Virus record (IMG/VR): IMGVR_UViG_3300020109_000061
Coordinates: 1 to 37,017 of that record
Length of the DNA stretch: 37,017 nt
Source: a virus
Strand: one strand, 5' to 3'
The notes under the pieces: generated by a model
What the model was told of the DNA's origin: nothing
Seen by the model: only the letters and a program-made list of their open reading frames with translations
The model's database searches: none
In this document: piece after piece, positions 1-37,017 of the stretch
How the letters are laid out: every line of letters starts with the position of its first letter
Numbering within the stretch: position 1 is the first letter of the stretch
Made by a program: the position numbers and the translations under genes

Positions 1-29
1 AGGCGAGGCATGGGCTGTGAATGCAGCAC

Positions 30-68
30 GGAGGGGCTTCGGCCCTTCCCTGCTGCCCTCATGGGCAG
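30..68. other. Two consecutive stable hairpins (one with a UUCG tetraloop)
   Basis: The first hairpin pairs 30-37 (GGAGGGGC) with 42-49 (GCCCTTCC) around a TTCG loop, with one G-T wobble; C(UUCG)G is an exceptionally stable tetraloop in RNA. The second pairs CTGCCC (53-58) with GGGCAG (63-68) around TCAT. Neither has a T-run after it, so neither is a standard intrinsic terminator. They may mark the end of an upstream transcript or a structural site near a genome end. Confidence 0.65.
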
Positions 69-70
69 TC

Positions 71-100
71 AGGGCTTGGCAGGGCTAGGCAGGGCTCGGC
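71..100. repeat. Tandem 10-bp repeat, three units
   Basis: Three head-to-tail units of the form AGGGCTNGGC fill 71-80, 81-90 and 91-100, differing only at the seventh base (T, A, C). A degenerate continuation follows at 101-120. The array is iteron-like and lies about 110 bases before the terminase start. Possible roles are a protein-binding array for replication or packaging; the sequence alone does not decide. Confidence 0.75.
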
Positions 101-126
101 AAGCTGTGGCCTGGCGAGGCATGGGC

Positions 127-154
127 GTCACTTGTGGCCAACCCCACAGGTGAC
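127..154. other. Long hairpin, 11-bp stem
   Basis: GTCACTTGTGG (127-137) pairs with CCACAGGTGAC (144-154), one T-G wobble, with a six-base loop. There is no downstream T-run. It is the third of four hairpins packed into about 200 bases upstream of terL. Confidence 0.65.
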
Positions 155-171
155 GCAAAACCACACAACAG

Positions 172-185
172 TTGACACCGTTCAA
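172..185 (+). promoter_or_regulatory. Dispersed motif copy 1, upstream of terL
   Basis: TTGACACCGTTCAA lies 27 bases before the terL start. With flanks (164-190) it matches 24 of 27 positions of 8143-8169. The ends form a TTGA-N6-TCAA palindrome, while the CACCGT centre is asymmetric. The copy in front of cyAbrB has the same core. It may be a phage RNA polymerase promoter or a cyAbrB operator. TTGACA resembles a sigma-70 -35 box, but no -10 box lies at the right distance. Confidence 0.55.
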
Positions 186-188
186 TAA

Positions 189-211
189 CCTCGGGAGACC
201 GGGGCTTTTTT
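189..211 (+). terminator. Terminator-like hairpin abutting the terL start
   Basis: CCTCGG (189-194) pairs with CCGGGG (199-204, one T-G wobble) around GAGA, followed by C and six T (206-211). Only one base separates the T-run from the assigned ATG at 213. It could terminate transcription entering from the left, act as a 5' stabilising stem on terL mRNA, or attenuate terL. Two other genes in this window, the capsid-distal HeH gene and the endolysin, have the same arrangement. Confidence 0.65.
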
Positions 212-212
212 C

Positions 213-1931
213 ATGCAGCAAGCCATACCGCTACCGCAGTTCATCACGCTGTTGATGCGTGAGCTGGTGATGGCTGATGCACCGACACCTGTACAGCTAC
301 AGATCTGTGACTACCTGGAGAACGGTCCCAAGCGTCGTGTGATCGCTGCCTTCCGTGGTTGTGGCAAGAGCACCCTCTCCGCCATGTACCTCATGTGGAA
401 GCTGTACCACGATCCCGACGAGAAGATCCTGGTGATCTCAGCCTCCATGTCCCGCGCTGAGGCCATGACCGCCTGGATGCTGCAAACCATCGGTCGGGTG
501 CCCTGGCTGAAGCACATGGAGCCCGATAGCCATGACGGCAGGTACAGCCGTATTAACTTCGATGTCGGCACCTGTCGCAACATCGAGCAAAGCCCCAGCG
601 TCCGCGCAGCAGGCATCACAGGACAGATCACTGGCTCACGTGCCAGCACCATCCTTGTGGACGACTGTGAGACCCCACAGACCTGTCTGACCCAAGTACA
701 GCGCGAGAAGCTCCGTGGCTCCCTCAACGAGCTCGAGGCCATCCTCAAGCCCGGCTCCACGCCTGAGATCGTCTACCTCGGTACACCACACAGCAGCACC
801 GACTCGATCTACTTCGCCCTGCAGCGCGAACTCAACTACGACATGCGCATGTGGCCCGCCAGGGTCCCAGCTGACACCACCCCCTACAAGGGCGCCCTAG
901 CCGCGCTGATCGAACGCCGTGTCGGTCAGGCCAACGGACGCCCCACAGACACCCGTTTCAGCGACGACGAGCTGCTCCAACGCGAGCTCTCCATGTCGCC
1001 CATGCAGTGGAAGCTCCAGTTCCTCCTCGACGCCACCCTCAGTGACATCGAGCGCTACCCACTCCGCTGCGCTGACCTGATGATCACGACCATCGATCAA
1101 CACCTCCCTGAGGTGGTCGTCTACGAGAAGGCCAAATACCTCGCCCTCGATGACCTGCCCTGTGTGGGTATGGCCCATGACCCACGCTTCTACCGCCCCG
1201 CTCAAGTTGAAGGCACAGTGCCCTCAGGAGAAGTGCCCACTGTCATGGCCCTGGACCCCAGTGGTGGGGGCTCTGACGAGTTCGCATGGGCCATCGTCAA
1301 GGCATGGGCTGGCAACTACTACCTGGTGGAGTCAGGTGGACGTCTGGGGGGCGTTGGCGAGAGCTTGTGGGAGAAGATCGCCTCCCTGGCCAAACAACAC
1401 CACGTCAACGAGATCCTGGTCGAGACCAACTTCGGTGGCCTCGAGGTCTACGCCCAGCTCCTCAAGCCCTTCCTGGTGAAGGCCAATGCCAACTGCCGGG
1501 TGGAACCGATCCGCTCCAACCAGCGGAAGGAGCTACGGATCATCGACACCCTGGCCCCTGTGATGCAGACGCATCGCATGGTGGTGGACCGCAGGGTCGT
1601 TGAAGCCGACGCAGAGCTCCTCAAGGCCGCTGTCGAGGACAAGGACAGCTCCTACAGCCTCTTCTACCAAATGACCCGCCTCACGGCGGACAGAGGCTCG
1701 CTCCTGCACGATGACCGCTTGGATGCCTGGGCCATGTGCGTCCAGTGGTTTCAGCAGCAAGCTGCACAAGACCAACGCACACAGCAGCAAGCCCGCTTGC
1801 AGGAGCTCCTCGAGGCTGAGGTGGCTGACTTTCGCGGCCGTGTGCTCATGACCGCTGATCGCGCTGCCATGGGCATGTCCATCGAACAGGCGCGCATGGC
1901 TGACGCTGGCGGCGCTCACAGCTGGATCTAG
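213..1931 (+). CDS. terL: Terminase large subunit (T7 gp19-like DNA packaging ATPase/nuclease)
   Basis: This is the packaging motor that translocates DNA through the portal and cuts the concatemer. At 572 aa it is close to T7 gp19 (586 aa). The Walker A motif FRGCGKST is at residues 47-54 and the Walker B strand TILVDDCE at 146-153. The motif SVRAAGITGQITGSRAS resembles the conserved T7 SPSVKSVGITGQLTGSRAD block. The RNase-H-fold nuclease shows Asp348 in ALDPSGGG and a late acidic motif HDDRLD at about 499-504. The ATG at 213 has no Shine-Dalgarno and directly follows a terminator-like hairpin; in-frame ATGs at 255 and 270 are alternatives, although T7 gp19 has a comparable N-terminal extension. 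It is on the plus strand, opposite to the replication and head genes, unlike the one-directional T7 map. Confidence 0.95.
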   Translation: MQQAIPLPQFITLLMRELVMADAPTPVQLQICDYLENGPKRRVIAAFRGCGKSTLSAMYLMWKLYHDPDEKILVISASMSRAEAMTAWMLQTIGRVPWLKHMEPDSHDGRYSRINFDVGTCRNIEQSPSVRAAGITGQITGSRASTILVDDCETPQTCLTQVQREKLRGSLNELEAILKPGSTPEIVYLGTPHSSTDSIYFALQRELNYDMRMWPARVPADTTPYKGALAALIERRVGQANGRPTDTRFSDDELLQRELSMSPMQWKLQFLLDATLSDIERYPLRCADLMITTIDQHLPEVVVYEKAKYLALDDLPCVGMAHDPRFYRPAQVEGTVPSGEVPTVMALDPSGGGSDEFAWAIVKAWAGNYYLVESGGRLGGVGESLWEKIASLAKQHHVNEILVETNFGGLEVYAQLLKPFLVKANANCRVEPIRSNQRKELRIIDTLAPVMQTHRMVVDRRVVEADAELLKAAVEDKDSSYSLFYQMTRLTADRGSLLHDDRLDAWAMCVQWFQQQAAQDQRTQQQARLQELLEAEVADFRGRVLMTADRAAMGMSIEQARMADAGGAHSWI

Positions 1932-1940
1932 CCTTGCCAC

Positions 1941-2117
1941 ATGGCAACTGTTTGTATGACCTACGACCCGAAGTGGCGCCGTGAAGATGAGTGCCGGCTG
2001 GAGTGGCTGGACAAGCTCTACCGCCTGGACGGGCGGCAGCACGATTGCCACCCCAGCCACGGGTTGTACACCGGGCTGGTGGCCAAGTGGGGGCAGATGC
2101 CCTGGAAGGTGAGCTAG
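1941..2117 (+). CDS. Small protein downstream of terL, 58 aa, unknown function
   Basis: The ORF starts nine bases after the terL stop and runs in the same direction. It reads as a compact charged protein rich in Trp, Arg and Asp (MTYDPKWRREDECRLEWLD, then ...HGLYTGLVAKWGQMPWK). The next in-frame ATG (residue 6) is an equally good start because neither has a strong ribosome site. Its TAG shares the palindromic CTAG (2114-2117) with the stop of the convergent 44-aa gene. No function is recognised. The gene is inferred from position, coding-like composition and its tight fit between neighbours. Confidence 0.6.
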   Translation: MATVCMTYDPKWRREDECRLEWLDKLYRLDGRQHDCHPSHGLYTGLVAKWGQMPWKVS

Positions 2118-2248
2118 CGGCCTTGTCCGCGGTATGCCTTGCGGCCGGGCTTTGGCTTGCTGCCGCGGCCACTGCCTTGAGTTGTCTTGTGATGCACCGG
2201 CTCCTTGCGGGGTACGGCCCCGGTGCCGGTCTTGGATTTCACGGCCAT
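2114..2248 (-). CDS. Small basic protein, 44 aa, unknown function
   Basis: The start codon overlaps the upstream gene's stop (TAATG at 2246-2250), so it is probably translationally coupled. The product is strongly basic and Gly/Lys/Arg-rich, beginning MAVKSKTGTGAVPRKEP and ending GRKAYRGQGR. Small basic proteins of this kind are common in cyanophage structural regions and may bind nucleic acid (inference). It is the last gene of a three-gene minus-strand operon headed by the TerS-like gene. Its TAG shares CTAG with the stop of the convergent 58-aa gene. Confidence 0.65.
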   Translation of the reverse strand: MAVKSKTGTGAVPRKEPVHHKTTQGSGRGSKPKPGRKAYRGQGR

Positions 2249-2409
2249 TACTGAAGTGCCTCCAGTGCGTCACGAAGGTTGGCGGTACGGAGCTGCTGTT
2301 CTTTCTCCGCCGTGAGGTGGTGGCTGGTGACGTAGCAGCAGTTGGTGAACCCGTCCTCTGTCAGGCAGACCTGGATCAGTTCAGGTTCAAGGCAGTCGAT
2401 GGTGAGCAT
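2248..2409 (-). CDS. Small protein, 53 aa, unknown function
   Basis: The ATG overlaps the stop of the TerS-like gene as TGATG (2407-2411) and its own TAA overlaps the next ATG, so it is the middle gene of a coupled trio. The product begins MLTIDCLEPELIQVCLTED, has a Cys-Cys pair near its middle (FTNCCY) and ends in a predicted helix (EKEQQLRTANLRDALEALQ). No family is recognised. Its reality rests on coupled overlaps on both sides. Confidence 0.6.
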   Translation of the reverse strand: MLTIDCLEPELIQVCLTEDGFTNCCYVTSHHLTAEKEQQLRTANLRDALEALQ

Positions 2410-2651
2410 CAGTCTGGTGTCATTGTCATCAGTCGCTCCAGCTCTTCTGGAGTAGGCATCGCTGCGCGTATGTCTTGAATCGGGACAGACGCTTCGATAG
2501 TTGTCGTGATGTTGTTGTCCTTAAGGAAACGCATCCCTGCTTGTATGCCGGCAAGGCGCTCACGTGGATCATCCGACTGGAGCATTTCTTTAATGCTCTC
2601 GCCAACTAGCCCATGTATTTGGGCTAGGAACTCTTCCGAAGCGCGTGACAC
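2409..2651 (-). CDS. Putative terminase small subunit (T7 gp18-like)
   Basis: This is an 80-aa product from a GTG start with GAGG eight bases upstream; the reading frame stays open to a TTG at 2690 but that start has no ribosome site. The C-terminal half (DDPRERLAGIQAGMRFLKDNNI) resembles the pattern near the C terminus of T7-type small terminases, where a helix is followed by a LKDNNI-type segment and an acidic tail. T7 gp18 is 89 aa. The protein would recognise phage DNA and hand it to TerL. It lies on the opposite strand from terL, about 480 bases away, and heads a coupled three-gene operon. The identification is by pattern and size only. Confidence 0.5.
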   Translation of the reverse strand: MSRASEEFLAQIHGLVGESIKEMLQSDDPRERLAGIQAGMRFLKDNNITTTIEASVPIQDIRAAMPTPEELERLMTMTPD

Positions 2652-2672
2652 AGAGCTACCCTCGGGATGTAC

Positions 2673-2686
2673 TTGACACCATTCAA
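2673..2686 (+). promoter_or_regulatory. Dispersed motif copy 2, in the divergent terS/virion-gene junction
   Basis: TTGACACCATTCAA, one mismatch from copy 1, sits between the minus-strand TerS-like start (2651) and a plus-strand ATG at 2690. With one more base on each side it is CTTGA-N6-TCAAG, a perfect 5-bp inverted repeat. Its position between divergent operons is what a bidirectional operator or promoter would occupy. Confidence 0.6.
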
Positions 2687-2689
2687 GCA

Positions 2690-2749
2690 ATGGCAGGCAA
2701 AGGCTGTAAGGGCAAGGGCTCTAAGGGCGGCGGCAAGAAGGGCTACTGA
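2690..2749 (+). CDS. Tiny basic peptide, 19 aa
   Basis: The ATG lies three bases after motif copy 2, and the ORF reads MAGKGCKGKGSKGGGKKGY, almost entirely Gly and Lys. Its TGA overlaps the next ATG (TGATG at 2747-2751), which overlaps the next gene in the same way, forming a chain into the 964-aa virion protein. No Shine-Dalgarno is visible, so it would be translated from a short or absent leader if the motif is a promoter. Very small Lys/Gly-rich peptides are known in phages, but the function is unknown. Confidence 0.5.
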   Translation: MAGKGCKGKGSKGGGKKGY

Positions 2750-2913
2750 TGGTCGCCAGCCAGATTGCTCCCAATGTCTGGCGTGTAGAGGACACCGATC
2801 CTGCGCACGTCTACATGGCGATCTGGCGCTGCACGTCGCAACAGATCGTGCGGTTCTTCGCTGACCCGGAGACCGCCAAGAACTTCGCAACCAACGGACG
2901 AACGGACAGCTGA
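2749..2913 (+). CDS. Small protein, 54 aa, unknown function
   Basis: The start overlaps the stop of the 19-aa peptide and the TGA overlaps the ATG of the 964-aa gene (TGATG at 2911-2915). The product begins MVASQIAPNVWRVEDTDPAH, followed by VYMAIWRCTSQQIVRFFADPETAKNF split over a compact fold-like stretch, and ends in a polar tail. No family is recognised. Coupled overlaps on both sides and coding-like composition support a real gene upstream of the internal virion proteins. Confidence 0.6.
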   Translation: MVASQIAPNVWRVEDTDPAHVYMAIWRCTSQQIVRFFADPETAKNFATNGRTDS

Positions 2914-5807
2914 TGTACAGCGGTGAGCGCCAGATCGTGAACGTCGGGCCTAGTGGTCCGTTACGCGACTACCGCTCGCCTGAGCAGGCCGGGCGGAACG
3001 CTGCTCTGCCGTTTCAGCAGATCTCTCAGTTCCTCGACAACTTCGTCAAGACGGCCAAGCCGGTGTACGACGCCTACGTCAGTGGGCAAGTTGCGCAGGA
3101 ACGGGCCAAGATCATGGCCCAGCCAGAAGTGCTGGATGCCTATCGGCGTGGTGACGATGAGGCGAAGGCCTTCATTAGTTCGCTGCGTCCGCAGACGAGA
3201 GACTTCGTAAATGAGTCGATCGTCAACGCTGGCTTTGAGCAGTATCAGAAGACGCTGCCTGTGCTGGTCAGCCGCGATCCTGTTCTGACGAGCGCTCCAC
3301 CAGCGGGCGTATCTGAGGCGGAGTTTGCCAAGACCAAGGCGCTTCGGTTCAAGGAGCTCGAGGAGCAGGCAGGTCAGGCCGCTGGCTTCCAGACGATCGA
3401 TCCTGAATGGCTCGGTACGCGCATACCTGAGATCCAGCAGATCAATGGTGCGGTCAAAGCGTTCGCCTATCAAAAGCAGCTTGAAGCGCTTGATAAGCGC
3501 GACAGCGACGCAATGGCGCGAGGCTTCGGCTCCGTCATGTCGGAGCTCACCACGCGCAGGGGACAGGCAGTTGCGAACAACCGCTATCAAGACTTCGCTG
3601 AGGGGTTAGATGAGTGGTGGACACGCAACTCCACTCAGTGGCAGGAGACGCGGACGCCTCAGCAGATCCTCGACATCACGTGGCAGGGCTTCACAGCGAA
3701 GTACAACGAGCTGCTGCAGATGGGCGAGCTGGCAGACGTTGATGCTGCTGACAGCTTGCTGGCAACGATGACTGCGTTGTCGCAGTCCAGCGTCAAGCTC
3801 AAGTCTGGGCAGTCGCTTGGCGAGATGAGCTTTGGCGATGGCAGCACGCTTGGTTCCAAGCTGGCTGAGTTGCGCCTGAAGCTGAAGCCTCTACGCGACA
3901 AGTTGGAAGAGGACGAACGGTGGAAGCAGACGATGCCACTGTTCCAGCAGGCAATGCAGCCCGGTGCATCTGATGCGGTGCGTGCTCAGGCAGCAGCACA
4001 GCTGCCGGCCGTGTTCAGCGACCCGCGGCAGATGATGCAGGCCTATTCGATGTTGAATCAGGCCAGCGGGATTGCGGATCAACCAACAGATGCACAGCAG
4101 CAGACGATGGCTTTGCTGCAGATGGAGCTCAACAAGGATGGATTGAACTACCAGCAGAAGAAGGACATGGTGCTGAACGCACCTGGCCTGACATGGGAGC
4201 AGCGGTTGAAGTTTGCGCCGCAGGTGCAGGGCGAGCCGAATCAAGAGGCACGTTCGATCGCCGCTGCACGCCAGTACAACGCTCTTGAGATCGACCAGGC
4301 CGGGGAGTCGATCGCCCAGGTGTATGCCAAGGCGAAAGCAGAGGGCAGGCTGAATCAGGGTGTTGGCACTCCAGATGCTGAGACGGCTGCCCGCAGTGCA
4401 GCAATCGCCGCCACGCGGATGACGGAACAGCGTGTTCAGCAGATGCGGGAGCAGGGCAAGGCCCCGTCAGCCGATGAGGTGACAGCGATCTTCCGCAACG
4501 AGTTGGACGCATACACCCGCTCAACCATGCAAAGGGTTGGAGCCGCCGCACGTGAGCGGCCGCAGTCGTTTGCTCAGGTCGTTACCGGTGAACTGGATGC
4601 GGTGCGGCAGAACCTGGCTCGCAACGGCGGCAAGCCCACCGTTGACGTGTTCCCTGAAGCGGTGCGTCAGCGTGCTGTGCAGCAGGGTTACAGGAACGAT
4701 TACGTCGGGGTTCAGCGCTACTTCCTCAACAGGATGAAGAGCGCCACAGAAGATGACGGCAAGGGCGGCCAGCGCCAGGTGTTCCCTGATCCAGCCAAGG
4801 CTTATCGGGAAACAATGCGTTCGGTGAAGGGTGCAGATCAGTCCAGCGTTGCTCCACAGCCAGGCATCCTTCGTGCTGACAACAACCCTGGCTTGGTGTT
4901 GCTGCGCAAGGCTGGCGGAGTGCTCCAGTGGTTGTCTGAGAAGACAGGTACATCTGAGCGCTACCGCCAGTATCAGCAGCAGCAGTCTTCGCAGAAGGGG
5001 CAATCAGCTGTCAAACCGCAGCAAACGTCTGCGCAACCGCAGCAGAACATGGGCGAACAGCTGATTGGCGGTGCGCTCAACCTGCTGGTCGGCGCATCCC
5101 CAGCAGCGGCTGGTGAGATGCCAGGTCCTACGGCGCAGAAGCGTGAACAACCGCAGGTCGTTGGGCTCGAGAACATCTCGATCTTGGCTGAGCTGATGAA
5201 ACTGCCGGGCCGTGCTGCTCGCGCTTTGGGTGTAACAACGCCAGTCCTGCCTCAGACCGCGGCAACCGTGCCGGTTAAGCCTGTGCCGCTGGCGATCAGC
5301 AGTGACATGCACCCCTTGTTCGTTGCGATTGGGATTAACGAGGGGACTCGCACGCCGAACGGCGGTTACACCAAGGCTTACTACGGCCATCGTGACCCTG
5401 GAAACGGCGCATGGAACGTCGGGACTGTGAGCGGCCAGCAGGGCGGCAGCCCTCAGGCCAGTGATAAGCGTTGGGCCGGCATCTTGACTCAGACCACTTC
5501 ATCTGTGGTTCCAATCCTTGCTCGCGCTGGGCTCCCACGAAATAGTGCTGGGTTCCACCGCATCTTGTTCAACGTGCTGGATTTGAAAGTGCAAGCACCT
5601 GAGGCTGTGCCTGATTTCGTAAAGCGGTTGCCGCAGATCCTTCGACAAGGCGCGACTGTCGAGGCCATCGCCAAAGCGCGAGCTGATTCGTACATCAATC
5701 CCGCTACAGGGCGCCTTGAGGCAGGCGGTTTTGGCAACAACTACCAGCGACTGCTGCGGGATCAACGGTCCCGAGCAGGGACCTGGGACTACAAGCGGAG
5801 ACTCTGA
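2913..5807 (+). CDS. Internal virion protein with C-terminal lysozyme-like domain (964 aa)
   Basis: This is the first of three consecutive large proteins occupying the place of T7 gp15/gp16, the ejection proteins that cross the cell envelope. The first 700 residues are long, helical and Gln/Ala-rich with no Cys-rich or enzymatic motif. A Pro/Gln-rich linker lies around residues 690-790. From about 793 the sequence changes to a compact domain: MHPLFVAIGINEGTRT, then YYGHRDPGNGAWNVGTVSG. This looks like a peptidoglycan-cleaving domain with a candidate catalytic Glu at about 810 (INEGT). In T7 the muralytic domain is at the N terminus of gp16, so here it sits on a different protein and at the other end. 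The stop overlaps the next ATG (TGATG). The virion role is strong by context; the muramidase call is by pattern only. Confidence 0.75.
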   Translation: MYSGERQIVNVGPSGPLRDYRSPEQAGRNAALPFQQISQFLDNFVKTAKPVYDAYVSGQVAQERAKIMAQPEVLDAYRRGDDEAKAFISSLRPQTRDFVNESIVNAGFEQYQKTLPVLVSRDPVLTSAPPAGVSEAEFAKTKALRFKELEEQAGQAAGFQTIDPEWLGTRIPEIQQINGAVKAFAYQKQLEALDKRDSDAMARGFGSVMSELTTRRGQAVANNRYQDFAEGLDEWWTRNSTQWQETRTPQQILDITWQGFTAKYNELLQMGELADVDAADSLLATMTALSQSSVKLKSGQSLGEMSFGDGSTLGSKLAELRLKLKPLRDKLEEDERWKQTMPLFQQAMQPGASDAVRAQAAAQLPAVFSDPRQMMQAYSMLNQASGIADQPTDAQQQTMALLQMELNKDGLNYQQKKDMVLNAPGLTWEQRLKFAPQVQGEPNQEARSIAAARQYNALEIDQAGESIAQVYAKAKAEGRLNQGVGTPDAETAARSAAIAATRMTEQRVQQMREQGKAPSADEVTAIFRNELDAYTRSTMQRVGAAARERPQSFAQVVTGELDAVRQNLARNGGKPTVDVFPEAVRQRAVQQGYRNDYVGVQRYFLNRMKSATEDDGKGGQRQVFPDPAKAYRETMRSVKGADQSSVAPQPGILRADNNPGLVLLRKAGGVLQWLSEKTGTSERYRQYQQQQSSQKGQSAVKPQQTSAQPQQNMGEQLIGGALNLLVGASPAAAGEMPGPTAQKREQPQVVGLENISILAELMKLPGRAARALGVTTPVLPQTAATVPVKPVPLAISSDMHPLFVAIGINEGTRTPNGGYTKAYYGHRDPGNGAWNVGTVSGQQGGSPQASDKRWAGILTQTTSSVVPILARAGLPRNSAGFHRILFNVLDLKVQAPEAVPDFVKRLPQILRQGATVEAIAKARADSYINPATGRLEAGGFGNNYQRLLRDQRSRAGTWDYKRRL

Positions 5808-8779
5808 TGCCAGCTCGTTACGACGCCACTACCGGTCGCTGGGTCTATGACGATCCGCTGCAGCCGGTTGCTTCTGCCAACGCACTACCTGCGGTGGGTA
5901 CTGACCCGCTCGAGCAGAGCAAGTTCTTTGATCGCCGTGATGCCCAGATGGGCATGCAAGCGGGCGAGGCACTGACCAATCAGAACGCTGAGAAGCGTCC
6001 TCTGTTTGCCGAGAATCCCATTGGGGAGGCGTTCAACATCGCCGCCAATGCCGGCACCGCCCTGGTGACGGATTACCTGGACCTTGCTGCTGGTCTTGGC
6101 GACCTTGCGGTGCAGTCACAGGAGTACGTGGCGGGCAAGGGGTTCAAGCTCGACCAGGTGATGGACGACAGCGATAACCCTTGGACGAAGTGGCGTCGCA
6201 CGACGTTTGAGCCACAGAGCCAAGCCGGTCAGCTGGTCAGCAACGTGGTGCGTGTTGGCGTGAGCCTGCTGACTCTGCCCAAGGTGGCAGCCAAGGGCGT
6301 GGTGCTGCCGCTCAAGGCGGCATCTCGTGTGCCTGTTGTCGGTCGCGGTGCGTCAGCTGCGCTCGGTGGCATCGACAAGGTGAGCAAGGCGTACAAGGGC
6401 CTGACTGCTGTTGATGGCACTGCTGACACGCTCGGAGCGCTGCAGTCGCTCCGGCGCACAGTCCCCAGCGCATCGAAGGACGCCAAGCTGCTCGATGACG
6501 TGATGCGTCACGACTGGCTGCTGGCCACCTACGACGACGTGGGCCGTGCCATCGCTGGCGGCAAGGCCGAGCTCACGGGTGTCGCTAACTGGTTCGACAA
6601 CGTGAAGAAGAGCACGGCTGCACTGACGCAGCTGGGCAAGGTGAGCACGGGGCAGAAGATCAAGACGCTTGGTGAGGCCCTGGCCTGGGATGCCTTCGTC
6701 GCGTTCAACGTCTACGGCGAAGGCGACGCCGAGATGGACGAGACGTTCTCGGACTTCCTGGCGACGTTCGATAACCCGTTGGCGCAAGCGATCGGCTCGC
6801 CGCTGGCGACCGTGGCGGAGGACAACGCGCTGACGCGGAAGTTCAAGCAGATGATCGAGGGCATTGCGATGGCGGCCCCGCTTAACGCTGCCTTTGATAT
6901 GTACAGGGTGTACAGATATGCGAAGGAGTTCAAGGCCGGCAGCGCCAACGTCAAAGCGGAGATGCTCCGCCGGCTCGGTGGTTCTTCGCAGGAGATTGGC
7001 GACAGCATTGGCCGCACTGCTTTCCCGATGCTGCCACCTGGCCGTCTGACGACGGACGAGCTGTTTGACACGCTGAACTTCCAGCGGTCGGTGGCTGATC
7101 AGCAGGCGGGTTTGACGCAGGGCCAGGCCGATCTGCAGCAGTTCATGGACAACCGCATGCAGCAGCAGGCTGCAGCGATGGAGGCTGCACAGGCCGCGGG
7201 CATGCCTTCGCCTGTGGCTGGCATGACGCAGGGGGCCTTTGACGAGGCGGCCATGCGTGCAGCTGGTGGACGCACGCTGACCGGTGCACCGGAGCCCATG
7301 GCACTGCCGGGCACCGGTTTACAGACGCCGCAGCTTGGCGCTGCAGAGGGGCAGGTGGGCCAGCCCGGCGCAACTCCTGCAGGCCTGCTTGGTGCCGGTG
7401 GTGGCCTGCCGGCTCCGGTGACCCCAGGGATGGTGCCCGTCACGGTGCGTGACCTCGGCTCCGCGGTGCCGCGGCCACCGGAGCCTGTCGTCACGCCGCA
7501 GACAATCCGCAGCGGCTTTGCGCAGGACGCGATGCGCGTGATCCGTCAGATGGAGGAGCTCACCTTTGTCGAAGGTGCTGACGGTGTGTTCACGCGCATG
7601 TCGAACAGCATCAAGCAGCTCGTGCCGCGGACCCGTGTTGATGCGTTGGAGTATCTGCGGAGCTTCCCGCCTCAGCTCAATGAGATGGGGATGCCCAATG
7701 GCGTGGATGCTATCTGGACCAATTTCATCTACGACCGTGGCCTGCAGGAGGGGTGGGCCAGCATTGATCCAGATACGTTCCAGATCCGGTTCAACCGTGC
7801 TGCAGCGGCTGAGTTTGACCGCTCCACTGCAGTGCTTAAGCAGGTCGAGGCAATCGACCAGGTGGATGAGCTGACTCAGTTCAACACTGAGCTGGTGGAC
7901 GTTGCTGAGAGCTTCAAGGCTGCGCAGCAGGAGCAGCCGATTGATGTGGATGTGCAGCAGAGCGCACGCCTAGCGGAGATGGAGCAGGACCCTGCGATCC
8001 GTCTTGCTGCTGAGGAAGCCGCGGCCGCTGCTGATGAGGTGGACCGTCTCGATGCAGCAGAGGAGTTACGGCTGACAGAGGCGGAGCTGATGCAGGTGGC
8101 TGGGCAGATGACGGATGAACAGGTCGTTCGTGAAATGCTGGGCACAACACTTGACACCGTTCAACCACCTGACGTCATACGTGCAGAGATTGGACGTGGC
8201 TGGGAAGTGTATGACTCCACTGGTGAGTTGATTGGCAAGACGACCACACAGAAGGCAGCACGCAAGCTTGCCGATCAGCAGCTGCGCAAAGACCGCGATG
8301 CACTGTTGGCTCGTGCTCGTCAGATGGAGGCTGACGCAATGGACGAAGCGATCAATGTGCAGGTCGGTGTGCCTGTCTTCGATTCCGACATTGTGGGCAA
8401 GATCAAGCTGACCGATGCACAGATCAGCGCAGTGCAGGGCATCTTGCCGCAGCTTGACGGTTTGCTTGATGACGCCTGGCTCAAGCGTCGTGGTGAGACC
8501 GCGTTCTTCAACATCAATGAGCTTGGCCCGCAGAAGCGGACCTTTGAACTCACCCAGGGCGACATGAAAGCGTTGGGTGAGGGTATCCAGCGGGTGTTGC
8601 AAGACGCTGGCGACTTGAAGGGCAGCCCCAAGCTGCGTGCATTGCGCAATCTGGCCGACAAGCTAGATACGCAAATGAAGCTTCTTGCTCCAGAAGCAAG
8701 AGCCAAGAAACTCGTCGATGACCTCACGCGAGAAGCGATGAGCTTTATCGATGACGGCAAACTCTGCGATTACCTCTGA
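5807..8779 (+). CDS. Internal virion protein, 990 aa
   Basis: This is the second large protein of the internal-core set, coupled at both ends by TGATG overlaps. It has an N-terminal half with hydrophobic or amphipathic stretches (about residues 80-110 and 145-180), a Gln/Ala/Gly/Pro-rich low-complexity middle (about 430-560) and a helical C-terminal third rich in acidic residues (EMEQDPAIRLAAEEAAAAAD). No catalytic motif is recognised. By position it corresponds to part of T7 gp15 or gp16, which form the ejection conduit. The motif TTGACACCGTTCAA is embedded in its coding sequence at 8151. It may have been a single polypeptide with the following gene in an ancestor (inference). Confidence 0.7.
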   Translation: MPARYDATTGRWVYDDPLQPVASANALPAVGTDPLEQSKFFDRRDAQMGMQAGEALTNQNAEKRPLFAENPIGEAFNIAANAGTALVTDYLDLAAGLGDLAVQSQEYVAGKGFKLDQVMDDSDNPWTKWRRTTFEPQSQAGQLVSNVVRVGVSLLTLPKVAAKGVVLPLKAASRVPVVGRGASAALGGIDKVSKAYKGLTAVDGTADTLGALQSLRRTVPSASKDAKLLDDVMRHDWLLATYDDVGRAIAGGKAELTGVANWFDNVKKSTAALTQLGKVSTGQKIKTLGEALAWDAFVAFNVYGEGDAEMDETFSDFLATFDNPLAQAIGSPLATVAEDNALTRKFKQMIEGIAMAAPLNAAFDMYRVYRYAKEFKAGSANVKAEMLRRLGGSSQEIGDSIGRTAFPMLPPGRLTTDELFDTLNFQRSVADQQAGLTQGQADLQQFMDNRMQQQAAAMEAAQAAGMPSPVAGMTQGAFDEAAMRAAGGRTLTGAPEPMALPGTGLQTPQLGAAEGQVGQPGATPAGLLGAGGGLPAPVTPGMVPVTVRDLGSAVPRPPEPVVTPQTIRSGFAQDAMRVIRQMEELTFVEGADGVFTRMSNSIKQLVPRTRVDALEYLRSFPPQLNEMGMPNGVDAIWTNFIYDRGLQEGWASIDPDTFQIRFNRAAAAEFDRSTAVLKQVEAIDQVDELTQFNTELVDVAESFKAAQQEQPIDVDVQQSARLAEMEQDPAIRLAAEEAAAAADEVDRLDAAEELRLTEAELMQVAGQMTDEQVVREMLGTTLDTVQPPDVIRAEIGRGWEVYDSTGELIGKTTTQKAARKLADQQLRKDRDALLARARQMEADAMDEAINVQVGVPVFDSDIVGKIKLTDAQISAVQGILPQLDGLLDDAWLKRRGETAFFNINELGPQKRTFELTQGDMKALGEGIQRVLQDAGDLKGSPKLRALRNLADKLDTQMKLLAPEARAKKLVDDLTREAMSFIDDGKLCDYL
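8151..8164 (+). promoter_or_regulatory. Dispersed motif copy 3, inside the 990-aa virion gene
   Basis: TTGACACCGTTCAA is identical to copy 1, and the similarity extends to 24 of 27 bases between 8143-8169 and 164-190. Here it encodes L-D-T-V-Q within an ORF, so either it is an internal promoter or operator about 600 bases before the next gene, or it is a coincidence of coding sequence. The flanking identity argues against chance. Confidence 0.45.
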
Positions 8780-11607
8780 TGGCCTTCTGTTCTCCTAACG
8801 CTTCGCCCAATTTCATTGAGCGCACAGAGGCCAATGATCGTGGCGGGATCTTGGGTCAGGTGCTGCGCCAGGCCAATGAGTTCGACAACAACATCAAGCC
8901 TCGCAAGGGCTTTGATGCGCAGTGGATGAGTGACTATCAGGTCTTGTTGCGCAACACGCTCCCGATGGATTGGGAGCAGCTGACGGAGTATTACATCAAG
9001 GAGGGATGGATCACTCCACTCAAGGCTGCCAGCAAGAAGGCGGGCACCGACGTGTTCGGCCTCGGGAAGCTTGGCGCTGAGGAACAGGGCATGGCTGCTG
9101 CTGTCACCAAGACCTATCTCCAGTCTGTCGGTGGTGGCCTGCAGCAAGCTGCTGACAACTTCCTGCTGAAGGTGAATGCTGGCGAGGCGGCTACGCAGGA
9201 GGGTTTGTTCCTGGCCAGCCAGATGCAGCACGCCAGCCGCTTCGCTGGGTTTGTGCTCGGCTGGGATCAGGGTTACGGCCGTGCTGTTCGCGCTCAGGGT
9301 TTGCGGAATGCTGGCCCTGAAGTGATTCGGCGGAACACCCAGGAGATTGCCGAGTCAGGCGTGACTGAAGGAATGACCCAGGCGATGGGTGATGCCTTTC
9401 AGCAGATCGCCGCAAAGATGCAGGACCCTGCGCAGTACGTCGATGCGATTAACGACCTGGTGACTTTGGCCAAGCGGGTGAAGTTCGCTGACAGCCCGCT
9501 CAAGGCATTCCGCATCAGCAGCTCGATTGAGCTGGCTGGCAGTGCGTGGAATGAGGTTTGGGTAAACGGCCTGCTCTCGAGCCCGGCAACGATTGCCACC
9601 AACGCACTGAGCGTGACCTGGGCTGTAGCGCGTCCGATGGCTCAGTTCATGACCGCCAAGGCCTACGAGATCGCCGGGCTGCCAGGCAAGGAGTTTGCTC
9701 AGCAGGCCGCGGCGGAAGCTGGTGCGACGTTGAGCGCGATGTACACGGCGCTGAACGATGGCACCAAGCTCGCGTGGAATGCCTTCAAGACAGAGCAGAG
9801 CATCTACGCCCCGCTGACCGGAACGACGGAGCTTGCCAAGGGCCGTGCGATTACCGGGGCAGCCATGACTGAGATGGCTGCTCGCCGTGGCTGGGATCAG
9901 CAGGCAGATCAATACGCGGAGATGTTCGACACGCTTGGGCGGATCGTGCGCTTGCCCAGCCGTGCGCTGCTCGGCAGTGATGAGTTCGTCAAGCACTTGG
10001 TGGTGCGTGGCGAGGTGGCAGCACGCGGTGTTGAGTCCGCAGCGAAGGCCGGAGCGGACCTGACAGACAAGGCTGCGTTGAAGGGCTTCATCGATCAGGA
10101 GTTCGGCAAGGCATTTCGCCTCGATGCTCCTGATCCAAAGGACAAGTACGCCGTGCAGCGCGTGTACGACTACGCGATGGCGGTGCGCGACGAGGCCAAT
10201 GTCGCCACGTTCCAGGAAGAGAACAGCTTTGCCAGCTGGGTGACGAAGATCAACACGAAGTTCCCGATGATCAAACCGTTCGTGCCGTTCGTGCGGACGC
10301 CGTTGAACATTCTCAAGCAGGGCTTTTACGAGTCCACTGGCCTGGGTGCTGCGATGAAGGCTGGTCAGCTCGTGATGGCCGATCCCACCAAGGCACACCT
10401 GGCCATCCTCGATGAGCTGCGGCGTGACCCTGGCGAGAGCTTCCGCGTGGCTGGGCAGATCGCCATGACCGGGGCTCTGGCCGCAACGATCTACGGCGGC
10501 GTGATGAACGGGCAGATCATTGGTGGTGGCCCTGGACGCTGGAGCAAGGGAGGCAAGGCCAGCGATCAGCAGCGTGCTTGGGAGCGTGCGTTGGCTGAGC
10601 AGGGTCGTACTCCGTACTCAGTGATGACGCCCTTCGGGGCAATGCCATTTGATCGCTTTGGTGAGCCGGTCGCCGTGGTGATGCGCATGGTGGCCGACGT
10701 CGCTCAGTACAGCGGAGAGATCAGCGATGCAGAGAAAGACGAGGCGATGTACACGATTGCTGGCATCGCTGTGTCCGGCTTGTATCAGGCGTCATTCCTG
10801 AAGGGCATTGATGACCTGATGGGTGCTGCGTTCGGTGACACCGACACCGGTGTGCTGAAGGCACGGGCAGTGCAGAACTACGTGGCAACGCAGACGCCAT
10901 TTGGCAGCCTGCTGAACTTCATCGACAAGGCCACTGATCCCTACCGCAAGGCTTATGCCGGCGCTTCGTTCGCTGAGGTGATGCGCGTCCATGAGGACAG
11001 CCTTGGCACGGGCATCCTGGCTCGCTTTGCTGATCGCCTTCCTGGCGTGACGACCGCTCCGAACCTGATTGATCAGGTCACTGGTCTGCCTGTCCCGGTC
11101 TACCCAGGTATGGGTACGACGGGCTTGAACCCGTTCCAGATGGCAATTCCGTTCTTGCCTCGTGGTCAGAAGAGCGCTGACCAGACGTGGACGAAGATCT
11201 TCGAGATCATGGGCAGCTATTCAGAGGCCAAGCCGCAGGGATTGCGCTTGACGAATGCTGAGCAGCAGGCGCTGAACCAGGAGATGGCTGGCATCAGGCT
11301 AAATGGCTTGACGTTTGCTGAGTGGGTAAACAGGTTTCACGGAACGGCTGAGGTGCAGTCGTACATCAGGAATAAGAACGGTTCGCTGGTAGAGCTGCGT
11401 GACGGCGTTCAGTCGGAGTTCAGCAGGGTCAAGAGCCAGTACATGAATCAGGCACTGGACAACCTGTCGATGCGCAACACCAGCCTGCTGCAGCGTCGGT
11501 CATTCCTTGAGACTGCAAGGCAAAAGGCGCGTCAGAATGACTTGTCATACGAGCAAGACTTGTCGCAGCTCGATGCACTCTTTGAGCGTGCTCGTAGAGG
11601 CTTCTAG
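8779..11607 (+). CDS. Internal virion protein with membrane segments (gp16-like C-terminal type), 942 aa
   Basis: This is the third protein of the ejection set. The region around residues 490-520 (KFPMIKPFVPFVRTPLNILK) matches a pattern seen in the C-terminal parts of large phage ejection proteins. It is followed by hydrophobic segments at about 557-580 (AGQIAMTGALAATIYGGVMNG) and 650-672 (AMYTIAGIAVSGLYQASFL) that could enter the inner membrane. The C terminus is helical and charged. A DNA conduit through the cytoplasmic membrane is the likely role by analogy with T7 gp16. The start overlaps the previous stop, and a 31-base gap follows before the tail fibre gene, where TCTAGCG is repeated twice. 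Confidence 0.7.
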   Translation: MAFCSPNASPNFIERTEANDRGGILGQVLRQANEFDNNIKPRKGFDAQWMSDYQVLLRNTLPMDWEQLTEYYIKEGWITPLKAASKKAGTDVFGLGKLGAEEQGMAAAVTKTYLQSVGGGLQQAADNFLLKVNAGEAATQEGLFLASQMQHASRFAGFVLGWDQGYGRAVRAQGLRNAGPEVIRRNTQEIAESGVTEGMTQAMGDAFQQIAAKMQDPAQYVDAINDLVTLAKRVKFADSPLKAFRISSSIELAGSAWNEVWVNGLLSSPATIATNALSVTWAVARPMAQFMTAKAYEIAGLPGKEFAQQAAAEAGATLSAMYTALNDGTKLAWNAFKTEQSIYAPLTGTTELAKGRAITGAAMTEMAARRGWDQQADQYAEMFDTLGRIVRLPSRALLGSDEFVKHLVVRGEVAARGVESAAKAGADLTDKAALKGFIDQEFGKAFRLDAPDPKDKYAVQRVYDYAMAVRDEANVATFQEENSFASWVTKINTKFPMIKPFVPFVRTPLNILKQGFYESTGLGAAMKAGQLVMADPTKAHLAILDELRRDPGESFRVAGQIAMTGALAATIYGGVMNGQIIGGGPGRWSKGGKASDQQRAWERALAEQGRTPYSVMTPFGAMPFDRFGEPVAVVMRMVADVAQYSGEISDAEKDEAMYTIAGIAVSGLYQASFLKGIDDLMGAAFGDTDTGVLKARAVQNYVATQTPFGSLLNFIDKATDPYRKAYAGASFAEVMRVHEDSLGTGILARFADRLPGVTTAPNLIDQVTGLPVPVYPGMGTTGLNPFQMAIPFLPRGQKSADQTWTKIFEIMGSYSEAKPQGLRLTNAEQQALNQEMAGIRLNGLTFAEWVNRFHGTAEVQSYIRNKNGSLVELRDGVQSEFSRVKSQYMNQALDNLSMRNTSLLQRRSFLETARQKARQNDLSYEQDLSQLDALFERARRGF

Positions 11608-11638
11608 CGTTAGCTTAGGCAAGAGTGTCTAGCGCACT

Positions 11639-13303
11639 ATGTCCGCGCCATCGTTCACATACAGCGGGAACGTCTACACGGGCGCTGCCGCTGGCACCAT
11701 TGATTTCGCACTGACTTCACCTACTGGCAATCCCATTGCCTACCTGGAGCCTTCGCACATTCATGTGTACAAGAGCTCCAACCAGGGCTCAACCTGGACG
11801 GAGCTGACGCGCCCATCTCAATGGAACTTTGTAAGTGCTGGCACCGTTGCTCGTCTTGTAACTGGCATTGCAGCAGGCGATTGGATCAAGGTGCAGCGCA
11901 TCACTCCATCAACTTCTGCATACGTCACCTTCCAGTCGTCTTCACTGTTGACGGCTGATCAGCTAAATGACGATACGCTCTTCAATACCTATCTCAACCA
12001 AGAGCGCTACGACCAAGGCGATCAGTCAGCAGTAGTGGCGGCAGCCGCCAGTGCAACGGCGACAAGTGCCTCCACCGCTGCGACGGCGGCTACTGCCACG
12101 GCCAACAGCGCCGCAGCTTCGGCGGCAGCGGCGACCAGCACGGCCAACGCAGCCTCATCTACGGCATCGACGGCCGCGGCAAACGCCGCCACTGCCCTAT
12201 CCCAAAGCAACACTGCACTTAGCCAAAGCGCGGCGGCGGTCTCAACGGCGAACAATGCCTCCTCTACGGCGGCGTCTGCCTCGTCTGTTGCTGCAGCTGC
12301 CGATGCCAAGGCGGACAGTGCCATCACGGCGATCAGCACCTCGGCTGTGTTCACGCCTGTCGCCAACGTGGCGGCCATCCCGGTTTCTCCCACTGGCGGC
12401 CAGGCCATCCAGGTCACTGACTCAACCGGGATCCAGAGCTTCACGCCATTAAATGGGTTGCCACCAGGCTTTGTTGGCGACCCAGGCCTCAGTGCTCGCA
12501 TCCAGTACAGCGCTGCCACCAGTAGCTGGGTGTGGTTTGGCTACTTCGCCTCTGACTCAGACACCCGCTACCTGAAGCAGTCGGGCGGGACGTTGACTGG
12601 CCAGCTCCGTGGTGACGACAGTGCATTGGCCGCGACACCGGGCTACGCCTTCGATGGAGACCCTGACACCGGCATGGGCCGGCTGGGCGCCAACGAGCTG
12701 GCTCTGATCACAGGTGGCGTTGCTCGGCTGACCTTTGATGCAGCCGGCAATGGGGCGTTCACTGGCCCAGTGACGATCCCGAATGGCTCAACCGTCACTG
12801 GCTACCTGGATGCGGCAACTGCAGCCAGCACCTATCTGACCACAGCCGCTGCCTCCAGCACCTACCAAACACAGGCCGCGATGAGCGGCTACCTAGCGAC
12901 AAGCGCCATCGGCACCACCGTGCAGTCATATGACGCAGACACGGCCAAGACTAACGTCGCTCAAACATTCACCGCCGGTCAGCGTGGCGCTATCAACACA
13001 CTCACCGATTCCGCAACTATTACAGCGGATCTTGCAAATGGTAACAACTTCTCTGTAACTCTTGGTGGGAACCGAACACTAGCCAATCCTACTTACTTGG
13101 GATCTGCTAACGGGCAAAGTGGTGTTTTCATTATTAAGCAGGATACTACTGGTGGTAGGACACTCTCTTTCGGCAGTCATTGGAAGTTTCCTGGGGGTAC
13201 AGTTCCGACCCTTACTACTGCTGCTAATGCTGTTGATATTATTGCTTACTATGTTGAGTCAGCAACTCGCATCACTGCTCGCTTTATTGGTGACGTGAAA
13301 TGA
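11639..13303 (+). CDS. Tail fibre protein with T7 gp17-type N-terminal domain (554 aa)
   Basis: The first ~140 residues match the T7 tail-fibre attachment domain in layout: FTYSGNVYTGAAAGTIDFAL, then ITPSTSAYVTFQSSS and LTADQLNDDTLFNTYLNQE. An Ala/Ser/Thr-rich coiled-coil-like shaft follows (about 125-225). Then come fibre-repeat segments with SDTRYLKQSGGTLTGQL and a GDPDTGMGRLG motif, and a C-terminal beta-rich head (LANGNNFSVTLGGNRTLANP) common in phage fibre tips. T7 gp17 is 553 aa. It would trimerise and attach to the tail via its N terminus. From about 13,010 the coding sequence becomes richer in A/T and T-ending codons, suggesting the receptor-binding tip was exchanged. The stop overlaps the next start (ATGA). 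Confidence 0.85.
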   Translation: MSAPSFTYSGNVYTGAAAGTIDFALTSPTGNPIAYLEPSHIHVYKSSNQGSTWTELTRPSQWNFVSAGTVARLVTGIAAGDWIKVQRITPSTSAYVTFQSSSLLTADQLNDDTLFNTYLNQERYDQGDQSAVVAAAASATATSASTAATAATATANSAAASAAAATSTANAASSTASTAAANAATALSQSNTALSQSAAAVSTANNASSTAASASSVAAAADAKADSAITAISTSAVFTPVANVAAIPVSPTGGQAIQVTDSTGIQSFTPLNGLPPGFVGDPGLSARIQYSAATSSWVWFGYFASDSDTRYLKQSGGTLTGQLRGDDSALAATPGYAFDGDPDTGMGRLGANELALITGGVARLTFDAAGNGAFTGPVTIPNGSTVTGYLDAATAASTYLTTAAASSTYQTQAAMSGYLATSAIGTTVQSYDADTAKTNVAQTFTAGQRGAINTLTDSATITADLANGNNFSVTLGGNRTLANPTYLGSANGQSGVFIIKQDTTGGRTLSFGSHWKFPGGTVPTLTTAANAVDIIAYYVESATRITARFIGDVK

Positions 13304-15669
13304 GCATGATCCAAAGTGACCTGCTTCTGGGTCAGGAAGGTGGCGGTGGGTACACCATTCCCAGATCCCTTCGTTTCAATAGTAGTGACAGTGCCTACTT
13401 GTCCCGGACGCCATCATCTGCCGGGAATCGTAAAACGTGGACCTGGGCGGGGTGGGTGAAGAGGAGTGCGTTGTCTGGCGCAAACCAAGCCCTTTTCACC
13501 GCTTGGACAGCAACAAATGCCACCGGCTTTCTACAGTTTTATTTTTTTGATGGGGCCAATGGAGCTTATCCGGCTAAATTGGCGCTAGGGACTGGAGCTG
13601 CGTCCCTCTTATTTACCCAGCAAACATTCAGAGATGTTGCTGGCTGGTATCACATCGCACTCGCCGTAGATACCACGCAGGCTACTGCTGCTAACAGAAT
13701 AAAGATCTACGTCAACGGGGTGCAAGTTACGCAGTTCCAATTAGACAATGTTAGCGCAAATGTTGCTCAGAATAGCGACTTAGGCGTAAATGCTGCTGGT
13801 ATCCATGTTATCGGGGGCAGAACGACAGATGGTTCATCTTTTATTTGGCATCAAGATGGCTACCTTGCCGACATCCACTTCATCGACGGCCAAGCCCTAA
13901 CCCCCAGCAGCTTCGGGGAGTTCGATGCCAATGGTGTCTGGCAGCCCAAGGCATTTAGCGGCGGCAGCTACGGTACGAATGGTTTCCACCTCGACTTTGC
14001 CGACAACAGTGCAGCAACTGCCGCCGCATTAGGGAAGGACACTTCTGGCAACGGGAACAACTGGACGCCGTTTAACATTTCGGTCGCGGCAGGTGCAGGA
14101 AACGACAGCCTCGTAGACTCCCCCAGCCAGATCAGCGGTCAAACAGACTCCGGCGCGGGTGGGACTGTGGTGGGGAATTATTGCACTTGGAATCCACTTG
14201 TTTACAGCAGTGGGCTATCAAATGGAAACCTAAATGTAGCAGCAAGTCAAGCACGCGGCACTCAGAACGTATTTGATTATCAGTGTTACTGGGAGATCAC
14301 GACTACGGGAGGTATAACAGACGCAGGTGTTCAGAAGGCAGATGGCACAGCAAACGTAATTACCGTTGCATCTGGTAAAACCTACGGGTTCAGAACTGGC
14401 TCGCGCTCTGTTCAATATATCAACATCACGGATTCAGGATCTTGGACAACGTGGCTAACATCTGCGCACATTGGCTCTACTGAACCTTATTTCCCGTATG
14501 TGACTGGCGGAGCTGGAGCAACTTCAATCCTGAATGCTGGCCAGCGAGCTTTTGCAGCAACAGCGCCGTCTGGTTATAAGGCACTCTGCACCGCCAACCT
14601 GCCGACGCCGACGATTGCCAACGGTGCCACGGCGATGGACGTGAAGCTCTACACCGGCAATGGCTCAACGCAGGCCATTAGTGGGCTGAACTTCTCGCCT
14701 GACTTGGTGTGGGTTAAGAGTCGCGCATCTACGCCTACTGCTCGCAACCACGCCTTATTTGATGTTATACGAGGAGTGGGCAACATTCTTGTAAGTAATC
14801 AAACTAATACAGAGCGGACTGGAGCGACTAATAGCCTTGCTTCGTTTGACTCAGCAGGGTTCAGTCTTGGCGCTGATACAACTTACGCCTATGTAAACGA
14901 AAACACTCAATCCTACGCCGCCTGGTGCTGGGACGCCGGTTCATCAACAGTCACCAACACACAAGGCAGCATCACTTCTCAGGTGAGGGCTAATGCTAGT
15001 GCGGGGTTCTCAGTGGTTACTTATACGGGGACGGGCGGCACCGGCACTGTTGGACATGGGCTCGGCGTAACGCCATCAATGATCATTGTCAAAAACCGCA
15101 GCAATGCTGTTAATTGGGCTGTCGCACATGCAGGCATTGATAGCAACAGATGCCTGAATCTGAACACAAGCGTTGACGCATCAACGGCTGGATTCTTAGG
15201 GCTTAACAAGAGCGACTTCACATCAACAACTTTCACTGTCAATTACGGCGACACAAATACAACCGTCGTCAACGGGTCAAGCAATAATTACGTCGCCTAC
15301 TGCTTCTCCCCAGTCTCGGGCTACAGCGCCTTTGGTAGTTACACCGGAAATGGCAGCGAAACTGACGGTCCCTTTGTTTATACCGGGTTTAGGCCGAGGT
15401 GGGTCCTCGTAAAGCAAACAACTGCCATTGGCGGCAACTCAGACTGGGCCATCTTTGATGCGGCCAGAAGCGGTTACAACGCAAACAATAATTCGCTGTA
15501 TCCAAGCAAAGCTAATCCAGAGGATCATTACGTACTTGCTACTGAGATGGACTTGCTTTCTAATGGCTTCAAGCCTAAGGCAAGCCGCTATGTGATCAAC
15601 TCTCCTGACGCTACATACGTCTACGCCGCCTTTGCTGAACACCCCTTCGCCTACGCCCGCGCCCGATGA
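13300..15669 (+). CDS. Second tail fibre/receptor-binding protein with LamG-like domain (789 aa)
   Basis: The N-terminal ~230 residues look like a concanavalin/LamG jelly-roll: LRFNSSDSAYLSRTPSSAG, WTWAGWVKRS, GWYHIALAVDTTQ, IKIYVNGVQV, then DGYLADIHFIDGQALTPSSF. The remainder has repeated blocks of the type GYKALCTANLPTP, LVWVKSRAS, SYAAWCWDAG and VAYCFSPVSGYSAFGSYTGN, a pattern common in marine phage fibres. A carbohydrate-binding adhesin is the likely role. It overlaps the first fibre gene by 4 nt and has no T7-type attachment domain, so it probably joins the first fibre or the tail tip. Base composition is patchy, with AT-richer stretches (for example 14,180-14,560 and 14,760-14,900) between GC-rich ones, which suggests mosaic exchange. 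Confidence 0.75.
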   Translation: MSMIQSDLLLGQEGGGGYTIPRSLRFNSSDSAYLSRTPSSAGNRKTWTWAGWVKRSALSGANQALFTAWTATNATGFLQFYFFDGANGAYPAKLALGTGAASLLFTQQTFRDVAGWYHIALAVDTTQATAANRIKIYVNGVQVTQFQLDNVSANVAQNSDLGVNAAGIHVIGGRTTDGSSFIWHQDGYLADIHFIDGQALTPSSFGEFDANGVWQPKAFSGGSYGTNGFHLDFADNSAATAAALGKDTSGNGNNWTPFNISVAAGAGNDSLVDSPSQISGQTDSGAGGTVVGNYCTWNPLVYSSGLSNGNLNVAASQARGTQNVFDYQCYWEITTTGGITDAGVQKADGTANVITVASGKTYGFRTGSRSVQYINITDSGSWTTWLTSAHIGSTEPYFPYVTGGAGATSILNAGQRAFAATAPSGYKALCTANLPTPTIANGATAMDVKLYTGNGSTQAISGLNFSPDLVWVKSRASTPTARNHALFDVIRGVGNILVSNQTNTERTGATNSLASFDSAGFSLGADTTYAYVNENTQSYAAWCWDAGSSTVTNTQGSITSQVRANASAGFSVVTYTGTGGTGTVGHGLGVTPSMIIVKNRSNAVNWAVAHAGIDSNRCLNLNTSVDASTAGFLGLNKSDFTSTTFTVNYGDTNTTVVNGSSNNYVAYCFSPVSGYSAFGSYTGNGSETDGPFVYTGFRPRWVLVKQTTAIGGNSDWAIFDAARSGYNANNNSLYPSKANPEDHYVLATEMDLLSNGFKPKASRYVINSPDATYVYAAFAEHPFAYARAR

Positions 15670-15737
15670 CACAAACCCCGGACTCGTAGTGAACAAGCCT
15701 TCTGGGCCACGCCCCATGTAACACCGCACCCCCAGCC

Positions 15738-16259
15738 ATGTTCCTTCTAGACGGCAAGCCACTGTCTCCCGACGTGGCCTTCACTGATGTCCACGGGATT
15801 CTTCGACCCGCCAACTTTTTGCGCTTGGCGACACCGGAGGAGCGCGAAGCAGCAGGTGTGACGGAAGTGCCTGACCCTCCGACCTGGGACCAGAGATTTG
15901 CATGGGGCTACTCGGAAGACGGCACCCTGATCTGGAAAGACCACGCTCAGCTCGTTGAGCAGTGGTGCGATCAGACCCGGACCACTGCTGGCACCCTGCT
16001 GCAGCCCACCGACTGGATGGTGATCCGCGAAGCAGACAACGGTGTGGTCATGTCGCAGGCGGTCAAGGACCGGCGCCAGGAGATCCGCCTGCTGTCCGGC
16101 CAGAAGATCGCCGCCATCCAGGCCACCACCACGACGGAAGAGCTGGCGGCTTATGTCACTGGGCCGGATTACAGCCAGTGGGAGCCGCAGCCTGAGCCGC
16201 CTTTGGTGGACACCATCGAGTTCAGCGGTGGGGTGACAGGCGCTGCGATCATTGGTTGA
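15738..16259 (+). CDS. Tail fibre assembly-like protein (173 aa)
   Basis: The protein follows the fibre genes and begins MFLLDGKPLSPDVAF. It contains ATPEEREAAGVTEVPDPP near residue 30 and a C-terminal helical region TDWMVIREADNGVVMSQAVK. This layout, with a DWxxxR segment followed by an Arg-rich helix, is found in DUF4376-type and tail-fibre chaperone-like proteins coded just after fibres. It may be a chaperone or an accessory tip protein. No clear Shine-Dalgarno precedes the ATG, and a 68-base spacer separates it from the fibre gene. Family assignment is by pattern and position. Confidence 0.55.
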   Translation: MFLLDGKPLSPDVAFTDVHGILRPANFLRLATPEEREAAGVTEVPDPPTWDQRFAWGYSEDGTLIWKDHAQLVEQWCDQTRTTAGTLLQPTDWMVIREADNGVVMSQAVKDRRQEIRLLSGQKIAAIQATTTTEELAAYVTGPDYSQWEPQPEPPLVDTIEFSGGVTGAAIIG

Positions 16260-16312
16260 AGCCTAGATCTGCGGCCTCAAGTCGGTACGCTGCTCATAGC
16301 TTTTGCAGCACC

Positions 16313-16540
16313 GTGCTTGAGGTCGCATCTGTTGTTGGGGTAGCTGCAACAGGCGCCCTATGGAAGATGGCTGTGGAGCACGGCTCCATGAAGCGAGGGA
16401 TGGATGCAATCCTCAACGAGGTGCGACTCCTTCGATCTGAATTGCAGAAGGATATTCGTCTGTTGGAAGACGACCTGCGTGATCATGAGGTGCGCATCCG
16501 CAGGCTGGAACACGGAACCTTGCCAGATGTCAAGGATTAA
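16313..16540 (+). CDS. Small membrane protein with coiled coil (possible spanin- or holin-like)
   Basis: From a GTG at 16313 the product is 75 aa. It has one N-terminal hydrophobic segment (EVASVVGVAATGALWKMA), then a charged heptad-like helix (NEVRLLRSELQKDIRLLEDD). An in-frame TTG at 16256, overlapping the previous stop, would add 19 polar residues. One membrane helix followed by a coiled coil recalls inner-membrane spanins (T7 gp18.5, lambda Rz) and some holin-associated proteins. It lies in a lysis-like cluster of three small genes. The start and exact role are uncertain. Confidence 0.55.
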   Translation: MLEVASVVGVAATGALWKMAVEHGSMKRGMDAILNEVRLLRSELQKDIRLLEDDLRDHEVRIRRLEHGTLPDVKD

Positions 16541-16564
16541 GTAGGGTTGATTCAGACGCCCTAC
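16541..16564. other. Short inverted repeat between two lysis-region genes
   Basis: GTAGGG (16541-16546) and CCCTAC (16559-16564) form a six-base inverted repeat with a 12-base loop, starting right after the TAA of the upstream gene and ending four bases before the GTG of the next. It has no T-run and is weak; it could modulate translation of the next gene. Confidence 0.3.
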
Positions 16565-16568
16565 AGCA

Positions 16569-16754
16569 GTGGATCGCATCAGTGATTACGTCGCTCTTGC
16601 AGTGGCAGTCCATGGTGTTGCACTGGTCATCGTGAACATGACCCCAACGCCAAAGGACAATGAAGCATTGAGCAACTACCGCAGGCTTGCGGTGAAGGTG
16701 TACCGGGCTATTGAAGTGCTGGCTGGGATCGTCAGCCCAATGGTCAAGAGGTAG
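16569..16754 (+). CDS. Small membrane protein, possible holin (61 aa)
   Basis: The GTG-start product has an N-terminal hydrophobic helix (YVALAVAVHGVALVIVNMTP), a short polar turn (TPKDNEALSNYR) and a second moderately hydrophobic segment (YRAIEVLAGIVSP). Size, one or two membrane segments and location next to the other lysis-type genes fit a small holin such as T7 gp17.5 (67 aa). Similar short proteins with a TPTPKD turn occur in cyanophages. There is no functional proof in the sequence. Confidence 0.5.
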   Translation: MDRISDYVALAVAVHGVALVIVNMTPTPKDNEALSNYRRLAVKVYRAIEVLAGIVSPMVKR

Positions 16755-16757
16755 GTC

Positions 16758-16976
16758 GTGCAACCCTTTGTTGTCGGCCAAGAGCTGGAGTTCAGGCAGG
16801 AAGCAACCAAGCGGACACTGCTCGACCTATTCGAGTCAGAGGACTACGAGGGGCTCTTCAACACCGCCATGCTGCTGAACACTCTCTGGCATCAACAGAC
16901 GGTGATCGCCAGATGGTTCGCCCATGAAGCCTCCGAGAACCTGGGCGAGGCCTGGGAAGCTCACAGGGCTAGGTGA
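16758..16976 (+). CDS. Small protein, 72 aa, unknown function
   Basis: The GTG start is three bases after the previous stop, preceded by AGAGGTAGGTC, which may serve as a ribosome site. The product is soluble and helical (EFRQEATKRTLLDLFESEDY, then LLNTLWHQQTVIARWFAHEA). No family is recognised. It is the last plus-strand gene of the block; its end overlaps the end of the convergent 121-aa gene by 8 bases (16969-16976), with no visible bidirectional terminator. Confidence 0.6.
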   Translation: MQPFVVGQELEFRQEATKRTLLDLFESEDYEGLFNTAMLLNTLWHQQTVIARWFAHEASENLGEAWEAHRAR

Positions 16977-17334
16977 TCATCTTGGTCTGGTGGTTGGGGT
17001 CGCTCTCGTCCAGGTGGCACTCGGGGCCGAACCCTGTGGCCAGCAGCTCTTGTAAAAGGTTGGGCGACGTTTGTTCAATAGGCGCCTCTCTTGTTAAAGG
17101 TTCGGCCTTTTTGCTGACACGTTCCTGGTCAGCAGCCTCAAGCGAAGCGATCCAGCTGTCGTAGGCCTCACGGGAGGGGATCTTGGCAGGAAGCTTCAGC
17201 CACTTCCGTGCTTCCTTAGGGCAGCGGAAGAACATGCTGGCTCTGCTGGTGCAGGCGATGTAGTACCGCCCGTTCCAGTCAACGCCTGTCTCCACGCTGG
17301 TGTAGACGCTGAGGTGCAGTCGTTCTCGCTTCAT
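16969..17334 (-). CDS. Hypothetical protein, 121 aa, downstream of endolysin
   Basis: The ATG overlaps the endolysin stop (ATGA at 17331-17334), so translation is probably coupled. The N-terminal half looks folded (MKRERLHLSVYTSVETG, DWNGRYYIACTSRASMFFRC, then PKEARKWLKLP) and the C-terminal half is polar and acidic. No family is recognised. A longer reading of the same frame (to 17520) overlaps the endolysin coding region and is unlikely. Coupling suggests a role in lysis or late functions, which is inference. Confidence 0.6.
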   Translation of the reverse strand: MKRERLHLSVYTSVETGVDWNGRYYIACTSRASMFFRCPKEARKWLKLPAKIPSREAYDSWIASLEAADQERVSKKAEPLTREAPIEQTSPNLLQELLATGFGPECHLDESDPNHQTKMIT

Positions 17335-18452
17335 GGCTTGCAGGTGAGATACCAGCCGCCAGAGCCACCAGGCATCCAGCGTGGGTTCCAGTTCTTGCGG
17401 CTGTAGGCAATGCCAGCTCCCTTGCTGGTGTTGAGGTAGCCGCCGCCAACCAAAGAGGCCTCGCCATTGGGATCGTTGTGGATCCAGGCAATGTCGGTGT
17501 AGCCGATAATCACTGACCAATGGCCGCTGCCACTGGGGGATGACACAGGCCCCTTGTGCAGCCAGCCCACTGCAACGGGCCGGCCCGCATCAATCTCTTG
17601 CTCCAGCAGCCGTGGGTTGCCATCGGTGTGGAAGTCAGCCCGCAGGCCAAGCGAGCGCAGCGCTGCCAACTGTGCCTGGGCGCTGGTGGTGTCTCCGAAC
17701 TTGGCCCGGATCGCGTTGTAGGCGTCATCGCCCACGACCTTGCCCCAGAACATGGCGAGCATGGCGCAGCTGGAGGAGAAGCACTCGCGGTAGCCGGTGC
17801 CGCTCTTGTTGTCGTTCTGGCTCTGCCAGCGCACGTTCAGCGGATTGCGTGGCAATGCCTCCCCTTGCACCGGACGCTCCTGGTTCATCAGAGCGATCAG
17901 GCGATCGGCATACACGGGCAGGGTTGCGTACCCCTGGCGCTGCAGATCCTTTGCTGCCTCGTTGCGGTTGGACGCGTGGTTGACGCCTTTGTGTTGTTTC
18001 CAGTCGAGGTACCACCGCTTGACCAGATACTTCACTGCCGCGTCAAAGGACGGGAAGTCGATGAACGAGTCCTGGATCGTGATGGTCTTGCCGTTCACCA
18101 CCTCCTGGGTTTGCTTGCTGGTGCCAGGCCCCTTCAGTCCGAATGGGTTCTTTCGGCCAGACATGTGCTTGCCACGGCCTGACTCGAGGGCCCACTGAGC
18201 AGCGACAAGTTCTGGATACTTGGCGCCGTGCTTCTTCGCCGCGCCTTCAATCCCAGCCCAGGTGTTTTCAATGTCTGCCGGGCTGCGCCATTCCTCAACC
18301 CAGTCGGCGTTTTCTGCCAGCAGGCACGGATCTGCTTGCTTGATTTGCCAGCCGAGTTTGACAACGGCACGCATCTGGTGCTCGAGGCCCTCGTAGTTGT
18401 CCCAGAACTCCAGCCAGCGCTGGTCAGTGAATTGGACGTCTTTGATCGTCAT
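17331..18452 (-). CDS. Bifunctional endolysin: glucosaminidase-like plus C39-like peptidase domain (373 aa)
   Basis: The first domain (about residues 60-190) has the FlgJ/GH73-type pattern GAKYPELVAAQWALESGRG, with candidate catalytic Glu90, followed by GRKNPFGLKG. The second (about 200-373) has a papain-like C39-type layout: WQSQNDNKSGTGYRECFSSS with candidate Cys224, then GHWSVIIGY with His311 and WIHNDPNG with Asp327. A glycan-cleaving plus peptide-cleaving pair suits a lysis enzyme, and it is coded apart from the virion lysozyme-like domain. The ATG at 18452 is preferred over the in-frame TTG two codons upstream. There is no Shine-Dalgarno; instead a terminator hairpin with a short T-run ends just upstream, and a 25-aa ORF runs through it and stops at the ATG. 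Confidence 0.8.
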   Translation of the reverse strand: MTIKDVQFTDQRWLEFWDNYEGLEHQMRAVVKLGWQIKQADPCLLAENADWVEEWRSPADIENTWAGIEGAAKKHGAKYPELVAAQWALESGRGKHMSGRKNPFGLKGPGTSKQTQEVVNGKTITIQDSFIDFPSFDAAVKYLVKRWYLDWKQHKGVNHASNRNEAAKDLQRQGYATLPVYADRLIALMNQERPVQGEALPRNPLNVRWQSQNDNKSGTGYRECFSSSCAMLAMFWGKVVGDDAYNAIRAKFGDTTSAQAQLAALRSLGLRADFHTDGNPRLLEQEIDAGRPVAVGWLHKGPVSSPSGSGHWSVIIGYTDIAWIHNDPNGEASLVGGGYLNTSKGAGIAYSRKNWNPRWMPGGSGGWYLTCKP

Positions 18453-18529
18453 CAGCAAAAGAGGGGGTGTGACCCCCTCCGGTAGACCTCGGCTTTCACC
18501 GATTCAAGGCTAAAAAGCTGTTGACGCAT
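18452..18529 (-). CDS. Possible 25-aa leader peptide through the endolysin terminator
   Basis: An ATG at 18529 opens a 25-codon ORF (MRQQLFSLESVKAEVYRRGS plus HPLFC) that passes through the whole terminator hairpin. Its TGA overlaps the endolysin ATG (TGATG). Translation would melt the hairpin and deliver ribosomes to the endolysin start, so the arrangement could couple translation to read-through. No good ribosome site precedes it, so it may be chance. Confidence 0.3.
   Translation of the reverse strand: MRQQLFSLESVKAEVYRRGSHPLFC
18457..18479 (-). terminator. Intrinsic terminator between cyAbrB and endolysin
   Basis: On the minus strand GAGGGGGT (18479-18472) pairs perfectly with ACCCCCTC (18468-18461) around a CAC loop and is followed by TTTT (18460-18457), then four bases to the endolysin ATG. 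The T-run is short but the stem is very strong. It should reduce transcription from cyAbrB into the endolysin. Confidence 0.7.
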
Positions 18530-18543
18530 GGCAAGTGCCAAGG

Positions 18544-18930
18544 TCAAGCTGCCACCTTTTCTTCTCCTTTGTCGTTGGCGTCTTCTTTGACCAGAACGAT
18601 GCAGTCGCCATCAATCTCGACGTTCACGTAGTCCCCGTGGTTCAGGCCGATCTGTGTGGTGTAGGCCCGGCTGACGGGGATCAAGCCCTTGGGTCCCACC
18701 TTGAGGCGGTAGGTGGGCTCCTTGCCCAGCCCTTCAGGCATGTTCACGGTGAAGGAGCCAAGGTCATAGCCGTTCGCTTGGCTGAAGGCAGCGAAGAACT
18801 TTGACTTCTGCAGCGTGCGCCGACCACCGCGGCTGGCAGTGTAGCCAGCACCTTCAATAAGAGTTTCCAGCTCCACACCCTCATTTGCCTTGAGGTAGTT
18901 GAGCAGCTCTTCGCCTTGGAGACGTGCCAT
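18544..18930 (-). CDS. cyAbrB-type transcription regulator (128 aa)
   Basis: The protein matches the layout of the cyanobacterial AbrB family. A conserved N-terminal region (MARLQGEELLNYLKANEG, then GYTASRGGRRTLQKSKF and FFAAFSQANG) precedes a C-terminal AbrB/SpoVT-like swapped-hairpin DNA-binding region at about 78-117 (KGLIPVSRAYTTQIGLNHGD, YVNVEIDGDCIVLVKED). In cyanobacteria, cyAbrB proteins are global regulators of carbon and nitrogen metabolism and other genes. Here it sits between the gp14-like virion gene and the endolysin, with a strong palindrome immediately upstream and a terminator downstream, so it looks like its own regulatory unit. It may be captured from a host. A role in lysogeny control or in manipulating host expression is inference. 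Confidence 0.85.
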   Translation of the reverse strand: MARLQGEELLNYLKANEGVELETLIEGAGYTASRGGRRTLQKSKFFAAFSQANGYDLGSFTVNMPEGLGKEPTYRLKVGPKGLIPVSRAYTTQIGLNHGDYVNVEIDGDCIVLVKEDANDKGEEKVAA

Positions 18931-18935
18931 GTGAC

Positions 18936-18961
18936 ATACACTTGTACGGTGTCAAGTGTAT
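18936..18961. promoter_or_regulatory. Perfect 9+9 bp palindrome directly upstream of cyAbrB (candidate operator)
   Basis: ATACACTTG (18936-18944) and CAAGTGTAT (18953-18961) are exact inverted repeats separated by eight bases, five bases before the cyAbrB ATG. The minus-strand core TTGACACCGTACAA (18955-18942) differs at one base from motif copies 1 and 3. Position and symmetry fit an autoregulatory operator. A phage promoter containing a symmetric element is the main alternative. Confidence 0.75.
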
Positions 18962-18962
18962 A

Positions 18963-20114
18963 TCAATAGAAGCTGAGCTGACCAGCCTTGTTCATGTAGC
19001 TGAAGTTCATTGCACCTTGCACGCCGCCCAAGATGGCATTGCCAATCGTGAAGCCCAAGTTGCCAGTTGACGGCTGTGTTGGCCCGATGTACTCAGGCTT
19101 CAGTCCCTTGATCGGCTTGAGCGGATCGAAGTAGATCTCTTCGCGGTACGGCTTGCTCAGGCTGATCACAGAGCTGGTGTAGTCAGCCTGTGCAGATGCA
19201 AGCTGCGCCCCGTAGGTCTGTGCACGCCAGCCGAACGACGGGATCGTCAGCTTCGACATGGTTTGATTCAGCATCGACGCTTCGTTGTTGCTGCGCTTGA
19301 TCGTGGCTGCAGCACGCTCCGTCATGTCCTGCATGCCCAGTGCGTAGCGCCCCAGTTGTTGGGCGTACTCACCCTTGATCGTGCTGTTCAGCAGGCCCAG
19401 GCGCACCTTGCGTGAGGTGGCATTCACCTCCAGCTCGCCCCAGCGCTGGCCGAGCTGCTTGGCAGCTTGCATCATCAGCAGCTTGCCGGTCTGTCCTCCG
19501 CCCTGGCGGTCAGCACCACGAGCACCCGATTTACTGTCCTCCACCAGGGCGGCAATCTTGTTCAGCTGCCAGCCCAGGTAGTCACGCTGCTCCTCCAGCG
19601 CAAGGCTTTGCACCAGTTCCTCGGTGTCCTTGTTGAGCTTGCTGGTGGTCTGTGCGCTCTCGAGTGCCGTCTGGTTGACCTGGTTCAGGTATTGCCTGGT
19701 GGTCTCCAGCGTGTCGATCGCCAGGGCCTGCATGCGGTACGGGTAGTCGACCGATGCCTTGGCGAACTCCGTGTTCTGCTCCAGGGCAGCGCGGCTGGTG
19801 ATCTCTCCGATCCGAGAGCTCAGCTGCTGCGATGCGGCGCCCAGCATCTGCGACTGGTTCGCCTTGTAGTCCGATGCCTTTTGCCGCTCGTTGAAGCGCA
19901 GCTGCTCGACACGGGCTTTGTCCCACCACCACTGCGTCTTGGCCGCCAAGTTGGCCAGGCGATATTCCTGCTTGTCCCGCCTGAAGCGGGCCTTGGCTTG
20001 CTTCTCAGCGGCCTTGTACTGCGCATCGGCTTGGCTCTTTGCCGAGGCCGCACCAAAGATTGAGGAGCCGATCCCGGCGACAGCTCCAATGACGGCGCCA
20101 ATAGGAAATGCCAT
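18963..20114 (-). CDS. Internal virion protein, T7 gp14-like position (383 aa)
   Basis: The gene follows tail tube B with a TGATG overlap, the place of T7 internal virion protein gp14. The N terminus has a Gly/Ala-rich hydrophobic segment (GAVIGAVAGIGSSIFGAA) followed by a long helical, Lys/Gln-rich body (AKSQADAQYKAAEKQAKARF), as in gp14-type proteins that insert in the outer membrane during ejection. T7 gp14 is only 196 aa, so this one is longer. A second hydrophobic stretch is near the C terminus (GFTIGNAILGGVQGAM). It is the last structural gene on the minus strand before cyAbrB; its stop nearly touches the palindrome upstream of cyAbrB. Confidence 0.7.
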   Translation of the reverse strand: MAFPIGAVIGAVAGIGSSIFGAASAKSQADAQYKAAEKQAKARFRRDKQEYRLANLAAKTQWWWDKARVEQLRFNERQKASDYKANQSQMLGAASQQLSSRIGEITSRAALEQNTEFAKASVDYPYRMQALAIDTLETTRQYLNQVNQTALESAQTTSKLNKDTEELVQSLALEEQRDYLGWQLNKIAALVEDSKSGARGADRQGGGQTGKLLMMQAAKQLGQRWGELEVNATSRKVRLGLLNSTIKGEYAQQLGRYALGMQDMTERAAATIKRSNNEASMLNQTMSKLTIPSFGWRAQTYGAQLASAQADYTSSVISLSKPYREEIYFDPLKPIKGLKPEYIGPTQPSTGNLGFTIGNAILGGVQGAMNFSYMNKAGQLSFY

Positions 20115-22702
20115 CAGCCCACGCTCCTGGAACGATCGTTGTAGTTGCCTTCCCAGATGGCGCTTGTCACCGTCACGGGCAAGTAGCTGTCACTCTCAAC
20201 GATAACTCTGCACTCCAGGTTCTTGCTATATACGGGTGCGCGGAATGAGCCTGTGTCAACGAACTTTGTTTCAGTTGTCAGAGTGTTGTTGAGCACGTTA
20301 AGAGCACGGCTTCTGTACTCGTAACGGCTGTCGATACTCCTGCCGTTGCGTTTTACCACTACGTCATAGAAGCCTGTGTTAAAGTGGTTTATCTGCCAGG
20401 TGGCGACCTGAAGGCGGCCGGCTTGCTCTCCAACCACTCGTGACCTGGCTTGATCTCTGGCGGGAACGAATGCTCTGGTGAACTCGTACTCCATCTTGTA
20501 GCGCCTGCCGATTGCCAGCTTTGAGCTGCTCCAGTCGCCCGGCACTGCACAGGTGATTGTGGTGCCTGTCGTGCCGCTGCCCAGTTCGTACATCTTTGGC
20601 CCGCTGTTATCTGTCCGTGTCACGATCGTCGTTTTACCCTGCATTTGATATGGCAGTGTGAATGTGGTTTTGTTTGTGGCCGCGTTAAAACTCGCTGCCA
20701 CGTTATTGGTTGTGGTGGAGTCGCTATTGCACTCTGGGTACATCAGCAGGCGATCCATATGAATGGTCGGTTTGCTGACTTGATCCAGTTCCTCGCTGTT
20801 CATAAAGCAGCTGTAGGTTCCGTCTGGATACGACATGAGGAACCACAGCTCGTTGCCGATGAACTTGACCCAGATGATGTCACCATCAAATGTCCACTCG
20901 CTCCAGCTGGCCTGGCTTTTACCAAGGTTGTCGGTTGATGACTGCCACAAGTATTTGTACACATAGAGCTTCTTCTTGTCGTTTGGCGTGCGGCATACCA
21001 TCATGTCAACCGTCTCGCCTACGTCCCAGTGGCTGGCTAGTCCGTCGATGTACTTCGGCACGGATGCCGTCAGGTTCAGGCTGCCTCCCAGGTTCAAGCC
21101 AAGTCGCCGAGTTTGCGTCTCGAAAAACTGAAACTCTCTGAAGTTTGTGTAGTTGAACTCGTTGGTTGCAAACAGCACTACCGGGCCGGCGATCTTGGGT
21201 CGCAGGTCAGGGTTCATCAGGATGTTGCTTAAGCGCAAGATCGTGGCGGTGCGTGGCGTCAGTACGTCCACGTCGGCAGGTCTGATCTGGAACTGACTGT
21301 TGTTGCTGAATGCCAGCAGTGTCTCGTTCACTGGCAGCAGCCAGTTCAAGCGTGTGCTGGTTTCGGATGACGCCCGCAGATCAATCGGATCTGTCTCCAG
21401 TACAGCGACTGATGTGTCAGGGAAGAAGTTGAAGATGTCATTTGTTTCACTCAAGACAACGCTTTCGCCTGCGCAGATTGCATAGCGGCCACGGAACAGC
21501 ACATGGTCCTTGATCTGCTGCCCGACAAAGCTTGGCGTCGGCACAGTGGTCTCGTCTCCAGCCGTTCTCTGTCCCCAGCTCGGGAACGTATAGGTGTAGG
21601 TGATGCTGTTGTGCGTGACGCTTCTGGTGGCGCCGTCAGCAGGTCCCACAAAGAAGACCTGCTTTGCTGCCCGGTAGACCACCAGGGGCATGGCGTTCTC
21701 GTCCAGCTTGTACTTCTGGCCAGGGCTGAGTGTTTCTACCCATGTGCCCTCACCAAAGCTGCTGCCGTCATTGGTGACGAACTTCACCCAATAGTCGTCT
21801 TGTGCGTTCGCCGGCTCCGAGTCGATCTTCACGATGAACCCGTTGGATGCTCGAGCTGGCAGCTGGGAGAAGGTCGAGACGCTGCCACGGATGACGCGGG
21901 CCAGCGTGTTTGAGCGGCTGTCATCCAGCTGCAGGGTGAACGCCCCACCGTCGTTCTTGCTGACCAGCACCACAGCGCCATTGGCGGTCGCCGTGTAGCC
22001 CGACACGCCATTGATCCGTGTGGCCAGACCGGAGGCCACCGTCGCAGTGCTGATCGTGTTGTTGGTGTCAGTGACCTTGGGCGTGGTCACGGCCGTCAGC
22101 GCCGTTCCTGCAAGGGTGACGACGTAGCTGACGTCATAGGTCACGCCCTGCACGAAGATCATTGCGTCGGTCTTGGCCGCGGCCACGGTGGCCGACGACA
22201 AGGCTGTGCTCTTCTCTCTGTTCAGAAGCAGGCCCAAAGGCCCGTTGTTGATCAGGACGTACTTCTTGTACAGGTCCGTCAGGTGATGGATGTAGCTGGT
22301 GCTGTCACCGACGATTCGCTCATACGGCGAAGCGTTGACCGTCATGCCTGTGCCATGCACGTCCAACTTGCAGGTCAGCCCGTTCAGCAGGATCCGCAGT
22401 TCAGTGGTGCTACCCACTGGTGTCAGCGTGACGCTGTAGTTCTCATCGCCAACGACCGGCATCATCTCCGAGTACAGGTCCTGGAAGAACGTGTCGAAGA
22501 TCCGGCCCGCGTACATCGTCGGGGCTCGCTTCGTCAGTCCTTCCACCGGCGAGCTGTAGGCATTCACCTGCCGCTCACCTTGCCCTGGCAGACGCAGGTG
22601 TGGAGGCTGCTGGCTGACGCCTTGGGTCAGTGTGTCGAGCTTGCCCTGGATCAGGCTCGATGGTGCCCGACGAGTGCCGGTGACGTTGGACTTACGACGC
22701 AT
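20114..22702 (-). CDS. Tail tubular protein B (T7 gp12-like nozzle), 862 aa
   Basis: The gene follows tail tube A with a TGATG overlap (an in-frame GTG one codon upstream is a poorer start). The N-terminal region carries GKLDTLTQGVSQQPPHLRLP, the hallmark of T7-type gp12, which forms the tail nozzle. Further features such as RAPTMYAGRIFDTFFQ and YVLINNGPLG fit the family; T7 gp12 is 794 aa. It assembles on the tail tube A ring and carries the fibres. The call is strong from motif, size and order. Confidence 0.9.
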   Translation of the reverse strand: MRRKSNVTGTRRAPSSLIQGKLDTLTQGVSQQPPHLRLPGQGERQVNAYSSPVEGLTKRAPTMYAGRIFDTFFQDLYSEMMPVVGDENYSVTLTPVGSTTELRILLNGLTCKLDVHGTGMTVNASPYERIVGDSTSYIHHLTDLYKKYVLINNGPLGLLLNREKSTALSSATVAAAKTDAMIFVQGVTYDVSYVVTLAGTALTAVTTPKVTDTNNTISTATVASGLATRINGVSGYTATANGAVVLVSKNDGGAFTLQLDDSRSNTLARVIRGSVSTFSQLPARASNGFIVKIDSEPANAQDDYWVKFVTNDGSSFGEGTWVETLSPGQKYKLDENAMPLVVYRAAKQVFFVGPADGATRSVTHNSITYTYTFPSWGQRTAGDETTVPTPSFVGQQIKDHVLFRGRYAICAGESVVLSETNDIFNFFPDTSVAVLETDPIDLRASSETSTRLNWLLPVNETLLAFSNNSQFQIRPADVDVLTPRTATILRLSNILMNPDLRPKIAGPVVLFATNEFNYTNFREFQFFETQTRRLGLNLGGSLNLTASVPKYIDGLASHWDVGETVDMMVCRTPNDKKKLYVYKYLWQSSTDNLGKSQASWSEWTFDGDIIWVKFIGNELWFLMSYPDGTYSCFMNSEELDQVSKPTIHMDRLLMYPECNSDSTTTNNVAASFNAATNKTTFTLPYQMQGKTTIVTRTDNSGPKMYELGSGTTGTTITCAVPGDWSSSKLAIGRRYKMEYEFTRAFVPARDQARSRVVGEQAGRLQVATWQINHFNTGFYDVVVKRNGRSIDSRYEYRSRALNVLNNTLTTETKFVDTGSFRAPVYSKNLECRVIVESDSYLPVTVTSAIWEGNYNDRSRSVG

Positions 22703-23328
22703 CACACACCTCGGTAACGAAGGCCATCAGAAGGGATGTAGCCAATGCCTTGGCCAACGCCACGGTCATTGCCCCAAAGCAAGTTGTTGCTCAGCCCCCG
22801 CTCCTCGTCACGGATCAGCATCGCCCTGGCGTACTCCTCATCCTGAGCGGTGTAGGTGTAGATCGCGTTGCTGTTCAGGTAACGGTCGGAGTAGATCCGA
22901 GCAGCACGAATGGTGACGTACTGCTGTGCTGTGTGGGGAAGCTCGTCCCAGCTCAGCTGGCTGACCACGTAGTCCACGATCAGGGACGCGCTCATGCTTG
23001 CCCCGAAGGCAAACGTCCGCTTTGCCCTGTCATAGACCTTCAGGCCACGCTGCACGTACTGCTTGTCTGGGTAGCGGTTGGGGCTGAATTGCACGCTCAA
23101 CGTGTTGCTGGGCAGCACGAACTCGTTCACTGACGTCTTGGTCAGCGGCACGTTCCAGTCCGTGTTCCAGCTCCAGCCCTCAGCTTGAACATCACGAGAC
23201 ACCTCACCCAACGTCTTGCGAGCAAGAGCTGAGTCGGTGATCTCGTTGATTGAGATGTCGCTGAGCTTGTCAACCGGTGCTTCACCGATCACGCTCAGCA
23301 ACGTGTTGACAGCTTCCAGCTCGGTCAT
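22702..23328 (-). CDS. Tail tubular protein A (T7 gp11-like adaptor), 208 aa
   Basis: The sequence shows the gp11 pattern: MTELEAVNTLLSVIGEAPVD at the N terminus, ALARKTLGEVSRDVQAEGWS, then WNTDWNVPLT and a DELPHTAQQYVTIRAARIYS helix. T7 gp11 is 196 aa and forms the ring joining portal to nozzle. The ATG is preceded by GAGGGAAACA, where GAGG overlaps the stop of the upstream HeH-like gene. Coupled to the tail tube B gene downstream. Confidence 0.92.
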   Translation of the reverse strand: MTELEAVNTLLSVIGEAPVDKLSDISINEITDSALARKTLGEVSRDVQAEGWSWNTDWNVPLTKTSVNEFVLPSNTLSVQFSPNRYPDKQYVQRGLKVYDRAKRTFAFGASMSASLIVDYVVSQLSWDELPHTAQQYVTIRAARIYSDRYLNSNAIYTYTAQDEEYARAMLIRDEERGLSNNLLWGNDRGVGQGIGYIPSDGLRYRGV

Positions 23329-23336
23329 TGTTTCCC

Positions 23337-23567
23337 TCAGCCGCGGGCGGCAAATAGTTCTTCAGCCAGTTTGATCAGGTCAGCTTTGGTCATGCTGGTG
23401 TCCAGGGCGTCCCCATTGGGAGCCAGGTATTCAATCAGCTCTGCCTTCTTCATCGCGGCAAAGTCTGGCTTCTCAGCAGGTGCATCAGTTGTCACCGCAA
23501 CGGCTTCGACTGATTGATCCTCTGCCCAGCTGACATTCAGCTCAACACCGTCAACTTCGATAGCCAT
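23337..23567 (-). CDS. Small protein with HeH/SAP-like helical domain (76 aa)
   Basis: The N terminus is short and polar (MAIEVDGVELNVSWAEDQ). The C-terminal half has two short helices, AAMKKAELIEYLAP and SMTKADLIKLAEELFA, which resemble HeH/LEM or SAP-type DNA-associated modules. Proteins of this kind are often coded beside phage capsid genes and have been proposed as head-completion or DNA-contact factors, which is unproven here. The ATG at 23567 directly follows a terminator T-run; an in-frame ATG at 23582, inside the hairpin, would add MPLFF. There is no Shine-Dalgarno. It lies between capsid and tail tube A. Confidence 0.65.
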   Translation of the reverse strand: MAIEVDGVELNVSWAEDQSVEAVAVTTDAPAEKPDFAAMKKAELIEYLAPNGDALDTSMTKADLIKLAEELFAARG

Positions 23568-23593
23568 AAAAAAGAGGGGCATTGCTGCCCCTC
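23568..23593 (-). terminator. Intrinsic terminator downstream of the capsid gene (T-phi-like position)
   Basis: On the minus strand GAGGGGCA pairs exactly with TGCCCCTC around GCAA and is followed by six T, which run directly into the ATG of the next gene. T7 places its T-phi terminator at the same spot, between the capsid gene and gp11. It should set the high ratio of capsid transcript to tail transcript. Confidence 0.85.
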
Positions 23594-23619
23594 ATTCTGT
23601 AACGTCCACCCGTTAAGGG

Positions 23620-24663
23620 CTAGGCCACAGTGTTGTGGATCTCGACGATGGCTTCAGGACGCAGGTAGCCGAAGCCACATGCGTACTTGGCCACCATCAG
23701 AGTGGACTGGTACATGACGTTGTAGTCGTTGCCAGTCATCTGCATCGAGATACCACGCAGACAAACGGCACCAGCTGCGCCCTTCTGGAAGGCAAGCATC
23801 TTGGTGTCGCTCATGTTCACAGACGACAGCACAGTGTCGCTGCCGTTCCAGGTGAAGCCTTGCTCACCGGTCGGTGCAGTGACGTTGCCCTGCGTGATGT
23901 GGTTGCTGCTGTAGATGCTGAACCCTGCCAGCTGGCTGATCTGCCCCTTGGAGTAGGAGCCATTGGCGCCTTGCTGGTTGAAGTCGAAGTTCACTGCACG
24001 GCTGGATTGGATCAGCGTGTAGTACACCTCGGGGCTGCAGACCAGAACGCGACCATCAGCGCTCACGTCCTTCTCGTCGAGTGCCTTGGCAGCTGCAAAG
24101 ACTGCAGCCACGTAGTCGTCGGCGGTAGGGGTGGCCTTGTTGATGTTCACCCGAGTGCCGGTGCGGGCAGCCTGGTCGGGAGTCAGGCCGGTCGGCAGGT
24201 TGGCGGTCAGGTCAGAGGTGCTCTGACGTGCGCCAAGGGTGAGCACACGAGCCAAGCGGCGGTCATAGGCACGGGCAAGAGCTTGGCCCAGTTCGCGGCT
24301 GTAGATCGAGCGAATGTCAAAGTGGTTCTTGGCTTCGTCGAGGTCGTACAGAGCGGCGTCTGCAATCAGCAGATCGTCGATCTTGATGACGACTTCGTTC
24401 TGAGCCATGTTGCCTTGGCCCTCAATCTGCTTCCCAGGTGTGTGGAAGCGAGCGAGGAAGCGGCCAGTCACGGGGAACTGAGCGCTCTTGCCAGATTGAA
24501 TGGTGCGCTCTTGCACCATTCCTTTGAAGATGCAGTTCCGCTGGAAAGCGGAGAGCACTTCTCCCGAAAAGACTTTCAGGAACAGGGCATTGTCTTGTGC
24601 CCAGGTGCCGGATGCGTTGTTAATTACACCGGGCCTGGACAGGGTTACGTCGGGTGCTGCCAC
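23620..24663 (-). CDS. Major capsid protein (T7 gp10A-like), 347 aa
   Basis: At 347 aa it matches T7 gp10A (345 aa) in size and position. Recognisable blocks include NALFLKVFSGEVLSAFQRNC, the GKSAQFPVTGRF strand, MAQNEVVIKIDDLLIADAAL and the AYDRRLARVL helix, all typical of the T7 HK97-fold capsid. It starts at a GTG with a good AAGGAG seven bases upstream, one of the clearest ribosome sites in the window, which fits heavy expression. A strong terminator follows about 30 bases after the stop. A 143-base leader with an inverted repeat precedes it. Confidence 0.95.
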   Translation of the reverse strand: MAAPDVTLSRPGVINNASGTWAQDNALFLKVFSGEVLSAFQRNCIFKGMVQERTIQSGKSAQFPVTGRFLARFHTPGKQIEGQGNMAQNEVVIKIDDLLIADAALYDLDEAKNHFDIRSIYSRELGQALARAYDRRLARVLTLGARQSTSDLTANLPTGLTPDQAARTGTRVNINKATPTADDYVAAVFAAAKALDEKDVSADGRVLVCSPEVYYTLIQSSRAVNFDFNQQGANGSYSKGQISQLAGFSIYSSNHITQGNVTAPTGEQGFTWNGSDTVLSSVNMSDTKMLAFQKGAAGAVCLRGISMQMTGNDYNVMYQSTLMVAKYACGFGYLRPEAIVEIHNTVA

Positions 24664-24761
24664 CTTCGGTCTCCTTGTTGAGGGTTTACGGGGTGATCAA
24701 CAGTTGGAGCTCTGCTCCGCCAACGTCGCGCTACTGGGGTATCGGCGCACCGGGCCCAGGG

Positions 24762-24789
24762 GGCAGATCATTTGGTTGTTTGATCTGCC
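24762..24789. other. 9-bp perfect inverted repeat in the scaffold-capsid gap
   Basis: GGCAGATCA (24762-24770) and TGATCTGCC (24781-24789) form a perfect stem with a 10-base loop. There is no T-run on the minus strand, so it is not a standard terminator. It lies about 100 bases upstream of the capsid start and could be an mRNA processing or stability element or part of a late promoter region. Confidence 0.6.
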
Positions 24790-24806
24790 TCAATTATTAC
24801 TCCACG

Positions 24807-25505
24807 TCAACGAGTCTGGAACACATTGCTCGCTGCAAGACGACGCTCCACTTCACGGATGTATGCCGGGTCAGGGTTGTCGCCTGAATAACGAGGGTCA
24901 CTCATCGCCTCCACGACCTGCGCCTCTGAGCTGTAGCCACGCACTTCATTGCTGGGTGCTCGGCCACCGGTCAGCCTTGGCTCATAGCCGTTGGCCATCA
25001 TGTAGTCGTACTGCAACCCCTTCAGTGCAGTCACAATCTGACCCTCGTTCCCCTGGGCCAGCGCCTCGTTCCAAGCGTTCACACGGTCAGCCGGCAGGTT
25101 GCCAGCTACCCAGTTAGCCAGGCGCTTGTAACCGTCCTCTCCGCCAGCCATCTCGAGCACGCGCTGCTGGATTGCAGTCGCGGTCGCCTCATCAATCTGA
25201 GGGGCTTGGCCTTGTTCGGCTGGCTCTTCTTCGCTGTCGTCACTCGTGGCCTCAATGGTTTGGGGCTCGGGTGCCTGACCGCCGGTCTTCAACCTGGTGT
25301 ACTCAGCCTGCAGGCTCTTGTAAGCCTCAGCGAGATCTTCGGCTGAGCGGTATTTGCCCAGCAGCAGTTCGCCTGTTCCGCTCTCGAAGCCATTGGCTTC
25401 GTCGTAGAGCTCAGCGCGGGCGGCCTCAACACGTGCAGCCTCGTCGGCTCCGCCTGATGCTTCGTAGCTGCTGCTGTCGTCTTGACCTGTGATGATTTCA
25501 GGCAC
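24807..25505 (-). CDS. Scaffolding protein (T7 gp9-like), 232 aa
   Basis: The protein is acidic, Glu/Ala/Gln-rich and helical, located between portal and capsid as in T7. Typical elements are the KYRSAEDLAEAYKSLQAEYT segment, a disordered acidic stretch (SDDSEEEPAEQGQ) and a C-terminal helix (DPAYIREVERRLA). T7 gp9 is 307 aa. It would guide procapsid assembly and leave before DNA entry. The GTG start overlaps the stop of a 19-aa ORF by 8 bases. Confidence 0.85.
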   Translation of the reverse strand: MPEIITGQDDSSSYEASGGADEAARVEAARAELYDEANGFESGTGELLLGKYRSAEDLAEAYKSLQAEYTRLKTGGQAPEPQTIEATSDDSEEEPAEQGQAPQIDEATATAIQQRVLEMAGGEDGYKRLANWVAGNLPADRVNAWNEALAQGNEGQIVTALKGLQYDYMMANGYEPRLTGGRAPSNEVRGYSSEAQVVEAMSDPRYSGDNPDPAYIREVERRLAASNVFQTR

Positions 25506-25557
25506 GATCGAATCCGTCAGTGATGATCATGTAGCCACCGTCAGGCAGTGGCGACAT
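25498..25557 (-). CDS. Possible 19-aa peptide between portal and scaffold
   Basis: An ATG at 25557 with AAGGG upstream opens a 19-codon ORF reading MSPLPDGGYMIITDGFDRA, whose TGA overlaps the scaffold GTG (GTGCCTGA). The frame is open further upstream, with a TTG about ten codons earlier. It could be a coupling peptide that sets scaffold translation. It is very short, so it may be chance. Confidence 0.35.
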   Translation of the reverse strand: MSPLPDGGYMIITDGFDRA

Positions 25558-25588
25558 GTGTTGACCCTTGCCCAGTGTCAATGGTTTG

Positions 25589-27205
25589 TCAAGCGTTGAT
25601 TCCTGCTGGCTCTCCTGCTGGTTGCCCTGCTGCGCCTGCAGGTTGAGCTCCCTCATTCGGCGGCGGCGCGGTTGCTGCTCCACTCTGGATAGCTCCTTGT
25701 GCAAGTTGTTGCGCTAATGCTACTTGTTGCGCCTGTGACTGTTCAGCTTGTATCTCCTCTTCTGTTTTCACTAGGCCCGCAATGTCGATGCCATCAGACG
25801 CTGCAAAACGACGGATGAGTTCTGACGGGTTGATGTACTGCAAGAACTGTTCAGGCCCAATGCTGGCTGCAATGGTTTGCAGGAACATGGTCAGCCGCTG
25901 CTTGTCGTTGCCGCGGCCGATGGCCTCCACGCCAGTCGTGATCTGAGGATCCACCAGCCCATTCGGGATAGGTGGCAGCTCACCGCTGCGCTCCATCATG
26001 AACATCACGCGGCGGATCAACGGCAACTGGAGCTCTGCACTCAGGACGCTGTACACGCCACCAAGTCCCTGCTCCAGCTGCTCTGCCATCAGGCGGATCT
26101 CTTCTGCTGTCACGCGTTCCGCGTCACGCTGCACCGCCTCGTTGGTGAGGAAGGTGAACTGCAGCCTGCGCTCGAGCAGCTGCATGGTTTGCAGTGCGGT
26201 AGCGAAGTCGTTCTGTTTCTGCACCTGCAGTGCTTCCACGTCAGCTGCGTTGCCTGCAACGATGGCCCCGTTCTCGGCCCTGGCCAGCACGTCTGCACGG
26301 GTCGTGCCATTGGGGTTGACCAGGAACAACGCCTTGGCGCTGATCAATGCGCCCTGAACGATTGCCTTGCTCAGCGCTTCAAGTGACTGAAGATCACCAA
26401 TGCACTCCTCGACCAGGCCGCGGCCATACGATTCACCTGCGATCCGGTGCAAGCGCAGAACGATCCAGGGGTTAGTGGCCAGACGGCTGAAGCCCGCTGA
26501 TCCTTTGATGCGCTTGCCGTCGTATTCCTGATACCACTCCACACGGTCTTGCTGCGGATCAATCGTCACGTGGGTGTAGACGTCTTCTCGATCGTCTTGC
26601 TCACCCTCTTCCTTGCCTTCCTTGCCGGCCGTGCCAGGGGGCAGGTATTGATGTGCCACCTGCTCGCGCACCACGACCTCAGTGACGTTCCCCTCAGGGT
26701 CGCGGTCAACGCAGAAGGACCGGAGGCTGTACATCCGGATGCTGTCCTCCCCGATGTAGAGGAGCGCGTTGCCGCCCACGATTAAGTGCTTCACCGCCTC
26801 GAACATGGCGGGCCGGGCTTGCAGCCTGTCCAGCTTCTGCAGCACCTGGCGCTCCATGTCGCTTAGCGCCACATCCATGGTGGACATGATGTTCTGCACA
26901 TCGCCACCGTTCTCCTGCACAAACGCTTCAATCGCGCCCTTGTTAATGGCCAGGCGGAAGAAGGGTTGGCTGGGTGGGTACAGGGCAAGCAACAGCTTTG
27001 CGCTGAGGCTGCTTACGCCGCGGGCTCCTGCACCTTGGTAAAGCGAAGGGATGCTGTTGTGGGTTTGGCCGGAGACAGGTTGGTTCTGGTCAGTCTCCGG
27101 AATCAGGGTGGGGATGGTCAGAGCTGACCCATCCACAGCACGGCGCAGGTACAGAGAGCGGTACAGCTCCAGAGCACGCCAGCGAGAAGCAGCAGTGGTG
27201 TTCAT
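25589..27205 (-). CDS. Portal protein (T7 gp8-like head-tail connector), 538 aa
   Basis: The length equals T7 gp8 (536 aa). Blocks typical of the family are SRWRALELYRSLYLRRAVDG, the GARGVSSLSAKLLLALYPPS segment, FEAVKHLIVGGNALLYIGED and the later TFLTNEAVQRDAERVTAEEI helix. The C terminus is Gln/Ala/Pro/Gly-rich. It forms the dodecameric gate for DNA and the docking ring for terminase. The ATG overlaps the stop of the upstream gp7.3-like gene (ATGA). Confidence 0.95.
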   Translation of the reverse strand: MNTTAASRWRALELYRSLYLRRAVDGSALTIPTLIPETDQNQPVSGQTHNSIPSLYQGAGARGVSSLSAKLLLALYPPSQPFFRLAINKGAIEAFVQENGGDVQNIMSTMDVALSDMERQVLQKLDRLQARPAMFEAVKHLIVGGNALLYIGEDSIRMYSLRSFCVDRDPEGNVTEVVVREQVAHQYLPPGTAGKEGKEEGEQDDREDVYTHVTIDPQQDRVEWYQEYDGKRIKGSAGFSRLATNPWIVLRLHRIAGESYGRGLVEECIGDLQSLEALSKAIVQGALISAKALFLVNPNGTTRADVLARAENGAIVAGNAADVEALQVQKQNDFATALQTMQLLERRLQFTFLTNEAVQRDAERVTAEEIRLMAEQLEQGLGGVYSVLSAELQLPLIRRVMFMMERSGELPPIPNGLVDPQITTGVEAIGRGNDKQRLTMFLQTIAASIGPEQFLQYINPSELIRRFAASDGIDIAGLVKTEEEIQAEQSQAQQVALAQQLAQGAIQSGAATAPPPNEGAQPAGAAGQPAGEPAGINA

Positions 27206-28308
27206 GCGATTTGCAGGCCGGCGAGGGGAGTGGCAGTTGAAGCTGCAGGTGTGGCTGTGACACCGCCGCTAGTGCCAAGCCCGGTCAAGATCGCCAGGTT
27301 GGACAACGTGTTGGTGGCAGCAGTGCGAGTTGCTTTCCTTCCATCACCAAGCGCTGGTGCCGTGGCCGTTGGCTCGAGACCAGGGACCCGCGCATTCGCA
27401 ACGGCCATGGCCTGGCGCTGTGCCTCTGCGGCCTGAGCAGCCATGGCCTCCTGCTGACGGCGAGCATCAGCCATCTGTGTTTCGTAGGCCTGCTGCTGCT
27501 GGATCATCAAGTCCCGCAGTGCCTGCTGCTGTTGCGCAGCTTGAGCAGCCATGGCCTCTTGCTGGGCCGCAGCCTGCGCTTGCTGCTGTGCAATCAGTTC
27601 GTCAAGGTTGGGGTACGGGTCAACCTGTTTGTTCTGCAGATCGTTGATCGTCTGCTGTGCTGCATCGATCTGATCACGCAGATCCTGATACGGATCATTC
27701 TTGTTGCCGTTGCCATTCCCAGCATTGGCCCCGCTTCCTGTGTTGCTGCCGGTGCCCGTGTTGCGTGGCAGGACAATCGGGTTGTACGTCGTGCTGGCTG
27801 GCGTGTAAGTGCCGCCACCGTTGACGGTCCTTGTCTGTTGCGACGGAGTATTGGTAGTGCTGTACCCGTAATAGGCGGTGCCCTTGTTCATCTGCAGATT
27901 GGCCAGTGGGGCCAGGGTCTGCAGTGCTTGGGTGGTCGCCTTGTTCTGGCCAGGGGCAACGCTCAGGTTCCCAATGACTGGAACCAAGTTGCTGGTATTG
28001 ACTCCCAGTTTGCCGGCGTTGAACTGGTTGACCAGGGCAGCGCCCAGGGCAACACCCTTGTCTTGCGCCCTGGCCATGACCTGAGCAACGGTCTTGCCCG
28101 TGTCTTTGGCGATGGTCTGAGCTTCTCTGCTGGTGAGTACAGAGCCGGCGCTGCGAACTTGTGAGCTGAGTGTGTTCCTTGCCGGGGCACGCATTGGATT
28201 GACGCCGGCATTGGTGTTGACCTGCGGCGTGTTCCTTGCCGGGGCACGCATTGGATTGACGCCGGCATTGGTGTTGACCCGCGGCGTCTTCTTGCCCTTC
28301 TTAGCCAT
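27202..28308 (-). CDS. gp7.3-like virion/tail-assembly protein with internal repeat (368 aa)
   Basis: The gene lies just before portal, the position of T7 gp7.3. The layout is similar though much longer: a basic start (MAKKGKKTPR), a Gln/Ala-rich body (AAQQEAMAAQAAQQQQALRD) and a C-terminal basic-to-Gly/Ser segment (GDGRKATRTAATNTLSNLA). T7 gp7.3 is 99 aa and is a virion-associated protein needed for tail assembly or adsorption. Residues 11-48 contain two copies of a 19-aa repeat. The start overlaps the previous stop by 8 bases and the stop overlaps the portal start. The homology is inferred from position and composition only. Confidence 0.55.
   Translation of the reverse strand: MAKKGKKTPRVNTNAGVNPMRAPARNTPQVNTNAGVNPMRAPARNTLSSQVRSAGSVLTSREAQTIAKDTGKTVAQVMARAQDKGVALGAALVNQFNAGKLGVNTSNLVPVIGNLSVAPGQNKATTQALQTLAPLANLQMNKGTAYYGYSTTNTPSQQTRTVNGGGTYTPASTTYNPIVLPRNTGTGSNTGSGANAGNGNGNKNDPYQDLRDQIDAAQQTINDLQNKQVDPYPNLDELIAQQQAQAAAQQEAMAAQAAQQQQALRDLMIQQQQAYETQMADARRQQEAMAAQAAEAQRQAMAVANARVPGLEPTATAPALGDGRKATRTAATNTLSNLAILTGLGTSGGVTATPAASTATPLAGLQIA
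28172..28285. repeat. 57-bp tandem duplication within the gp7.3-like gene
   Basis: Two units at 28172-28228 and 28229-28285 differ at a single base (T to C). In frame they encode two copies of a 19-residue unit containing VNTNAGVNPMRAPARNT. The near-perfect identity points to a recent duplication or a slippage-prone site that could vary in copy number. Confidence 0.9.
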
Positions 28309-28483
28309 TGATCAACCCCCTGAGGAAACGAATGACTGATCTCTGTCCAGAAGCGTACCGAACCTGATCTATTGAGTCAGTCAGCTCCGGAGTCTTTTCT
28401 GGAAACAACTGATCTAGTGCGTCCAACAGCTCATCTGTCATCTGCTGGCCGATGATTCTCTTTAGCGCGTCGGGGGATTCCAT
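28301..28483 (-). CDS. Small conserved-type protein, 60 aa
   Basis: The protein is acidic and helical, with MTDELLDALDQLFPEKTPEL followed by QVRYASGQRSVIRFLRGL. A helix with a YxxGQRSV motif recurs in short proteins of this kind coded near exonuclease and portal genes of T7-like phages. The function is unknown. The start overlaps the exonuclease 3' end by 22 bases and its TAA overlaps the next gene by 8 bases, so it is embedded in the early-to-late junction. Confidence 0.65.
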   Translation of the reverse strand: MESPDALKRIIGQQMTDELLDALDQLFPEKTPELTDSIDQVRYASGQRSVIRFLRGLING

Positions 28484-29244
28484 AGCTTGACCTCGTGTGT
28501 TGTGAAGTTGTAGTCGCCGTAACGCAGGATCCTTACCAGTCTCGCCTGTCGTAGTGCGTATTCATGTGCGTCGTATAGATCAACGTTCTTCTTCCTCTGT
28601 GCCTCCTCATACGTCCGAACAATCGTTTCCCAGCAATCCACAGGTTGTGAGAGGTCGAGCTTCTGGACGATTCGCTCCGCCGTGACGGCACCCACACCCG
28701 GACATCCAGGGACGCCATCGGTTGCGTCTCCAACCAGGTATTGCTGGTACGTGAATCGTTCTGCATCTTCAGGTGTCACCTCGTATGGTTCATTGTCAAT
28801 CCAGACGTGTATGCCTGGGATCTGCTTGAGATCTTTGTCTAGCGTTGCGATGACAACGCCTTCCTCTTTCAGGTCAGGCATCGTGGCGAAGATCCCAAGC
28901 AAGTCATCGGCCTCGATCTGCCTGTGAAGCCAGGCGCCGCTTCCCTCAAGGAACTGGTTCTTCAACGCCTTGAACCCAATCGGCTTTGGCTTGCTCTTGC
29001 GGTTGGCCTTGTAGCTCGGATCCACTTCCTTCCGGAATGTGCTGCGGTCCGTAAAGCAATGCAGCAGATCGTCGAGCTTGCACTCGAAGAGATCGCACCA
29101 CGCTTCGCACTGCTCCCAGTACATCTCCCTGGCATGGGGCAGTTCGCTGTGCCGGGTCCACACCTCAGCCTCTAGTTCAATCTCTACTTCCGTCGCGCTC
29201 ATTGCGCGGAACAGAAGCATGTCGGAATCGATTGCGATCTTCAT
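28462..29244 (-). CDS. 5'-3' exonuclease (T7 gp6-like FEN/PIN family), 260 aa
   Basis: The FEN pattern is visible: MKIAIDSDMLLFRA with the first metal-binding Asp, then FTDRSTFRKEVDPSYKANRK, QIEADDLLGIF with Glu and two Asp, ATLDKDLKQI, and a helix-hairpin-helix-like GDATDGVPGCPGVGAVTAER. T7 gp6 is about 300 aa and degrades host DNA and removes RNA primers. The ATG overlaps the zinc-ribbon gene's stop (ATGA). In T7 the DNA polymerase gene sits between primase-helicase and gp6; here small genes take that place. Confidence 0.92.
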   Translation of the reverse strand: MKIAIDSDMLLFRAMSATEVEIELEAEVWTRHSELPHAREMYWEQCEAWCDLFECKLDDLLHCFTDRSTFRKEVDPSYKANRKSKPKPIGFKALKNQFLEGSGAWLHRQIEADDLLGIFATMPDLKEEGVVIATLDKDLKQIPGIHVWIDNEPYEVTPEDAERFTYQQYLVGDATDGVPGCPGVGAVTAERIVQKLDLSQPVDCWETIVRTYEEAQRKKNVDLYDAHEYALRQARLVRILRYGDYNFTTHEVKLWNPPTR

Positions 29245-29537
29245 GCTGCTTGTACTGACTTGGGCTTTGCTGACAGGGGCTCAGACATGTGGCCCTTGAA
29301 CTTGGTGGGCAGGTCCTTGACGACCTTGGGGATCGTGCTTTTACCGCCCTTGCCTGAGCTCCACTTCACGTCAACGACCGTCTCGTGAAACTGTTTGGTG
29401 TAGAAGCGATGGCCGCAGTATTCGCAGTGGCGGCGACGCACCACGTGTTGGCATTCATCGTCGAACTTGGTCAGGATCACCTTTGTGATCCACGCCCCGC
29501 AGCCTGGGCAGTCGGGCGTCATTTGATTAAGTGGCAT
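29241..29537 (-). CDS. Zinc-ribbon protein (98 aa)
   Basis: The product begins MPLNQMTPDCPGCGAW and has a second knuckle HCEYCGHRFYTKQ, giving two CxxC pairs about 22 residues apart, a zinc-ribbon arrangement resembling the N-terminal module of NrdR-like regulators. It lacks the ATP-cone domain of NrdR. The C-terminal half is basic (KWSSGKGGKSTIPKVVKDLP). A nucleic-acid-binding or transcription-modifying role is plausible. The frame is open upstream to 29633, but that overlaps the preceding 58-aa gene, so the ATG at 29537 is chosen. It ends overlapping the exonuclease start. Confidence 0.65.
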   Translation of the reverse strand: MPLNQMTPDCPGCGAWITKVILTKFDDECQHVVRRRHCEYCGHRFYTKQFHETVVDVKWSSGKGGKSTIPKVVKDLPTKFKGHMSEPLSAKPKSVQAA

Positions 29538-29556
29538 CTCAGTCAGTGTTGTGGGT

Positions 29557-29733
29557 TTACTGTCCGTCCATTTCAAGGACGTGCTCGATGGCGCGGATGT
29601 AGCCATCCCACCAGATCTCAGCCTGGCTGCCACGGTTGTCGTTGATCTGCTTGCGTGCGGCGACCAGCAAGCTGATCACAGATGCACGTGTGACGTCGAT
29701 CGGTTTCTCTGTTGCTGTGGTTGTGTCAGTCAT
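29557..29733 (-). CDS. Small protein, 58 aa, unknown function
   Basis: The ATG overlaps the stop of the upstream 62-aa gene (ATGA at 29730-29733). The product is MTDTTTATEKPIDVTRASVI followed by a helical stretch with LLVAARKQINDN and QAEIWWDGYIRAIEHVLEM. No family is recognised. It is one of six small coupled genes occupying the usual DNA polymerase slot. Confidence 0.6.
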   Translation of the reverse strand: MTDTTTATEKPIDVTRASVISLLVAARKQINDNRGSQAEIWWDGYIRAIEHVLEMDGQ

Positions 29734-29918
29734 TCGTTGTCAAGGAGTTGTAGTTGTTGCCAAAACTCACTGTCGTCAGGCACGCCCTTGCTCTGAAACC
29801 ATTCACTCAGTTCCTCCAGCGTGTAGAAGGTTTGGCACGCGCCATCGGCATAGCCGACATACAGATGCTCGAACCCGTCGCGTTCAATGCACTCCACTAG
29901 CAGCTCATGCTTACTCAT
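29730..29918 (-). CDS. Small acidic protein, 62 aa, unknown function
   Basis: The product starts MSKHELLVECIERDGFEHLY, continues GACQTFYTLEELSEWFQSKG and ends acidic. The ATG overlaps the stop of the upstream gene by 8 bases and the TGA overlaps the next ATG. The longer frame upstream duplicates the 68-aa gene's region and is unlikely. It may form a small alpha/beta fold. No function is assigned. Confidence 0.6.
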   Translation of the reverse strand: MSKHELLVECIERDGFEHLYVGYADGACQTFYTLEELSEWFQSKGVPDDSEFWQQLQLLDNE

Positions 29919-30117
29919 CGCTAATTCTTCGTAGCATGTCAGCAATCTCCATACATTGAAGGTGGCATATCTTGGCGACCGTCTTTGACGGCGCCATCGC
30001 TTCCACTTCCTGCGCAACCAGAGACAGCACACGCCGCATCCGATCAGCAGCATCAAGGGTGTGATCATTGAACTCAGCCCCCCAATAGGCCCTTGTGCAT
30101 TTCTCGATGAACCTCAT
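29911..30117 (-). CDS. Small helical protein, 68 aa, unknown function
   Basis: The product is MRFIEKCTRAYWGAEFNDHT, then LDAADRMRRVLSLVAQEVEA and ICHLQCMEIADMLRRISDE, mostly amphipathic helix. The ATG overlaps the previous gene's stop (ATGA at 30114-30117). No family is recognised. It belongs to the coupled early small-gene cluster. Confidence 0.6.
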   Translation of the reverse strand: MRFIEKCTRAYWGAEFNDHTLDAADRMRRVLSLVAQEVEAMAPSKTVAKICHLQCMEIADMLRRISDE

Positions 30118-30296
30118 GAAAAGTCCTCCAGCTTTTCGAGCACAGCTTTGATGGCACAGCCGTAACCGTTCCAAAAGCCAAGCGAAAAGTCGCTGTCGCT
30201 GTGGTTGAACTTGTGAATAGCGATCTGGTGTAGCTCAGTCAGATACGTGACGCTGATGCTGCGGTGTCCAGTGGCGTTCAGCTCTTCATCAGTCAG
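30114..30296 (-). CDS. Small protein, about 60 aa, with non-standard start
   Basis: The C-terminal part is clearly protein-like (VTYLTELHQIAIHKFNHSDS, then DFSLGFWNGYGCAIKAVLEK) and its TGA overlaps the next ATG. The frame has no ATG, GTG or TTG before it enters the previous gene. The nearest candidate is a CTG at 30296 overlapping that gene's TGA (CTGA); the next ATG, at 30464, would overlap the previous gene by 170 bases. Translation may depend on re-initiation or a rare start codon. Function unknown. Confidence 0.5.
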   Translation of the reverse strand: MTDEELNATGHRSISVTYLTELHQIAIHKFNHSDSDFSLGFWNGYGCAIKAVLEKLEDFS

Positions 30297-30556
30297 AAGC
30301 CCACCCCGCTCTGGCCAGGGGTCGGGACAGCCTTGCCCACGTAGTCCACAGCTTTCGCCTCCGGATACTTGCGTCTCGCAAATGCCAGAGCTGTCTGATG
30401 TGACGGGGCTCTGATTACCTCCTTCATTGGGGGTGTCTTGTCGAATCGGACAATGATCTTCCATAGCGGGTGCTTGGGGTTATCGGAAAAAGTGATGCCT
30501 CTGTTGATTGGGTTGTAGCCCTCGTTGCTGATGATTTCAGTACGTGTTGATTTCAT
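30293..30556 (-). CDS. Hypothetical protein, 87 aa
   Basis: The product begins MKSTRTEIISNEGYNPINRG and contains HPLWKIIVRFDKTPPMKEV and SHQTALAFARRKYPEAKAVD, which suggests a small alpha/beta fold. The ATG lies inside the 3' end of the primase-helicase gene (20-base overlap). It is the first gene in the slot where gp5 DNA polymerase would be expected, but it has no polymerase motif and is far too short. Function unknown. Confidence 0.65.
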   Translation of the reverse strand: MKSTRTEIISNEGYNPINRGITFSDNPKHPLWKIIVRFDKTPPMKEVIRAPSHQTALAFARRKYPEAKAVDYVGKAVPTPGQSGVGF

Positions 30557-32231
30557 GGAAACGACATGACTCCAGGAACTGCAGGCGAGACATAAGACCT
30601 AACTCTCCTTTCACGCGGTTCTTCTTCAGCCAACAGTTGGTTGTGTTGGCGTCGACTTTGTTGTCTGCGCGCGGATTGCGCTGCAACATCACCACGAAGT
30701 CGGGGATTTGGGCCAGGCTGTGTGACCCTCTAAGCTCCGCAAGAGTTGGCTCGCCTCCTTCTTCGTGAGATGGGCCAATACCACTGCCTCGGGAGAGGTG
30801 GCATACGACGACCATCGTGAAGTTGAGTTCGACGCATAACGTCTTGAGATCCTTGATGCACTTATCAATCGCCCGACGCTGATCAGTGTTAAGCGAAATA
30901 CCATCAGCAAGCAGAGAGAAGTGATCAAGGAAGACAACCTGGCATTGTTCGCCCAGCACGTAGTGTTTAACGGTGGCAACAAAACGGTCAAAGTCTTCGC
31001 TCCCAAACTGATCAAGCAAGAACAGGTTCTCGGCAAAGGTGTTGAGCGCAGCGATGATCTTGTCTGGCTCCCGCCTCGCTCGCTCATCAGCCGTGTCGAG
31101 GTGAAAGCCAGGTGCAAAGCCCAGCACCTCGCTGAGCATTCGCTCGAGGCTGGTCTCACAGCTTTCCTCTAGTCCGATGTAGGCGCACTTGACGTTTTGC
31201 CGGCACAGGTTGAGGCAGATGCTGCGGGTGAACAGACTTTTGCCGATGCCGGTGCCGCCGGCGATCATCACCAGCTGACCAGGCTTCATGCCTTCGGTCA
31301 TGTTGTTCCAGCCATCCCATGGGTAGGGCAGGCCGTAACGGTGCTCAGGCTTGAGGATCTTCTCGAGCAGGTCCGGCGCGTGAACGATGGTGTCCGGCCG
31401 GTGGCGCTTGGCTGTACGGATGGCTTCGCGGATGGCCTTGTCATCGCCCGCCACGAGCGCTTCGTTGGCGTCCTTGTAAGGGAAGTTGCCAACGATGGCG
31501 GCCTTGGGTCCGATGATCTCAGCAAGCGCCTTGGCAGCCTTCTGGCCTGGCTCGTCCTGGTCCATAAAGAGCACGACCAGATCGAAGCCCATCACCCATG
31601 CGATCTGTTCGCTGACGTTCTTCTTGGCGCTTGATGCACCGTCTGCGATGGAGACCACGCAGAACTTCCGGTGAAAGCCCCACTCGTGCATGACCTGATA
31701 GACGGACATGCAGTCGATCTCACCTTCGGTGATGACGAGCACGCCGTCGCTACCTAGGTGCTGACCAAACAGTTGAAGCTTGGCGCCCTTCGGCCTGATC
31801 CACGAGAACTGTTTGTCGCCATAGCGGATGTGCTGAGCGACGACGGCACCGTCGTTGTCTCTGTAGTTAGCAAGCTGCGCCTCGTGATTGTTGTACGACC
31901 CGATGATGTAGTCGTACCGTTTGCAGGTGAGTTGCTCTAGCCTGCGCGAGGGGATCTCCAATGCCTCGCCAGACCGAAGCCGGAGGGGTTGGTCTTGGCG
32001 GGGCAGTTCTTTGAGGCTCATTGGGGCCTCGTTCTTCAAGCGGTAGCTATCGAGGTAGCTTGCCGCTGAACGGTGCTTGGTTTGCATTGGGCTCCATGGA
32101 GTGCCGTCTGGGTTTAGGTTTCGATTGCATACAAAACAGTGGATGACTCCTTTGTCATCAATGGAAGCTCCGTCACTGCTGCCGCAGTCCGGCGCGGGAC
32201 ATGGAATGTGGGTCTTTGTCCATCCAGCCAT
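30537..32231 (-). CDS. Primase-helicase (T7 gp4-like), 564 aa
   Basis: From the ATG at 32231 the N terminus carries a zinc-binding domain with Cys11, Cys16, Cys32 and Cys35 (HIPCPAPDCGSSDG, then VIHCFVC). A TOPRIM primase follows, with VLVITEGEIDC near residue 167 and FMDQDEPG further on. The hexameric helicase has Walker A GGTGIGKS near 325-332 and Walker B VVFLDHFS near 431-438. T7 gp4A is 566 aa. A longer frame opens at 32294, but the chosen start has GGAG upstream and matches the family's N terminus. Its first 118 bases overlap the end of the endonuclease gene. It unwinds the fork and makes primers, yet no phage polymerase partner is coded here. Confidence 0.92.
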   Translation of the reverse strand: MAGWTKTHIPCPAPDCGSSDGASIDDKGVIHCFVCNRNLNPDGTPWSPMQTKHRSAASYLDSYRLKNEAPMSLKELPRQDQPLRLRSGEALEIPSRRLEQLTCKRYDYIIGSYNNHEAQLANYRDNDGAVVAQHIRYGDKQFSWIRPKGAKLQLFGQHLGSDGVLVITEGEIDCMSVYQVMHEWGFHRKFCVVSIADGASSAKKNVSEQIAWVMGFDLVVLFMDQDEPGQKAAKALAEIIGPKAAIVGNFPYKDANEALVAGDDKAIREAIRTAKRHRPDTIVHAPDLLEKILKPEHRYGLPYPWDGWNNMTEGMKPGQLVMIAGGTGIGKSLFTRSICLNLCRQNVKCAYIGLEESCETSLERMLSEVLGFAPGFHLDTADERARREPDKIIAALNTFAENLFLLDQFGSEDFDRFVATVKHYVLGEQCQVVFLDHFSLLADGISLNTDQRRAIDKCIKDLKTLCVELNFTMVVVCHLSRGSGIGPSHEEGGEPTLAELRGSHSLAQIPDFVVMLQRNPRADNKVDANTTNCWLKKNRVKGELGLMSRLQFLESCRFHEINTY

Positions 32232-32620
32232 TGGTCCAAGAACTCCGTGGGGATAGGGATTGGAGACCAGGCGATTCCATGCTTCTGACACCACTCGGCA
32301 TAGGTGGTGTTGCTCTTCTTGCTCAACGTCGCAAAGGGACGTTGAAGGGCCACGAAGATCGGTAGCCCTGGATTGGAGAGCATCACTGCCAAGAACTTGG
32401 TGCGTTCAGCTGGAGGCCACCAGCCTTTGACCTCGATGTACACGTTGCCAACTCGGAAGTCGGGTGTGTACTTCTTGTGCAGCACATACCGGAACTTTTC
32501 CGATTCGTACTGGTAGGTGTGGCCCTGGCTCTCCAGGGCTGCACCTACTTGTTCCTCCAGCTTTGAACGGTATTCACCCGGCTGCCGACGTGGCCGATGC
32601 CGGTTGAAGTGCTCAAGCAC
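32114..32620 (-). CDS. Endonuclease I (T7 gp3-like Holliday-junction resolvase), 168 aa
   Basis: The GTG start overlaps the SSB stop by eight bases (GTGCTTGA). The core matches T7 gp3: GEYRSKLEEQVGAALESQG, the YQYESEKFRY strand, KKYTPDFRVGNVYIEVKGWW with the catalytic Asp and Glu-x-Lys, and TTYAEWCQKHGI. T7 gp3 is 149 aa. It resolves branched DNA before packaging and helps break down host DNA. The C-terminal ~39 residues run in a different frame over the primase zinc domain. The longer frame to 32842 is antisense-like reading of SSB and was not used. Confidence 0.9.
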   Translation of the reverse strand: MLEHFNRHRPRRQPGEYRSKLEEQVGAALESQGHTYQYESEKFRYVLHKKYTPDFRVGNVYIEVKGWWPPAERTKFLAVMLSNPGLPIFVALQRPFATLSKKSNTTYAEWCQKHGIAWSPIPIPTEFLDQWLDGQRPTFHVPRRTAAAVTELPLMTKESSTVLYAIET

Positions 32621-33197
32621 CAGCCTGCAGCAGCTGATCCAGTTCGGTCTCGGCGCGCCAGCCGCCTTCGATCGGAGGCAGGGACTCGCCTCGCTCAGCC
32701 AGCTCGACGATCTGGAATCCCTGCAGCCCCATGGCAACGCCCTTGGAACCAGCGGTGTTGTAGGCGTACAGGTCGTAGACAGCCTTGCCCTTGCTCCCGC
32801 GGGGGATTTCGGCCACCTGCACGAGCTTGCCGTCGCTGTCATAGATGCGAGGCGGGGTGTTCTGAATACGCTCGGATCCGCCCCGGCGCTTCACCATGCG
32901 CTTGCGCTTGAGCTTCAGCGTGACCATGCCTTCCAGTGGCTCAAGCTCGCCGGCCTCGTTCTTCTTCATTGCCGGCTGGAAAGGCAGCAGCAGTCCTTTG
33001 TTGTCACGGGGGAACCTGACGTCGCGGGCGCGTGCGTCGGCCAGCACTTCTTCGATTGCAGCAAAGAACGGCTGGCACTCCTCTTCATTGCAGACAAGGC
33101 CTAAGTCCCACTGCATTTCGCCGCTTACCCGGTTCTCTCCGGGTTCGATCAGGCTGCCCCAGACCATGGTGCCGATGGGTGTAAGACGTGATGTCAC
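32613..33197 (-). CDS. Single-stranded DNA-binding protein (T7 gp2.5-like), 194 aa
   Basis: The gene lies between RNAP and endonuclease I as in T7. The GTG-start protein has an OB-like pattern of strands with VTLKLKRKRMVKRRGG, PPRIYDSDGKLVQVAEIPRG and AVYDLYAYNTAGSKGVAMGL, then FQIVELAERGES, which parallels the gp2.5 segment ending in ...VMLVELATFG. T7 gp2.5 is 232 aa and ends in a long acidic tail that contacts DNA polymerase and helicase. This protein ends GWRAETELDQLLQAGA, without such a tail. No clear ribosome site precedes the start. Confidence 0.75.
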   Translation of the reverse strand: MTSRLTPIGTMVWGSLIEPGENRVSGEMQWDLGLVCNEEECQPFFAAIEEVLADARARDVRFPRDNKGLLLPFQPAMKKNEAGELEPLEGMVTLKLKRKRMVKRRGGSERIQNTPPRIYDSDGKLVQVAEIPRGSKGKAVYDLYAYNTAGSKGVAMGLQGFQIVELAERGESLPPIEGGWRAETELDQLLQAGA

Positions 33198-33294
33198 GAG
33201 TTAGTTGAGTTGCGTGGATGTGCCGGGCTTATGGGTCATGCAGCTGACTGCTGCGCTGCCGGCTGACAGATGATAGTGAGACTGTTGCCACGTG

Positions 33295-35691
33295 TCAACC
33301 AAAGAGAAAAGGGTTTTCTCCGATCTCGTTCCGGTCCAGGTCGCCAACGCAAGGTGGTGCAGGGGCTTTGGCCTGCGTCAGTGCCGCCACGTACCCCTGC
33401 AGAAAGGTCAGGTAGTCCACGCTGTAGAAGCGGTGCCACTGGTCGTTGAGCTCGCAACGCATCGTCTCTGCCTTATCCACAGTCGTGCCAAAGCAGTCGT
33501 GCACAGTGCTGATGGGGTAGCCGTAGCCGTGCCAGTGGTTCACGAACTTCCGTAGGAACGCACCGTCTTGGCTGTGTACAAAGTGAGCCGCAATTCCCTT
33601 GGCTGATCGCTTCTTGTCGATCGGCGCACCCTCGTTCGTTCTTGCCTGCACTCTCACTGTCCTGTTCGTCAGCACCATCCGCACTTCGTCTTCGCTTGTC
33701 ACGCTGTGATACACCTCCACCAGCAGACCGTCTGGTGTGTACCAGTGGGGCCTGTAGCCAGCATCCATTTGCAGCTTTGCCAGGTGAACGAGCCATCGCT
33801 GCAGCTGGAGCACACCAGGCATCACCTCTTTGCTGACGGCATAGGCCTCAGCGGCCAGCACTTTGGCCAGCTCGATAATCCGCAGCCCCTCCGGTGTCAG
33901 GAAGTTGGCCAGCTCATCACGCAGGTAGTTCGTGATCGTCTCCTGCATGTTCACGAACGTGCTGCCATACACGAGTGGCATGAACACCTGCTTCCACAGC
34001 TTTCGTGTGGGCTTGAAGTCCAGCCACCACTGCAGGATCTGCTGCCGCTTGGGGTCTTCCTCGTCACGCAGCAGCGCCCTGAGCCTGGCCTCTGTGACCT
34101 TGCCGGCCCCGGCGTACAGATCAGCCGGCGCCTTGCCGATGACGTTGGTGAACTTGGCCAGCTGCCGGTCCAGCATCAAGCAGGCGGCGTGCCCGTAGCC
34201 GCTGCTGGTCTGGTCCAGCCAGTGGATGGTGCCCGTGGTGTAGCCCGGATCATCCATGTACTGGGCCCAGTCACGGCACAGCTGGATGAACCGCCACGGT
34301 TCCTTGTGGCCGGCCCAGAAGGCGACGTTGCTTAGCGGATCCAGGCCCACGTCACGGATCACCGTGCTGTGCTCGAGCAGGTAGCGCTTTCGCACCTCCT
34401 GATCAGGTGGCAGTGCCATGGCCTCACCAAGAGACCAGGCAAACGAGTGCTCATTGCCCTTCATCGGCCCCCGCTGAGCGAAGCGGAAGCTCGAGCGGTA
34501 CACGTCACCGCCCTGGATGTTGAGCTGCGACCCGCGGCTGTAGATCCTGCCCCGGTGGTCAAGATGGTGGACCAGATAAAGATTTGTGAAAGCCTTCACG
34601 CGTTCGTAGGCCACCAGCCCGTTCACAAACCGGCTGCGCTGCGGATCCTTCCGCTGGTCAGCCTTCCATTCCCAGTGCGCTCGCCAGTACGCCTCAGGTC
34701 CCAGCTTCTCCTGCTTGAAGCGTTTGTCTGACGGGCGCTGCATCCGCTCCCGCTTGGGCAGGTCTCCCACCCCATGCCCCAGCTCCCAGCAGCTGCGTTG
34801 CAGATCGATCTGTGCGTGATCCAGCCGGTAGGCCTGCGACTGCAGGATGTTCAGCGCACCCAGCACGCTGGGCTTGGCCTTGCGGAACTGCCGCTCGAAC
34901 AGCAGCGGATCCACGGTGCTCACCGGCATGCGGATCGTCTCGTACCCACCGTCCAGGGCGTCGGTGTAGGGCCGCGGCGGGGACACCATCGGCATGTGGA
35001 GCGGGCGGAACATCACCACGTGGTCCTTCCACCGCCTCAGGAACTCCCAGTACATGGGCGTGAACCGCACGGTCTTGCATCGCTTCTTGCCGGTGCCGGA
35101 CACCTGCAGCTCGATCAGACGAGTGCACTGCGCAATGCACTCCACGAAGAAAGCGCCCAGGGCGATGCGTTCAACGTGGCTGAGCTCCTTGTACAGGGCT
35201 GCCTTGTGAAAGCCCTTGTCCTTCAGGCGCTTCAGCAGCAGGTTCATCCCCATGTCGCCGTTGCTGGCCAGGCGCAGCCCCTTCAGATGCCAGCTGTGCT
35301 TCCACACCGGATGCGTCAGCCACAGGGTGTACTCAGCACGCTTCCCAAGCTGGCTGCAGACCTGGTTGTACGAACGCTCGTCATGCAGGTTGCCCAGGAT
35401 CCAGAACAGCGATTCCAGAGCCACCTGCACCACGGCCTTCTCGTCGTGCATCAGCTCCCAGATCAGGGCCTGCCGGCCTGGCTGATGCTTTGAACGCCGA
35501 TAGGTTTCGATTACTTGCTTGAGGTATTCGCGGGCAAGACGGCTGCCGAGTGTTCCGGCTGCTCCTTTCTCCCATTTGCCCGCAAGTATTCGCCCTGCAC
35601 CTGTGGATTTAGACCACGATTCGAGCTCGGTTTGCTCCTGGTAGGCGTTGCGATCGAGTTGCTTGCCACCGTTTAACGGTTGACCTGTCAT
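33295..35691 (-). CDS. Single-subunit DNA-directed RNA polymerase (T7 gp1-like), 798 aa
   Basis: T7-type motifs are in order: DHRGRIYSRGSQLNIQGG from about residue 378, the palm Asp493 in WLDQTSSGYGH (motif A), FKPTRKLWKQVFMPLVYGS at about 558-577 (motif B, with the Lys and Tyr of the O-helix), and HDCFGT with Asp732 (motif C). T7 RNAP is 883 aa; the N-terminal promoter-binding region here is shorter. It should transcribe phage middle and late genes from phage-specific promoters. The 5' end carries ACCGTTAAACGGT, a perfect inverted repeat inside codons 5-9. It lies downstream of the integrase and att-like site on the same strand. Confidence 0.95.
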   Translation of the reverse strand: MTGQPLNGGKQLDRNAYQEQTELESWSKSTGAGRILAGKWEKGAAGTLGSRLAREYLKQVIETYRRSKHQPGRQALIWELMHDEKAVVQVALESLFWILGNLHDERSYNQVCSQLGKRAEYTLWLTHPVWKHSWHLKGLRLASNGDMGMNLLLKRLKDKGFHKAALYKELSHVERIALGAFFVECIAQCTRLIELQVSGTGKKRCKTVRFTPMYWEFLRRWKDHVVMFRPLHMPMVSPPRPYTDALDGGYETIRMPVSTVDPLLFERQFRKAKPSVLGALNILQSQAYRLDHAQIDLQRSCWELGHGVGDLPKRERMQRPSDKRFKQEKLGPEAYWRAHWEWKADQRKDPQRSRFVNGLVAYERVKAFTNLYLVHHLDHRGRIYSRGSQLNIQGGDVYRSSFRFAQRGPMKGNEHSFAWSLGEAMALPPDQEVRKRYLLEHSTVIRDVGLDPLSNVAFWAGHKEPWRFIQLCRDWAQYMDDPGYTTGTIHWLDQTSSGYGHAACLMLDRQLAKFTNVIGKAPADLYAGAGKVTEARLRALLRDEEDPKRQQILQWWLDFKPTRKLWKQVFMPLVYGSTFVNMQETITNYLRDELANFLTPEGLRIIELAKVLAAEAYAVSKEVMPGVLQLQRWLVHLAKLQMDAGYRPHWYTPDGLLVEVYHSVTSEDEVRMVLTNRTVRVQARTNEGAPIDKKRSAKGIAAHFVHSQDGAFLRKFVNHWHGYGYPISTVHDCFGTTVDKAETMRCELNDQWHRFYSVDYLTFLQGYVAALTQAKAPAPPCVGDLDRNEIGENPFLFG

Positions 35692-35713
35692 TCTCAGGGA
35701 TCTCAGTGAGGAT

Positions 35714-35847
35714 CCCAGTGGTGGCCCGGTAGTTGACTCGTGGCAATCTTATCCACGATTTTGAGTCGAGTCCGTCTACCAATTCCGGCACGCTCCCACT
35801 GGGTTTTGGGCGATTTTGTTGCGCATGGTAGTTGCGCTGCCCGCAAC
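35714..35847. repeat. Inverted repeats around the att-like site
   Basis: CCCAGTGG (35714-35721) and CCACTGGG (35796-35803) are exact inverted repeats flanking the tRNA-like segment. GTTGCG (35831-35836) and CGCAAC (35842-35847) form a second hairpin between it and the integrase stop, and GTTGCGC also occurs as a direct repeat at 35818-35824 and 35831-35837. These could be integrase arm sites or transcript-end structures. Confidence 0.5.
35756..35797 (-). other. tRNA-Leu(CAA) 5'-half, candidate phage attachment site (attP core)
   Basis: Read on the minus strand, 35797-35756 has a tRNA-Leu 5' acceptor strand (GGGAGCG), TG, a D-arm CCG-GAATTGGTAGA-CGG, and an anticodon arm CTCGA-CTCAAAA-TCG with anticodon CAA. 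After these 42 bases the pairing fails and no T-arm or matching acceptor strand follows, so it is not a working tRNA. Cyanopodovirus P-SSP7 is known to carry a tRNA-Leu match beside its integrase. The anticodon stem-loop is a classic tyrosine-integrase crossover site. It lies in the gap between int and RNAP. Confidence 0.75.
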
Positions 35848-35861
35848 TCAGTCTCACACGC

Positions 35862-35875
35862 TGGACACCGTTTAA
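35862..35875 (+). promoter_or_regulatory. Dispersed motif, weak copy over the integrase stop
   Basis: TGGACACCGTTTAA matches 12 of 14 bases of copy 1 and covers the TAA of int. A related sequence, CCACCGTTTAACGG, lies at 35668-35681 in the first codons of RNAP. The match is weak enough to arise by chance; it is listed because both lie around the int-att-RNAP junction. Confidence 0.3.
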
Positions 35876-36915
35876 CAGTCCACGAGCTCCTCCAGTGCAA
35901 TAGCTGAGTGGTGAACGTACCGCTGCGTGACTTGCAGCGATTTGTGGCCGCCCCACTGTTGGATAGCGCTGGCGTTCCACCCCTTCCTCGCCAGGTTGGT
36001 TAGGCAGGTGTGGCGCAACGTGTGGATGCACCATTCCTTGCGGATCGATGGACTCAGCCCCATGCGATCGCACACCTCGTGCACAGCCTCGCCGTAGTGG
36101 CTGAGGTAGGACTTGTAACTGAGCGGAAAGACTCGCTGCGGGTCCTGTCCACGGAGCTGACGCATAAGCGCCTGCACTGGCCGCGGCATGGGCAGACGAC
36201 GGGGCATGCAGCCCTTGGTTTTCACAAAGCTGATCGTCTTCTGCTCGAGGTTGACTCGATCCCACAGCAGGCCCTCCTTGTCGCCACGGGTGAGGGCCTC
36301 ACCCACACGGCAGCCCATGTGCCACAGGAACAGAGTGACGGCCACATCGAGGCGCTGCTCGCGCTTCTCCATCACATCAAGCAACTCGGCCAGCCACTCC
36401 TCCGGCAGCACCAGGTCACGAGGCTCAGCCTCCTTGAGCAGCCGGCGCTCCGGGAACAAGGGCACCGCGTTGATCATGCCCAGCCGGTGAGCACGCTTCA
36501 GCAGCACGCTCAGGGCTGACAGGTAGCGGTTGATCGAGGCATTGCTGCAGCCGTGGCCGTTTGGCCCGGTGTTGCGCAGCCAGATCACCAGGTCGTCGAT
36601 CGCACGAGCATCGATCTCGCATGGCAGGGCAGTGATACCGAAGTGCAGGCGGATCAGCCGTTCTGCGGCCTCAGCCTGGCCCTGGTGCTTGCCGGCCCAG
36701 TCAAGGCCACGCGCCACACGCAACAGATCGCCCATTGTGCCCTTGGGTGCAGCCTCAAGGCGCTCTCGTTCTTCACGCTCCTCCTTCCCCCAGATGGCAA
36801 GCGTTGCTGCCTCCCACTGCTGTGCTTCCAGCTGGGTGTCAAAGGTCTTGGACTTACGTTGGCCTTTGTGTTCAGCAAACGCCTTCCACTTTGGTCCCGC
36901 TTGACGTACTGCCAC
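35872..36915 (-). CDS. int: Tyrosine-family site-specific integrase (347 aa)
   Basis: The catalytic set is complete: Arg203 in HMGCRVGEAL, a Lys in the beta-hairpin SFVKTKGCMPRRL, His298-x-x-Arg301 in IHTLRHTC, His324 in QQWGGHKSLQV and nucleophile Tyr333 in TQRYVHH. The N-terminal ~60 residues look like an arm-binding domain, followed by a core-binding helical domain (about 60-160). It would insert the phage into the host tRNA-Leu gene at the adjacent att-like site. The GTG start has GGAGG nine bases upstream. It overlaps the end of the upstream MarR-like gene by 44 bases, suggesting co-transcription with a regulator. Confidence 0.93.
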   Translation of the reverse strand: MAVRQAGPKWKAFAEHKGQRKSKTFDTQLEAQQWEAATLAIWGKEEREERERLEAAPKGTMGDLLRVARGLDWAGKHQGQAEAAERLIRLHFGITALPCEIDARAIDDLVIWLRNTGPNGHGCSNASINRYLSALSVLLKRAHRLGMINAVPLFPERRLLKEAEPRDLVLPEEWLAELLDVMEKREQRLDVAVTLFLWHMGCRVGEALTRGDKEGLLWDRVNLEQKTISFVKTKGCMPRRLPMPRPVQALMRQLRGQDPQRVFPLSYKSYLSHYGEAVHEVCDRMGLSPSIRKEWCIHTLRHTCLTNLARKGWNASAIQQWGGHKSLQVTQRYVHHSAIALEELVDC

Positions 36916-37017
36916 CAGTTAATTCCTCCAATAGTTTGATCAAGTTCCGGCCCTTGGGTGTAAGGGAAACAAGCAAATAGCGATCGTCTTTAGGGTCAGG
37001 CTTAGCCTGGATCAGCC
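36872..37017 (-). CDS. Partial winged-helix (MarR-like) regulator, 3' end only
   Basis: The window ends inside this gene. The visible C-terminal residues read LIQAKPDPKDDRYLLVSLTP, then KGRNLIKLLEELTGG, the pattern of the MarR-family wing (D-x-x-D-R-x-x-x-V-x-L-T-x-x-G). The stop lies 44 bases inside the integrase gene. A small regulator directly upstream of int fits control of lysogeny or early expression (inference). The family is assigned from about 47 residues. Confidence 0.6.
   Translation of the reverse strand, partial: LIQAKPDPKDDRYLLVSLTPKGRNLIKLLEELTGGSTSSGTKVEGVC

Follow-up and report, generated by a model that had tools for sequence, protein, structure and literature searches.

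Related regulators and phages

Proteins of the cyAbrB family (PF14250) are cyanobacterial global regulators, of which AbrB2 (Sll0822) of Synechocystis is an example. AbrB2 represses its own gene, which is driven from an extended -10 promoter with no -35, and glutathionylation of its single conserved cysteine relieves repression (PMC4264147). Although an integrase is present in many T7-like cyanophages, this group has yielded neither a lytic repressor homologue nor an isolated lysogen; S-TIP37 and P-SSP7 integrate at tRNA-Leu during lytic infection (PMC8776855). Temperate T7-like phages such as LUZ100, RHEph21 and TRX32-1 have a MarR-family gene beside the integrase. Transcription of the MarR-integrase operon occurs in LUZ100, and for integrase-bearing T7-like phages it is MarR that has been proposed to regulate lysogeny (PMC10134795).

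The DNA analysed here is the 37,017-nt stretch of IMG/VR record IMGVR_UViG_3300020109_000061, referred to in its entirety as the window. It encodes a cyAbrB-family protein. A phage cyAbrB gene has previously been annotated, as an 'AbrB family transcriptional regulator', in the uncultured phage MedDCM-OCT-S39-C11 (AP013549, Krakvirus S39C11), which has a similar gene order and likewise carries MarR beside the integrase. The AbrB protein of AP013549 is 37% identical to that of the window, its own palindrome differs (GTTGACA-GT-TGTCAAC), and the operator is unannotated in the record. No cyAbrB was found by tblastn in the phage collection outside AP013549, including S-CBP3, S-TIP28, S-TIP37 and P-SSP7. 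Literature searches on AbrB or cyAbrB together with cyanophage or phage turned up, among the papers listed, none on a cyAbrB gene carried by a phage, and the clade-wide operator and site family described below appear unreported in the literature searched.

Genome organization and host

The phage is a T7-like (Autographiviridae) cyanophage with a tyrosine integrase; the earlier note on this DNA had likewise called it a T7-type phage with an integrase. The plus strand of the 37-kb record encodes the terminase, internal virion proteins and the tail fibre, while the minus strand encodes the integrase, T7-like RNA polymerase, SSB, endonuclease, primase-helicase and exonuclease and, further on, the connector, scaffold, capsid, tail proteins, AbrB and endolysin (Table 1). 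No DNA polymerase gene was recognised in the window (28309-30536), G001 or G004, where, unlike in S-TIP28, the gap between primase-helicase and exonuclease is too short; the window phage is apparently a T7-like phage without its own DNA polymerase. An Rfam search returned nothing. The tRNA-Leu attP is of the kind present in S-CBP3, S-TIP28, S-TIP37 and P-SSP7, and its core is identical to that of S-CBP3, a phage of Synechococcus CB0101, so that the host, judged from attP and cyAbrB, is most likely a picocyanobacterium. In two relatives (L118 and L120, genomes G008 and G009) the gap between integrase and RNA polymerase holds, in place of the tRNA-Leu fragment, a tRNA-like fragment with ACTCATAATCCG that looks like tRNA-Met, which suggests a different integration site.

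The window breaks off inside a MarR-family gene. It had been stated that no other full repressor was visible, but this was an artefact: the complete gene was missed because the contig ends within it. A full-length MarR gene is present in L107, a contig with the same RNA polymerase as the window (100% identity), and MarR adjoins the integrase in relatives whose contigs cover that region; S-CBP3 (contig L152) and S-TIP28 carry MarR as the cyAbrB clade does. The accompanying argument, that an integrase requires a repressor-like function, does not hold for T7-like cyanophages, which integrate without lysogeny (PMC8776855). In L120 (6041-7384; G009) MarR and integrase are fused in a single 448-aa ORF, with a MarR-like N-terminal part and a PF00589 C-terminal part.

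Table 1. Coordinates of genes, repeats and site-family members in the window
Feature	Position	Strand	Remarks
Site-family member GTTGACACCGTTCAAT	171..186	+	upstream of terminase gene
Site-family member CTTGACACCATTCAAG	2672..2687	+	after terminase gene; conserved in G001
Site-family member CTTGACACCGTTCAAC	8150..8165	+	inside virion-protein gene; may be coding constraint
Endolysin gene	17331..18458	-	downstream of cyAbrB
Terminator-like hairpin GGGGGTcacACCCCC + CTCTTTT	18462..18477	-	between AbrB and endolysin; conserved in L003-L005
cyAbrB-family gene, 128 aa, ATG start	18544..18930	-	PF14250 at residues 44-108; homologues at same place in 13 phage lineages
Extended repeat, 13+13, one mismatch	18932..18965	.	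from stop codon of upstream gene almost to AbrB ATG
Perfect 9-8-9 inverted repeat ATACACTTG-N8-CAAGTGTAT	18936..18961	-	conserved core TTG-N8-CAA at 18942-18955
-10-like box TATACA	18957..18962	-	abuts palindrome; putative promoter; TATACT or GATAAT in many relatives
Upstream gene, 383 aa, T7 gp14 position	18963..20114	-	no significant family match
Site-family member GTTGACACGTGGCAAC	33284..33299	-	at RNA polymerase stop codon; overlaps -35 of promoter before SSB/replication genes
T7-like RNA polymerase	33295..35691	-	
Site-family member CTTGCCACCGTTTAAC	35662..35677	+	just inside RNA polymerase start
TTG-N8-CAA site TTGCCACGAGTCAA	35733..35746	-	upstream of RNA polymerase; site here in all AbrB-bearing phages examined
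tRNA-Leu-like attP candidate, 43 nt	35756..35798	-	between integrase and RNA polymerase; identical in Synechococcus phage S-CBP3
Site-family member CTGGACACCGTTTAAC	35861..35876	+	integrase 3' end, upstream of RNA polymerase
Tyrosine integrase	35872..36915	-	
MarR-family gene, C-terminal 47 codons	36875..37015	-	cut by contig end; complete homologue in L107

The cyAbrB protein

The claim that a T7-like phage codes for a cyAbrB-family protein was confirmed: the window protein matches the Pfam AbrB-like family PF14250 with 39.7 bits (E 5.4e-10; curated cut-off 25), and it is encoded together with a T7-like RNA polymerase, terminase, connector and tail proteins. The cut-off is exceeded by the proteins of most relatives, those of L058 and L061 scoring below it. 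Like AbrB2, cyanobacterial cyAbrB proteins share the PF14250 domain with the phage proteins and align with them end to end, over both the N-terminal and the AbrB halves; most of the plasmid-borne homologues compared are 27-31% identical to the phage protein. A structure model (mean pLDDT 72.8) predicts helices in the N-terminal half and, in the C-terminal half, the beta-beta-alpha-beta-beta topology of AbrB. The best Foldseek matches to this model include AbrB and MazE, which are of the expected kind but not significant (E 0.39 or weaker), and comparison by sequence with solved structures gave nothing useful.

The phage version differs from its cyanobacterial counterparts in its phage setting, its sharp palindrome and the replacement of the host CGY cysteine, which is Ala or Ser in all 15 aligned phage proteins. 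Membership of the family stands despite this loss because the Pfam match is not defined by that cysteine. Since Ala or Ser occupies the position throughout, redox control via the CGY cysteine is excluded in the phage proteins. We infer that the CGY cysteine is the one glutathionylated in AbrB2; if so, this control is lost in the phage protein. In L139, a T7-like contig that has MarR but no full cyAbrB, a minus-strand ORF (offset 1309, 227 aa) joins the N-terminal half of a cyAbrB-like protein to an unrelated acidic C-terminal part. The terminator that had been placed downstream of cyAbrB corresponds to a terminator-like hairpin, which abuts the endolysin gene and is also kept by relatives.

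The palindrome upstream of cyAbrB

A perfect 9+9 bp inverted repeat five bases from the ATG had been described, and it is exact. The five bases are GTCAC, and the repeat fills most of the short intergenic gap. No -35 element lies at the right spacing from the -10-like box upstream of cyAbrB. The pattern ATACACTTG-N8-CAAGTGTAT has a single occurrence in the window, and 100 shuffles yielded none. Repeat length was rejected as evidence, with three perfect repeats of 9-bp arms and a spacer of at most 12 observed in the window and 3.0 expected.

Relatives were gathered by viral-contig scans with an AbrB alignment and the tail protein gp12, together with an iterated HMM. In all 13 assessable lineages of T7-like cyanophages, cyAbrB comes after the gene at the gp14 position, at AbrB identities down to approximately 30%; among clade contigs reaching well past the gp14-position gene, none without cyAbrB was seen. 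A palindrome precedes cyAbrB in all 13 lineages in one register, with TTG and CAA invariant in 13 of 13. Versions of this palindrome include ATACACTTGACACCGTACAAGTGTAT in the window, ATTGTTGACACTGATCAACAAT in L039, ATACTGTTGACATCTTTCAACAGTAT in L059 and L060, CTGTTGAGAGAACTCAACAG in L027, TGTTGACAGTTGTCAACA in most marine members, TGTTGACACCAATCAACA in L007 and ACTTGCATTAGTTCAAGT in L058, in addition to others. The pair flanking TTG/CAA is G-C in nine lineages, C-G in three and mismatched in one. Across the 13 lineages 72.6% of cells are paired in register, as against 21-40% when slid by one to three columns, and an arm-swap test on the two flanking pairs gave p 0.008; these lineage tests and comparisons are descriptive, the lineages sharing ancestry and not being phylogenetically independent. 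A chance palindrome was rejected, as 13 lineages keep TTG-N8-CAA in register. The palindrome is thus very probably a conserved operator with matched changes on both arms, as judged from these alignments.

The comparison proposed in the earlier note, of gp14-adjacent cyAbrB genes and their upstream palindromes across phages, accordingly found gene and palindrome kept together in 13 lineages. Its 26-bp site did not survive as the operator unit: in three relatives with approximately 90% AbrB identity (L003, L004 and L005) the right arm is broken, with CAAGCATTT replacing the CAAGTGTAT of the window. The exact 26-bp repeat was therefore rejected as the conserved unit, which is TTG-N8-CAA.

In a scan of cellular genome contigs one contig carried cyAbrB, a phage contig of the cyAbrB clade filed in a planctomycete MAG (L027, G007:C26; NHDG01000121.1) and bearing two MarR genes; no cyAbrB-bearing prophage in a cyanobacterium was found in that scan.

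Related sites across the phage genomes

Members of the site family GTTGMCACCRTTYAAC with at most three mismatches number 12 in the window (approximately 1.9 expected), 10 in G001 (1.8 expected) and 13 in G008 (1.0 expected), counts that are descriptive, with the consensus derived from these same phages. The conserved positions are before the MarR ATG, at the integrase end, at the RNA polymerase start and before the terminase. In the freshwater-type phages L107, G001, G013, L116, L110 and L112 a site lies 72 bp before the MarR ATG, and at the same spot G008 has a perfect 8-6-8 palindrome, ATAGTTGACTTCACTCAACTAT. Furthermore, most of the AbrB-bearing phages examined have TTG-N8-CAA between RNA polymerase and SSB. 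In the window a sigma70-type promoter, TTGACA-N17-TATCAT (33298-33270), precedes the SSB/replication genes, and its -35 is part of the site; a TTGACA-N16/17-TATCAT promoter underlies the SSB site in the window, G001, G008, G009, G013 and L110. Marine members have TTGCC-type sites at RNA polymerase and SSB and TTGAC-type sites at AbrB. Taken together, the TTG-N8-CAA sites probably constitute a phage-wide family.

Retention of the palindrome by homologous phages without cyAbrB had been named in advance as the result that would speak against a link between the two. Among 19 relatives lacking cyAbrB, some of them contigs with the same attP, TTG-N8-CAA was found within 250 nt upstream of RNA polymerase in one and shortly after RNA polymerase in two, both near the background rate, although these phages carry a diverged MarR, so that site presence and MarR type are confounded in the comparison. 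The RNA polymerase regions of RHEph21 and YIMV22061 also have no TTG-N8-CAA at the places where the clade has sites. The proposal of an autoregulated switch was upheld in part: the operator-like palindrome is conserved, but it is not private to AbrB, sites being present also at RNA polymerase, the replication-gene promoter and MarR.

Two further elements were observed near these sites. The terminase-upstream site is directly followed by a hairpin and T-run (window 171-210; CCTCGGGAGACCGGGGCTTTTTT). Just before the RNA polymerase ATG (window approximately 35690-35710, minus strand) lies CTGAGATCCCTGAGAATG, nearly identical in all AbrB-bearing phages, and most phages without AbrB have TCTCA-N4-TGAGA near attP in its place; CTGAGATCCCTGAGAATG is possibly the real MarR operator.

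Proposed regulation and alternative interpretations

According to the proposed mechanism, a symmetric cyAbrB oligomer would occupy the palindrome, immediately downstream of a promoter without a -35, and repress the cyAbrB gene in the manner of Synechocystis AbrB2. Acting at the sibling sites, it would keep both the host-driven replication promoter and the phage RNA polymerase in check and, with MarR, would restrain the lytic programme during an integrated or delayed state of the phage. The operator-like sites sit at genes that start this programme (RNA polymerase and the SSB promoter). We consider it nearly an even call that cyAbrB is a clade-defining regulator of T7-like picocyanobacterial phages, with an integrase wherever that region is covered, and represses via these sites. 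The fuller proposal, in which a host cyAbrB has been turned into a phage repressor that uses one palindromic operator family to control itself, RNA polymerase and the replication promoter, forming a lysis-delay or lysogeny switch, is more tentative.

That the sites are bound by cyAbrB rather than MarR has, on sequence grounds, slightly less than an even chance. In favour of cyAbrB as the binder, the site reaches its greatest regularity at the cyAbrB gene, where every lineage has it, and it tracks the presence of that gene. Counting against it, Synechocystis cyAbrB2 behaves like a nucleoid protein, with broad binding to AT-rich DNA (PMC11368403), and the phage site does not match the motif proposed for AbrB2, TT-N5-AAC (PMC4264147). 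MarR, moreover, occurs in the same phages, those of the freshwater type having the site in front of it, and sites flanking the RNA polymerase promoter have been put forward for MarR in integrase-bearing T7-like phages (PMC10134795). It is plausible, if on the doubtful side, that the sites are operators of the MarR-like regulator beside the integrase, which would control its own operon, RNA polymerase, the replication promoter and cyAbrB, the last as a regulon target acting on host genes. Operators of MarR-family proteins, such as that of MexR, are of the GTTGA/TCAAC type, a likeness that counts towards this reading, as do the presence of MarR in relatives whose contigs cover the integrase region, the -72 sites and the perfect palindrome of G008. 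However, the marine phages G004 and L115 carry MarR without a site upstream of it, MarR-bearing phages without AbrB largely lack the sites, and it is at cyAbrB rather than MarR that the site is most regular and universal. Because the TTGCC-type sites at RNA polymerase and SSB of marine members differ from the TTGAC-type sites at AbrB, two proteins may be at work.

Two further readings were disfavoured, and each is considered improbable. Sites of the TTGACACC type could be promoters of the phage RNA polymerase whose symmetry is incidental, given that the TTGACACC copies are mostly oriented with transcription and loosely resemble the Syn5 polymerase promoter ATTGGGCACCCGTAA (PMC3950665). Changes are nevertheless symmetric on both arms, copies near MarR and RNA polymerase are oriented the opposite way, and the copy before SSB coincides with the -35 of a sigma70-type promoter, where in the window CCGTT is lost and TTG-N8-CAA kept. 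Alternatively, the repeat could act in the mRNA as a hairpin lying between the stop codon of the upstream gene and the start codon of AbrB, for translational coupling or RNase processing. As RNA, the 13+13 repeat of the window would form a 13-bp hairpin (-16.7 kcal/mol, z -5.1); hairpins are strong also in L059, L039, L027 and L007, and the flanks outside the core are more complementary than permuted flanks (p 0.003). The hairpin signal is nonetheless absent in five lineages (L003, L043, L065, L058 and L061; z -0.3 to 0.6) that keep TTG-N8-CAA, and the sibling sites before SSB are mostly unfolded and lie on a -35 box, so that a hairpin is disfavoured as the conserved feature.

Significance

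With two candidate regulators and a defined set of operator-like sites at both polymerase and replication promoter, the cyAbrB clade makes the question of lysis and lysogeny in these phages testable. If the proposed role of cyAbrB is true, this would be a case of a phage having recruited a global regulator from cyanobacteria, and would provide a repressor switch in a phage group without a known repressor homologue.
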